DNA of 64,000 bases from Fragilaria crotonensis (Eukaryota > Bacillariophyta > Fragilariophyceae > Fragilariales > Fragilariaceae). The stretch spans positions 124,001-188,000 of the forward strand of contig JAKSYS010000033.1 in NCBI GenBank assembly GCA_022925895.1. The letters run 5' to 3'. The number at the start of each line of letters is the position of its first letter. The first letter of the stretch is position 1. This document shows positions 1-64,000 of this stretch, piece after piece. The notes under the pieces are model-generated. The model ran no database searches. It was given only the letters and a program-made list of their open reading frames with translations, and was not told where the DNA came from. The translations under genes and the position numbers were made by a program.

Positions 1-244
1 TTAAAATTGCAGATACTATAACCAATGAATGTACTGCACTGTGAGTATACGGATGTTGTACTGGAGGCAATGGAAAATACATTCGAAACAATGGCAACGA
101 CCAGACTTACCGATCTGCGAGTTCATTCTTGCAGTTCCAACGCAAGTCCGATTGCACGGGAGTATGAGATGTGCCATGTGCCTTTGGGGACATGATGCTT
201 TCGTCTGCCACGATTGGCAACTTGAGGTCGGGTGTTGGAGTCAT
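1..244 (-). CDS. MsrB-like protein paralog, 5' part only (runs off left edge)
   Basis: Partial gene on the minus strand. The first visible exon (about 244 down to 111) encodes a peptide with SIMSPKAHGTSHTPVQSDL and RWNCKNELADR. It matches DIMSNKGHGTSATPVQPNL and KWDCDEKVADR in the MsrB-like gene at 58.2-59.1 kb. A GTAAGT donor starts at 110, and a TATAG acceptor ends at 16. Joining across this 95-bp intron gives ADR-ICNFN, exactly the continuation seen in the other copy. The catalytic MsrB part lies outside the window. The start at 244 is the nearest ATG; another in-frame ATG lies about 90 bases upstream. This intron is absent from the paralog. The homology is seen directly; the function is inferred from the paralog. 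Confidence 0.72.
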
Positions 245-990
245 TTTGAGTTGTATGTTCTTTAGTTGTGGTGAGAGTTTGATAAGATTTGATTTGTGAG
301 CTGAAGGGAATGGGACGAGGAAAAGTTTTTCCATTTCGTGCTTGGGCCGTAAATTGGGTGCCAGCTCGAGCTGAATGGTGATCTGGTGATGGAATCTTGG
401 ATTTCTTGGATTTTCTCTTGGAGGACTGTACCAGTACCTAGTATTTCTGCTACTACAGTATTGGCCACACGTACATACGGCATACGGAATACGGATACTT
501 CGCAGAAGTGACAGTATGCATATAACAGTTTGCCACCGGTAGACGTGGACGGAAACTCTTGGTCTCTCTGACGTTGTACAAGTACTGTACTGCGAGTAGG
601 GATTACTGTATGCATAGAATGAGGTTGGACGATGGTTGTAGCGGTACGTTAATCCAGTAGAGGCTATTTGGTAGTGCATCGTTACGGACGAACTCTATTT
701 GTACTGTAGTACTAGTACTCCGAGTACTAGTCGTAGCTCATAGATTCCACACCTGACCATGTGCTGTATCGTACCCTGCTGTGATGTACTCCGAGTTTAC
801 CAGTAGACTTGGAGCAATGCTGCGCCCATAATTTGGCTGATGCGCGCCGTTTTTCTGTCGCAGTACCAGACCATATCTTGTGGAAAGCTTTGGCACGTTC
901 CATTAGAAATGCCAACAAAGCCTTCGTTGTCATATCACATATCATACATACTTCACCCTTGGCAACCTCCTCATTGTTTGTATTGTAAAC
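245..990. other. Intergenic, GTAC-rich
   Basis: No coding sequence is supported here. The stretch at about 590-735 is built from overlapping GTAC, AGTACT and ACTAGT words, the texture seen in most gene gaps of this window. It should hold the divergent promoters of the MsrB-like fragment and the ankyrin gene, but no clear TATA box was seen. Confidence 0.6.
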
Positions 991-2610
991 ATGGCTTTAC
1001 TTCTTGCTGAAGAGCACGAAAAAATGATACGGAATGATAGCACCGACGTTGTAAGTTTTCAAGAGTACACAGAAGACGCAATCACCTTCCATGTAAGCCG
1101 ACATGGCCATTTGGAAGTTTTTTGCTGCGAGTTGTTGAGCGGAATGGATTATGTGAACATTTCTGATAAGGATGATGAAACGGCCCTCATCTGGGCAAGC
1201 CGCGGTTGTCGTTTAGACGTCATTCGTGTGTTATTGAAACACAATTTGGTTGACTTGAACGTCGGTGATAACAATGGCGAAACAGCCCTGATTTGGGCAA
1301 GCCGTTATGGCCATATGGATGTCGTTCGTGAATTATTGAAGCACGACATGGTCGACATAAACATCGCCAGTGAAGGTGGTGACACGGCCCTAATCACGGC
1401 AAGCTTTGAGGGCGAATGGGTAGTTGTTTTGGAGTTGTTAAAACACAATGTGATTGATGTGAACATCGCTAATGAATGTGGTCATACAGCCCTTACCACA
1501 GCAAGCGAATTCGGACATTTCGAAGTCGTTGCTGTGTTATTGAATCACAGCACGATCAACGTTAACATCGCTAATGGAGAAGGCAAGACTGCCCTCATCT
1601 TAGCTTGCGAAGAAGGCAGCTTGGACGTCGTTAGGGAGTTATTGAAGCACAAAATGGTTGATGTGAAGATTGCTGATGAAAATGGTGATACGGCTCTTAT
1701 CACGGCAAGCCGTGAGGGCTATTTTGAAGTCGTTCGAGAGTTGTTGAAACACGACATGATCGATGCGAACATCGCTAATACATGTGGCGATACGGCCCTT
1801 ATAATGGCAAGCAAATTCGGGCATTTCGAAGTCGTTCATGAGTTATTGAAGCACACCATGATCAACGTGAATTGCGCTAATGGTCACGGCAAGACTGCCC
1901 TCATCTTGGCCAGCGAAGATGGCAATTCTGTAGTCGTTCAGGAGTTATTGAAGCACAAAATGGTCGATGTGAACGTTGCTCATCAATTTGGTGAAACGGC
2001 CCTCATCGTGGCAGTCTCAGATGACCGTTTGGAGCTTGTTCGTATGTTATTGAAACACGACAGGGTTGATGTGAACGCCACTGATGAAACTGGTTGTACG
2101 GCCCTCACTTTGGCAAGCGAATTTGGTCATCTGGAAATTCTTTGTGAATTATTGAAACACAAAATGGTGGACGTGAAGGTCCCTAATGCTCGTGGTGAAA
2201 CGGCCCTTTTCTTGGCAGGCCAAAACGGCCACTTGTCGACTGTTCGTGAGTTGTTGAAACACGACATAGTCGACGCGAACGTCGCATGTAAATACGGCAA
2301 AACAGCCATTGTTGTCGCGAGCCTCAAGGGTCACTATGAAGTTGTCGAGGAGTTGCTGAAACACGGAGATGTGGATGTTAATGTTCAATGTTGTCTTGGT
2401 AATACATCCCTCATGTGGGCTTGCCTAACGGGTAGACCCGACATTGTTTCCTTGCTTTTGAAACGAGGCAATGTGGATACGAAGCTGAAGAATAAAGCAA
2501 GATCGACAGCGCTTGATGTTGCGCGCAAATGTGAAATGCTCGATATTGTGAGCGTTCTTGAAGAGCATGCCTATCAAACGCGGAAGAGACAGAGATTGAC
2601 ACGAAGCTGA
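991..2610 (+). CDS. Ankyrin-repeat protein, 539 aa
   Basis: Single-exon ORF starting at an ATG in the context AAACATGG. After about 55 unassigned N-terminal residues the protein is almost entirely ankyrin repeats. About 14 consecutive units of 34 residues carry the core G-TALI-AS--GH-EVV-ELLKH--VDVN-A, ending in a basic tail. The spacing is exact, so the DNA is also a 102-bp tandem array. Ankyrin repeats mediate protein-protein contacts; no enzymatic or membrane segment is visible, so the partner and location are unknown. The last unit is degenerate (STALDVARKCEMLDIVSVL) and acts as a cap. The full-length ORF without stops argues for a working gene. Large ankyrin families are common in diatoms. 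Confidence 0.9.
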   Translation: MALLLAEEHEKMIRNDSTDVVSFQEYTEDAITFHVSRHGHLEVFCCELLSGMDYVNISDKDDETALIWASRGCRLDVIRVLLKHNLVDLNVGDNNGETALIWASRYGHMDVVRELLKHDMVDINIASEGGDTALITASFEGEWVVVLELLKHNVIDVNIANECGHTALTTASEFGHFEVVAVLLNHSTINVNIANGEGKTALILACEEGSLDVVRELLKHKMVDVKIADENGDTALITASREGYFEVVRELLKHDMIDANIANTCGDTALIMASKFGHFEVVHELLKHTMINVNCANGHGKTALILASEDGNSVVVQELLKHKMVDVNVAHQFGETALIVAVSDDRLELVRMLLKHDRVDVNATDETGCTALTLASEFGHLEILCELLKHKMVDVKVPNARGETALFLAGQNGHLSTVRELLKHDIVDANVACKYGKTAIVVASLKGHYEVVEELLKHGDVDVNVQCCLGNTSLMWACLTGRPDIVSLLLKRGNVDTKLKNKARSTALDVARKCEMLDIVSVLEEHAYQTRKRQRLTRS

Positions 2611-3308
2611 GTTTTTCAGTATCAGAAGTGACGTTGGTGGGCTTTGGGAGGATGTGAGACTTTCTTTGCTGTGCGCTATTGGCTGATACTCCCAGATTGA
2701 GTAGTAGTCGCATTTGTCAAATAACATTCATTTACTGAATAAACATAGGTACTCCTGCATCAAGCTTTAAGCAGTTCGGATCTATTGTGGATTATATATC
2801 GATCCTTTACGTTCGTCCCTTACAATGCATACTATTAGGCAGTCGAGTAGCTGTACATCTCGTCAAGCACACTCTGGAATTATTCAACTCGAAGGTGACT
2901 CTGCACCTGGTCACGAATACGTCGGTCAAGACCAACAATACGAGCTTTGAGGTCTTTGAATCGACTTGAAATATGCCGATATGTTCACACGGTAGTCTGT
3001 ATGTTGAGCTCATTTTGTAGGATCGCGCACAAAGCAATGGATAAAAATGACGTAAGGTTCGAAAGCAAGCCTAATCCAGCAAAATCGTTGAGGCTTGCGC
3101 TGCATCTCACACTCGGCAAGCAAAGCGTAAAGCAAACAGTATCGTAAAACAAACCAATTGAACATTCTTGTTGTTCCGAGTTGTTGTATGAATCTTCATC
3201 ACTTTTGCTTCACTTCAGGTGTCTAGCAATTGATGTCCTGGAACAAGAATGAGACTGTGTATCGAACGCTTCGTCTCCGACTTCGTGTGATATGAAAAGC
3301 AGTCATTG
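2611..3308. other. Intergenic, no gene seen
   Basis: Lies between the 3' ends of two converging genes (ankyrin and SDR). Only short random ORFs occur. It is AT-richer than the flanking genes, and no repeat was recognised. Confidence 0.55.
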
Positions 3309-4100
3309 TCAAGAAACGTTGAAAGGTTGTTCGTTGATTTGCTTGAAGGCTACTGCATCGTTCAATCCATTTTGGCGCACAATGTCCAACTCATCAACGT
3401 GAAGGTAATGACCAGTAATGTTTGATTCTAAAATGGCAAAGAGACCGTCGACAATAGATTCAGCTGTCCTAACTCCAGATTGGCCATCTGGTTTTGGAAA
3501 AGACAACGTGTTTACACTGCCCGGACTCAGGGAATTGACTTGTATGCCCCTCTCCCTCAATTCTTCAGCCATTGCTGCCGTGAGGCCTTCGAGAGCAAAC
3601 TTGGATGCGACATAAAACGAAATGTCAGGTCGTGCAAGTTTGCCTGCACGTGAGGAAATATTGATGATCCTGCCTCCTGCTTTCATATGCGGTACCACAG
3701 CCGACGTGACACGATGGACTGCAACAACGTTACTGTTCAAGACTCGTAACAAATCGTCCGAGTCCATGGTATCGAATGTTCCCTTGGTGGATTGGGAAAC
3801 ACCAGCATTGTTAATCAAGATATCAATGCCACCCCATTGCGAGACAATGGAATCCACCATGGCATGAACTTGCTCTGAATCATTAAAGTCAGCAACAAGC
3901 TGCAACGGCGTGTGCAAGTGCGGCCCACCCATCTGGATTGCTGTTTCTTGCAACTCACTCGCTGTGCGACTAGTGATGGCAACCTTGGCCCCTGCCTTGG
4001 AGCAAATGATTGCAATCGCTTGGCCGATTCCTCGACCGGCACCTGTTACCACCACGCGCTGACCACCAAGACGTTGATCGAAATCGCATTGGTGAGACAT
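3309..4100 (-). CDS. Short-chain dehydrogenase/reductase (classical SDR), 263 aa
   Basis: NAD(P)-dependent oxidoreductase with a Rossmann fold, of normal length for a classical SDR. The cofactor-binding TGAGRGIG is at residues 19-26, NNAG at 97-100, the structural Asn at 124, the catalytic Ser at 149/150 and YVASK (Tyr163, Lys167) in the expected spacing, so the active site is complete. SLSPGSVNT follows as in the usual PG motif. No signal peptide or membrane span is visible, so a cytosolic enzyme is likely. The sequence is closest in style to 3-ketoacyl-ACP reductase/glucose dehydrogenase-type SDRs, but the substrate cannot be read from it. It is on the same strand as the upstream macro-sirtuin gene, with a 402-bp gap. 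Confidence 0.93.
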   Translation of the reverse strand: MSHQCDFDQRLGGQRVVVTGAGRGIGQAIAIICSKAGAKVAITSRTASELQETAIQMGGPHLHTPLQLVADFNDSEQVHAMVDSIVSQWGGIDILINNAGVSQSTKGTFDTMDSDDLLRVLNSNVVAVHRVTSAVVPHMKAGGRIINISSRAGKLARPDISFYVASKFALEGLTAAMAEELRERGIQVNSLSPGSVNTLSFPKPDGQSGVRTAESIVDGLFAILESNITGHYLHVDELDIVRQNGLNDAVAFKQINEQPFNVS

Positions 4101-4502
4101 GCTGGTGAGAGTTCAAGAGTGATGATGCTTGATGCGAGATGCGAGTGATGATATTGAGAAACATTGCACATGTGTGTCTTAGACGTCCGAGTATTCATCC
4201 TACTGTAGATAAAGTTCTATTGGAACACCTAATATGTTTTATTGCTTTTTGGTATATTTTTAATTAGTTATTTTCAATTATTATATGTATTTTCATGTAT
4301 TTTTTTATCATCGACTGTGATACTGCTGCAGTGCCCCGAGGAGATGGCAATGCAAAGGTAAATTTATTAATAGAACAGCCTACTAGTGCGTTCGTCCTTC
4401 TGAAACTACATTGACTTTGACAGAACATTGTCTTGGGCTTTGATCGGAGCCCGAGAAAGCGCTTCTAATCTTCAAGTCACTCATATCTGCTCCAAAGTTG
4501 AA
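4101..4502. other. Gap between SDR and macro-sirtuin, AT-rich
   Basis: Serves as SDR promoter and 3' flank of the macro-sirtuin gene. About 4200-4310 is strongly AT-rich. I looked on the minus strand for a SECIS-type stem (ATGA, AA loop, GA pair) that could support Sec insertion at the upstream TGA and found no convincing one by eye. Confidence 0.5.
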
Positions 4503-6368
4503 TTAGTCGTCCTTCAACTGTCCCAGCAATGTGTTCCAGTCGAAATGACCAAAGCGAGGAGCAAACCGAAACGACTGCTCATTATCAAGAGTCATACCCT
4601 CAATAGTTTGATGATTCATTACTTCCTCTTTGTCGTCTTCTTCGGCATCACTTGGCGACGATAATTCAATATCATTGAGTACCTGCCATCCTTCGGCAAT
4701 TGCAAGTGCATTCGTTAAATCTGAAGGCACCTCGGGGTCAGTTGGGTTGATGCGGATCAAGTGACCGCGAGAACCAAGCTGACGGGCAAACGATTCGACC
4801 GGGAAGCGAGTCACAGTGGGTGTATTATACCCTGCGCCAACCTCAATAATTACAACTGTGCTATTTGAATCACGATGCGCCTTCATCCAATGACGAAGTG
4901 CGTCGTTCTGCGCCTCGTACTTTCCGTGAAGGAAACTGCTATCGCCGCGAACATTCCCAAAGACATCTCCTCCACAGTACTTGCATGTTGGGATCAAGTG
5001 TTCTGGAATAAAGCCGTCACTGTTAATATGCGGCACGACCGAGTCCAACATGGGGCGGGATTCGAAGACTGCATCCTTACGACACGCCCTCTTGCATTGG
5101 TAATACGTCCACTCTCCCTGAGGAGTATAGATTCGTTCCTTGGCAAATCCGCTACGCTCAAAGCATCAATCAACATTGCTCGTCAAGACGAAATAGTCCT
5201 TCTCATTCACCATATCGAGCAATGTTTTGTATCCCTCATTTGGCTCAAACTGCCAGCGTTGTAGATGCATGTGTTTGGCCCACATGGCCCATTTTGCAGT
5301 CATTGGCACACAACGGTCCTGGCCTAGACCCATCACTTCATAGCTTGTCCTGTAACCCCACTTGACAAACCACGGATAGTGCTTCGCAAAGTCGGTTTGA
5401 TTGACGTAAACCATTTCACCTTCCTTCACAGACATGCCAGAACCAGCACAAATCAAGATTGCATCGGCTTGTTCGATCCACGTCTTGGCAAGGCGCAGCG
5501 TCCTGTCGCGAGTCGACGGCGAAGATGAAGGACAAGAATTGACTCCATCGTCGCCATTTTGCTGCTGCGGGGTACCTAGGTATGCAAGTCTTTTCTGGTA
5601 AAGATCTTCGTCGTTGTCAGAAAACACATTGAAAACTATCAAATCGACCTGGTCAGGATGCGCTTCAAGCCATTCCAAGACCGATGTGACGGCAATATTC
5701 GATGCCTCTTCCTGTGGGAAACCAAAAAGACCAGTGGAAATGCAACAAAAAGCGATTTTTCGAATGCCCTTATCTGCACATTGCTGTAGGCAGCCTTGGT
5801 ATGCAGATGCAAGAAGTTCACGATCAGTCGCTGTCAATCTAGCACCCTTATCAACCTGTGGTCCAGTAACATGAACAACGTAGTCACTGGGTAAGTTGAA
5901 CCCAGGTGTAACAATGGGCGGCGTTCCAGCGTGAAGAGGATAGCCTCTTTGCTCCATGGCAGTTCGACATTCCTCACGAAGACGAGGACCGGCCGCACGG
6001 TGGATGACATTATCAATGCATCGATGCTGTGGTGTGAAGCAACCCAGGCCAGCATCGTTGGCCGCATTGACAATGGCGTCAATCTGGAGAGACGTAATGT
6101 CACCCTTCCAGATTGCCACATGTGTAGTTCCATGAAAAAGTAGACGATTTGGAATGCTTGTCCACGGAATGACCGGACGCCGACGCGAGTGGACTTGATC
6201 GAAGAGGGCCAACTGGTCGTCACTCCATTTGGTATTGGAAGCAATGAGCAAGTCATCGAGAATGTCCCTTTGAGCCTTGAGAGAATCGGGAAGGCGTGAC
6301 ACATCAAAGCGAGGATGATCTTTCTTCAGCACAGCCATCAAGGCAGTTTGAACTTTGGATATATTCAT
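4503..6368 (-). CDS. Zinc-macrodomain / class M sirtuin fusion with an in-frame TGA
   Basis: One continuous reading frame of 622 codons from ATG 6368 to the stop at 4503, interrupted only by TGA at 5166-5168 (codon 401). Residues about 85-265 form a macrodomain: DAIVNAAN, then GCFTPQHRCIDN, the Cys/His pattern of zinc-dependent macrodomains, and CISTGLFGF. Residues about 295-621 form a Sir2 domain (CAGSGMS; SNVD at 397-400; Gln417) with zinc-ribbon pairs QCKRAC and PTCKYC. This macro plus sirtuin pairing is the SirTM class, known as fusions in eukaryotes and operons in bacteria, which add and remove ADP-ribose on protein targets. The TGA sits where the family has the Gly after the catalytic Asp (NVDG). 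Homology resumes at once in the same frame (CFERSGF). It may be a nonsense allele, a sequence error, readthrough or Sec. Without readthrough only the macrodomain and half the sirtuin are made. Confidence 0.88.
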
Positions 6369-7253
6369 GATACAGTCCTGCTTGTTTTTTTGGGTTGACA
6401 GATGCCACTATGCCACTATGCCACTGTGAAATTTGAAAATTGTGAGAACGTCAACATTTTCTTCTGTGGGGAACGGTGTCCACTTGCGCATGGTGCGCGA
6501 AACTCCGGGAACTTCGGTGAACAAAGAACAAAGTGTATGTCAGTTTGTCTGTTGATTCGTTATACACGGAGTACGAGTAGTACTGTACCCGGAGTAGTAT
6601 CATACTGTAGTATGTAGTAGGGTCTTGAAACAAAGCCAATTGGATGGGTTTGTGTTTTGTTGTCGTTATGGACAGTACTATGTGTACAGTACTCAGTTCT
6701 CGATGGCTCTGGCGTGTGCACGGAGTACTACGTAGTACAATCCTACGTCGCAAATGTTACCAGAGTAGCACATTCCAGATTCCAGACAACATGCGAAGTG
6801 GAGTGCCGTTTCGCAATGCCGATCTACTGCTTCACAACCAAATGCGAACCTGCGCCTCTGTTATAGAGGCACTCAAGGCACTGACAGGACGAAGGATCCT
6901 GGCATGTGTGCCCATGTGACCTGTTCGTTTTTGTGAATGAGACAAAATACACTAAAATTGAACTTTAAGGAAATCCGAACCCTGGGAGGTTTCCTGCAGC
7001 AGTAATCCGACAGAGGAGAACCCTGATGTGCCTCTTGTTGTGAATTTGCCAAATGCTGAAGTTCACATTCGTCGTTTTGAAAATCTATCAGCCGTAGGTG
7101 CCAGGCACTACTTCCGAGATCGAAAAGAAATGCGAACCCTGAAATCGACAAAGGAACGGTGTGAAAGGAATGTGAAGTCACATATTTAAACTTTCTAATC
7201 TGTACTGACTCGGCATCCATCACAAACAACAACCGCCAACAAGAGCAACAACA
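6369..7253. other. Divergent intergenic region, GTAC-rich
   Basis: Lies between the macro-sirtuin (minus) and aminotransferase copy 1 (plus). GTAC/AGTACT-rich text covers about 6560-6760. A long ORF on the minus strand across this gap is antisense to the aminotransferase and is not a gene. Promoters for both neighbours should be here; none was assigned. Confidence 0.5.
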
Positions 7254-8872
7254 ATGGTGCTTTCTCCTCCGATCATCCGTTCCGTCATGGGACCAACGTT
7301 GCTGCGCACTGGCGCTCGTCGGTTCAAGTCCCAAAAGGTGCTCACCGAAGATACCATGTCCCAAGCCCTCCGACACATGGAGTATGCCGTCCGAGGTGAA
7401 GTAGTCACTGCGGCGACTCGCTTGCAGCATGAGATCGAAACGGACCCAGCGTCTCATCCTCAGATTGATCATGTTCTTTACACCAATGTGGGAAATCCAC
7501 ATTCCGTGGGTCAAAAATCGCTTCATTGGCCCCGACAAGTTATGGCCTTGTGCAATATGCCAGATGAATTGGGTATTGATCATCCCGATGCTCATCGGAT
7601 CTTTCCAGAAGATGTGATTAAACGTGCCAAGGAGATCAAGCACATGTCCATGCACGATCAAGGCACCGGTGCGTATAGTCATTCCCAAGGGCACTTGGAC
7701 TTTCGAAAGCACATTGCCTCGTTCATTGAAGCCAGAGATGGAGGAGTTCCTTCCAATCCTGATGATATATTCATGACGAATGGTGCTTCGACTGGCATTG
7801 ACATGATTCTGCAAACCCTCTTGGCTGATGAAACATGGTGAGTAGCTGCACACTTCCATTCGGATAGTCGTCAATCGACCAGTTGTGTGCTCACCACGTG
7901 CATCTTCTGATATCCTATTTCTAGCGGTGTCATGATTCCAATTCCGCAGTATCCACTCTATTCTGCAACGATTGCCCTGAAAAAGGCCCACCAAGTCGAC
8001 TACTTCCTCGATGAAGCTAACTGCTGGAGCATGAACATGGATCATCTGGAAGAAAGCTTGGCGAATGCTAGGTCCAAAGGGATCAACGTCAACGGATTCG
8101 TCCTCATCAACCCAGGCAACCCTACTGGCCAGGTCCTTTCTCGTCAGGCCATGCACAATATCGTTGAGTTCTGCGCCAGCCACCAGCTGGTGCTCCTGTC
8201 CGACGAGGTCTACCAAGACAATGTCTACGATGGCGAATTTGTGAGCGCCAAACGAGCCGCCTACGAGACTGGACTGTTGGACAAGGACGCGATCGAGCTG
8301 GTGAGTTTCCACTCCACCAGCAAGGGGCTGTACGGGAATGCGGACATCGTGGCGGGTACATGGAGGTGGTGGGGATGGACAAACGCGTCGAGAGTCATCT
8401 ATATAAGTTGGCATCGGCCTCGCTGTGTCCCAATTTGGATGGCCAAATCATGATGGATTTGATGGTGCGTGGTCCCGATGAGGGAACGGCATCCTATAAA
8501 TCTTACCATGAGCAACGAAAGGAGATTTTCGAATCTTTGAAACGGAAGGCCAAGTTCATGGCGGACAGTTTGAATGCGATTCCAGGGTTCTCATGTCAAC
8601 CCGCTCAGGGGAGCATGTATTGCTTTCCATCCATTGAGTTGCCAGACAAGGCCATCGAGGACGCGAAGCGCCAAAAGCTGGACCCGGATACCTTCTACGC
8701 CATGTCGTTGTTGGAGTCCACAGGTATTTGTGTTGTTCCGGCATCTGGCTTCGGCCAACGAGAAGGACGACATGGCTTTCGTACTACGTTTTTGCCGTCG
8801 GAGCAAGAGATGGCGCGAGCGGTTGGTCTGATTCGTCAGCACCATGAAGAGTTCTGTGCGAGGTACAACTAG
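7254..8872 (+). pseudogene. Alanine aminotransferase copy 1, frameshifted
   Basis: First of two tandem copies. Exon 1 is 7254-7837, a GT-AG intron of 87 bp is 7838-7924, and exon 2 is 7925-8872. It encodes a PLP-dependent class I/II aminotransferase of the alanine aminotransferase type (YTNVGNPHSVGQK, VLINPGNPTGQVLS, DEVYQDNVY, PLP-lysine motif STSKGLYG). Relative to copy 2, one base is missing next to the GGG at about 8333-8336, just after STSKGLYG. Translation then shifts and stops near 8453. The downstream frame remains open and nearly identical to copy 2 up to the shared stop, so the lesion is young or a sequence error. The N-terminus (about 35 residues, basic, Ser/Thr-rich) looks like a mitochondrial presequence and differs strongly from that of copy 2. 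Confidence 0.85.
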
Positions 8873-8939
8873 CGACAAGCAAGCATCCTTATTTCGTGAG
8901 ATGTATGATCATTCCCGAGGGTTGGGCAGATAGTTTGCC

Positions 8940-9390
8940 TTTATAATATCCTACTATATTATAAATTAATTGTGTGCGTGCGTGTGTGCGTGCGTGCGTG
9001 CGTCTGTTACGGAGTATGACCACTCTGGGGTACTGGATCAAATGTTGCACTGTTACGTGGATTACATGTACTACAGGTCTACAGTACATAAACGGACGGT
9101 AATTTATGTTGAAACGACAGTGTGTTACGTTACTGAACTACAATACTGTACGAACATGGAATACTCATTGAATTTGCTGTGAACAGGGAACAGGTTGCTT
9201 GGGCATGATAAGTTCCTGGTACTGTACTTCATGAAGTTTCCTACGTTGGTACCATGGTACTGCATACTGTAGGGGAAAAAAGTAGTGGTACGGAGTACGA
9301 CCAGGTTGGGGGTACTGTACGTCCAGTTTCCTGTAGTAGACACTCCGATCAAATGTGAGGCACCCACTACTAGTATCTTATAATAATGTC
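8940..9390 (+). repeat. Dispersed repeat, copy 1, with (GTGC)n head
   Basis: Begins with a GTGC/GTGT microsatellite (about 8970-9002). It continues TTACGGAGTATGACCACTCT and then about 350 bases shared, with indels, with 15040-15400 in the same orientation. The copies share CTACAGGTCTACAGTACATAA, AATTTATGTTGAAACGAC and a tail near CTCCGATCA.TGTGAGG. It is non-coding. No clear terminal inverted repeats or target duplication were found, so the family is undetermined. The rest of 8873-9698 is promoter and spacer for aminotransferase copy 2. Confidence 0.7.
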
Positions 9391-9698
9391 CTATACGCGG
9401 AGGTTTCCAACATCGGACTGTGCTCTTCGAACCGGAACGGAAATCCCGATAAATATACTACGAGTTTCTTTTCGCGTAAGTTTTCACTCTTTGTAGGCCT
9501 ATTGGTCAAGGACTATTCATTCTGACAAACCGAACCCTGAATGTTACCACGACAGACCAGAAATGCGAACCCACAGAAATTAATCAAGAAAGCAAGATAC
9601 CAATATTCCTACGACACATCAAACATCACAAAAGCAACTCTTTCACATGTGAATGAAGACTTCATTCACCGCAAACAACGTCAACATCGACCACAGCC

Positions 9699-11376
9699 AT
9701 GCTTGTTTTCCCTCCTGTTCTCCGCACTTTTGTGGGATCTGCTGTTCTGCTCTCCGGCACTTGTCGGTTCATGTCCGAAAAGGTGCTCACAGAAGAAACC
9801 ATGTCACAACCCCTCCGTCACATGGAATATGCTGTCCGAGGAGAAGTTGTGACTGAGGCGACTCGCTTGCAGAACGAGATCGAAACGGACCCGGCGTCTC
9901 ATCCGCAAATTGATCATGTTCTTTACACAAATGTGGGAAATCCACATTCAGTGGGCCAAAAATCGCTTCATTGGCCCCGACAAGTCATGGCCTTGTGCAA
10001 TATGCCAGATGAATTGGGAATCGACCACCCCGAGGCGCATCGGATCTTTCCAGAAGATGTGATTCAACGTGCCAAGGAGATCAAGCACATAACGTTGCAT
10101 GACCAAGGAACTGGTGCGTATAGCCATTCCCAGGGTCATTTAGGCTTTCGACAGCACATTGCCTCGTTCATTGAAGCCAGAGATGGAGGCGTTCCTTCCA
10201 ATCCGGATGATATATTTATGACAAATGGCGCTTCGACTGGCATTGATATGATTCTGCAAACCCTCTTGGCTGATGAAACATGGTGAGTAGCTGCACACTT
10301 CCATTCGCGTGGTCGTCAAGCGCCTCCTTGTTCGAGGGCGTGAGGTTTAAGAGGTGCTTGAGCTCACCACCTGCACCCTCTAATGTCCGATCCTCTAATG
10401 TCCGATCCTCTAATGTCCGATTTCTAGCGGAGTCATGATTCCAATTCCGCAGTATCCACTCTATTCTGCCACGATTGCTCTAAAAAATGGTCATCAAGTC
10501 GACTACTTCCTAGATGAAGCTAATGGCTGGAGCATGAACGTGGATCATCTGGAAGAAAGCTTGGCAAATGCTAGGTCCAAAGGGATCAACGTCAACGGAT
10601 TCGTCCTTATCAATCCAGGCAACCCTACTGGTCAGGTCCTTTCTCGTCAGGCCATGCACAATATCGTTGAGTTCTGCGCCAGCCACCACCTGATGCTTCT
10701 GTCCGACGAGGTTTATCAAGACAATGTCTACGATGGCGAATTTGTGAGTGCCAAGCGAGCCGCCTACGAGACTGGTCTATTGGACAAGGACGCGATCGAG
10801 TTGGTGAGTTTCCACTCTACCAGCAAGGGACTGTACGGAGAATGTGGACATCGCGGTGGGTACATGGAGGTGGTGGGGATGGACAAACGTGTCGAGAGCC
10901 ATCTATACAAGTTGGCATCGGCCTCGCTGTGTCCCAATTTGGATGGCCAAATCATGATGGATCTGATGGTGCGCGGTCCCGACGAGGGAACGGCATCCTA
11001 TAACTCTTACCATGAGCAACGAAAGGAGATTTTCGAATCTTTGAAACGGAAGGCCAAGTTCATGGCGGACAGTTTGAATGCGATTCCAGGGTTCTCATGT
11101 CAACCCGCTCAGGGGAGCATGTATTGCTTTCCCGCCATTGAGCTGCCAGACAAGGCCATCGAAGATGCGAAGCGCCAAAAGCTGGACCCGGATACCTTCT
11201 ACGCCATGTCGTTGTTGGAGTCCACAGGTATTTGTGTTGTTCCGGCATCTGGCTTCGGCCAACGAGAAGGACGACATGGCTTTCGTACTACGTTTTTGCC
11301 GTCGGAGCAAGAGATGGCGCGAGCGGTTGGTCTGATTCGTCAGCACCATGAAGAGTTCTGTGCGAGGTACAACTAG
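9699..11376 (+). CDS. Alanine aminotransferase (intact copy 2), 510 aa
   Basis: Exon 1 is 9699-10282, the intron 10283-10427 (145 bp, GTGAGT...TTTCTAG), and exon 2 10428-11376. The junction rebuilds DETCGVMIPIPQYP. The enzyme transfers the amino group between alanine and 2-oxoglutarate using PLP. Visible family marks are YTNVGNPHSVGQ near the start, GTGAYSHSQG, SNPDDIFMTNGAS, LINPGNPTGQ, LSDEVYQDN and the PLP-lysine loop STSKGLYGECGHRGG. Its length agrees with eukaryotic ALTs. The first 30 residues are hydrophobic/basic and acid-free, suggesting mitochondrial or other organellar import. That leader is unlike the one in copy 1, while the C-terminal half is almost identical, so the pair may have been homogenised by gene conversion in exon 2. 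Confidence 0.93.
10377..10421 (+). repeat. 15-bp x 3 tandem repeat inside the aminotransferase intron
   Basis: CCTCTAATGTCCGAT is repeated three times without change directly before the intron acceptor TTTCTAG. It is absent from the matching intron of copy 1 and accounts for most of the intron length difference. Recent slippage is likely. Confidence 0.9.
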
Positions 11377-11865
11377 CATCAAGAGTACATCCTTGTCTAG
11401 TGAGACATAGAAGAGAGAAGAGCAGAAAACATGCAAGTAGAGCTCAGTTTTAATGTTGTATTTTCTCCTCTCCTACTGCTTGTGCCATAACCCTGAACTG
11501 AACGTCGTTGTGGCATATAGAGGCCTAGTCGCCAATTTTTATATCCTAGCGCTGGGCTCCAATGTACTCGGCAATCGTCGTCACATTCCACGTCAACTGA
11601 AACGTAACAAATATACCCCCGAAAGGTTGCGTGTGAGGCATGGTGCATGCTAGTCAATACCGGAACACACTTATGGCTGAGAACGACCGGTTCTTTCGCT
11701 GCCGACTTCGAGCGACGAGTTTTGCTTGTCAACATGGCATTGACGGCCCTCGTCTGAGGCAAAAAAGAATTAAAGCACACATGGATCGCGACTGTTTAGT
11801 GTTTAGTCTACAAATCATTGCGCGGAACTACGCCGTTCGCAACTGATCGCCCGTAGAACAAAGGA
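11377..11865. other. Intergenic between converging genes
   Basis: Shared 3' flank of aminotransferase copy 2 and the armadillo-family copy A. The last 40 bases before 11866 (CAACTGATCGCCCGT...) resemble the 3' flanks of the other two armadillo-family copies. No gene was seen. Confidence 0.5.
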
Positions 11866-14520
11866 CTAACCCTGCTCATCCATTGCGTACTCCATGATTT
11901 GATTAACGTTCCGATAAACGGTAGGATCCGAACACACGGCCAAAACGGTGTTCAGTGAATTTACTCCATCTCTTCGGATCTCCATGCAGCATTCCCAATC
12001 TCTGGAAAGAAATCTCAATACTCCTGTTGCAGCTCGCTGCAGGACAACGTCGTTGATATCAAACATCATGGCTTGCAGGATCGTCGAACATGCTCCAGCA
12101 TTGATTATAGCCGAACGAAGGCTAACCCTTTCTCGAGCAAATAATTCAAGGAACTCACACCCTTGCGCCATGACCGAGGCATCATGCATCATTTTTGTCA
12201 TTGTGGCGACGACATTTGTCAGGATTTCTTCTGTTATCAAATGGCGGTTGGAGGGTATCTCGCTGATCAAGGAAACCAGACATTGAAGACCAGTGGTCGT
12301 GACTTTATTTGACCAGTCGTATTCTGCCATAGCACCTAGGACGTTATGGACAGAGTTGTCCGAGTGTAGTGCGCCGACGATAGACTCCTCCAAGGAGTTC
12401 ACAATTTGTTCCTCTAATAATGCGTCGTCCTTTGCCATCGCGTCAAAACGTTCTAGCAGTCGCGATGCATGGCCAGAACCATGCTCCCCCTCTTGCGCTG
12501 CAACACCCTCCAACGTCGGCAGAATATCAACAACTTGCATGAGCTTCCGCAGATTGCGCTCATCATGTGTATAATTCTTTAATGCAAAGGAGGCTCCAGA
12601 TATCACCATCGGGTCCGTCGGGTGCGCGACTATGGCGCCCACAATGACCTCTATTTCTTCATCAGTTGCCAACGCAACTAGTTGCTGGTCCAAATCGACA
12701 GCGACATTGGACAAGAATGCACAACCGTCTGCTTGAATGCCCGCCACGGATCGATTCGTCCTCATTGCTGCACACACGTGCTTAACCCCGTCCAAAGCTC
12801 CGGTCGACACCCGGACTTCCGGTTCGGGTGACAATGTGCGCAGGCATCCCATTGCAGCTCGAATCACACCTTCATTGTTTTGATGATCCACGATGCATTT
12901 GATCACGCTTGCTGTCACTCCGGCTTGAATGATGATACCTCGATTACCTCGATCAATGGATAGGGCCCATAGAGCTCCGCAGGCTTGTTCTTGGATTGCA
13001 GCATTGTCCAAGTTCCGTTTCATGCAGAGCAACATGTCATGCGGAGCTGTGGACGCCATTATGATTGCCCTGAATTGGTCGTTATCCTTTGCAAGATCCC
13101 AAATGGTGGCGAGGCAGAATTGTTGCACTTCGGGGCATTCCGCGTACTCCATGATACTTCCCTGCAAAATGTCGACCGCAAGGTCATAATTGCCACCGTG
13201 TCTAAGATCCTTGATGAGGGAATGCAGATCGTCCACAATGACTTCTTCATTCGTTGGTGTAGGAGGTGGCGATCGCGTGAGGGGGGATACTGAAGCTTCT
13301 GTGGAAGAGGTCTCGAACTGATCATCATCTGGGGGAACGTCAGGATTCCTCACCAGTCGATTATTTAGAGGATCGGGGGGAATCAACCTTCTTGGCGACG
13401 AAGCCGATGATGCGGATGTTGAAACAGCCATCAGCCTTGAGGCACTGTCGCTGCCAGCACTGCTGATGGAATGATAGTCGTTATTGTTATTCGCCGTCGT
13501 AACAGCAGTGCGAATCAAATGAGAGAGAACGGGGCTGCTATCCGATGGTGGTGGCATGCGATTCGCAAGCAACGATTGACGCACCGGTCGGACTGAACTC
13601 TGGAGACAGAGATGGTCGAACGTAATTTCACTGTGATCACCGTCGTGCTCCGAGTTATCGTCACTTTGCTCCGAGTTGCTGCTGGGACTACGAGGTATTC
13701 CTTCGTCAACTCGCATGGACCGCGCGTGGCGATCACTGTTACTGTACGTAGGATGGATGATGACGCAAAACTCTCGTCTGAATTTCGGTTGCAAGCCGAG
13801 GAGGTCGCCGATGGTGCATCTGCTCCGTGAATTTGTGTGGAAGAAATGGCAGCGACCTCAGAGGGCGAGTTGAACATACTCGAGTCTCGTGGTCGGGGAT
13901 GCAGTACCTGTGAGGAAGGTGCAGTTGAAGATGCGATGTACTCTTGAGATGCACGGTACTCCATCAGGGTTGGGGAAGACACTGAGGTATTTGCACCATT
14001 CCGTGCCCAATGGACAGTTGTAGCTATGATTTGGTCTGCGTTTTCATCTTGCGTTTGCTCCACTGGTGGACTCCTTTCGGTTGCTCTATGTCCGTCGCGT
14101 TGATTCATGGGCACGGTCTGTCCTGACCTTCGGTCTGCTGATGATCGATGAGCGCGAAGAGTGTCATCAGTATCTCTTGCGCTGTGACGACGAGCGGATG
14201 TAGTGTGTCGTCGATATTTGTTTCGTTTGTCGGGATCTAGCTCTGGATGACATCTGAGACACTTTCCGTCAAGAGACTCGCCTTTGGCTGTAAGAGGCAC
14301 TTGCGAACTCCACAGTGGATTGAAGCGATTCTTTTATTAAGAAGAGATGAACAGGGGACTCTCCTAGTCTACGACATTCAGTACAAAAACCTCTTCGTAG
14401 ACGTTCTTCTCGAATTTGTTCCACTGTCAAGACGGAACCGTCGCGATTGAGGTTCATGTCATCGTAGCTGAGGCTCATCTTTGATGACGTTGTCGACGTC
14501 GATATCATTGTTGATGGCAT
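11866..14520 (-). pseudogene. Cys-module/armadillo-repeat protein, copy A (two frameshifts)
   Basis: Homologous from end to end to the intact copies at 24.6-27.3 kb and 34.1-36.8 kb. It starts at ATG 14520 (DDMNLNRDGSV, RRGFCTEC). It then loses frame near 14325, where about two bases are missing compared with copy C, and runs into a stop at 14269. The middle part (GESLDGKCLRCHPEL and the Ser-rich linker) reads in another frame. A second shift, a net gain of five bases near 13750, brings back the first frame for the 600-residue armadillo part, which is open to 11866. The two shifts sum to a multiple of three, but the stop between them breaks the product. Both are indels against two paralogs, so real decay is more likely than missed introns; assembly error is possible. 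Confidence 0.82.
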
Positions 14521-15077
14521 TGCACTCTGGATTCTGAGTAGTTGATTATGTGTACGCTAGTGCCTGAGTCCTTGGGTAGCCAACTCGATCTTATTCGTTG
14601 TTCGTTGATGCTGTGCGATGTGTGAAAGGATTGTGAGCGCGCACATTCCAGTAAGTAGTACATGAGCGCACATATACCATGCTCCTACGCTTGTCTTCCT
14701 CGTGAGAATTTCCCCTAGTACAAGTACTACTGCATGGTACTCGAGTACAGTCGGAGAGCCATCGCAACAGAGAAATGCATGCCCCCCTTTTTCAGTCAAG
14801 CTTCGTATCCGGGAGGCTGCACGTATGATGATTTCTTCGATTCACACTTATTAGTCCCACAAAAGTCTTTACGTCGTAGACGCTTTCCTTTGTGATCCGA
14901 TTTACTACAGTACCGTAGTTCTTTACTACATATGCATACAGTACTCGTACTCAGGGCTCCAAGTGCTCATTTCATCATCACGGACCACGGACACTCTATG
15001 CATACCAGGTACACAGTAGTACTTCTACCTATAGAATTGTATCATATATCCTACTCCTTTTTAAATTTGCTTTGTGC

Positions 15078-15112
<35 letters not shown>

Positions 15113-15542
15113 TTACGGAGTATGACCACTCTGGGGTACTGTTGTACTGTTACGTGGATTGCATGTACTACAGGTCTACAGTACATAAATCGACGGTAAT
15201 TTATGTTGAAACGACGGTGTCTTACGTTACTGAATTACAATACTGTACGAATTCAAAGTTACTGGATGGAATGCTCATTGAATTTGCTGTGAACAGGTTG
15301 CTCGACATATGCTACTGTAAAACACCAGTATGTATCATACTCCGATCAGTTGTGAGGAACCCGCACTAGTCATATATGATAATTAGTATCCTACTGTACT
15401 GGAGTATAATACTGAAATTATTTGAAACGGTATCGTATGTGTACAACGACAATACTTCAGTATTGTATGCAGTAGCCAGTAGCCAGTACTCGCAAATCTC
15501 GATGTGGACATGCTATCGTACTTGTGTACAAGTACTCTATAG
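14521..15542. other. Intergenic with second dispersed repeat copy
   Basis: No gene. It holds GTAC-rich text, the second dispersed-repeat copy at 15040-15400, and at its right end the left copy of the hAT target duplication CTCTATAG (15535-15542). Confidence 0.55.
15040..15400 (+). repeat. Dispersed repeat, copy 2
   Basis: Same orientation as 8940-9390. A (GT)n head at about 15074-15110 is followed by the identical start TTACGGAGTATGACCACTCT and collinear similarity to about 15395. It is shorter by several internal indels. Confidence 0.7.
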
Positions 15543-16715
15543 CAGAGTCATGCACGGGTACCCAATCCGCGGTTTACCCGTACCCGTACCCGTACCCGCG
15601 GATCGCGGTACGGGTTCGGGTAGAGTATTGAGGTCTCGGGTACGGGTACGGGTAAGGGAATTCCCATTTCTTACCCGAGGTTTTACCCGACCGCGCGTAA
15701 CGCGCAGTTCAAAGAGTACTCATAACCTGTAGTTATCAAACGTGCTTCAACGATAGCCCGTAGCCACTGCAGTGTAGCATAGTAAGCAAGTTAACAAAAG
15801 TTAAGAATTTAACCTTCACCCTTTCAAGGGAATGCTTTACCTTTACCTTTCACCCCTTAAGATATTGATTGCTTTACCTTTACGTTTACCTTCACTTTGC
15901 CCTTAAAGGATGATTTCCTTTGCCTTTACAATTACTGTAAATTTAAGGAATGCCTTCCCTTTTTCCAGTACAAGTACCCCTTATCAGGAAGATGCATACG
16001 CGGTCCATAGTACTATTGGGAAGCCATAGAGACATCTTACTCTAGTTCTCATCAAATGATTGAAGAGTACAATTCATCAGCAGCACATCACCAATCAAGC
16101 TCTCTGGATGGTCAACATACAAAAAGCAGCACTGTCGTACAGGACTTCCTCCATCCAATCTTCTTGCTTGCTCCTCTCTCTCGTCGTGCTTATGACTGCA
16201 TCCATTGATTCAGCTGGCACCTGCATAGCTAAAGCTGCCAGCATTTGTTCATGACAATCATAACCAATACTGACCTTGGCAAGCTTCCTCCACAATCTAA
16301 ATAGTATGATGGTTGGTCTTCGCAAGAACAGTGTCTTCGCAACACCAATGTCTAAGAAGGTGAACTCTTGACCAACCATCATGTTCTTAATCTGTTCACA
16401 AAGACCAGATGGGGGACTGTGTACTATGCTGCCCAGCAAGCAACAACAGTAAAGGTGGCATTTGCTTTTTGCCTGGGGAGATTATGAATGCTGATCTTGA
16501 CATCAACATGTGTGACAAGCTGAAGCAGCTTCCATAGAATCATAGTGTACTACCGGTGTTCAGCGTTTTCAGTACTACGCCAGAAACCAGCGCACAGTCT
16601 TTTCTGTTTTGTGCATAAGCTGAAGTCAGAGTCAGAGATGCAAAATATAATTCTTAAAGGTTTTCTCACTGTTCCATCCATGGATTTTTGTATTCCTTTA
16701 CTCAACGCTCACTAG

Positions 16716-18601
16716 CTAATGTGAAAGTCAATGCACAAGCCCCAAATGTACAGGGTGCAGGGTTCCCTTTGTATTGCAAAATCTGAGGGCTGCATTGGAG
16801 ATGCAGAACAAATCTTCTGTCAAGGATTGTTGAGGGTATATCAGAAATGTTTTTGACACCCTAGCATTGTTTGTAGTGAGCTTACATATTGGTTGAAACA
16901 CAAGTCAGTGCACAGGCCCCAAATATACAGGGTGCAGAGTCTGCTTTGTAATGCAAAATCTGAGAGCTGCATTGGAGTTACAGAACAAATCTTCTGTCAA
17001 GCACTATTAAGGGTATATCAGAAATGTTTTTGACACCCTAGGAATGTTTGTAGTGAGCTTACTTATTGGTTGAAACACAAGTCAGTGCACAAGCCCCAAA
17101 TATACAGGGTGCGGGGTCCACTTTGTAATGCAAAATCTGAGGGCTGCATTGGAGATGTAGAAAAAATGTTCTGCCAGAGTTTGTCAAGTTTACATGGATG
17201 ATACCGACGGCATCCTTTGATTGTAGTGGGTTTATATACTCATTGACTACTGTGCAATTCAATACGTAATTTACCACAATTGCTTACATAGGGGTTTTCA
17301 CTTAAATGGATATTCTGCGGTCAGACATTAATATTAAACAGAATTGTGCTGCTGTGTTTTGTTGAGTGTGTATGGATTATATTGATAGCATCCTGAGATC
17401 TTCTCAACCTTTTATGCTCATTGACTTCTTGGAGATTCAATTATGATCTCAAAATGCTACCAAAATAATACACTAAAATGATCAATACTCAATGAATTTT
17501 GGATTTTGAAAAAATCCAAAACGGGCATTTACTCCATCATCAATAGCCTGGGACTCATTGACAGAAGCTCCGGTAACGAAAGTCGATGCTGGGGTTGTTA
17601 TAGTGCACCTGATAAGCTCAGAACATAAAGTTCTTCTGATTTGTGTAACTACAATACTAGTAGATAACATGTGATCGCATCATAAATTTCACATTAACTT
17701 ATGTCACTAACACCAACTCTAACTCCCAAAGCGAATATCATTGCTGGAGCTTCTGTCAATGATTCCTAGGCTATTGATGATGGAGTAAATGCCCGTTTTG
17801 GATTTTTTCAAAATCCAAAATTCATTGAGTATTGATCATTTTAGTGTATTATTTTGGTAGCATTTTGAGATCATAATTGAATCTCCAAGAAGTCAATGAG
17901 CATAAAAGGTTGAGAAGATCTCAGGATGCTATCAATATAATCCATACACACTCAACAAAACACAGCAGCACAATTCTGTGTAATATTAATGTCTGACCGC
18001 AGAATATCCATTTAAGTGAAAACCCCTGTATAAGCAATTGTGGTAAATTACGTATTGAATTGCACAGTAGTCAATGAGTATATAAACCCACTACAATCAA
18101 AGGATGCCGTCGGTATCATCCATGTAAACTTGACAAACTCTGGCAGAACATTTTTTCTACATCTCCAATGCAGCCCTCAGATTTTGCATTACAAAGTGGA
18201 CCCCGCACCCTGTATATTTGGGGCTTGTGCACTGACTTGTGTTTCAACCAATAAGTAAGCTCACTACAAACATTCCTAGGGTGTCAAAAACATTTCTGAT
18301 ATACCCTTAATAGTGCTTGACAGAAGATTTGTTCTGTAACTCCAATGCAGCTCTCAGATTTTGCATTACAAAGCAGACTCTGCACCCTGTATATTTGGGG
18401 CCTGTGCACTGACTTGTGTTTCAACCAATATGTAAGCTCACTACAAACAATGCTAGGGTGTCAAAAACATTTCTGATATACCCTCAACAATCCTTGACAG
18501 AAGATTTGTTCTGCATCCCCAATGCAGCCCTCAGATTTTGCAATACAAAGGGGACCCTGCACCCTGTACATTTGGGGCTTGTGCATTGACTTGTGATTCA
18601 A
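16716..18601. repeat. 1.9 kb near-perfect palindrome of 177-bp units
   Basis: The left arm (about 16716-17573) and right arm (about 17744-18601) are reverse complements around a 170-bp spacer. Positions pair as p and 35317-p. By eye only a few percent of positions differ (for example TTACATAGG against TTATACAGG). A 72-residue ORF occurs identically at 17059-17277 (minus) and 18040-18258 (plus). Within each arm three tandem units of about 177 bp recur (GTCA.TGCACA.GCCCCAAAT at 16727, 16904 and 17081, mirrored on the right). Weaker relatives of the unit continue to about 19570. No gene is supported. A transcript across it could fold into a hairpin of over 800 bp. Confidence 0.93.
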
Positions 18602-19665
18602 CTGATGAGTAAGCTCACAAAAAAATCCAAGCGTGTCATGAACATCACCAATGCAACTGAAAGAAATATTGACAGGACAATCTCCTGCATCTCCAAGTCT
18701 GACCGCAGAATATGAATTTAAGTGGAACCGCCAATCTGCAAAAGTTGCGTACTCCGGGGTTTTGCATACTGACTTGCGCAACAGTCAGTTTGTATTGAAA
18801 GCTGTTTGAATCAATTAGTGTCAACAAAGCAACCAAAGAAAATTGAACAAACACTGACAGAATAACTTCTTCATGTCCATAACTGACTACAGTTTTGCAT
18901 GTGAGCACGGATCCCACACCTTGTAAGCAAGTGTGGATTTGCTTGTGCATTGAGTTTACCAGAAGTCACTTACCATCAATGGGTGTCATCAATACCACAA
19001 CCAATACAAACTCAACAAATCTTGACCAGATTTTTCCATTTCCCATTTTTCCATTTCCCAGGTTGGCCACAGGATTTGCATCTACTTAACTAGGATCCCA
19101 TACCCAAAATAGGGATTTGTGCATTGAATTCAACTAGTGTTGATGGGTATGGATAGATAGTACTGACAATCAAAGGGTGCTGTCAATACCCCCAATACAC
19201 ACTTAAGAAACCATCATGACAGCTAGCTTTTCATTTCCAAAATGAGACTTTTGGCGTATTGTTTTGATAGCATCCTGTGATCATGCATTGAATCTAGTTC
19301 AAGAAGTCAATGAGCTTGGAAAGTGAATTGCTTCTAAGGATGCCATCAAAGAATACAAATCAATGCACACCAAGCAACCCACACCAGTATGATTTTGTTT
19401 TATCTTAATGTCTCCCTGCTGAATATCATCCATTCAAGTGGAAACCATCCAATGTGCTATACTTGCAAATCACCCATTGAATTGCCCACGAGTCAATTGG
19501 TTGGCATATCCATTACAATCAATGGGTGCCATCAGTACCACCAAAAAAGCTTCATAATTCCAGACAGAAGCATTTTTGCATCTCCATTTCAATAAGATTG
19601 AACTGCCTGCGAAGGTGGCCCGTAAGAGACGCTAGAGTGCCAACAAATGAGTTGTCACACAAGAG

Positions 19666-20735
19666 TTATAAATTCGCTCGCTGCAAGACAAGATCAAGCT
19701 GGTGCAATGTACACCAGACGCGATAGAATCCTGGTAACGTGGCATTCCCAAACCGAGCCAACTCCGCGATACTGATCCGTCATGCTTGCGGCACCATCCG
19801 TTGTGATAGAGACCATTCGGCACCTCCAATCAGGGACAAGGTTGTCTAATACTCTTGAGGCCAAATCACACATGCGTTCTCTGGTGTGACGCTCGCGCAT
19901 TGGGATGGCCATTAAATGCAAGTTTGAAAGTACACCATTCCCGGAAACAACACAAATCCTCACATCTAGATATGAGGTATCACTTTTGTTTCCCCCATCA
20001 AGGGCAATCAAGAAAGCCCATGAAGCATGGAAAGGCCGAGCGTTTTTTTTCATGTCTTGCATAACCCTTGAAGCTTGTCTGAACAAAAGTCCGCTTGCAA
20101 TCATCTTTATGCATGAATAGAACTGCATCTTTGAGGAAACTGTGGCAATGTAGTGTTCCTTGCTGGCTGCTCTAGTAGTACCACCATCATCAACATCCTC
20201 TACAAGAGGCTCTCCTTCTTGTAGTTTGAACACCAACATAAATTGCTCCTTGGTCATTGTATCATCATCATCCGGATCATAGTGCATGTCACCAATGATT
20301 CCTTCCACTATGGGCTTGTCAATCCACACGTTGATACTCATTTCACTTGAAATGGGCCGCCTGAAGAACTTTGTGGCTTCTGCTACTTGTCTACTTCCGG
20401 CATTCTTACTCGCATCAAAGAATGACTCCTTTTCTCCTGACGGGAGGACATTATACTCCTCAAATCTCTCTGGATGCTGAGCAAGCATATGGGACTTCAT
20501 GTGATCTTGTTGCCATGGCTTTGTGAACAGCTTGATATTGGATCTTGGTCCTCGCCCATGATTGCTGCTCGCTTCTTTCCTGAATGCTCGACAAAATTGA
20601 CATTCTGCGGAGCAAACAACGCCCGTTGCTTGCAGCATCCCGAGCAGTCACACGAAGCCCATAAGCCTTCAACCACCGCTCATTGAATCGAGTTGGCTTT
20701 GCAACCTTAATATTCTGCTTGCTGTTGGCCTGCAT
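19666..20735 (-). pseudogene. hAT-type transposase, decayed and truncated
   Basis: Reading from 20735: a BED-like zinc-finger start (KPTRFNERWLKAYGLR, then CSAECQFC and DHMKSHMLAQHPERF), then an RNase H-like core (FLIALDGGNKSDTSYLD, NLHLMAIP, SITTDGAASMTDQYRGV). A further frame gives GFYRVWCTLHQLDLVLQ, the hAT C..H.L.L motif. At least two frame changes separate these parts. The frame ends at 19666, and the usual C-terminal dimerisation region is not found directly downstream; the degenerate repeat array follows instead. So the element keeps intact ends but no working transposase and could only move with help from a relative. Confidence 0.85.
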
Positions 20736-21210
20736 CCTGCATTTGCTTGACAACAACTTATGCAGCAATGCTTGCATGAATAAGCAACTCCAAGACGTCA
20801 GGTTTCCCTCCAAAACGTTGGCGTACAATACTACCTCCTATGTATTCCACGCAATTTTAAACTGGGGTAAATTGGAGTGTCTATTTGGGGTAAATATCCC
20901 AGAATAAGCAAAATACCCCAGTTTAACACAGCCTGGTGGCAGGGGATTGTCTGGTTTGGCCGCCTCTGTGGCACTGTAATACTCTATAGGAACAGAAGCA
21001 CGTTCCCACTACTAAACACTGTGTCGAGTTACGACAGTGCAGACATGTTAACCCTAACTCTAACTCAAAAAAAAAAAAAATCCGCGGGTACCCCGCGGGT
21101 AGGGAAAGAATGTGCCGGGTACGGGTACGGGTACCCGTACCTCCCTCGGTCTTACGACCGAGTCGGGTCGGGTATGAAAAAGCTTACCCGTGCATGGCTC
21201 TGCTCTATAG

Positions 21211-23639
21211 TGAGCGTGAAAGTTATACAAAAAGTTATACAATAGGAGAACAACATGATCAGACAGTTTTCAGTCATGAGTCGGACATCAAGATGGGCAG
21301 TGGCAACAATAAATTATGAGACATGCGAACTGTGCATAACGATTACTCCGATTGTACTATATCCTTACTACAGTACCATGGTACAAGTACCCGTAACCCG
21401 TACCACGGAGTATGCGATACGCGGTACGTGATACGCAGCGCACTCGGTACGGCCTACACTACTGATGAAGCCTGAGTAGCAGTGCTTACCTATGTTGTAT
21501 GATAATCTACAAAAATCTGAAGGATGAGACCCAGCCAACCCCTAATCAACACACCTGAGATTGCAGACCTTGTGCTTTTTGTGTCCAGTGAATTTGATTT
21601 TATATCTCATATGGCTGCACTGTACTTTTGCAGGTGGTGGGGTCATTTTTAACCTTAGCCATTCTTGGGGAAAGCATTTAATTGACATACCTACAATCTT
21701 GTCATGCTCCTTCAAGACAAGGAGCACAATTTTGCTGATTTGGTCAAATTCCCAAAGGGTACTCACACATGCATTGCTGCTTGCCCTGAATCTGTTGACT
21801 GCAGGATTTGGAGGATACTACAACTGCAACACCATCATTCCTGCTGCCCCAGAAGCTCAAGCCACATTCCACCAGAGTCAGATTGGAATTACCAAATCTC
21901 ATGTCTCCTATGGACAGCCCAATGTTCTTGAGGTTTAACCTTGATTCCTTGTTGTAGGCCTTCCAGCCAGCACTGAATTTTGTCGAAGTGAACGTCAATA
22001 AGTTCTACTGTGCCATGGCAGATGTCAGGTCAAATTTGCCACAGAACAAGAATGCCTGCTGAGTGGCAAAAGATGATCTTCTCCATGGGCAAACAACACA
22101 GATGACCAAAAGCAAATCTTGCCAATGATTGAGGATACAATTGTGTTGACTCAAGCACCTCCAGCTTTGAGGCAGTCAAGTAATGACAAGCAATACTGGC
22201 CTTCATTTGGATGAAACCAACAGGAAACAAACATCACAACATGGAATGCCAATGTCGCTCATAACCCAACTTCCATTTTGGAACAAGCCTATTTTCCTTC
22301 AATCATCCCATTGGCTGATAATGTGTTGTCATCGTGCTATGACTTGGCATGCACCACAAAGTGACAAGCAGAATCAGATTGAATTGTTGGTGAGCAGCAC
22401 ATGATACAATGCTGCACAAACAATCAAGCAGGATCAACAACCTTTGTGTTTGGCCAATGTCCATGGTTGAGAGGCGTATTCAGAATTTCATGTTGACCAT
22501 GTGTTAATGGATTCTTCTGTGATTCAATAGATATGGCATGTAAAAATCACCAATGATGAAGGCGTATTCAGAATTTCATGTTGACCATGTGTTAATGGAT
22601 TCTTCCGTGATGCAATAGCTATGGCATGCAATACTCACCAATGATGAACACTTGAATAGCATACCTACACAAAAACATGTAAATGCCAGCTGTATGTGAG
22701 TTGACCTATGCTAGCAGTAATTCTCACATGTTGATATCATTGTCTGTTGATATCATTGTCATGTGATGTTGTTGACATTTGAGCTTGAGGTCAGTGGTCC
22801 CTGTACAGGTAGTACGTGCGCTCAGCGTATACTCCGTACTTGGAGTACAGTATACAGTGTACAGTACATGGTATGGTGCATGGTGCATGGTGCATAGCAA
22901 TATGGTACTGTGCTAGTTCTCTAGAGTACTGGACTACAACGACGAGTAAATGGAGAAAGGAATGAAACCGTGACGTGTTGCACGATGTACTACGTATACT
23001 CGAGTACTGAAGTACAAGGAGTCCGAGTTCCGAGTACACAAGAGCACGTAGACTACTCGTAGAGGGTTCAGTGTTTACACTTTACACTCCGTGACTCGTG
23101 ACTGCATCATTCAGTACGAGTGTATGCATATGCATACAACACATCTGAGAACAATTCTCGTACTGTAGTACAAATGTGTACTGGCAGTACCTGCTACTTG
23201 GACTAGAAAACGTGGTACTGTACCTGGTACTCTCTCACTTAGAATCTTATACAAGAGGGGTATAACTTTCAAAGACTACAAGTCGGTAGAGGCATTTTTA
23301 CACGGTTCAAGTTAGTGATTGCTACTTCAAGTAGAAATGGAAACATATACAAGATGTGTATAACCCTGACGTTTAACGGCAATATTTGTATATGTTTCCC
23401 CAGTACTCTATGATACTGTAGAATGTGACAAAGAAATAAGAGTGCCATCTAATCGTACTGCACACTGCACACGACCAAACCATGACTAAATCTCAATATG
23501 AAGCCCCCAGAAAGAACGACTCTCCCTGGTTGTGCGTGACCAAAGGAAAAGATATGGTCTTCAATAGCAAACAACACTTGAGCTACGGGGTCTACGCTGA
23601 GCTTTAGATCAATACACTCTATGGCACGTACTACAACCT
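21211..23639. other. Gene-free repeat-like region
   Basis: No gene was recognised. About 21500-22750 shares the CA-rich texture of the transposon interior and has only meaningless ORFs. About 22800-23240 is an extreme GTAC-rich island: twelve GTAC between 22801 and 23040, where about one is expected by chance. Confidence 0.5.
22473..22648 (+). repeat. 88-bp tandem duplication
   Basis: Two adjacent copies beginning GGCGTATTCAGAATTTCATG (22473-22560 and 22561-22648) differ at a handful of bases. Non-coding. Confidence 0.88.
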
Positions 23640-24245
23640 CTTCCCAGCGACTGGAATCCGACGGTTCTCGGCTACCCATCAGTCAATAGTGTGTAGCTTG
23701 GGATTCCTCGCTGCTTCGGCAAGTCAGAACAGCCTCTCTCTGCATTGGCAACACTGTCGAGATACGGCCCAGCAAACGCGCAGATCCAATCGCGCCCACC
23801 ATCCTGCCTATCACTGGAGCTGACTTATTGTAGAGTTCTGCTGAGAGAGTGTCCATGATCATGTGATGATTCTCCAGTCACCAGCACTGTTGCGTAGTAG
23901 TATTCACCATGGACACTACTGGGATGCGATCCAGAAACGACACAACTTCCTTGACGCTATTCTTGCCACCAAAATCCCCCGTCGAATCTATCATGAGGTC
24001 ACAAGGCTGCCGCCATGCACACCATGCACTGCTGTGCTTTGGGGGCCCAATGCAGAGCAGCCTTGGAAAAATGGCATCAACTGGTCTCTCTGGGAGAGTA
24101 AAGGTCCGAGCATCCGCACATTTGAACTCCACAGTCAGACGCTTGTGCGTCTCCTTCGGAAGCGCGCAGTCATGGTCACGTTGGTGTCCATTCCAATGGA
24201 AATGGTGCCGTAGTGTGCCGTGTCCAATGTCAATTCACCTGAGGC
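23640..24245 (-). pseudogene. SAM methyltransferase pseudogene
   Basis: A decayed partial copy of the intact methyltransferase gene at 39.7-40.7 kb, in the same orientation. Matching blocks include the 3' end (reverse complement of CTGGAATCCGACGG...CGGCTACCCATC), the ATACGGCCCAGCAAA region, and the peptide CADARTFTLPERPVDAIF against HADARTFTLPEGPVDAIF. The frame is broken by several stops and indels. Similarity fades at about 24240, within the DLGCGTGEL motif region, so the 5' third and exon 1 are missing. It lies 336 bp downstream of armadillo-family copy B. Confidence 0.85.
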
Positions 24246-24581
24246 CTCTACAAATGTGAGATAGAGCGTGCCCATGACTGGAGCATGAATATCAGCTCAT
24301 CAGCTTGTTACAGAGAAGCCATCACAAGGGATGATTAGAGCTGTACCAGCACGACAGTCAAGCATTCTCTTGCAAACCAGCAATCCAACAGTGCCCCTGT
24401 GAGTCACATTCCAATGCAATCTTAAATACTTCATTACTTCCTGTCAAGAGGGTCCAACGTTGCCTCGAGCGAACAGTTCGACCTGAAAGCATGGCATTGA
24501 CTTCCTCGACCTTGGGAGAAAAAGTAATGGCACAACAATTACCACATTTTTTGTTGGGCGTTGTTTGCAATTGATCGACCG
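24246..24581. other. Gap between methyltransferase pseudogene and armadillo copy B
   Basis: A 75-codon minus-strand ORF (24358-24585) overlaps the 3' end of copy B and has no recognised homolog. The last 40 bases (GGGCGTTGTTTGCAATTGATCG) match the 3' flank of copy C at about 34105-34130, showing the duplicated unit extends past the stop codon. Confidence 0.5.
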
Positions 24582-27281
24582 TCAAGCTGAGGAACTACCC
24601 AGCATGTCCGATAAATTCTCCTTGATCGCAGAAACGTTGTGGTACACGGTTAGATCTTCCGGACACACGGCTAAAACATTGTTCAGTAAATTTTCTCTCT
24701 GCCTATGGATCTCCATGCAGCATTCCCAATCTTTGGAGAGAAATCTCAATACTCCCGTCGCAGCTCGCTGCAGGACAACATCATGGACATCAAGCATCAT
24801 GGCTTTCAGGATTGTCGTGCATGCTCCAGCATTGATTATAGCCGAGCGAAGGTTAACTTTTTCTCGGGCAAACAATTCAAGGAACTCACAGCCGTGTGCT
24901 ATGACTGAAGAATCACGCATCATTTTCGTCATGGTATCGACAATATTTGTCAGGATTTCTTCCGTTATCAAATGACGAGTGGAAGGCACCTCGCTGATCA
25001 TGGTAACGAGGCATCGAAGACCAGCGGCCGTGACTTTAGAGGACCAGTCGAATTCTGCCAGAACACCTAGGGCGTGACTGACAGCGTTTCCCGAGTGTAT
25101 TGTGCTGACGATAGACTCTTCCAAGGAGGTCACAACTTGATCTTCTAGTAAGGCGTCGTCTTCCGCGAACGCGTCAAAACGTTCCAGAAGTCCTGAAGCA
25201 TAACAACGAGAACCAGGCTCTCTCTCTTGCGCTACAACAGCCTGCAGCGTTTGCACAATACCAACCACTTGCATCAGTTTCCGCAGATTGCGCTCATCAT
25301 ATGAATAGTTCTTTAATGCGAAGCAGGCTCCACTAGTCACCTTCTGGTCCGTCGGGTGCGCGACAATGGCGCCCACAATGACTTCTATTTCTTCGTCAGT
25401 TGCCAACGCAACTAGTTGTTGGACCAAATCTACAGCCAGATTGGACAACAATGCACAACCGTCGACTTGAATGCCCGCCACGGATCGATTCGTCTTCATT
25501 GCTGCACACACGTGCTTTACACCGTCCAAAACTCCGGTCGACACGCGGACCTCAGGTTCGGGGGACAATGTGCGTAGGCAACCCATGGCAGCTCGAATCA
25601 CATTTGCATTGTTTTGATGATCCGCAATGCATTTGATCACCCTTGCTGTCGCTCCGGCTTGGATGATGATTCTTCGATTCGCTTGATCAATGGATAGGGC
25701 CCATAGCGCTCCGCAGGCTTGTTCTTGGATTGCAGCATTGTCCAAGTTGTGTTTCATGCAAAGCAGAATATCATCCGGAACTGAGGAGGTCATTACGCTT
25801 GCCCTGAATTGGTCATAATCTTTTCCAAGATCCCAAAGGGTGGCGAGGCAGAATTCTTGTACACGAGAGCATCCCGCGTATCCCTTCATGGCTTCTACCA
25901 AAATGTCGACCGCGATGTCATGACTGCCGCCGTGGTGTAGGTCCCTAACGAGAGAACGCAGCTCTTCCACAATGGCTTGTTCATTTGCTGGTGTAGGTGG
26001 TGGCGATTGTGTGAGGGGCGATGCCGAAGCTTCTGTGGAAGAGTTCTCGAATTGATCATCGTCTGGGGGAACCTCAAGATTCCTCGCCAGTCGATCATTG
26101 AGAGTGTCGGTAGGAATAAACCTGCTTCGTGATGATGCCGATGATGCCGATGATGCGGATGTCGAAACAGACATCAGCCTTGAGGTACTGTCTCTGCCAG
26201 CACTGGAGGTAGAATGGCGATCCTCGGCACTGGAGGCAGGATTGCTGTTATTGTTAGACGCCGTCATAGCAGCAGTGCGAAGCAGATGAGAGAGAACGGG
26301 GCTGCTATCCGATGGTGGTGGCATGAGATTTGCCACGAATGATTGCCGCAGCGGTCGGACGGAACTTTGGCGGCGGAGACGATCGAACATGATTTCAACG
26401 TGGTCCCCGCTGTGTTCCGAGTTGTCGCCATCGCGCTCCGAGTTGGTGCTGGGACTACCAGGCGTTCCTTCGTCAACTCGCATGGACTGTGCCAGCCGAT
26501 CACTGTCATGTCGGGTGGATGATGAAACAGAATTCTCGTCTGAATTTCGGGTACAAGCCGAGGAGGTCGTCGATGGTTCATCTGCTCCAGAAAGTTGTGG
26601 CACAGAAATGGCGACCAACGCAGAGGGCGAGTTGAACAAACTCGAGGCTAGTGGTCGGGGACGAAGTTGCTCTGATGATGGTGCATTTGAGGATGCAGGG
26701 GGTTGCTCCTGAGATGCGTGGCATCCCAAAGCTGGGGACGACACTGATGGAATTGCACCATTCTGGGCCCAGCGGACGGCTGCCGTGATGATCCCATTAT
26801 TGTTTTCAGCTTCATTTCTGTTTCCGTGTCCTTGGTCTTGAGTCTGCTCCATTGGTGGACTCCTTTCTGTTGGTCCATGTCCCAAGGGTTGATTCATGGG
26901 TGCGGGTTGTCCTGTTCTTTGGGCTATTGATGATTGTAGAGGTCGTGAAGTGTGATCAGTACCCCTTTCGCTGCGACGATTTGCAGATGTGGTGCTTCGC
27001 CGATTCCCAGATCGTCTGTGTCTGTTGGGATTTAGTTCTGGATGACATCTGAGACACTTTCCGTCAAGAGATTCGCCTTGGACTGTAAGAGGCACTTGCG
27101 ATTTCCACAGTGGATTGAAACGATTCGTATTGATGCTGAAGAGACGAACAGGGGGCTCTCCGTTTATGCGACACTCAGTGCAAAAACCTCTTCGTCGACG
27201 TTCATCTCGAATTCGTTCCTCCGACATAACGGAACCGTCGCGATTGAGGAGCATGTCATCGTATCTGAGGTTCATTGCCAT
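24582..27281 (-). CDS. Cys-module/armadillo-repeat protein, copy B, 899 aa
   Basis: Single exon from ATG 27281. Residues 1-85 hold a conserved head: YDDMLLNRDGSV, a basic stretch IRDERRRRG, Cys34-x2-Cys37, PPVRLF, NPLW, LTVQGESLDGK and Cys76-x2-Cys79. The paired CxxC suggests one zinc-bound module. A long Ser/Pro/Gln/Asn-rich linker (about 90-440), probably disordered, follows. The C-terminal half is armadillo/HEAT-like: NAAIQEQACGALWALSIDQA, NVIRAAMGCLRTLS, QVDGCALLSNLAVD and similar, each about 42 residues, and probably forms a protein-binding superhelix. No catalytic site, signal peptide or membrane span is visible. A related Cys head (CxxC...GRCLxC) precedes repeat domains in other diatom proteins, to my knowledge. 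Function unknown. Confidence 0.87.
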   Translation of the reverse strand: MAMNLRYDDMLLNRDGSVMSEERIRDERRRRGFCTECRINGEPPVRLFSINTNRFNPLWKSQVPLTVQGESLDGKCLRCHPELNPNRHRRSGNRRSTTSANRRSERGTDHTSRPLQSSIAQRTGQPAPMNQPLGHGPTERSPPMEQTQDQGHGNRNEAENNNGIITAAVRWAQNGAIPSVSSPALGCHASQEQPPASSNAPSSEQLRPRPLASSLFNSPSALVAISVPQLSGADEPSTTSSACTRNSDENSVSSSTRHDSDRLAQSMRVDEGTPGSPSTNSERDGDNSEHSGDHVEIMFDRLRRQSSVRPLRQSFVANLMPPPSDSSPVLSHLLRTAAMTASNNNSNPASSAEDRHSTSSAGRDSTSRLMSVSTSASSASSASSRSRFIPTDTLNDRLARNLEVPPDDDQFENSSTEASASPLTQSPPPTPANEQAIVEELRSLVRDLHHGGSHDIAVDILVEAMKGYAGCSRVQEFCLATLWDLGKDYDQFRASVMTSSVPDDILLCMKHNLDNAAIQEQACGALWALSIDQANRRIIIQAGATARVIKCIADHQNNANVIRAAMGCLRTLSPEPEVRVSTGVLDGVKHVCAAMKTNRSVAGIQVDGCALLSNLAVDLVQQLVALATDEEIEVIVGAIVAHPTDQKVTSGACFALKNYSYDERNLRKLMQVVGIVQTLQAVVAQEREPGSRCYASGLLERFDAFAEDDALLEDQVVTSLEESIVSTIHSGNAVSHALGVLAEFDWSSKVTAAGLRCLVTMISEVPSTRHLITEEILTNIVDTMTKMMRDSSVIAHGCEFLELFAREKVNLRSAIINAGACTTILKAMMLDVHDVVLQRAATGVLRFLSKDWECCMEIHRQRENLLNNVLAVCPEDLTVYHNVSAIKENLSDMLGSSSA

Positions 27282-27497
27282 GTCCACTAGTTCTTCTTTG
27301 CGGAGTAGTCCCCTATTAGCAGTACTTCAGAGCAGCTGATTTGATCTACGAGAGTATTTGTGTCACTACCTCAATATTACAATTGCTGCTTCGTTTGTGG
27401 TGGGCGTAGTTGGTCCAGGCGTGAAAGTAATATATGAGATGTGAGACGCTTGTATGTGGAGTATGATAAAAGCATGATACATACAGCGAGTGTATGG

Positions 27498-27538
27498 GAT
27501 ATGAGATATGAGATATGAGATATGAGATATGATATGAG
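27498..27538 (+). repeat. (GATATGA)n microsatellite
   Basis: GATATGA repeats in near-perfect tandem for about 41 bases with one 2-base contraction. It lies in the 5' flank of armadillo copy B. Confidence 0.9.
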
Positions 27539-30479
27539 GGTATCGCTCCATCGCTCCACTACTGGAAGTAGTGCACTTGTACTGGAGTACCAGTTATCCT
27601 GATATGTACATACACTTCGTTTGTATGCATACATAGAACTCGTGTCGATATTGTGTGAGTCAGTAGGAATCCTACTGAGCCCTCTCCTACTAGAGCGATC
27701 GCATGAGAGAGCGATCGTATGAGAGACTGTGCCCCCATGGGGACACATGTTTCAGACATCAAGCCGTTCGGCCAGCTGCGCATGTATGATTCCTTCGATT
27801 GACTTTTGTCTTAAGCATATAAGGTCGTGATGACGTGATGACGGTTGACGGTTAACACTGGACAGGGCCATTATGTCCTGTTATTGACGTACACACTCTT
27901 GCGTCCTGAAGGCCTGAGTACCAGGTACACGCGCACGTATGAGGTCCAGATGCTTTTTGTAATACCAGACTTGAGTATCCCGCAGTACATGCAGTAAAGT
28001 ACGGCGCATGTGGCCATGTTCCTTGTGGAGGTTGAGTTATTTCAGGAGTAAATCCTCTTTCACCACAGAGTTCTCTCTCTACTAGCTAGAGACTAGAGAG
28101 ACAAAAACCAATACACCATATAGATACAGAGAGAGACACAATTTCTTACTGTTATTACACATTCGCGGTCTGTCAACCGTTTTACGCGTAGCAGCAGTAA
28201 GAAGTTGTCACGTAGTATTCTGATCAAAGGAACAGGACCTCCACCGCCTTTGGGAGACCATCCCAATGGGATAGATATCTCTCACCCTAATAATGCTAAT
28301 GACAGTGTCAACTGACATGAGCCACCGACACAATTCCCTAAAAGCGCCAACAATTCAGAATCTGTCAACCTCCGCCTTAAAAACAAGAACTCAGCGTACA
28401 AAGTTGTTGGAAATCCTACATGGAATTGCTACATTCTCTTCGGATATCACGCATACACTCACTATTTCCAGTTTGACATGCAATGGGAACTTATGATAAA
28501 GAACAATGATGACACTATTCAGTTTATCTGGGTGAGCTAGCTACAGCTATTTGGTAGATTGTGGAAATCCCAACACTGGCTGCTCAAACAATGGGCCACC
28601 AACTATAGTGCGAGGCCTCACCTCACAAAATATCTTCCACTGGCAGTCACTGCTGATACTACTGACCCGCATCTTGCCAGAAAAACAGTGATGAACACAA
28701 TTTGATTGATGTCGATGACGTTGAACAACACTGTGGCAACAACAGCCTCCAAGGTCATGACCTCAAGTGGATGAAAGTCCATGGTAAATCCAAGGCTTGG
28801 AAGCCCTTAAAACTCCTATCCCTGAATCCCCTCCAAGAAATCCACCTCCAGCAGCAATCAACTCCATGGAAATCATACCACCAATGCCACAAATCTGCCT
28901 CCACAAGCAGCACATGTTCCACAAAATGGTCTCACGTTTGTACACCTCAATGATGGCACTCTCTGCGGTATGGCTGGTCAAATGGAAACCAGATAACTAT
29001 CTTGAACTATCAGAAGATGACATGACATGGAATCTTGTGGCAACCAACACAATTCACTACATTCTAGCAATGGTGTCTGATGCAGTGATTTTCCATGGAA
29101 GAATGGCTCTGCCAGCACCACCAACATACCAACCCTTGATTTGACCCCGGACAACCTTCTCCAGCACATTACACCAAAAGTCATTTCAGTTGAGTCAATG
29201 TAAATGGATACGTAGAGCTTTTGCTTGTTTGTGTCTAAGCACTTGTCCTGGCAGGTGGATCAACCACCCCGTAGCTAACAAAGAGAAACTTTGAAAGCAC
29301 AATGCTGAAGTAAATCTTCTAACTCCTCAAGCCATAGCGGCAGCTTGCTTCTGATGGCAGGATGTAATGTTTTAATGCACCCAATGTTCACCCAGCAAGC
29401 CTTCTATCTTCCGAATCGTCGTCGTTGTCTACCCAACCATTTGCCATTCTTTGACATCGGATACGACTGGACAGGACATTCCCCATCTAACAGTACGTTG
29501 TGGCGAAAATCATGTCGGAACATTGACATAGATGCTTTCCGGCTACTACTTTCAAAAATGAGCACCGCTGAAGTTGATGCAATTTCCCATGACATGGCAA
29601 GAACACGAATCCTCACTATGGTCCCGGCAATCCAAAATGTGGATCTTATTCGGACGGAATATCGTCGGGCGACTGGGAACATTGAATGTAGTCATTTTGT
29701 AAGTGGTGGTGGGCAATGACTTTAATGGATAAGCTCAGAAACAGTCTGCAGTGCTGCGGCACAGAAAGGACAATGACTTAATGAATAAGCTCAAAAACAG
29801 ACTACAGTGCTGCGGCGCAGAAAATGGAGGCAATAAAAGAAGAGCTCAGCTACCGGATTTGCTCAAAAATATGGTACAAGCACAGCAAGCTTTCAAGAAG
29901 TACTAGTAGGAATGTATTTCCTCCTTCAACCAACGTGATGCTAAATTTACAACTTAAATCCATGAGTCAAGCCCCCACAAGCTATCAATGTCCCCACGAT
30001 TTGGAGCTCTCGTCTCGTAAAATGCTCGGTCCATCAACTAGCTAGCTACTAGAAATGATGCCACCTCTCTTGGATATACTCATGCAAGATAACTCTCACT
30101 GCAAACACTGATTACAGATCTGAACAGCATGGCACAAGACATGGGAAAATGTACTGTTTTACTCCAGCAGTGCCCTACAGTTATTTACTAAATGTTCTCG
30201 GTACATCCTTTACTGGGACTGGAAATCAGGCCATCCTCAGGTTCAAGAGATAACACCAGAAATGGATCAGAAACTTCAACTGACAACACAAGGGGCAAGC
30301 ATTATGACTCCGATCAAAAGATGTTCTTTAGAACACGTGAGTCACATCCTAGGCCTAGCTTTAGCAGCACCGGAGGAAAATTTCTCAAAAGCAGCAACTG
30401 AGAGTGTTGCAAACAAAAGCAGGCGATATGGCGATAAGGCTTTGATCTCCTAAACTCACATCCCAGGATATTAAGATCA

Positions 30480-30875
30480 TGTTCCATCAAACAATGTATG
30501 CACCTCCAATGCCATATGCTCTACTAGCTTTCGCGGTAAATGAAGAGGAACTTGCTCCGGTGCAAAGGCAAGTACTGGCTTCAATTCTCCAGAGCGAAGC
30601 TTGGCTACTCAAGTAGAATCCCTACGGCGATTCGACACGGACCAATTGAACTCAGGGGGTTGGAACTAATCCACAAAATGCAGCTTCGTGTGAGTGGTTT
30701 TGAACATATTCAAGGAGTTGGGATGTGGAATTTTAACATCAGGGTACCCCACAATCTGATAAGCTTGGAAGATTTCTTGGGTTGCCTGCTCTGCAACACA
30801 TCATTCTGGGGTGCTGATTGTCATGATTTGATGAAGGTTGGAGTAAATGTCTCGGTCAACAATTGGCTTTGATTA
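30480..30875 (+). mobile_element. Retroelement fossil: reverse-transcriptase C-terminal remnant
   Basis: The peptide text around LGYSSRIPTAIRHGPIELRG, preceded by AFAVNEEELAPVQRQVL, follows the pattern (E-L---Q, LG-------A--HGP-E-GGL) seen after the catalytic palm in reverse transcriptases of retroelements common in stramenopile genomes. Only this part is recognisable. The catalytic core and ends were not found, and the family (LINE-like or other) is unresolved. The copy is broken and looks old. Confidence 0.4.
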
Positions 30876-33522
30876 TCCAGTAGGATAGTAGGCAAGGTAA
30901 GGTGGGCAACCGCATGAGGACCTCCAATCCATCAAAGCATCGACGCAATGCTACTGTTAAAATGGATGAGGTAGGCTGATGTCATCGTCTTCCAATCGTC
31001 CCGCCGTGTCCCGTATCATCCCTGTAGTTGTTGCCCACCACCAGTCTGTCTGGAATGCTTGTAGTGAACAATGGTTGGCACAAGCATGCTCTTCTGGAGC
31101 ATCTGGAGTGGTCCTCTTGCTTGTTGGGATGCTCTTTTCAGTTGTTTGGTTGCTCAGCAAGACAGATGACAGCTTTTGAACAAAGGAAGCAAGATATGAT
31201 GGCAAAAGCAAAGACATGTTTATGAGAATCCTTACCAAACGGTTGGTTGAGGTGTGTTTGGGCGCTAGCTAGGTGGTATAACAACAGAGGTAAATGCAGG
31301 GGCTTGAAAGTTAGAATTCCTTTCGACCAGCAGAGCTTCTTGTCAATTCCTGATCTCAACACAAGAGTGCTGGTGTCCTCCGGAAATAAGCCGTCTCTGG
31401 TTGGTGAAACAACTCCGATGTTTTGGAGATACTAGGATGCGACGGAGATTGATAGTTACATCAGGTATTTCCTGTGAAGCAGGAGGCATTGCCTGGCGTG
31501 GTGAAACATCCGCCGGTAATTTGGGAGCCTTGCTTTGTGATGATGTGATTGATTTTGAAGCTGGTGACGAAACAAGATAACTACTGTGGTTTAAGATAGG
31601 GCGGACAAGGATTTGTATTTCTCATAGGCTTAATGATGGAGCCACAAGCAAAGGTTTAGCAGTTGGCATTTTGATGCATTGGATTGTTGGAAAAAATGCG
31701 GCAACTTAGGTGTGCATTTGTGGTAATTGGGTACAGTCGCTCATCAATTTAATTTGGCGATCCTGAATTGGATGGGATGTTAGCTACCTGAAGGGTTGGC
31801 CCAACCAAGAACAATGTCAGGGTGATAGTTAATCTTGTCCTGGTTAGGGACCTAAGTCTTAAGTTTGTCTTTTACTAGTAGTTCACCGTTCACCTGATTG
31901 AGCTGAGGAGAAGCAAGGGAAATGATAAGGATAGCACAGTGAATTGGTTTGGTTTTTTGTGTTGTGGAAATTGGCGTGGACATGGTTTTCCCAGGAGAAC
32001 TTGGTTGCCGCTGCCGCTTGGGCTTTGGTTGGTGTAGCTAACTGTTTTCAGACTGGCGCTTAGTGAAGTTGAGTGTCATTGTCCTTCTCCGATTTCTTGA
32101 ACTTGTGTAGTATTGCAGGTATTTGAGGTGGTGGGGAACAGTTCAGTCCTTGCGTCCCATTTGCGTTGGGGTTTCCTTACCTTGTTGGTCTGGTTTGAAT
32201 GGTTTCTAAAATATAATGGATGCTTCCATGTACGCTGTCATTGTCAGACAAAGCCTAAAAACTTACGGCGGATTTTGGTGCCTTGGTGGTGTTGCACCAT
32301 CTCCAAGATGAGCGGGGAGATTTTGCACCATTTGATTGCAGAATTGTTATTTGTATTTACAAGATTAAGACATCAAACCTGCAATAGTGGATTGAATACC
32401 TTGGCCGACAACGAAATAGTTCACGTATATTCTTACTATGGATAGCTGTCCATTGTCAACCTTAACTTGTTCATAAGATTTTAGCAAACTTGTTAGTAGC
32501 CAATTCGGTTCAAAATGAGCGGAGGGTTGGTGCAATCAAGCAAATTCAAGATGACGACTGCCTGCAAATTAGTTACCTATCACGTTGTTGCTGGTCTGAC
32601 AGTCATACTACATCCAGATTAAAGAGATGGGTGACTTTGACACCACCTCATGTCTTCTTCCACCAGCACTTGTTGCGTGAGATTTGTCTCTCGTTCTTCT
32701 TGACGCGTTTTGTAGTGAACGCTCCAGGGTCGCGGGGGTGCGAAATGTTGGATACCGTAATGCTTTCTTAATACCTTCGTTGATGAGGTGGTTTAGAACA
32801 GCACTAGTATGCAAGAGGTTGGTCTTGTGGATGATCACCACAAACAATCTAAAACCTATTGCAGGCACAGGCAATTGCTCTGGTAAAATTTGAATGATGT
32901 CCGTGATGTGTAGCGCCAGTTGTACGCAATCACACTCACTCCAGATAGCATGGACGATGATATTGCACAAGCCTTGCTTGGATAACTTGACGTGACTTTT
33001 GTATCATGGCTTTCAACGAAGGCGTGGGCGAGCACATGGAGGCACAAAGCCACACAAAGGAGTGTATTAGAAAGGAAAGATCGACTTGAAGGCCAAGCAG
33101 CTTCATATGAAGGAAGTTCAACAGGGGGGGGCAGGCTGTTAAAATGGAAAACCAGGAATTGATAATTGAAGCTGCAAGCCGACTTGTTCAGAATTTTCAG
33201 CAGCACTTGTCTAAGACAACAAGAAAGGAACTGTATGTCATAGTAGCAAGAATGATAAATAGTTAATCATGATCCTACTTTTTTGTAATGGATAAGAAGA
33301 GGTAGCGACACAGATGAAATGGATGAAGTCGCTCTAGCTAGTAGTACTCGTTGCATGATACAGCTAAATTAGTAGCTGTGAGGCCGAGAGTCGAGAAGGG
33401 TTCAAGAAAACGGAATCTTAGTTGAATGTCACGAGAAGTTTAGAAGGAATCTGAGTTGTGAATTATATTTGTCATTTTTGCGATAAATAACCTTATCAAA
33501 TTAGGCCAAATCTTTATAGCTA

Positions 33523-33815
33523 CACCGGGTACAGTATTTAGTCTGGATGGGCAAATAGCCTGGATTCCTAAATACTGTGGTCCAGACTAATATATGTTTG
33601 AAACTAATTTTCGCCATAAGGGCATCATAAAAAGTCGGTTTTTTTCATTTGGCTTCTGAATCGCTAATAGTACGAATCATAGATGTGTTTCCTGACGTCC
33701 CTGGTATCCGTGCGCCAATATTCGCAAATTGGCCGATCCAGACTAATTTATGTTTGGGGTCAAAAAATGGAGTGTTGCACAATAGTCTGGACCAGACTAA
33801 ATACTGTACCCGGTG
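33523..33815. mobile_element. 293-bp MITE with TA target duplication
   Basis: The ends CACCGGGTACAGTATTTAGT at 33523 and ACTAAATACTGTACCCGGTG ending at 33815 are perfect inverted repeats (about 25 bp). TA lies on both sides (33521-33522 and 33816-33817), as expected for the Tc1/mariner superfamily. Internal AGTCTGG/CCAGACT boxes recur in both orientations, giving an extended imperfect hairpin. There is no coding capacity, so it would be mobilised by a transposase elsewhere. Its ends do not match the TA-flanked element at 50.9 kb. Confidence 0.88.
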
Positions 33816-34128
33816 TAGGTTACAGGCTCCGTACAATATATAAGCAATAAACAATTAAAACTCAAAAGAGGATCTCTCTTCTGCATAAACTATAAACCCT
33901 ATTACTAGCTAGGATACCCAAAACGAATCTCTAAAAACTATAAACCATACTAGGATACGCAATACGCATCGGCATTCAATTGTCCCATTGCTTTGGTTCC
34001 ATAATACACACTGTACACTTCAAAAAAGGGGACATCCCTAAAAGAGTAGCATAATGTTAAACATGACGCCCCCTTGTCTAAAAATCAAGGCCCGGAACCA
34101 TGGGCGTTGTTTTGCAGTTGATCGCCCA
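33816..34128. other. 3' flank of armadillo copy C
   Basis: Contains an imperfect duplication around AACTATAAACC..TACTAGGATAC (about 33886-33957) and the short 3' block shared with armadillo copies A and B. No gene. Confidence 0.5.
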
Positions 34129-36777
34129 TCAACCAAAGGAACTGTCCAGCATATCCAATACGTTCTCCATGATTGCAGAAACATTCTGATACACAGTTGG
34201 ATCTTCCGAACACACGGCTAAAACGCTGTTCAGTGAATGTTCTCCGTGCTTTTGGATCTGCACGCAGGCTTCCCAATCTCTAGAAAGAAATCTCAATACT
34301 CCCGTTGCAGCTCGCTGCAGGACAATATCATGGACATCAAGCATCATGGCTTGCAGGATTGTCGTGCATGCTCCAGCATTGATAATTGCCGAGCGAAGGT
34401 TAACTTTTTCTCTGGCAAATAATTCAAGGAATTCACAGCCTTGAGCTATGACCGAGACATCATGCATCATTTTTGTCATGGTTTCGACGACATTTGTCAG
34501 GATTTCTTCCGTTATCAAATGACGATTGGAAGGTGTCTCGCTGATCATGGTAACGAGGCATCGAAGACCAGTGGCCGTAACTTTAGTGGACCAGTCATAT
34601 TCTTCAAGAACACCAAGGACATGACGTACAGAGCTTTCCGAGTGTAGCGTGCTGACGATAGATTCTTCCAAGGAGGTCATAACATGTTCCTCTAGTATGG
34701 CCTCTTCTCCCACGAACGCGTCAAAACTGTCCAGCAGTCCTGCCGCGAAACAACGAGAACCATGTCCTCCCTCTTGTATTGCAACACCCTGCAGCGTTGA
34801 CACAATATCAGCCACTTGCATCAGCTTCCGTAGATTGCGCTCATCATACGCATAGTTCTTTAATGCGAAGCATGCTCCACTTGTCACCATCGGGTCCGTC
34901 GGGTGCGCGACGATGGCGCCCACAATGACTTCTATTTCTTCGTCAGTCGCCAGTGCAACCAGTTCTTGGTCCAAATCGACAGCCACATTGGACAAGAATG
35001 CACAACCGTCGACTTGAATGCTCGCTACGGATCGATTCGTCCTCATTGCTGCACACACGTGCTTGACTCCGTCCAAAGCTGCAGTCGAAACTCGGACCTC
35101 AGTTTCGGTAGACAATGTGCGCAGCCATCCCATTGCAGCTCGAATCACACTTTCATTGTTTTTATGATCCGCAATACATTTGATCACCCTTGCTGTCGCG
35201 CCGGCTTGGATAATGATCCCACGATTCGCTTCATTAATCGATAGGGCCCATAGAGCTCCGCAGGCTTGTTCTTGGATTGCAGCGTTGTTCAAGTTCTGTT
35301 CCATGCAAAGCAATATAACACCCGGAGCTGAGGAACTCATCACGCTTGCCCTGAATTGGTCATTATCCTTTCCAAGATCCCAAATGGTTGCGAGGCAGAA
35401 TTGTTGTACGCGAGGGCATAAAGGGTGTCCCTTCATGGCTCCCAACAAAATCTCGACCGTAAACTCATGATTGCCACTGTGGTGTACATCCCTAATGAGA
35501 GAACGCAGATCTTCCACAATGACTTGTTCATTCGCTGGTGTAGGTGGTGGCGATGATCTCCCGTGTGGCGATGCCGACGCTTCTGCGCAAACGTTCAGGA
35601 ATTGATCATCGTCTGGGGGAACCTCAAGATTCCTCGCAAGACGATCATTCAGAGTGTCGGTGGGAATCAACCTGCTTCGCGACGATGCGGATGTTGAAAC
35701 AGACATCAACCTTGAGGCGCTGTCGCTGCTAGCACTACCAGTGGAATCGTGATGATCGGCAATGGTGGCGGGATAAAAAATGTCGTTATTGTCATTCATC
35801 ATCGCATCAGCAGCGCGAATGTGCTGATAGGGAACGGGGCTGCTATCCGATGGTGGTGGCATGAAATTTGCCTCGAACGATTGCCACATCGGCCGGCCAT
35901 CTTGGTCTGGGTGGTCGGCATCGTGCTCCGAGCTGCTGCTGGGACTACGAGGTATGCCGTCGTTAACTTGCAAGGCCACCGCGAGGCGATCACTGTTATG
36001 TAGGGTGTATGAAGCACCATTATTCTCGGAGGTCGCCCATAATTCATCTGCTCCAGAAATTGGTGGCATAGGAATGGCGGCCACCGCAGCGTGCAAGTTG
36101 AACATTGGTCGGGGACGAGGTTGCTCTGAGGAAGGAGCATTTAAGGGTGCAGGGGGGAATTCCTGAGACGCGTTGTAGTCCAAGTTTGGGGAAGACACAG
36201 ATGTGATTGCACCATTCTGGGCCCAGCGGGCGTGTGCAATGATGATTTGATCCGTGTTTTCAGCTTGATTTCTGTCGCCGTGTCCCTGGTCTTGACTTTG
36301 CTCCACTAATGGACTCCTTTCGGTTTGTCTTTGTGCAAGGCGTCGGTCGCGTTGTTCCCTGGGTTCTGGATGTGCTGTCCTTGGGTCCATTGCTGAGTAT
36401 GGTAGAGGTGGTGATGTGTGATTAGCCGCTGTTGTCTTGGGACGAGGAGCGTGAGTCGTGTGTTGTCGATTCCCAGGTCGTCTGTGTCTGTCGGGATCGA
36501 GTTCTGGATGACATTTGAGACACTTTCCGTCAAGAGACTCGCCTTTGACTGTAAGAGGCTCTTGCGAGCTCCATAGTGGATTGAAGCGATTCTTCTTGAC
36601 ACTGAAGAGAAGAACAGGAGGCTCTCCGTTTCTACGACATTCAGTACAAAAACCTCTTCGCCGACGTTCCTCTCGAATTCGTTCCTCTGTCATGACGGAA
36701 CCGTCGCGAGTGAGGTTCATATCATCGTAGCTGAGGTTCATCGCTGTTGCCGTTGCCGTCATAGGCATTGCAGTCAT
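34129..36777 (-). CDS. Cys-module/armadillo-repeat protein, copy C, 882 aa
   Basis: Intact single-exon paralog of copy B with the same order: head DDMNLTRDGSV, RRGFCTECRRNGEPPV, GESLDGKCLKCHPEL (two CxxC pairs), a Ser/Pro-rich linker, then armadillo repeats (NAAIQEQACGALWALSI, NESVIRAAMGWLRTLS, VDGCAFLSNVAVDL). I chose ATG 36777 because it lies just before the part aligned with copy B. The frame stays open to an ATG at 36930, but those 51 residues come from GTAC-rich intergenic text and are not found in copy B. Two of three copies are intact, so the family is probably functional. The linker diverges by many small in-frame indels while the repeats and Cys head are conserved. Confidence 0.87.
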   Translation of the reverse strand: MTAMPMTATATAMNLSYDDMNLTRDGSVMTEERIREERRRRGFCTECRRNGEPPVLLFSVKKNRFNPLWSSQEPLTVKGESLDGKCLKCHPELDPDRHRRPGNRQHTTHAPRPKTTAANHTSPPLPYSAMDPRTAHPEPREQRDRRLAQRQTERSPLVEQSQDQGHGDRNQAENTDQIIIAHARWAQNGAITSVSSPNLDYNASQEFPPAPLNAPSSEQPRPRPMFNLHAAVAAIPMPPISGADELWATSENNGASYTLHNSDRLAVALQVNDGIPRSPSSSSEHDADHPDQDGRPMWQSFEANFMPPPSDSSPVPYQHIRAADAMMNDNNDIFYPATIADHHDSTGSASSDSASRLMSVSTSASSRSRLIPTDTLNDRLARNLEVPPDDDQFLNVCAEASASPHGRSSPPPTPANEQVIVEDLRSLIRDVHHSGNHEFTVEILLGAMKGHPLCPRVQQFCLATIWDLGKDNDQFRASVMSSSAPGVILLCMEQNLNNAAIQEQACGALWALSINEANRGIIIQAGATARVIKCIADHKNNESVIRAAMGWLRTLSTETEVRVSTAALDGVKHVCAAMRTNRSVASIQVDGCAFLSNVAVDLDQELVALATDEEIEVIVGAIVAHPTDPMVTSGACFALKNYAYDERNLRKLMQVADIVSTLQGVAIQEGGHGSRCFAAGLLDSFDAFVGEEAILEEHVMTSLEESIVSTLHSESSVRHVLGVLEEYDWSTKVTATGLRCLVTMISETPSNRHLITEEILTNVVETMTKMMHDVSVIAQGCEFLELFAREKVNLRSAIINAGACTTILQAMMLDVHDIVLQRAATGVLRFLSRDWEACVQIQKHGEHSLNSVLAVCSEDPTVYQNVSAIMENVLDMLDSSFG

Positions 36778-37870
36778 CTCAGCTTGCTCTTCTTTGCGCT
36801 TCGCGGAGTACCTACTACTAGTACTCCAGAATCCAGAGTGCTCGAGTACCTCAGCAACTCGACGTTGGAATAGTTCTGACGATAGAGGATCTACGGTTCT
36901 ATCGGGCTTCGGTCTGTTCATTCGACTCAAGCGATCAGCACCCTAAAATTCCCATACAAAGAATCCATGACATTTGGTTGTTCTACGACATGCGTCAAGG
37001 ACATCACGGGCCAATCCACGCCGATCGACGGTCATCGTATGACTTTAGTGCCTGTGCGGGGCAATGTGTTTGTTCTACGATATCACGTACGCAGTTTTGT
37101 TCCTATCATTTTTAAACTGACGGTAGTATGTATATATATGTAAGTATCACTGGAAAGCGGGCAATTAAAAAAATTACTCCGCCTGTCCACATGCCACTTT
37201 TCAGTCGAGCTTCAACGACAACATGCGGCAAGTGTGACCCACGCACAATCGTTTTTGTTCGTCGAAGCGTTGCTTTCAGCCATACTTACAGGTATCATAA
37301 TCCTGGGAATTCTACGAGCGTAGTATCATACAACCAATAATTGGATTAAATGTACCAGTACTATACGGATGGTGTGACAAAACCCGTGACAATATTGTCA
37401 ACAGATTTTGAGCACAGTACACAGTACACCACCAAGGAAGTCGTTCGTTTCAACTTACAGTTCACAGTTACAGTCATTTTCGAGTAAAACGCACCGGTAC
37501 CCGGTTCTCCAGTAGTCAACATAATGACCGAAAACAAGCCTCGTGCGAATGGATCGGGAAGGCGCCATTTTACATGGTATCATCGTATGCATATATGCGT
37601 ACAAGTACTCGAAGAACCTGGGACTACCGGTAGTACTACGGATGTACCTCAAATTCATGAAACAAATAAAGCAACCGTGTAGGGTTCGGTAAATTCACCA
37701 AGTAGGAAAGAACACCGTGCTATCACCGTGCTAAAGTACCAGGTACAGTACCAATTAACACTAAAAAGTGTGAACAGTAAAAAAAGCACGAGTACAATGA
37801 ACCGCATGAACAACGAACAACAGATGAACTAGAGACTACCGGTAGTCAAATAAGTTGACCTAGAGACTAG
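36778..37870. other. Intergenic, GTAC-rich
   Basis: 5' flank of armadillo copy C followed by GTAC-rich spacer (37340-37860). No gene was seen. Confidence 0.5.
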
Positions 37871-37989
37871 TCTAAGATTGGGATTGAGGAGAGTCCCATT
37901 CTGCCAAGACAACTTTGTGTCAAGCGAAGTGTCCCTCGGAGGAACGACGTCGCGGACAGGACACAAATGCAGGCAGCAGAGTCCTGCTC

Positions 37990-38345
37990 CTGAAAGACAT
38001 CAGCAAGCCGAGGCAAAAATGGTGGCGGAGGAGGCTGCGTTGGCTCAGCGTCTTCGACACGAAAACATGCCGCCAAGGCTTCTAAAGCGGAAGCACGTCG
38101 TCGCGGTCAGGCTGAGGCAAAGAAATCGGCGGATGTTGCTGCATTGGTCAGCCAGCAAGAACAAGAAAGCAAAGCAGAAGCCCGTCGACGTGCACAAGCC
38201 GGAGGCAAAGGAGGCTGCTGCTATAACTGCAGTTCAGCGTCGCAGAGAGGAAGATAACAAGGCTCAGGCCCAAGACAAAGCTGCTGAGAGGCGTCGACAG
38301 GAGGAGGAGGAGCGGCAAAGACTGGCCGGCCGAGGAAGACAAGGC
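37990..38345 (+). pseudogene. Degenerate Ala/Glu/Arg-rich coiled-coil fragment
   Basis: Successive frames give coiled-coil text: EAKMVAEEAALAQRLRHEN, then in the +2 shifted frame AKASKAEARRRGQAEAKKSA and EQESKAEARRRAQA, then RRREEDNKAQAQDKAAERRR. The same strand keeps Ala/Glu/Arg/Lys codon texture while the frame changes, as expected from a decayed repeat-rich coiled-coil gene. No start, stop or flanking domain can be assigned. Confidence 0.4.
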
Positions 38346-39700
38346 TCCTGGTAACGGAAGCTGCTGCTCTGCTTTTCCCCCCAAGTAGGAGGCTCCGCCA
38401 AAGAGCGTTGCCAAGATCAGGGAAGGGAAAGCAGGGGGGGGGCACAACGTCATCTGGAATTTGTGTGGCAACGAGAGGCCGCCAAAGGCGATTCCAGCAG
38501 TGAAGCCCCCAATGGCATCGTCGATGGTTCGTTGCGGCCCTTGTTTTGTGTCACTCTGGATTCTGGACTCCGGAGTTCGGAGTCCGGAGTACTCGCGGTC
38601 TCAGGGTACTCCAATACTCGTAGAGCTAGTATTGCAAAATGTAGAATAGTACCTCGGGAAAAAAGTTGCATTCGTTCCATATACGAAGCACGTAAAGATA
38701 CCGTAGGTGCAACAGATGTTGCAGAACCCAAAATGCTGGTACTATTGTTTGCAGTTCATATGCCCCACGCAAACGCACGAAAAACGTCATCAAGTACCCC
38801 TATTATGCAACATAGTACCAGTTCTAATTAATCCGCAAGATCGGTGGAATCCTATAAGAGAAGTACTACCTCGGTCGCATTTCCGAGGTAATACGGTAGT
38901 ATCTGGTACTGAACCGGAATCACACGACTTTGCGTCGGCATGTTCAACTGTTCAAAACGTCAGAATGTCAGAATACGAACAAGTCGCGAGTCGCCAGTCG
39001 CCAGTCGCGAGCCTCGCGCAACGGTACTGAGTACCATTACCGGTGCAATTTACACAATCCTCGGTTCCAATGTCCGGTGTCTCCGGTCCAAGGCCCAAGC
39101 ATGGCGGGCGTATGAATACAGGCCGGCGTGATTGGAGCATATGTGAGCAATCTGTTGCATCCTTTGAGCTCGCAAGGTTCAGCAAGACCACAGCCCATCA
39201 TTGTTTGCGGCAGATTCGATTTTGGCCATACCTGCAATCTCCTTCTCTATTACCTGGAATACTAGCTAGCATTAGTACTACTATTGCTGAAGAAGATGAA
39301 TCACAAAACAAGCATCACGCGATGAAGGAAGGAAGTACACTACCACAATCAATTTTGTTGTTGTAATGGCCTGGTTGTAGCTAGCCCTGAAGCCCACCAA
39401 ATTATCAGACGAAGAACAACTACCGTAGGATGATGGTGATGACTTCAACCGTGGCGTTGCGAATTTTGGATGTTAAGGAGAAAGATGAAAACAAGCTGTG
39501 AATCAGGATCATATGACAATCGTCGAGGCAATCTGATTTCAGAAAAAAGATCTTTCAGAATTATGCAACACGATATTGCATACTGCGTAGGACATCATAC
39601 AGAATACAGATTGTACTCATCATTTCGCGAGGATTAGTCAAGGGTGACGGGTGAAACTTGCGTAATGTTGCAACTACCGAGTACTGGAGTACTTGGTACA
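38346..39700. other. Intergenic, GTAC-rich, no gene seen
   Basis: Contains GAGTC/CGGAGT and CGCGAGTCGCCAGTCGCCAGTCGCG (about 38986-39015) short repeats and GTAC-rich text. There is a G-homopolymer (8 G) near 38435. No supported ORF. Confidence 0.5.
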
Positions 39701-40689
39701 CTAGTACTGCAATCTCTTCCCCACAATTCGAATCCGACGGTAGTCGGCTACCCATCGATCGCCGTTGTGCAGCTTAGGTCTCAACTCTGCATCGGCTTGA
39801 CGAAACAGCTCCTCTCGATCGGTAATGCTTTCCAGATACGGCCCGGCAAACATGCTAATCCAATTGCGTAAACCATCCTCGCCAATCAGTGGAGTTGGTC
39901 GATCATAGAGTTCCGCGGAGACAACTTCAATGCCATGCTTTTCCAACAACGTTGCGTATTCACCAATACTGGGATAATACCAAGGATTCTTGTCCTTCCC
40001 ACAGGTACGATCCAGAAATGACGCAATTTCGTGGATATTGTTCTTGCCACCAAATTCCACCACCAACCTACCCTTCGGTCGCAAGGCCGCCGCCATGCGC
40101 ACAATGCATCGCTCCGCTTCAGGGACCCAATGCAGCGCAGCATTGGAAAAAATAGCATCGACTGGTCCCTCTGGGAGTGTAAACGTCCGAGCATCCGCAT
40201 GTTTAAAATCCACATTGGTCAGAAACTCTTGTTCTTGTGGTGCATCTGCTACACTTGCCACGGCGCGAGCAATCATGGTGGCATCAGCGTCTATTCCAAT
40301 GGCAATGGCACCGCGACGTGCAATCTCCAACGTCAATTCGCCTGTCCCACATCCAAGGTCCAACACGCGCTCTCCCGGTTGTGGGTCCAAGAGATCGACC
40401 AAGGAAGCGCCGTATTTGTAAACGAAGGAATGCTGCAATTGATAGTTGTCAGCGTTCCACTGTAACGAACATAGATTTTGTAGTAGGTTTTCCACAAAGA
40501 AACAAGAGAGGGTGAGATACATGAAAATGACAAACAAGTCAATTTGACAACGGGTAGTGATGTTTCTTGACTGACATCTTGGGCTGCAGTAATGCCAACA
40601 GTTGTCATGTGAAGAGGAACAGTCGCGAATGGTGCCGACGATTTCAGAAGAGACAAGTGCAGGACGCGGCTGAGGGTTTTGATAAGCAT
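39701..40689 (-). CDS. Class I SAM-dependent methyltransferase (Tam-like), 290 aa
   Basis: Exon 1 is 40689-40576 (38 codons), the intron 40575-40460 (116 bp, GTCAGT...TTACAG), and exon 2 40459-39701. The splice joins TAAQD to WNADNYQLQHSFVYKYG, restoring the usual WxxxxYxxxHxFVxxYG opening of trans-aconitate 2-methyltransferase-like enzymes. Motif I is VLDLGCGTGEL, motif II around GIDADATMI, then HADARTFTLP and VDAIFSNAALHWVPE. So it methylates a small molecule using SAM; the substrate is not certain. The exon 1 peptide (MLIKTLSRVLHLSLLKS) is basic and amphipathic, probably a mitochondrial presequence. Reading through the intron gives a longer ORF with a non-homologous N-terminus, which I reject. 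A broken copy lies at 23.6 kb. Confidence 0.9.
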
Positions 40690-41277
40690 GAGAGCGTTGT
40701 TTGTTCTCCATGTGCGGTTTAACGTGCATCACGCAATCTCCCATGTTCAGACGGGCTCACAGTTCCAGTGTTCCTACAAGAAGTCCATAGCAGACGCGAT
40801 GCGACGTTCAACGACTCGGATATTTGTTGAAGTGTCAAATGTGAAGACGGAATTGCTACCTGGCACTGTAGTACATGAGACATGAGACAGGAGTACTCGT
40901 ACCAGGTACAAGTAGTAGTATGCATACGTAGTACTACCAGTAGAGTACAATCTACTGGAGGATCGCGAGGTATCCCCGGAACGGCGAAAGCAGACCAGTG
41001 CACAGTGCACAGTGAACTGGTCCGATTCTGGAGTATTTGTACTGTAGTGCTACTCCAGTAGCTACGATACATATGTGTTCCTCTACAACGAAGTTCCTTG
41101 ACGAAAGATTCCTCCCTTTGGAACCAATTATGTTTCGAACAATCCCTCTCGTCGTTCACATTTCCCCCCCGCCATTCCTCTACTCCCATCATCAACAACG
41201 TGCAAAACGACCGGGATCGTTCATCATCATCTGTATCAACAACAAGCACAAGCGGCCAATACAACAATTGCACAAGA
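40690..41277. other. Divergent promoter region, GTAC-rich
   Basis: 588 bp between the methyltransferase (minus) and RPF2 (plus). GTAC words are dense at 40860-41050. About 41230-41277 is CAACAA-rich, like a 5' UTR for RPF2. No TATA box was assigned. Confidence 0.5.
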
Positions 41278-42393
41278 ATGGCCCCAACCAATCAACAAGC
41301 CAAGGCTGCTCGAGTGAAACTTTTGGCGGGTGGCAAACAGCCAAAGGCTCGCGTTGCTCGGTATTTGAAGAGTCGAGAATCCAAACTTTCCGAGGGACCT
41401 CGGGTTGCTTTGCTGTTGAAGGGTATTCGATGCTCTCAAAGTATGGGTGTCGTTCTCAAGGATTTGAGATCGTCGTTGGCACCGAATTGCAAGTTGTTAA
41501 ATAAGAATAACGCCATCGTGCCGTTCGATACAACTGGACAACAGTCGTTGGAGTTTCTGTCCACAAAGAATGATGCGACTGTGTTTTGTATCGCAAGCAC
41601 CAATAAGAAGAGACCCAACAATCTTACCATCGGAAGAACCTTTGATTCTCAAATCCTCGATATGGCTGAACTCGGAATTTTGCGTTACAAATCCATTTCT
41701 GATTACGATGGTACCGTCCCCAAGAAACGTGTCGGATCGAAACCTCTGATGCTCTTCTGCGGTGATTTGTGGCAACATGACAGCGAATGCATCAAGCTTC
41801 AAAACATGTTGATTGACCTTTACAAGGGCGATCCTTCCAAAAAAATCTACAGTGCCGGTCTCGATCACATTATGGTATTTACGTGCGTCATGGGGCCAGA
41901 CAGTCAGAACAACAATAATGGTGCAGCCAAGAATGCGCCGCTCATCCATCAGCGCACATACCATTGCAAACTCAAAAAGAATCCCCGTGGAGGTACAGTC
42001 CCCGTCCCCCTCTTGACTCCCTGTGGACCAGACATGGACTTTACGATCCGCCGCACCCAAATGGCCGCACCTGATCTCTGGAAGGCGGCTCTCAAACAAC
42101 CGCAGGGTATGAACAAGAAGAAGAAGAAGGTCAAGAATCAAAGTACAAACATCTTTGGAGAACGTATCGGACGATTGCATTTGGAGAAGCAAGATTTGGA
42201 TGCACGACAAGGGAAGAAGGTTAAGGCTTTGCGTCGTGCCGAGAAGGCCACTGCTGAGGAGGAAAAGAAAGCTGTCGAATCTGAACTAGCTCAAGAGAAA
42301 CAAGAATTGGGACAAGAATTCAAACAACTATACGGGTTCGAAGAAGAAGACACGGATAAGCGCCGCAGCGGTAAGTTTGGTTCAAAAAAGTAA
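41278..42393 (+). CDS. RPF2: Ribosome biogenesis protein RPF2 homolog (Brix domain), 371 aa
   Basis: Brix-domain nucleolar protein that, with RRS1, brings 5S rRNA, uL5 and uL18 into the 60S pre-ribosome. Visible marks are the early VARYLKSRESKLSEGPR and LLKGIRCSQ, the core DLRSSLAPNCKLLNKNN, FLSTKNDATVFCIASTNKKRPNNL, GRTFDSQILDM and KPLMLFCGDLW, then GLDHIMVFTC and FTIRRTQMAAPDLWK. The C-terminal about 90 residues are Lys/Glu-rich, as in other RPF2 proteins. I start at ATG 41278 (MAPTNQQAK); the frame stays open upstream to 41098, but that part is Ser/His-rich 5' UTR-like text. Single exon. It converges on the PLAC8 gene with 139 bp between stops. Confidence 0.95.
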   Translation: MAPTNQQAKAARVKLLAGGKQPKARVARYLKSRESKLSEGPRVALLLKGIRCSQSMGVVLKDLRSSLAPNCKLLNKNNAIVPFDTTGQQSLEFLSTKNDATVFCIASTNKKRPNNLTIGRTFDSQILDMAELGILRYKSISDYDGTVPKKRVGSKPLMLFCGDLWQHDSECIKLQNMLIDLYKGDPSKKIYSAGLDHIMVFTCVMGPDSQNNNNGAAKNAPLIHQRTYHCKLKKNPRGGTVPVPLLTPCGPDMDFTIRRTQMAAPDLWKAALKQPQGMNKKKKKVKNQSTNIFGERIGRLHLEKQDLDARQGKKVKALRRAEKATAEEEKKAVESELAQEKQELGQEFKQLYGFEEEDTDKRRSGKFGSKK

Positions 42394-42532
42394 CGAACTT
42401 GTGGTACATGACCTAAAAGTTACACAACCCTAAGGGAATCTCTTTTATAACCTTGTCGCTGTACCAAATAACAACCCCATGAATACTCTCGTCGTCGGCC
42501 ATCAGACAGCAGAGTACGCAGCTTCGCGTTGA

Positions 42533-43398
42533 TTAGATAACGCTCGGCGCACCCTCTTCGAGTCCTGTTGAAGTGAAAAACGATGCCGAGTAGTTCTCAT
42601 AGTCACCCGTGTGACGCGCCATTTGCGCGACGGTGCAGCATGTGCAAAACAGGGCGCAGCAAACGTCTTCACATCCATGGCAACGCTCTTCGGGGATGCT
42701 GTAAAGAGCACGCGTATTCTCGCGAGTCTTGCAAAGAGCGTAGAAAGACCAAACAGAGAAGGCAATGGAACCGAGTGCCTTGAGGACGGGGACAAATGGA
42801 GGCACGGTGTTGACATCGTATGGCATGCTGTAGATTTGCAGCATGGAGCTGTAGATAAAGTAGCAGCAGACAATTGTAACAACAATCGCAAACGTATTGC
42901 TGGTAGAAATGCGAGGACCGGGTTCTCCCAACCATGTGAGCTGCAAACGCGTCATCACTTGAGCCATCAGGATTTGGGGGCAAAAGAGAGCGCACACAAC
43001 GTGAGGATGGCAAGGTGGGCAAGGGCCGGCTCTGCAGCAAGCACACAATGGGTCCTTCCAAGACCCGGTCTGTATATCCAAACGGGGACCCTTGAAAGTG
43101 TCTTCAAGTGGGGAGAGGAACACCTGACCTTCCTTAACACCACCCTCAGGCTAAAAAGAAGGGATGTGGGTGTAAGATTCATAAACAGGACGGATTGAGT
43201 GGCAACGGAGCAAAGGTTTCCTATCCTTACCACTCGAGCGGTGAAGACACGATCCGGATTCCCATTCAAATTCGCTTCAAAAGTATATCCACCAGGCAAA
43301 TCAGCTGGGGCGGTCACGTGGACCATGACTGGGATGGTTCCATTTACCCTCGGGTTGAGTGGCTTGGACTTCTCCGGAGGGATGTAGACAGGCGCCAT
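42533..43398 (-). CDS. PLAC8-family cysteine-rich membrane protein, 261 aa
   Basis: Exon 1 is 43398-43231, the intron 43230-43151 (80 bp, GTAAGG...TTTTTAG), and exon 2 43150-42533. The splice is phase 0 and joins FTARV to PEGGVKEGQVFLSP. The PLAC8 domain spans about residues 80-245: SWKDPLCACC, CHPHVVCALFCPQI, a hydrophobic span (FAIVVTIVCCYFIYSSML), a second one, and the signature CCALFCTCCTVAQMARHTGDY. Family members (FCR/PCR and Ca2+-associated regulators) act in membranes in metal or cell-size control; which applies here is unknown. The N-terminal 60 residues are Pro-rich, typical for stramenopile members. The start at MAPVYIPP was chosen over an in-frame ATG 60 bases upstream in less protein-like text. 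Confidence 0.9.
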
Positions 43399-45885
43399 GG
43401 TGACAGAGTAAAGGTAAGTAAATGCAACAACAAAATAATGATATTGTGTGTTCACCATGTGGCAAATGCAGTCGACGATACTCGTAGTATAGGAAAGGTA
43501 AGCAAGAATTCCTCCTCATTATATATGTATGAATACAGAGACGTCATAGGACATTGAAAATTGGTCTACGTTGGAAAAATCGGTTTCTCACTATCCAAAA
43601 GAGTAAAAATTTCACATGGAATTCGTATATTTTACTATGGCAATTTTCGCGGGAGTTGGATCAGAGTCAGATAGTGACGGTAAAAGACGGTTTTGTCTGT
43701 ATGAAGATGTAGTGTATATGCAGAACTAACATTGCGCTCAGTGCTCAGGATTTCGACGAGAAGGAGCAATGCATTTGTGGCTGTTGCTGTGGTACTTGTC
43801 GTATTGGTAACAAGTAAAAAATAATTCTGGCATATGATACAGCTATGACTACGGTACAAGTACTAGTAGTACAAGGCGTATATATCTTTTTTGGTTTTAC
43901 TCTCTCTCTTATACTGGTACTGGTAGTACTGGTAGTTGTCGACAGTCCTCATCCTGGAGAAATGGTACGAGTAGACCCTGGCGACTACAAGTACCGTAGT
44001 AACTTCTCTCCTCTCCTCTGCATGTTCTCTGTAGAGAGTTGAATACATCTTTTGAGGGACAGCATGTACAGAGTATAGATGGATGTTCTACCCATCAATA
44101 CCTAAAGCGATACTCCAGTACTCCAGTACCTGATACCACAATATGGAAGCACGACGATTCGGACTAATGGAGGTCAATCGTTAAATGAAAACGCCCTCAA
44201 ATATTACATCGATGAGAACATACTCACGTATTACATCAAACCTCCTTCTGCTGGTTGCACAAGACCAGGTGACTCATGCAATGCCGGCCTAATGTGGGGA
44301 AGGACTCACAGATGATGCTGATTAACCAAACCGACCTCTCGTCAACTCATGAAAATGAAGTCGCAGCATCGTTATGAGGCTGAAGCAACGAGGCTGGTAC
44401 AGCATAGCTAGCCCTTCGCTCGTGCTTTACCAAAACAGCGTCATGTTGAGACCCAAAGAAACCAGTGCATTGGATCGGAGGCTCTACTCTGCAAGACTTC
44501 GGTTCTAGGTCTAGTTAGATGATCTTTCTGTCCTCCTTTGTTTTTATGATTCCTCATTGCTCTCCAAAGCGCTGCATTTTTCATCCATGGGCGAACTCAA
44601 AAAATATAGTGGCGATGTGATGCATTATAATATGTTATATGGCTATATGCATTCCATGTTCTCGGAGTATGTTAGTACACGTTGCATTTTCGGATTGGCA
44701 CTCCCGTTCGTAGGAAAAGTCATGTCCTCCGTATAAAAATGAGACAGTAGGTCAGGAGTGAGCAGGTGCAACGCCAGGTGGCGCCATGATAGCCTGGAGG
44801 TTATTTTATGTTTAAGAGGAAGACATTGTCTGCATCATAGACAAAACCGATCACAAAACCAGCTGGTAAAATGAAACACGAGGATAGTCAGGCTATATTT
44901 TTTCACTAAATAACGAAGAGAACGCCCCTCCGCGGGGCTGAGAGGCCTGATGCTGTATGTAAGAATCCCAGCGCATGACATCATTGAATAAGAATCTCTC
45001 ATTGGCCAGAGTCACGTTCGTTTGCAAGGCACATAGTTTTGATTGGTTGGACGTACGATTGTGGGGGCAGTAGATGTACGTATTGGTTCGGTTCTTCACC
45101 CAAACATAACACACGACAACATAAATTCAAGGACGCCACACAAAACGAACAACACAAATCAATGCCAATCACTTGCATTCGGTCGATCACAAACACAATA
45201 AGAAGCGGTGTCGAAGGCAATCTCTTTGTCAAACCTCGAAATTAGTTAAGAAGAATCAAAGCATCAAGTGGTTCTACTCTTGAACAAAACAGAAACGGAA
45301 CAGTCGAAGGTGAGCCTTTGTTATTACGTGTGCCATTGATCGCATTCCCGTAGGGTTAAAGACCTGGAATCCACGTGTGAAAGACACAGGGCGAATAGTT
45401 CATGGATCTCTGATTGCGATCGATCATCCATATTTGTATCCTATGTTGAGACTGGGAAGTGACTGAACTTGATTTGATTGGGAACGTGTCTGTCGGCATG
45501 TCTGGTATCGCGTTGCTTGTTCATACCTTCTCCTGCAATCATCACTTTGACAATTGCACGGTGATTTCTAGTTGGAGAAGCAGACTCCTCAAGCTGTTCG
45601 ATTGCGGTTTTAACGATTGACGAACGTTGGTGAGAGCCATGGTGGAACGTGTTGCGATGCATCCACCGCAGGTGAAGTCTAGTCGCCAGCCGGCCTTGTT
45701 TTTTCGTCACGTGAGAACCGTACGCACTTGAACGTTTTATGCTCCTAAGTAACTTATTTGTCCGACCGCGAATTGGGAACCTTTACGCACTTTGAATGTA
45801 ACATCGCAAGCATGTGCCAGTTCTCGTCACGACTGTACACTGTACTCAGCCAGCATCTCTAACTCACACGTTTTCGCTCAGAAAA
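43399..45885. other. 2.5 kb intergenic region
   Basis: No gene recognised. GTAC-rich at 43850-44000; ordinary AT-rich text elsewhere. The last kilobase may hold the promoter and 5' UTR of the bZIP-PAS gene. Confidence 0.5.
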
Positions 45886-48667
45886 ATGTCACAGGACCAA
45901 ACCCAGCCTCGAACAACACCAACTCAGCAGCAGCCTAATTCTGCTCAAGCGCAAGCTAATCCCCAGGTTGCGCCACATCTATTGGGGTTTCTTGGCAATC
46001 CAACGCTTGCCTCAGCGGCTTCGGCTGCGCCACTGTTTCCCGGTATCACCATGCTTAACAACCCCGAAGCCCTCATCGGGATGTCTTCGATGTATCCATC
46101 TCAGCATGCTGTCCAGGGTGGCGGTGGCATGGTTTCAAATATGCCAACCATGATGGATAATCAAAACGGGTACGTGATGGCACAGCCCAGCCATCATTTA
46201 CAACAGCAACAACCGCATTACTTGCAACAAGTACTGCCCAATTTACCACAACACCAGCAGCTGGCGCCAAACACTGCAACGGTGCAACAAATGATGAGCC
46301 AAGGGTTTGCTTTTCAAGTTCCGGTTCCAAGCACACTAACAGGAGTTCCAATGCAACCTATTCCTCCTCTCTCAAGCTCGATGACGAATGTCAAAATTGC
46401 TGCCGCCTCGACAGCAGCTGCGCCTCAGAAGAATGCCGTGAATAATAATAACGCTTCGCAACATGTCGACAAAAGCAAGGACCAAAAAGCCGAATTGACG
46501 CCACAGGAAAAGGCAAGGCAAAATCGAGACCGAAACAGAGAGCATGCACGTTCGACTCGGCTCCGAAAGAAGGCGTACGTCCAAAAACTAAAGGAGTTGG
46601 TAGAAGGACTACATGCCGAAAGGACGGAAGAAGTTAGAAAGAGGCGCGTTGCGATCCAACTCTTGTCAGAAGTGCAAGGTGTCCGACGGGATGTCGTTAG
46701 AAGCTTTCTCCAGTATCATTCTAATTTCGAGAGTGATCCAAGGAAGTGGTCCACAATCATCGAAGATGACTTTTGGCTGAGGCAGCCCGTCACTCCGTAT
46801 CGATGTTTCCGGCGAGCAGAAGTTGAGCAAGAATGTCGCATTTCTCGCGGAATCGATGCAGTGATTGCGGATGCTGCAAGTTTATCTGTCATGGTTGAGG
46901 GCGTGGGGTCTCGTAGTTCGCGTTGGATGCAATTGAAACGGGAGGAGGTCCTCAGCCGCGAGGGCGCGAGACCGAGACTGTCCCACTTCCCAAGTAGTAT
47001 AGGCGAAGACAGCTCACAACAGCAAAACGGGGTTTCAAGCTTGTCTTCAAGTTCTGGGTCATCAAATGGTTCCGGTGGCGAAGAGGAGAGACAACGAGTC
47101 TTGGCCGCCACACTGAAGAAGAACAAATCTGATGGTACGTTTACGACTGGTGGGCCGAAGCAAGTTAGTTCTTCTAGTGGCAGTAGCGATGAAGGTCGTC
47201 GCAACTTACAGCAGGGATCGTCGAACGACTTTCACGACTATGACGCCCTGCGCTTCCCGACCCCATGCTCAGGGATTCTGAGGAAGTCCCAGTGATTCAC
47301 CGGAGGAGTCGAACGGCGCAGCTAACGGGGCAAATGGAAAGCGAGCTTGCACTGATTCTTCATCGGGTGAGGAAGAGAAGCCATCCGTTCTCGATTCAGA
47401 CCCAGCGCCGGCGAAGAGGAGAAAGATTGAAGACTCTCAGTGCAATCAGCCAACCAATCCGACAGCATCAGATTCTAGCTTGAGACGGCCTACGCAGCGC
47501 TCCGCATTGCCACCGAATATTGCCTTGAAAGGCGGAATATCTCATAGCATCAGACCGATTGCCGGACCTCCCAGCCGCGTCGGAAACGGTCGTTTAAATC
47601 TCGCACCTGCAGTGCCTCTTCCACCTTTCGTTGGCATTGGGAAAAAGGCAACTGCTCCCCCCGCAGCTCTCACTAATACCGCTGCGAACATCGAAAAACC
47701 CGAACTCCCGTCGACCACGAATACGACCACGTTGCCCCAGGAGCTGAAACCAATCTCTGGCCCAACGACAGTAAGCTCGTCGTCCACTCACAACTGCCAA
47801 ACAGCCATTAGAGCTGATCCGGCACCCACCTCGCTTGGAGTTTCTAATATGATTGCACCTGACATGGTCACGACGTCGTCAAGATCATCAAAGACCACTC
47901 ATCAAATCCGAGCTTACTATCATGTGAACGAAGACGACATGCTTTTAACAGAAGACAACTTGATGTGTCCATTCGTCTTCCGCACGCAAGGCGCTGTTTT
48001 GTCTGGCGCGCTTTCTGAGTGTGTGATGCCGGGTATGCTAAGGTGCAACTTTTCGCAGCGGAATAAGCTCGTCAGCATTGAGATTGTGTATGACGCCATG
48101 GGATTCATGCAGCAACTCCAACGTGCTTGCGGCTCTGACAACGTGGTGCAGGTTGTGCCAGGGAGTTTAGAGATGGCTCTGGCTCCAAATGTTCACGAAG
48201 CTCGAGTGATTACGCTTGCCAAGTATCCATTCCTGATCGTGAGCGTTAACGAAGCATGGACGCGAACTACTAAGTATACACAAATGGAAGTTGAAGGTAG
48301 CAGCTTGAATGCATTGAATGGCCCGGGAACCAGTCCTGACGCTGCAATGCGACCGGGAAAACCAGTCCACAAGTTTGAAGAGGTTGCGAAAGGGAACTGT
48401 GCGTGTTCCACTAACATCCACTATGATAAGGAAGGCAGAGCCTTTGTTGCCTTCGTCAGCTCGTATCCTCTCACAAAGTAAGTTTCGATGACCTGACTCA
48501 CATGAAAGTGTTTTTGTTCACAACTCACATGCTTTTTTCACCATAGTTCGAACGACGATGTCACGCACTTGCTGCATGTTTATTCAGAGCTTTCAGCACC
48601 TGCTTCTCCAACTCATGAGTTTCCAGAGTCGTGTTCGAATGAGTCAGACAGTTCGCAAAACCAGTAA
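45886..48667 (+). CDS. bZIP transcription factor with C-terminal PAS-like domain; +1 frame break at 47293
   Basis: Starts at ATG 45886 (AAAAATGTC). Residues 1-205 are Gln/Pro-rich, activation-domain-like. The basic region NRDRNREHARSTRLRKKA is at about 212-232, followed by a leucine-zipper-like helix. The frame ends at TGA 47293-47295 after ILRKSQ, while clear coding text (SDSPEESNGAANGANGKR, AKRRKIED) continues in the +1 frame from about 47291 to 48477. An intron (48478-48546, GTAAGT...CATAG) joins YPLTN-SNDDVTHLLH, ending at TAA 48667. The second half has a PAS-like fold: FLIVSVNEAWTRTTKYTQME, LNALNGPGT, INYDKEGR-like HYDKEGRAFVAFVSSYPL. bZIP-PAS proteins are typical diatom regulators. The break may be an extra C in CCC at 47288-47290, a true mutation or +1 frameshifting at CAG TGA. 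Confidence 0.82.
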
Positions 48668-48803
48668 AACATAAACTAGCTGGAGGGCGAAATGTTCAAT
48701 GATAATGCGGCAACATGCAAGATATTGTTTGTTAGTGAACATACTATAGGTTGAATGACATTGCTTTCACGCCGAATCCCGAACTCGATTCCTGAAGCAC
48801 AAA

Positions 48804-49793
48804 TCATGCGCACGTATCGTCACATGTTTCGGAGTCGGGCCCGGCTGGTGCGATGTCGCTCTGTTCTCGGTCGATCTGTTGAGCTAGAGCAATCTTTGTG
48901 TTGCGCCACTTCACATAATGAAGAAAAAGACCAAATGCCAACCAAATCCAGAAGCAGCATATTTGTAATACTGTCCTGGTGTTAGAGTAGCCGAATGGGC
49001 GCAGGATGGTCATTGGGAATGCATGGTCATTCCAAAACTGGCCTGGAATCTCATACACGATTGGCGTCATGCCCCACACTTTTTCAAACTCGTTGCATCC
49101 ATGGGTAAAGAGGCCTACCGAAAGTTGAAGCATCAAGCCTGACATAAACACTGTAATTCCGATCTTGCTCTTCATTCTGTTGTTCGCAATGTAAATCAGA
49201 ACGGCAAGAAATGAGGAAATCAGGATACCAACCAATGCCGATATTGGTATTGCAGCGAGACTTCCCTGAAGAAAAAAGGGGAGCAGGAAGGCGCCACATT
49301 CAGCAACTTCTCTCCAAATGTTCCAAGCAACGTTGAAGCGAATTTCACTGATCGTCGGCCCAATGTCTTGCTCCTTTTTCTCTTCGAATGACCTATTACA
49401 CCACCTCACAACGTGTGCCCTCCAGGGAAGGAGCGGGATCTTTTTGTATAATCCCAGCCATACGGGTATCTTCAGGGATAGCTGAAGAACAGCCACAGCT
49501 CCAACAACCTTGGCAAAGCCTTCGATAATGTCCTCAACATGTGGGTCAAGCTCACTGGACAGCAACCACAGGGGGATGGCCGCTGCGATGATGACTATGA
49601 TTGCGACAAAGGCAGCAAAGAGAGCCGCCACTGTCACAGCACGAAGCTGCGCTTTCTTAGTTTCGTCGTCCACAGCCGTCATGATGATGCACGACCTGTA
49701 GTTCAAAACAATCAGGCTCCCCTCCAACATTTCACGCGCGAAAATGGTGGCAATGGCAATGCTGAAAAGACCCTCGTCATTGCTGCTGCTCAT
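48804..49793 (-). CDS. FTR1-family iron permease-like protein, 329 aa
   Basis: Multi-pass membrane protein of the FTR1 type, which moves ferric iron delivered by a multicopper oxidase across the plasma membrane. The first iron motif is REMLE (residues 20-24) in place of the fungal REGLE, and a second acidic motif REVAE sits in a later helix. About seven hydrophobic spans are visible (for example AALFAAFVAIIVIIAAAIPLW, LVGILISSFLAVLIYIA, CCFWIWLAFGLFLHYV). Its length is typical. The C-terminal tail is acidic with two Cys (ETCDDTCA). Single exon. It converges with the bZIP-PAS gene with 136 bp between stops. No ferroxidase gene lies in the window, and transport of iron rather than another metal is inferred from the family. 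Confidence 0.88.
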   Translation of the reverse strand: MSSSNDEGLFSIAIATIFAREMLEGSLIVLNYRSCIIMTAVDDETKKAQLRAVTVAALFAAFVAIIVIIAAAIPLWLLSSELDPHVEDIIEGFAKVVGAVAVLQLSLKIPVWLGLYKKIPLLPWRAHVVRWCNRSFEEKKEQDIGPTISEIRFNVAWNIWREVAECGAFLLPFFLQGSLAAIPISALVGILISSFLAVLIYIANNRMKSKIGITVFMSGLMLQLSVGLFTHGCNEFEKVWGMTPIVYEIPGQFWNDHAFPMTILRPFGYSNTRTVLQICCFWIWLAFGLFLHYVKWRNTKIALAQQIDREQSDIAPAGPDSETCDDTCA

Positions 49794-50948
49794 TGTGGAG
49801 TACGGAGTATGTTATAACGTAGTTATAAAGGAAACACGCGGAGACGCGAATTCCGATGTGTTGGCAAGGAAACGGGCAGAGAATCTAATTCCAACTTGAC
49901 ATTTAGTGTTTGTAGCGTAGTCGGACACTTGCTCACAAGTGAATGAACTCAGAGTTATGCGCGGTACGTATCTCTTATTTGTTCATCCATCCGTCGTCGA
50001 TCCATATGAACACAGATGCATGCGCTCAATCCAAATACATATAGAGAGGAACACACGTTTATTTACGAGGTATGCTACTCCATGCGAAACCATGAGATTG
50101 TTAACTTTTTTGTTCTGTACTGTATCTGATTTGGCCGCTTCTCTTTTATTAATGCTCATGAAGGTATATAACATACATTCGATGACACGTGCTCGACCAC
50201 GTGTCGTGAAATGCGTAGGTTGAAAGGTGGCTGAGTTTTGTGTAGAATTGCACACGTGGGAATGACAAACATCGAAGAGTACGCAGGTATCAAAAGAAAT
50301 TGAATACATACAGACAGTACACCTTTACGACCGTGAAAGTTCTTGAGCACGCTTCACCCGTTTCACCGTGCGCCACTCGTCGACTTCCTCGGCAATTATG
50401 CCCATGTCTCCAGTTTCCAGTCGTGCAGCTTTGTACTTGTACTATACTGCGTACAGTACCCTTTTGCGTAGTACAGTACTTCCCTTATACTGAAGTACTA
50501 AATCTGGTACTAGTAGTACCCCGTGTTTTCAAACGTACGACGAAACACCTGGACTCCTAGAGTACTTGTAGTACTCATTTACTTTTCTACCCCAGTAAAG
50601 TCATGTACTCGGAGTATCAGGAGGTTCCGTAAGAAAAGTTCATCTTGTAATAAAATCGTGTAAAATCTACTGAAACATGATTTAAAGCTCCGAAACCCCC
50701 AGGGCTATGGTAGGACTCTGAAGTTCCTGTGATGTATACATACCTCGTAACTCGTACTACAGGACCAGGTACTTGTACTGTTAAATGACGGCCAACGGGA
50801 GCCAGTGTATGTCCCCTATAATTGAGCCGGGCATCACATATGCATAAATTACTGCATGTTAGTATGTTAGTACTGACTTCTACTGACTACTGGTACGGTG
50901 TAGGGTATTTCTCTCCGCAGAGCGCTGAGGAGCATCCTGAGATACGTA
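49794..50948. other. Intergenic, GTAC-rich
   Basis: Promoter side of the FTR1-like gene followed by GTAC-rich text (50430-50600). Ends at the TA duplication of the next transposon. No gene. Confidence 0.5.
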
Positions 50949-53900
50949 CAGCTGGTTTCACAATCAACCCTCCTGACGTAAGGTGGAGTAACATTTCTAC
51001 AGGTGTACACTAAATTCCATAGTGGATGTCAGCAAATCTCACGACAAGATCCAATCGCACAAACGACCTTCACACAAGAACAAGAATCAGATCAGTTGAC
51101 ACCTTGCATTAACCATGGTGTTCAGATAGCCTCCTCCTCCTCCCTCAACGCCGCCAGCACAAAGCGAGTATCAAAATCTAATGCACACCGATGTGTCCTG
51201 AAATGTTTCATCAGCTTTTCAATCTCCTTGAAGAGAAGCTGCTGTTTTTCAGGAACACAACAAGCAACGTCACCAGGAGGAGCATCGCCATGAGAATTGT
51301 TGCAATTGTCGGTTCTGTTGTTCCCACCTTCAACTTGTGAAAGGTAGTAATATGTGCAAATGTATGCACGTGCTCTTGATGCGAACTTCCTTATCCGTTC
51401 TTTTGTCAGTACAGATTCAGGACATAAGCACTTCATGACAAGATTCATGAAATTGGCTCGCCCTTTTTTTTCACGAATAGGAGTCCTTCGCATTTTTGCC
51501 TTCGCATGAGCCCAGTTATACTCAATCCCTTCGCCGGCAAACTCACAGTGAAACTTCGGTGTAAGCATCACTCTTAATCCTAGTTGAGATCCCAGGTACT
51601 GCAATGCCGTTTCCTCTTGCATGAAGTCCGAGCACTTTGCAATTGCATTGCGAAGTGACATTGACTCGTCAAGAATTCCGGTGATGGGATTTTTCTTCCC
51701 ATTAAGTGTATAGCACGATGTGTTCAATATCTTGTATCCTTCCTTGTCAGTCGATTCCTTGCACTGAGATTTGTCAATCCAACCTCGCTCCCACAAGACT
51801 TGAAGTAATCCCTTTGGCTTCCCAACCCAGCCCTCGGTGATGAAGAATTTTGGCATGTGAGACTTAAACCATGCCGACTTGATATTTCCTTGAGCTCATT
51901 CAATGGGCGATTCGATTCAACTGTTATACCGGCCTCCTCAAAGAGGGCTTTAGCAAGTTCGATTCGAGTTCGTTGTACAATTTTTGAACGACCACCAGTG
52001 TCTGGAGTATCATGTTTTCGTTTGTCGCAAAGCTCGTTTGAGACAAACCACCAAGGACCACGGTCGCCATCCTTGAAGGCCATTGATTGCTCATCGCCAA
52101 TGTTCAAAATGCTTGAAAGGGACCGAGACAACCAGCTTCTATTGTGGAGCATCGCATTTTTGGTTGCACTCCTCCAAAACTACGAGACATGCTATTTGCA
52201 TCGAGTGCCCCATCCTTCTTCCGAGCGTGACCTTGGCTATGGTCGAATAAAAAAACAAAATCGAACTGTGGGCGTAAGTATTGCAAGCAATCAACAGCAT
52301 CTTCGAGCTGAATAGCCATGTGAAAGCTGTTCCAATAGCCGCCTTTGTTGCTCCAATCAGTAAATGTCGAACAAATGGCGATTGTGTCAGAGGCGGCTTT
52401 CGAGTACACTTGTAGACTTCAAGTGCTGCGGTCTTGTCGATATACTCCTTGCCATGACGGATTTCATTGATGGCTGCCAGATTCTCATCACTGATTGGCA
52501 TGCCGAACCCGTATCTCGAGAAACAAACGCGGAGATCATCAGTCCCTCTCCCAGCGATTTTGGCATAAGTCCTCGCTGCTGATTTGGACCAACCCAACTC
52601 TTTGGCGGGAAAAGATATTGTGAAAACACGCTTTCATCTTGGCCGTAGATTTCAATCGGCCTGGAAGGCTTTGGGGCACGAATGCTCATCGAAGGAACTT
52701 TCCCATCCATTATGCCATTGCCATCATTTGCGGTATCAAAGCTGTAGCAATAATCGACATGGAATTCATAACACATCTCACCCTCGCTGTCAATGTAGCT
52801 ATGGCCAAAGGCTGGGTTCAAAATAGAATTCCTCGTTGTCGCTAATTCGCTTGCAGTGAATTGCACCCATCTTAGACACCTCGGTTCGAGCTTGGTTAGA
52901 TAGTCACTACAAAACTGCTCCCGACATGCGATGACATCGCTTCGTTCATGACCGTCCACATAATATCCTTTCTTTTGTGTGTTATACGAAAACCCTAATC
53001 GATGCAGCCATCGCCAGCATGTCGGTATACTAAAATTTCGGATTCCATGTTCAAGCAGAAACATTTCTTGACTTAATGGCTCATGATTCAATCTATCGGT
53101 AGTACCTTCTTCAATGCGGCACTGTTCCATGTCGTCACACCATTGTTTAAATAGTTCTGGTATTAGCTTTTCCAGGCAGAACGAATGCACCAATTCCACC
53201 GTCAATGTTGTTAAATTGCTTAATCCAAAAGCAGTAATCTTTTCTTCCGCTTTCGGGAATCTTAAAAATAAGAGAGGCAAAGGCCTTTTTCCGCATCGAA
53301 CGATATGATTGGGATGTAAAAATGTTCCTCGTTTCCGAAACTCAACATTCCAATCTTGAACGGTCCTACGATGTGTTGCTTGTACCAATCCAAGCTGATT
53401 TAGTTGTTCGCATGCCTTGGTACAACACTGCTGCCAGGTCCATTTATTCATTTGTGCAATGGCAGTTTGGTATGCGAAACACAGAATTATGGCTCGACCT
53501 CGGAGCATGAAGATATCTAATGCTGTGCAAAGATTATCGGGGTCTCTACCCTCAACAACATTTCTCCACCCATTCTGATCTTCGCTCACTGACTTTAAAA
53601 TCTTGATGTGATGCTCCAATGTGTCTTTAGTGTTGTGTCCCTCTTCTCCAAACGCGCGAGCGTTTTGGCCACTGAACAAATTGTATGCTTCCCGACTATC
53701 CCAGTAGGAAAACCTGTCAGCCTGAAAATGAACCGATTCGTCGACCACAATGGCATCTGTACCTAAACTATCCACCACTTCCTGGATGCTACCGGTGCGC
53801 TGACGTTTGTTTGAAGTTGTCTCAGGATGTGTCACGTCACTTGTATTGTTGTCGTGAAATGAAAGCAGCGACAGGATGCTGGGGCTCTTACTGATGACCG

Positions 53901-54551
53901 GGTTGACTGTGTGGCGAGCACATTGTTTGCATTCAAGTGCACTCTCTCCTTCCAATTTGTATCAAGCGGACTTGGATAGGCAACTTGTGTATTTGGATCC
54001 GTAACCAAGTAGTACCACTTCCTCTGAAAGGTCACTCGGAATATTCCAGAATTATTTGTGCCGTCAAATCTTTCCATCAAATGCCCATTAAAATCCAATT
54101 TGCTTCGAATCATTGCCGCATTGAAACTCTTGACATCAATCAAATGCACATCTGCATCAATGAGACCAGATGCTCTCAGGGCTTCGGCCCAAGTCTCTGC
54201 CGGTAGCCACTTCTTCCACACCCTTCGACGAAACATTTCGTCAGCACAGATCTTAACGAAGGCACTCCGAATAATAGCAAATTTATAGCCAGAACTCTTG
54301 AATTGGACTGACTCGTTCATATGGCTGGATACTGAAGGCAATCACCAAGCCCTTTTTCAGCGTCAGTCAGGCCAATTACGCAAGTGTGATCTGCAGTGTT
54401 GTGTCAAATATCATGGTCGAAGCCCTCGTTGCGACCGAGTAAAGTATTTGGATTCGTGACGTCGTTTCACGGTATCTACATGCGAAAGAATATGCTCATG
54501 TACAATTATTACTGCGGCCTACTTCAAGATCCTTGATTGCGTAACCAGCTG
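50949..54551 (-). mobile_element. TA-flanked DNA transposon with DDE transposase, 3.6 kb
   Basis: The left end CAGCTGGTTTCACAATCAA (50949) and the reverse complement of the right end, CAGCTGGTTACGCAATCAA (ending 54551), are inverted repeats with two mismatches in 19. Weaker similarity continues to about 44 bp. TA flanks both ends (50947-50948; 54552-54553). The body is filled by one decayed transposase gene on the minus strand. TA duplications and the DDE core place it near the Tc1/mariner-IS630 group, but the protein (about 1000 residues) is far longer than typical mariner transposases. Confidence 0.85.
51122..54341 (-). pseudogene. DDE-superfamily transposase, several frameshifts
   Basis: The reading order from 54341 is preserved but spread over frames: an N-terminal region (KKWLPAETWAEALRASGL), then ECKQCARHTVNPVISKSPS, a helix-turn-helix-like part (THRRTVQDWNVEFRKRGTF), then the catalytic core. 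Core motifs: IYGQDESVF (first Asp), LMPKSLGEGLMISAFVSR, FVFLFDHSQGHARK (second Asp), FGGVQPKMR, and LTPKFHCEFAGEGIEYNW (third acidic residue). At least four or five frame changes break it (near 53965, 52505, 52400, 52110 and 51850). The D..E layout with FHCE....E..W resembles transposases reported from fungi and other eukaryotes as 'DDE superfamily endonuclease'. The motifs are otherwise well kept, so decay is moderate. Confidence 0.83.
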
Positions 54552-54670
54552 TATGTAAAGTCGACGTGTAGGTGGTAATGTAATTTCTAACATATTTCAG
54601 GGAGTCGATTTTTTTAGACAGGTCGATCGGCTCGATTAAGAGGACATACTGTACACGGGCTCCGACGGAG

Positions 54671-54678
54671 TATATAAA
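54671..54678 (+). promoter_or_regulatory. TATA-like box upstream of lipase
   Basis: TATATAAA lies 64-71 bases before the first ATG of the lipase ORF, at a plausible promoter distance. Sequence match only. Confidence 0.45.
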
Positions 54679-54741
54679 CGTGTGCCCAAGGAATGATATG
54701 CTGCTGAATGCTGAATGGCGGATGGCTGAATCCTCGTGTAT

Positions 54742-56571
54742 ATGATGAAGTGTTTATATCTGAATGAGAACGAAATGAGCAACAACAACAATCACGAAGC
54801 AATGCAACTATCGCTTCTCAAACTTGCTGAAAAGTGTCTTGCCCAAAGTCGTCTAATCTTCCTTGTGGCCGATCTGCGATTGCTGAGTTCAACGGGTCGA
54901 ATCCACACGAAATTTGATGTGTTGTGCCTCGACAGCGACCGATTCCTTCGCACCACGGCCGCCAGCATGGCATGCGTGACGGAACCGTGCGACATGTGCC
55001 GGGGCATTACACCAAGTCATGTCATGGCCATTTTATTGTTGGAAATGAACAAGAGTCTTACTGATCAAAGTCTTTTGGATGATGATGATCAAGACGACAT
55101 GTCGTACGATGGTCACAACGGACTGCTCAATAACTTGAGACTGAGTCGATCGGATCCCATTTTGGCACGAAAGGCGGAAGGGGATTTGCATGCCTTGTTA
55201 CGAGCGTACTGTCATACCATGAGGGGAGATTTGTGTGAGGACATGCCCAAGGTACCAATCAGTCTCCTTGCGCAGATGTCTTCAGGTAGTATGTCATCGA
55301 GCGGGACCACTGTAGCAACTGGAACGAATGAAGCGCATGCGCCATTTGGAACAGCAATTGTGGAGGAAGAGGAGCATGTTTGGAGAAATCCAGAAAGGGA
55401 GGAGACGAAATTGGCCTTTACTGCACTCGGCGAACATTTTTTCTCGTCCGCAACGGATGACGATCAAGCAGATGTATGCAGTAAGGATGACTTGGTCCGG
55501 ATTTTAAAACGGGCAATTGCCAAACGAGACAGCGAAGGCCTTGACTTTTTGACAAAGTTCTTCCAGGAAGGTACCGTGACGAGAATGATGGCGGAAAGCA
55601 GGACTGAATTGGTTTGGTTGCACGACTGGCATGTACAGAAAGAGTGCACCTACGCCATATCGGTCGACCGTGAGGAGAACGCCGTCGTTGTCATCTTCCG
55701 AGGAGCAACGACGTATACTGATTGGGAGCGCAGTATTTATTGGAGCACAATGAAGGCAGAGAATCCAATCAAAGACGATTATCCAGGCAAAAACAAATAC
55801 ATCAAAATGCATGGTGGGTATCATCGCTACCTCTTTCGCCAACGGAAAGACACCAGAACTACGAAATACGACGAAATTGCCTCAAAAGTTCATGATTATG
55901 GAACGCAATTGGGTGATAATTACCGGTTGGTTGTGACCGGGCATTCTCTGGGTGGCGCGCTGACAAACATTTTCGCATTCTATGCATCATTAGAAGAGCG
56001 CTTCACAAAAAATGCCCCCATTCAAGCAGTCACCTTTGGATGTCCCAGAATGGCGGCATACCAATTTATTGATGCGATTCGCCACCAAGAGGACACTGGT
56101 AAACTCCAAATCGCTCGATTTCATAACGAGAAAGATGCCATCACTCATTTGCCTCCACATGTTTGGCAGTACTCGAAGCGCGGGGCCAAGTTCTACCATG
56201 TCGGTCTTGATGTTAAGCTGCCGTTGATCAGAAAAAACGTGTTCCGACTGTTTGGACAACCCCAACCAAGTGTCCAATTTTTGGATCCAGAGTCTTGGAA
56301 GGCGTCCTATGCAAGACAGTGGCGTGAATTCTATGGATTCAATATTCCAATCCGACCTTGGATGTTGGCCAATCACCATTCACTAATGGAACATCAAAAG
56401 CGAATGCACCTTCCCAATGCCGATTCGCCGCTGGTCAAATACTCGTTAAGCGAACTTTATCAGATGCGACCGCAATTCACGTCCAATAGAGGGGAAAAGA
56501 CAATTGTTTTTGAACAGCAAGAAACAAGTGTGGTGGAACAAACAGGGTGCGAACCCATGCAAAGTCTGTAG
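54742..56571 (+). CDS. Class 3 (fungal-type) lipase, 609 aa
   Basis: Alpha/beta-hydrolase that should cleave acyl esters such as triacylglycerol or galactolipids. The nucleophile elbow is GHSLGG at about residues 400-405 (Ser402). It is preceded by the oxyanion-side VVVIFRGATTYTDW and KMHGGYHRYL. The catalytic Asp is probably in NEKDAITHLPP and the His in LANHHSLMEH, so the triad seems complete. The N-terminal 200 residues are family-specific with no recognised domain. A short region KDDLVRILKRAIAKRD precedes the hydrolase. No signal peptide is visible with this start; ATG 54775 is an alternative. Single exon, one gene beyond the transposon on its right side. Confidence 0.92.
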   Translation: MMKCLYLNENEMSNNNNHEAMQLSLLKLAEKCLAQSRLIFLVADLRLLSSTGRIHTKFDVLCLDSDRFLRTTAASMACVTEPCDMCRGITPSHVMAILLLEMNKSLTDQSLLDDDDQDDMSYDGHNGLLNNLRLSRSDPILARKAEGDLHALLRAYCHTMRGDLCEDMPKVPISLLAQMSSGSMSSSGTTVATGTNEAHAPFGTAIVEEEEHVWRNPEREETKLAFTALGEHFFSSATDDDQADVCSKDDLVRILKRAIAKRDSEGLDFLTKFFQEGTVTRMMAESRTELVWLHDWHVQKECTYAISVDREENAVVVIFRGATTYTDWERSIYWSTMKAENPIKDDYPGKNKYIKMHGGYHRYLFRQRKDTRTTKYDEIASKVHDYGTQLGDNYRLVVTGHSLGGALTNIFAFYASLEERFTKNAPIQAVTFGCPRMAAYQFIDAIRHQEDTGKLQIARFHNEKDAITHLPPHVWQYSKRGAKFYHVGLDVKLPLIRKNVFRLFGQPQPSVQFLDPESWKASYARQWREFYGFNIPIRPWMLANHHSLMEHQKRMHLPNADSPLVKYSLSELYQMRPQFTSNRGEKTIVFEQQETSVVEQTGCEPMQSL

Positions 56572-57098
56572 CGGCATTTTCTAACAAAACTGGCTATTAC
56601 TTCGAGCCATTGGCATGAGCGCCATGTAAGGCATGAAATATGAAAACGTCCGCACTGCTGGGTTGACGTGCAGATTCCGTATTGGCGCCGCAGCTGGTAG
56701 TGTGTAGTCACCTGCTCTCCAGTGCAGCGGTGACTGTGCCTCAAAGCTCCGCCTTGATCTGCCGTGGTCGGCATGCATCAACGCCGCTTTGGTGTTCCTT
56801 GCTACGTCGCCTTTTGTTCTTTGGGGTGTCAGGTTGCGTGTTCTATTCTGGACTTGATCGAAACATTCTCCGCAGTGCACAAGTCAAGTACATTAACGGA
56901 GCATGAGCCGACCAAACAATGAAATAAGGCAGTAAGGGCTCCGCAAAGGTGTAGTTCAACGTTCAATGTTCAATCGTAGCGTTAATTGAGTTCGCAAGAG
57001 TAATAAACTCTTCATAAGTTACTTACTTATGCGATCAGCAGTCCTAGCGGTCGTACATGTACTTCACCTCGACAAAAAATGTCTTGCGTTGGATTTTT
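56572..57098. other. Intergenic between converging lipase and Mago genes
   Basis: 3' flanks of both genes. A 99-codon minus-strand ORF here has no recognisable features and is probably chance. Confidence 0.5.
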
Positions 57099-57554
57099 TC
57101 AAATGGGTCGAACCTTGAAGTGCAGAGTGATCAGATTCATGACAAGACATTTGAGTTCCTGTGTCAAATAATAAAAAATTTGGAATCCTGCTGGATCTTC
57201 GCTGTTTTGTACTTGTTGCGACGATCCAATTTCTCCACAGGTGAACGCAATGTGCTCATTGCCAATTTTAATTTCCAATTCTTGTCGCTTTTCACCCGTC
57301 GGTTCTTTCCAATTCGTGTCATCAACAGTGGCAATGTCCGACTGTCGAATGATGCGTTTGATTTCCTCCACCACCGCGGGTCCCAAATGTACCTCTCGCC
57401 GTATCATTTCTCCTCGTTTGTAGTTCGAATTGTTGGCATACCGGAGCTTGCCGCTGGGAGACAGTTCAAATTCCATAAATTCGTGACCGAAGCGTCCCTT
57501 GTGACCAACGTAGTACCGAACGTAAAAGTCGTCGTGGGATGATTCCGCAGACAT
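57099..57554 (-). CDS. MAGO: Mago nashi homolog, exon junction complex core, 151 aa
   Basis: Core exon junction complex protein that pairs with Y14 (RBM8A) and clamps eIF4A-III on spliced mRNA. The sequence is close to the family consensus: [47 protein letters not shown]-like [45 protein letters not shown] and the end [11 protein letters not shown], exactly where other Mago proteins stop. The start is ATG 57554 (MSAESSHDD); an upstream in-frame ATG at 57590 is less likely. Single exon. Small insertions relative to animals ([16 protein letters not shown]) are in loop positions. Confidence 0.97.
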
Positions 57555-58155
57555 GATTGTGTTTATGTGTCGTGTTCCTTGCGTTTGCAAATTGAATATG
57601 AGGTAGATTCAATCAACGGCTCTGATTCCTGATATGCAGTCCTTTACTCTGTAGTATAACTCGGAACTGAAGCGCTGTATTAAATCGATGGTACAAGCAC
57701 AACAATGTGGTGAGTATTATTATTCGTCAAGTGTTGAGAGTTGGCAATGGACACTTGCACTCTGCTAGCTCGAGTCTCTCAAGTCTCGATCGGTGCCATC
57801 TGTCATATTTTTTGAAGGGTAACGCACCCAGCACAGTGTCGACTGTCGAGCGAGTGCTTTTGATTGTGCGACTGCGTGCCTGTTGTACAGTACCAGCTCG
57901 CTAGTAGAGTACCAGTAGCTAAAACCTAAAACACAGCCGAATTTTTGGAACCGCCAAATTGCATGTATGCACAAGGCATACAATTAGTTTTTTCGTAGAA
58001 GTACGGTATCCGATAGTAGAACAATACTGAAGCAGTCTTCGATACTGTACTGCACCAGCTATGATACAGTAATTCATTGAACCACATGACGTCATCATTG
58101 ACTGACTGACTCATTCATGCAGTGATTTCACTCACATATCTCTTGGTTCACGGTA
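57555..58155. other. Divergent intergenic region (Mago / MsrB-like)
   Basis: About 600 bp likely shared as promoter by the two flanking genes. GACTGACTGACT near 58100. No gene. Confidence 0.5.
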
Positions 58156-59135
58156 ATGATCCTCAAGATGACGATCATCAGACCTCTCCGTATCGCGATT
58201 CTCTTCCTTGTACTATCGCCTTCCTTTGCATTCCAAGTTCGTCCGAACGCTTCGAGTAGAAAGGTGAGCGAGTCTCAAAGATTAAGGTGAATGTCATCGA
58301 ATTCGCCGCACTCATTACGTCACACGGCTCTCACATATACCAATTTCGACATATCCATCCATCCATTGCAACAACAATCAAACAACAAAACATTGAAGTC
58401 TTCCGCAATCAATATGAATTTCTTCTCCAACCTCTTCTCTGGTGGAGGTCAGGCGTATCCGGCACCATGTGTCATGGGAGATGAAGACATCATGTCCAAC
58501 AAGGGTCATGGGACATCAGCGACACCGGTTCAACCAAATTTAAAATGGGACTGTGATGAAAAGGTTGCCGACCGAATTTGCAATTTCAATCGACACTATG
58601 CGGAATACAGAGGTACGGGATAAAGTTGGAGTTTTCATCAAGTAGAGTGTACCCACCTACCACCACCACAATTACAACTCGAGTAACGTGAGGATGGTAG
58701 GGTACAATTTCGAGAGTCGATTATGAGGGTTGTCTCACATTTCTTTTCTTTTCTCAACCACAATATTTGTTAATACCCAAATATTTTTAATTAAAAAAAA
58801 CAGGCTACTGGCAGTCAACATCATTCATCCAAGAAGCCAAGAAGGAATATGCGGAGACTGGAGAGATCAAGTTTTACGACAGTAACACAGGAAAGCTCCT
58901 GTTCCGCGCTCCCAAGGGTCGGTCGTTTGACGATTTCATTCGAGAAAGTGTATCGCACGGGTGGCCCAGCTTTCGAGACGAGGAAGTGAATTGGGAATAC
59001 GTGCGTTGTTTGAAGAATGGGGAAGCAGTCAGTGTGGATGGGACTCATCTGGGACATAATCTGCCCGACTTTTCGGGTTCGCGCTATTGCATCAATCTCG
59101 TTTCAGTGGCTGGACGGCCTGTGGATGAACAGTAA
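58156..59135 (+). CDS. Plastid-targeted MsrB-like protein, 217 aa, three exons
   Basis: Exons 58156-58263, 58399-58612 and 58804-59135; both introns are GT-AG, phases 0 and 1. Exon 1 encodes a signal peptide (LRIAILFLVLSPSFAFQVRP) followed by a basic, Ser-rich segment. SFA|FQ resembles the ASAFAP cleavage site of diatom plastid preproteins, so plastid import is inferred. The C-terminal half is a methionine-R-sulfoxide reductase B-like fold: SHGWPSF, DGTHLGHNLPDF, RYCIN (Cys203, the catalytic position in MsrB). The MsrB zinc CxxC pairs are missing: C-A-x-C before GAHLGH is replaced by VRCLKNGEAVSVDG. It may repair oxidised methionine or have another redox role. A paralog starts at the left window edge. 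Confidence 0.85.
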
Positions 59136-59258
59136 CCCTTCAATACGATTGTCATCCCGGAACAACAACACAGTCGACATGGCGAACACTGAGCTAGTTT
59201 TGCAATCCGATAACAGTATCAACATCAATTCGTTACACTTTATTGCACACACTGCTGT

Positions 59259-59731
59259 TCACGCATCAAACTTATCCAATTCGAGAAACAATCTCATCGC
59301 CGGATGTCTTGCATATCCAGGACGTGCCAGGACATCGCCAAGATAGTCCTGCAGGGCCTCGAGACGATTTTGGAGGAATTCTTCATTTTGTTGCTGCCAC
59401 AGGCATGTCCCTGGCGGCAAGGACAGAGCATGCTCTTCATGAATCGCTGCGTTGGGGGGTGACGACACCAGTTGTTCGTGTAACCACTTGAATTGCGAAT
59501 ATCGTCTCATACATTCGTGCCGTTTGTGTTCCGAAAACACCTCGATGCGAAAGTAGACAGCAGGGAAACTTGATTTTCCTCCAAGCCCAGCAGGTATCGG
59601 AGGTGGCTCTTCTAAAAGTATCTTGCCTTTAAGCTGCAGAGTGAAGAAGGTTGAATCATACCTCGGAGACCAATGTTCTTTCGCTAAGTAGTGCATGATG
59701 CGGCGTGCGATCTGCGATGTTTTGTCAGGAG
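59259..59731 (-). CDS. PX-domain protein (3' exon; upstream exon unresolved)
   Basis: Phox-homology domain that binds phosphoinositides, targeting proteins to endosomal membranes. Visible: YFRIEVFSEHK, RRYSQFKWLHEQL, LPPGTCLW, NEEFLQNRLEALQDYLGDVL and HPAMRLFLELDKF, the whole PX fold up to a stop at 59259. Coding text (PDKTSQIARRI) continues upstream of the first ATG (59696) to a strong acceptor (TTCCCATTGCAG) ending at 59732, so the exon starts at 59731 in the middle of a codon. The first exon should lie in 59760-60100 on the minus strand, but I could not place it. No second domain was seen. It converges with the MsrB-like gene, 123 bp between stops. Confidence 0.83.
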
Positions 59732-60315
59732 CTGCAATGGGAATCAGAAGCGAATCAATGATTATGGTGTGGTTGTGTTGCTGTCAACCACAACAGGTGT
59801 AAACTGAAGAACAACCAAAAGTCCTCGGAATACAAGTACTTCCAGGTATTGTGATCAAGATTGTATCCCAGTTGTCAATTAGGTCGACAGGTCGATGTGA
59901 CAAACAGACGACTCAAAGCCGCGTCTGGTGTGTGGTGGTGGACTGAAGGGGACACATCATCAGACAGGCGACAGGAGTCCCAGTACATGCCTACTCAGCA
60001 CTCCATTTGTAGTAAAAGATACCAGTGTATCATTCCGCGCTCCGCACCGCCGTAGGTATGCATGGAAGATATACACACTGGAAGATATTTTGATAGAGTC
60101 GTATTCTGGTACAGTAGTCGATGGCCGCGAAATTACTTTTAAAGACCAGCGAGGTCGGAAACGGAGATCTAACGTTCACATTTTGTTTAAACAAGATTTT
60201 CGCAAACCCCAAGAAAAGCATTTTCTATACTCGAACACCGGAGGCACAGTTCTCATGTTTTCCAGTTCACACAAAAACGGCGCACACTCATTGACGAGAA
60301 GTAAAGCCTCCAACC
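59732..60315. other. Region between PX and helical-repeat genes
   Basis: Probably holds the missing 5' exon of the PX gene (minus) and the promoter of the helical-repeat gene (plus). No ORF can be assigned. Confidence 0.45.
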
Positions 60316-62090
60316 ATGAACGAGTTCGACAAGGAGAATCAAGCACCCAATAAGTTTCATGCGACAGAACATTTCTTGAGTGGTATGTGAATGTTGTCCT
60401 CACAGAAGGTTCAAGCGTTGTTGTTAGATGCTAACACAGCGAAATAGCGCTTGCAGACGCAGACACACCAGTGGAACTGCTGCGGTCACTCACGAATGCA
60501 TCAAAACAATTCAACCACAGCGACAAACATGTGCACGACCACGAGGTGCAAGATGGAGTTGCATACGCCTTGGTTCGAACCCTCACCTCGAATCTCGTTC
60601 TTTGGCACGACCAAGGCGACACATCGTTCCTTTCGGCGCTTGGGTATGAAAGAGCACTTCGTATTTCCATTTTATGCACGGCATTGGAAAGAGTACTCCA
60701 ATGCTCACACAAAGTGCTCGTGGCGCATTTAGAAGGCCTGATAGGCCTAGATTTATTACCATCGCTGGTGCGAATCGTCGAGATATTCCTCCCGTACCAC
60801 AACGCGTGCATCGTGCGCGACGTCGCTCTAAGCAAGACATCGAGAATCCTCTATCTTGTGTCCAAGCACGCCATTGATTTTCCAAAAGAAATCGTATCAG
60901 TCCTTCGAAGGCTGATGCGCGCGGATGTCACATCAGACGCACGGATTGACGCCGCCTGTGCCGTCGCAAGTCTGATGGCACATCCCCGTGTTTCAGAATT
61001 TCCACATCTTATGAAGGAGCTCATAAATTCCGCCCCTTTTGTCATTTCAACTCTATCGACAGCTTCTGAAAGTGCGCCGGAAGAACAGCTACCTGATGTT
61101 TCAAGAGCTTTACTTCAAACTGCTCGCAGCTCGAGGACTTGTCTTCTCAGGATATCGAGTCGACGAGACACGGTCGTCAACATCGTTCAGCTGATGCAAC
61201 TCAAAGCAACACAATCGGATGCGCTCAGACTGACCGCATTGCTATTGAATTGCGATGCCACAGCCAAGAACTTGTGGAGGTCTAATCCGTCGTCCGGATT
61301 GATCGTTCTCCGGGGATTGACAATGGTCGCTCGAACGGATCATGCCGTTCTGGATTCGAATAAGGACCTTGCGATTGCCATCCTCATGTCCGCACTCGAT
61401 TCGGACAGTCTGACATTTCACCACAAGCACGTTATAAACCACGCACTCATTGGTGTTGCATACGGCGATCCCAATGAACAACTGAGAACAGAAGTGGCCT
61501 TTGGTATTTGTCGACAATTGTTAAAGAACGAGGACAAGGTCGATGAGGAATCCAAGGTTCTTTACCCAACCATTATTGATTTTCTCCAGTTCCCAATCGA
61601 TTCTGTTCGGATGGAAGCTCTCTTTACTCTGGATGTATGCACCTGGAGCAAGGAAGCTGCTGCAGTGCTCATGGAAGAGTACGCCTTCGTCGATAGTATT
61701 ACAGCCATCATTCATGATTCCAATATCAAGAGGGACCAACAAGAAATGGCATTGTCCATCCTGTATAATTGTTCCAAAGACGAAACGTGCGCGAAAACGA
61801 TTTGTCTCAACACCGCTCTACTCACAGCAATCGTACAACACACAATCGACCAAAAACTTACGGCGGCGATATCATCGTTTGAGTTTAGATCCCTGGAGAT
61901 TATTTTCAACATTATGAAGTCAAGACCGAATCGTGTCCATTTCAAGGAATTCACGGAATTGCTCCCTTGGCTTGCGTCCGCTGCCGCTGTGACGGAAAGT
62001 GATGACATGAAAAAGAAGATGGTCGAGACAATCATTCAGCTTTCACAAGTCTATCTTCAAGGCGGAATTCCGAATCGTTTCTTGGTTTAG
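60316..62090 (+). CDS. Armadillo/HEAT-like helical-repeat protein, 569 aa
   Basis: Exon 1 is 60316-60382 (MNEFDKENQAPNKFHATEHF), the intron 60383-60447 (65 bp, GTATGT...AAATAG), and exon 2 60448-62090. The splice rebuilds HFLSALADADTPVELLRSLT. The protein is all-helical with loosely repeated pairs of amphipathic helices (for example DVALSKTSRILYLVSKHA, RIDAACAVASLMAHPRV, DALRLTALLLNCDATAKNLW, QQEMALSILYNCSKD). These look armadillo/HEAT-like but do not match a named family I recognise. It has no relation to the Cys-module armadillo family beyond fold. Probably a scaffold or adaptor. Its TAG stop overlaps the stop of the TDP1-like gene on the other strand. Confidence 0.85.
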
Positions 62091-64000
62091 GACTTGTTTT
62101 GCCGTGGCGAGTCTGGTAACTCGATTGTCCCAAACAGTTCCTTTGCCGCTCGCATCTTTCCGTAGGGAGTTAAAGCCATGAGACCGACACTGGCAGATTC
62201 TGGTGTAATCTCGTGAAAGTATGGCGTCTTGCACATGTGAGCTTCGTCGGGATCGGATTGGAAAGGCTGAGCTCGTACAGCGTAAGGAATAGGCAAGTGA
62301 ATAAGCTTCTTGTGACTTGCACTAGTTCCACAGACGCAATGGTTGGGTTTCCAACAATAAACGCGATCAGTAGCTGTGTTTCCCTGCAGCCTCGAACAAA
62401 AGAGGATACCGAGCTCAAAGTTGCTGTAGGATACTTGGTCAGTGCCTGTGGTTCGATCTTCTGTGGGAATTCCCTGTGCTCCCCGGGACAGGCATGCGCT
62501 GCTCAGGAGAAACCAAGAAAACATCTCGGCAGCTTTCCCAACTCCGTGGTCGCGCCGTAGAGCATACTCATTTCCTTCAAAGAGACGGGCATAACTTTTG
62601 AAATGAGGAGCACGAAGAGATGACACCTGATTAGGATTGCTGTGTGAATACTGGACCATTCGAGAAATGACGTTCACGTCGATTGTATTGAATACGTGCG
62701 AGGCAAGGAAGATGTATCCACTGGCGCCATTGCTTTCTTCCGACTCCGACGCTGGCGTTGACGGAACAAGTACCTTTGTACAAAGTTCAATGGATGGCGT
62801 CGGCTTGCGCACGCTCTTCTGGATGAAATCGTTGGTAGGCCACATGATATCCATACTTTCCAGAATTTTCGAGTCTCCGGCGTCACGACCCATGTAGGTT
62901 CGACCCAAGGTTGCCATATCTGATGCAGTCCAGTAACCACCCAACGAGGTGGGTTGAAGAATAAGACGATCGTCGTTGGATAGGAGTTGTGGCGGCAACC
63001 ATGGTTTGATATTCTGATCTTTTGGACTCGTTAGTCGTTCCATGACATCCGCAACGCGCTGCGCGCCGTAGAGAAAAGTGGGCATGCCGTCTTTGCGGCC
63101 CAAATGTGTAATGCCGAATTTGCCGTGATGATCACCGGGAATTGTGGCAATTAAATGGACTTGCGAGTCTTGAAAGGAAAAGGCATCCCGAAAGGAGTCA
63201 AGCGTGTCAATGGCGAGGTAATGACGTAGGAATTCGAATGGCAGCATGGATCCCACCTGGGCGGCATTGGACTGTTTCTGTAAAAAATCCAAAAGCACTG
63301 CGCCGAAGTCGGATCCATCATAACGTCGTTCTTTTATCTTGTTCCGAGGTATGGCTGGCTGCGGGCTTCGATTTTCATCCAGTTCACCAGTGGAATTGGA
63401 AGGCGTAAACCGTTGCAGCCAAACACCATCAAGGGATTCCTGTGATGTAAGGTTCGATGTTGAGACGACAACAACCAGAGAACCACGTTTCTCAAACAGT
63501 AGCATGAATTTGGGGTGGTGCACTCCCCGCTTGGAAAGTCGTTTCCTTGCGACGGCAGGGTCGACTCCAGTGAAAGCAAATGGTGGAACATCTTGCTTTA
63601 TGCGGTCGTTCTCATCATCGGAATCGTCAACGACAATAACTTCGTCATCGTTAGGTCTCGGTGCACAGGTGGATGACGTTTTGATGGGGCGGCTTGCATT
63701 CTTGCGATTAGTGTCACTCGCATGTTGTAAACTCGCCGACAAGCGTGGTGGCAACCAGGTTGTGAGAATGCGAGTCATGTGCAGCGTTGGTGGGAGAGTA
63801 CGAACAGCCATTTTGTCTTCAACCTGAGAGTGCAGGTCGAACCATGCCTCCTCTGGCGGGACCTCTTCTTTCTTCACGGAACGAGAACCAGAGGACAATA
63901 CTGGATCTGGTTTGTGAATGACGTCGGGGCGTTGCGAGTTCTGGATTGACGTTGTCGATAATTTTGATTCCAATCCCTTGTGTCCATGAAGCACGAGGGT
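62087..64000 (-). CDS. Tyrosyl-DNA phosphodiesterase 1-like protein, partial (5' end outside window)
   Basis: Phospholipase D-superfamily enzyme that removes trapped topoisomerase I peptide from DNA 3' ends. The first HKD-like motif HHPKFMLLF is followed by STSNLTSQESLDGVWLQRF. The second is HFKSYARLF, with the following FLLSSACLSRGAQG and YSNFELGILF, in the standard Tdp1 order. TIPGDHHGKFG matches the IGSTPGxF segment. N-terminal text WFDLHSQVEDKMAVRTLPPT and MTRILTTWLPPRLS precedes the catalytic domain. The reading frame is open to the window edge with no in-frame ATG before about 63814, so the true start probably lies outside. At least 637 codons are visible. The insertion EVIVVDDSDDEND in the first half is acidic. 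Its TAA overlaps the neighbour's TAG. Confidence 0.88.
   Translation of the reverse strand, partial: TLVLHGHKGLESKLSTTSIQNSQRPDVIHKPDPVLSSGSRSVKKEEVPPEEAWFDLHSQVEDKMAVRTLPPTLHMTRILTTWLPPRLSASLQHASDTNRKNASRPIKTSSTCAPRPNDDEVIVVDDSDDENDRIKQDVPPFAFTGVDPAVARKRLSKRGVHHPKFMLLFEKRGSLVVVVSTSNLTSQESLDGVWLQRFTPSNSTGELDENRSPQPAIPRNKIKERRYDGSDFGAVLLDFLQKQSNAAQVGSMLPFEFLRHYLAIDTLDSFRDAFSFQDSQVHLIATIPGDHHGKFGITHLGRKDGMPTFLYGAQRVADVMERLTSPKDQNIKPWLPPQLLSNDDRLILQPTSLGGYWTASDMATLGRTYMGRDAGDSKILESMDIMWPTNDFIQKSVRKPTPSIELCTKVLVPSTPASESEESNGASGYIFLASHVFNTIDVNVISRMVQYSHSNPNQVSSLRAPHFKSYARLFEGNEYALRRDHGVGKAAEMFSWFLLSSACLSRGAQGIPTEDRTTGTDQVSYSNFELGILFCSRLQGNTATDRVYCWKPNHCVCGTSASHKKLIHLPIPYAVRAQPFQSDPDEAHMCKTPYFHEITPESASVGLMALTPYGKMRAAKELFGTIELPDSPRQNKS

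Follow-up and report, generated by a model that had tools for sequence, protein, structure and literature searches.

The locus described here raises the question of how a single in-frame TGA in an otherwise open and conserved gene of the diatom Fragilaria crotonensis is to be understood: as a codon that is decoded, as a genuine nonsense mutation or as a base that the living genome does not contain. The gene lies on the minus strand at 4503..6368 of the window, which is the whole stretch of 64,000 nucleotides that was analysed, and comprises 621 codons followed by TAA. As stated in the original prediction, the frame from 6368 to 4503 is open except for a TGA at 5168-5166. This triplet (5166..5168, minus strand) is codon 401 and is the only internal stop found in the assembled sequence of the gene.

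A zinc macrodomain and a class M sirtuin in one frame

The proposed identity of the gene as a fusion of a zinc macrodomain and a class M sirtuin, that is as an Mfs1-type gene, is supported by the match to a known structure, by the motifs and by a structure model; transferase activity of the product is a prediction. The top PDB match of the frame is 8rsn_A (residues 67-542, E 1.9e-94), which the structure search names as Mfs1, a macrodomain-fused SirTM from Fusarium oxysporum f. sp. cubense race 1. Both Mfs1 domains are encoded in one frame, and it is the sirtuin half that is interrupted by the TGA.

The Macro domain (PF01661, E 2.4e-30) covers residues 100-226 (5691..6071, minus strand). Zn-macrodomains are described as being marked by a Cx4HxC Zn-loop, an NAAN motif and an Asp/His dyad (PMC11490716). 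All three can be read in the translation, with NAAN at residues 101-104, the Zn-loop formed by C110, H115 and C117 (window 6018-6041) and the dyad D119/H123 within a Dx3H motif.

Before the TGA lie residues 290-400 of the class M sirtuin domain (5169..5501, minus strand), a part that ends with S-N-V-D. The rest of the domain (residues 402-565; 4674..5165, minus strand) was delimited by sequence alignments and the structure model, and is followed by an acidic C-terminal tail (residues 566-621; 4506..4673, minus strand) which is mostly of low confidence in the model. Beyond the TGA the translation contains Cys402, Gln417, the zinc-ribbon cysteines C425, C429, C462 and C465 (window 4974-5096), Arg474 and a GAGYNTP loop at 511-517, which agrees with the earlier statement that the 220 downstream codons keep Gln417 and both zinc-ribbon pairs. 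Class M sirtuins are described as carrying QG where other sirtuins have the catalytic HG, together with the class motif GVGx[NT]TP, a loop that binds pyrophosphate (PMC4518038). The diatom protein has Q417-G418, and its G-A-G-Y-N-T-P loop is one residue off the class motif. The Pfam SIR2 model gave no reported match on the sirtuin half.

The structure model was computed for residues 275-621 with Cys as a placeholder at position 401 and has a mean pLDDT of 80.7. At the top of its matches stand 8rsn and the SirTM of Streptococcus pyogenes (5a3a), and the best structural match of the modelled sirtuin half is 8rsn with an E value of 6.5e-20. In the predicted structure codon 401 lies within the Rossmann part, in the loop that connects a strand and a short helix.

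With the fungal Mfs1, which is the best match by sequence as well as by structure, the window gene has in common the order of the parts within one frame; it differs in its diatom host, in the TGA at 401 and in the tail of about 56 acidic residues past the aligned part. The bacterial SirTM shares with it the Q-G motif, the zinc cysteines and the GxGxNTP loop, but is accompanied by a separate macrodomain gene instead of being fused to it. Class M sirtuins have been described as encoded with a macrodomain nearby (PMC4518038). A macrodomain relative was found on the same strand in the fetched flanks of 65 of the 80 bacterial loci that we used, which are the best 80 of at least 237 loci encoding relatives.

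Mfs1 proteins are described so far from fungi and from genera such as Entamoeba and Phytophthora (PMC4518038), and in the literature searched we found no mention of SirTM together with a diatom. What is new is a diatom Mfs1-type gene and not the family, which is already known. Should the gene be whole in the living strain, it would add a diatom to the known carriers of the Mfs1 ADP-ribosylation switch. Neither a second copy nor a second allele was found by protein search of the 62.1-Mb genome, which revealed two distant macrodomain relatives only, and no relative was found in viral contigs.

The frame past the TGA and the residue at position 401

The original prediction held that sirtuin homology resumes in the same frame past the TGA, and this is what the comparisons show. 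The alignments to 8rsn_A and 5a3a_A run without a gap across codon 401, so that an intron spanning the TGA is ruled out. No other frame break occurs in the 1.86 kb of the gene, and the sirtuin frame contains no indel. At the base composition of this part, 220 consecutive open codons as found past the TGA would arise by chance with a probability of about 1e-5. Codon use after the TGA is coding-like (0.107 bits per codon, in comparison to 0.093 and 0.112 before it), while the other two forward frames score -0.091 and -0.113 and the antisense 0.029 bits per codon. The frame downstream of the TGA is real.

Decay was assessed in an alignment of 82 homologues, all from outside the diatoms, which consists of the 80 bacterial loci (80 of 80 could be aligned) and the fungal (8rsn) and S. 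pyogenes (5a3a) structures. The window gene keeps 25 of the 39 columns conserved to at least 90% before codon 401 and 26 of the 46 after it. The same count gave 23/41 before and 22/52 after for the fungal enzyme, and 27/40 before and 29/50 after for the S. pyogenes SirTM, where in both rows clipped C-terminal ends are scored as lost. The impression that there is no drift past the TGA is thereby upheld. An old pseudogene is not supported, since 220 codons stayed open and conserved columns survive past the stop about as well as before it; the plain pseudogene with accumulated damage that had been considered is not what is found downstream of the stop. The lack of decay implies that the stop is either recent, or decoded, or absent from the genome.

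Residue 401 itself is not strictly conserved. Among the 80 bacterial loci, the best of at least 237 loci, it is His in 72, Gly in three, Ser in two, and Gln, Glu and Tyr in one each; the fungal fusion 8rsn has Gly and the S. pyogenes SirTM has Asn. The earlier placement of the TGA at a glycine thus holds for the fungal fusion and three of the loci, but not for the bacterial majority with its histidine. The TGA is one base away from a Gly codon, and two of the three Gly loci use GGA. Trp does not occur at this position in these 80 loci, and Cys is found in none of the 82 homologues (the bacterial part being the best 80 of at least 237 loci). The neighbouring residue 402, in turn, is Cys in 54 of the 80 bacterial loci.

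These data bear on the idea of a regulated or leaky readthrough, by which mostly a macrodomain-only hydrolase would be made, while a fraction of the ribosomes would insert a residue and give rise to the full fusion. The frame past the TGA has not decayed, and the variability of residue 401 (H, G, S, Q, E, Y and N, with the bacterial residues taken from the best 80 of at least 237 loci) suggests that an inserted amino acid might be tolerated. However, a recent lesion would leave the downstream frame just as intact, a stop at codon 401 was seen in none of the 82 homologues from outside the diatoms, and no positive signal was detected. The base directly 3' of the TGA is a T, and CTA, the best known leaky context, does not follow the stop. 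We consider readthrough improbable.

A tree of the sirtuin domains, whose rows were 33 of the 82 homologues and the two structures (32 of the 80 bacterial loci, themselves the best 80 of at least 237), groups the diatom with the fungal sirtuin domain. The tool flags this grouping as a meeting of long branches. Because of this, and of the partial sampling, we draw nothing from it on a shared origin of the diatom and fungal sirtuins.

Selenocysteine in the host genome and the question of a Sec codon in the sirtuin gene

A selenocysteine (Sec) at the TGA would be placed beside Cys402 on the nicotinamide side of the pocket and would make the transferase selenium- and redox-dependent. The ADP-ribosyl transferase half would then be made only when selenium suffices, the hydrolase half always, and the SECIS element would have to be divergent or distant. 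Several points speak for such a reading. The number of selenoprotein genes reported for diatoms ranges from 20 to 44 (PMC7539508), Mfs1 and SirTM have been tied to oxidative stress (PMC4518038), and residue 402 is frequently Cys in the bacterial loci (54 of the best 80 of at least 237).

The host does decode Sec, as had been expected of a diatom. A TGA at the Sec position is present in six genes, which belong to four known selenoprotein families, namely a GPx (L022, NVASQUG), a SelT (L029, CVGUG), a SelM (L032) and three MsrA (L037, L038 and L042, GUFW). The SelM gene lies on contig C548 in tandem with a copy that encodes Cys (L031), about 1.3 kb apart. No tRNA-Sec was found by pattern search, and a search by family gave 10 weak matches (53 of 5073 candidates scored); the eight of these that became loci were assigned by ARAGORN to Leu, Ser, Gly or Arg tRNAs. 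We attribute the missing tRNA-Sec to a limit of the search, as the presence of the system is evident from the Sec genes.

In all six Sec genes the motif GAATGAC begins 31-63 nt 3' of the stop codon, an association which is strong but post hoc, as the motif was picked after the flanks had been inspected. It is absent from the 400-nt flank of the Cys-SelM. In the window GAATGAC occurs 10 times on both strands, and 0.0055 occurrences are expected per 70 nt. It is possible that GAATGAC represents the 5' signature of the diatom SECIS. As a motif common to six Sec genes it provides a rapid local check on Sec claims, and this by-product may be more useful than the case at hand.

A fold scan starting at ATGA recovered the GAATGAC site as a candidate in five of the six Sec genes and missed L042; for GPx the best candidate is not the one at GAATGAC. 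Of 150 random 400-nt stretches, 3 reach a score as low as that of the best candidate in the case of SelT, L037 and L038 each, 10 in that of SelM and 15 in that of GPx. The fold scan is not very specific, and most of the random stretches are without a candidate, the same as the flank of the sirtuin gene. A scan for AA-type elements recovered the site in three of the six genes.

With the GPx, SelT, SelM and MsrA genes of the same genome the sirtuin gene shares an in-frame TGA in an otherwise open and conserved frame. In contrast to them it has neither the TGA at a known Sec/Cys position nor the GAATGAC motif, which is absent for 2 kb 3' of the gene. By eye no convincing SECIS had been noticed in the 3' flank, and the scans lead to the same result: in the flank searched (4102..4502, minus strand) no ATGA/GA stem was found over 400 nt with the scan that recovers five of the six Sec genes, and no AA-type candidate is present in 1200 nt after the gene. 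Three overlapping candidates from a laxer early scan were rejected, as they lie 943 nt downstream, within the coding sequence of the following gene. A near-miss, GAGTGAC, begins 21 nt past the stop codon of the sirtuin gene; the fold scan has no candidate there. Rfam reported no SECIS over the window or over 3300-5200, and its SECIS_1 model found none genome-wide (133 of 1211 candidates scored). We set the Rfam result aside, because its SECIS models have no match in L022 or L029 either, which are both true Sec TGA loci.

The near-miss, as well as the fact that the fold scan also overlooks one known Sec gene, may be counted in favour of Sec. The absence of the downstream motif present in all six Sec genes, together with the absence of a Cys homologue at 401, nevertheless makes Sec unlikely, and we regard this option of the original prediction, including the selenium-dependent production of the transferase half, as very improbable.

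Lesions in the assembly and the nature of the stop

It is quite probable that the TGA is a lone lesion which is not decoded, if a nonsense allele and a base error are taken together. How this probability is divided between the two is a matter of judgement and not of calculation.

An assembly base error would mean that the true codon 401 is a sense codon and that an ordinary full-length Mfs1 is encoded. Base-level lesions do exist in the assembly, and they are mostly indels. Two pairs of near-identical contigs differ from each other in the manner of sequencing errors: C703 and C349 (L125, L127) by one mismatch and five gap openings over 1801 columns, C169 and C76 (L128, L132) by two mismatches and six gap openings over 1076 columns. 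Most of these differences affect one or two bases within or next to short runs and look like uncorrected indel errors of the assembly. The silicon-transporter frames L125, L126, L127 and L128 appear broken, and apparent one-base frame breaks are also seen in the GPx gene L025 and in L006; because of this break L006, which is a further sirtuin gene containing an internal TGA, was rejected as a Sec candidate. About 3 kb from the TGA, the first of two tandem aminotransferase copies (7254..8872, plus strand) is disrupted near 8335 by a lone one-base frameshift, a finding that bears either on local sequence quality or on null alleles; the second copy (9699-11376) is 92% identical and without a break. 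On the other hand the TGA requires a substitution, whereas the two contig pairs together show 11 gap openings versus 3 mismatches. Furthermore, no indel is present in 1.86 kb of the sirtuin frame, so that its contig looks better than the transporter contigs. A base error is therefore a serious alternative, but we hold it to be rather unlikely.

The explanation that we tentatively prefer is a lone nonsense mutation, by which the sirtuin half of an Mfs1-type gene that is ordinary in all other respects would have acquired a null allele, either recent or still segregating. With such an allele the TGA would be present in the living genome and translation would stop at residue 400. The truncated product would retain the macrodomain, an ADP-ribosyl hydrolase, as a whole, and would lose Gln417, Arg474, the zinc ribbon and the NAD-pyrophosphate loop of the sirtuin. 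It might still remove ADP-ribose but, because these parts are missing, could presumably not add it. In the S. pyogenes SirTM, mutation of Asn118, Gln137 or Arg192 is described to decrease activity dramatically (PMC4518038), and Gln137 and Arg192 align with Gln417 and Arg474. Candida albicans without mfs1 is reported to grow better in peroxide (PMC4518038); as loss of mfs1 is tolerated there, a sirtuin-null allele could persist. If the stop is real and recent, the eraser would have been parted from the writer, and the strain would provide a natural one-gene test of the writer under oxidative stress.

One control counts against the nonsense allele. Stops were found in 18 of 138 kinase rows, and none of the nine stop-bearing rows that were inspected contains a lone nonsense codon; all nine look like introns or exon edges. 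The TGA is thus somewhat unusual as a random lesion, although a TAA at a conserved Gln does occur in one silicon-transporter-like pair.

Some further observations were made along the way. The last 210 or so bases are identical in both aminotransferase copies (window 7254-11376), which suggests gene conversion. At 51122-54341 on the minus strand the window contains a chain of overlapping frames which possibly belong to a single gene with multiple frame breaks; Pfam gave no match on the four frames of this chain that were scanned. That the genome belongs to a diatom is borne out by its silicon transporters, for which 18 of 19 rows are above the family cut-off. The silicon-transporter-like genes L128 and L132 have, on both contigs, a TAA at the conserved Gln of the GRQ motif, a case of the substitution type. 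Contig C771 encodes two silicon-transporter domains in a frame of 1008 codons, and C97:29749-33762 encodes three of them in a single open frame of 1456 codons.
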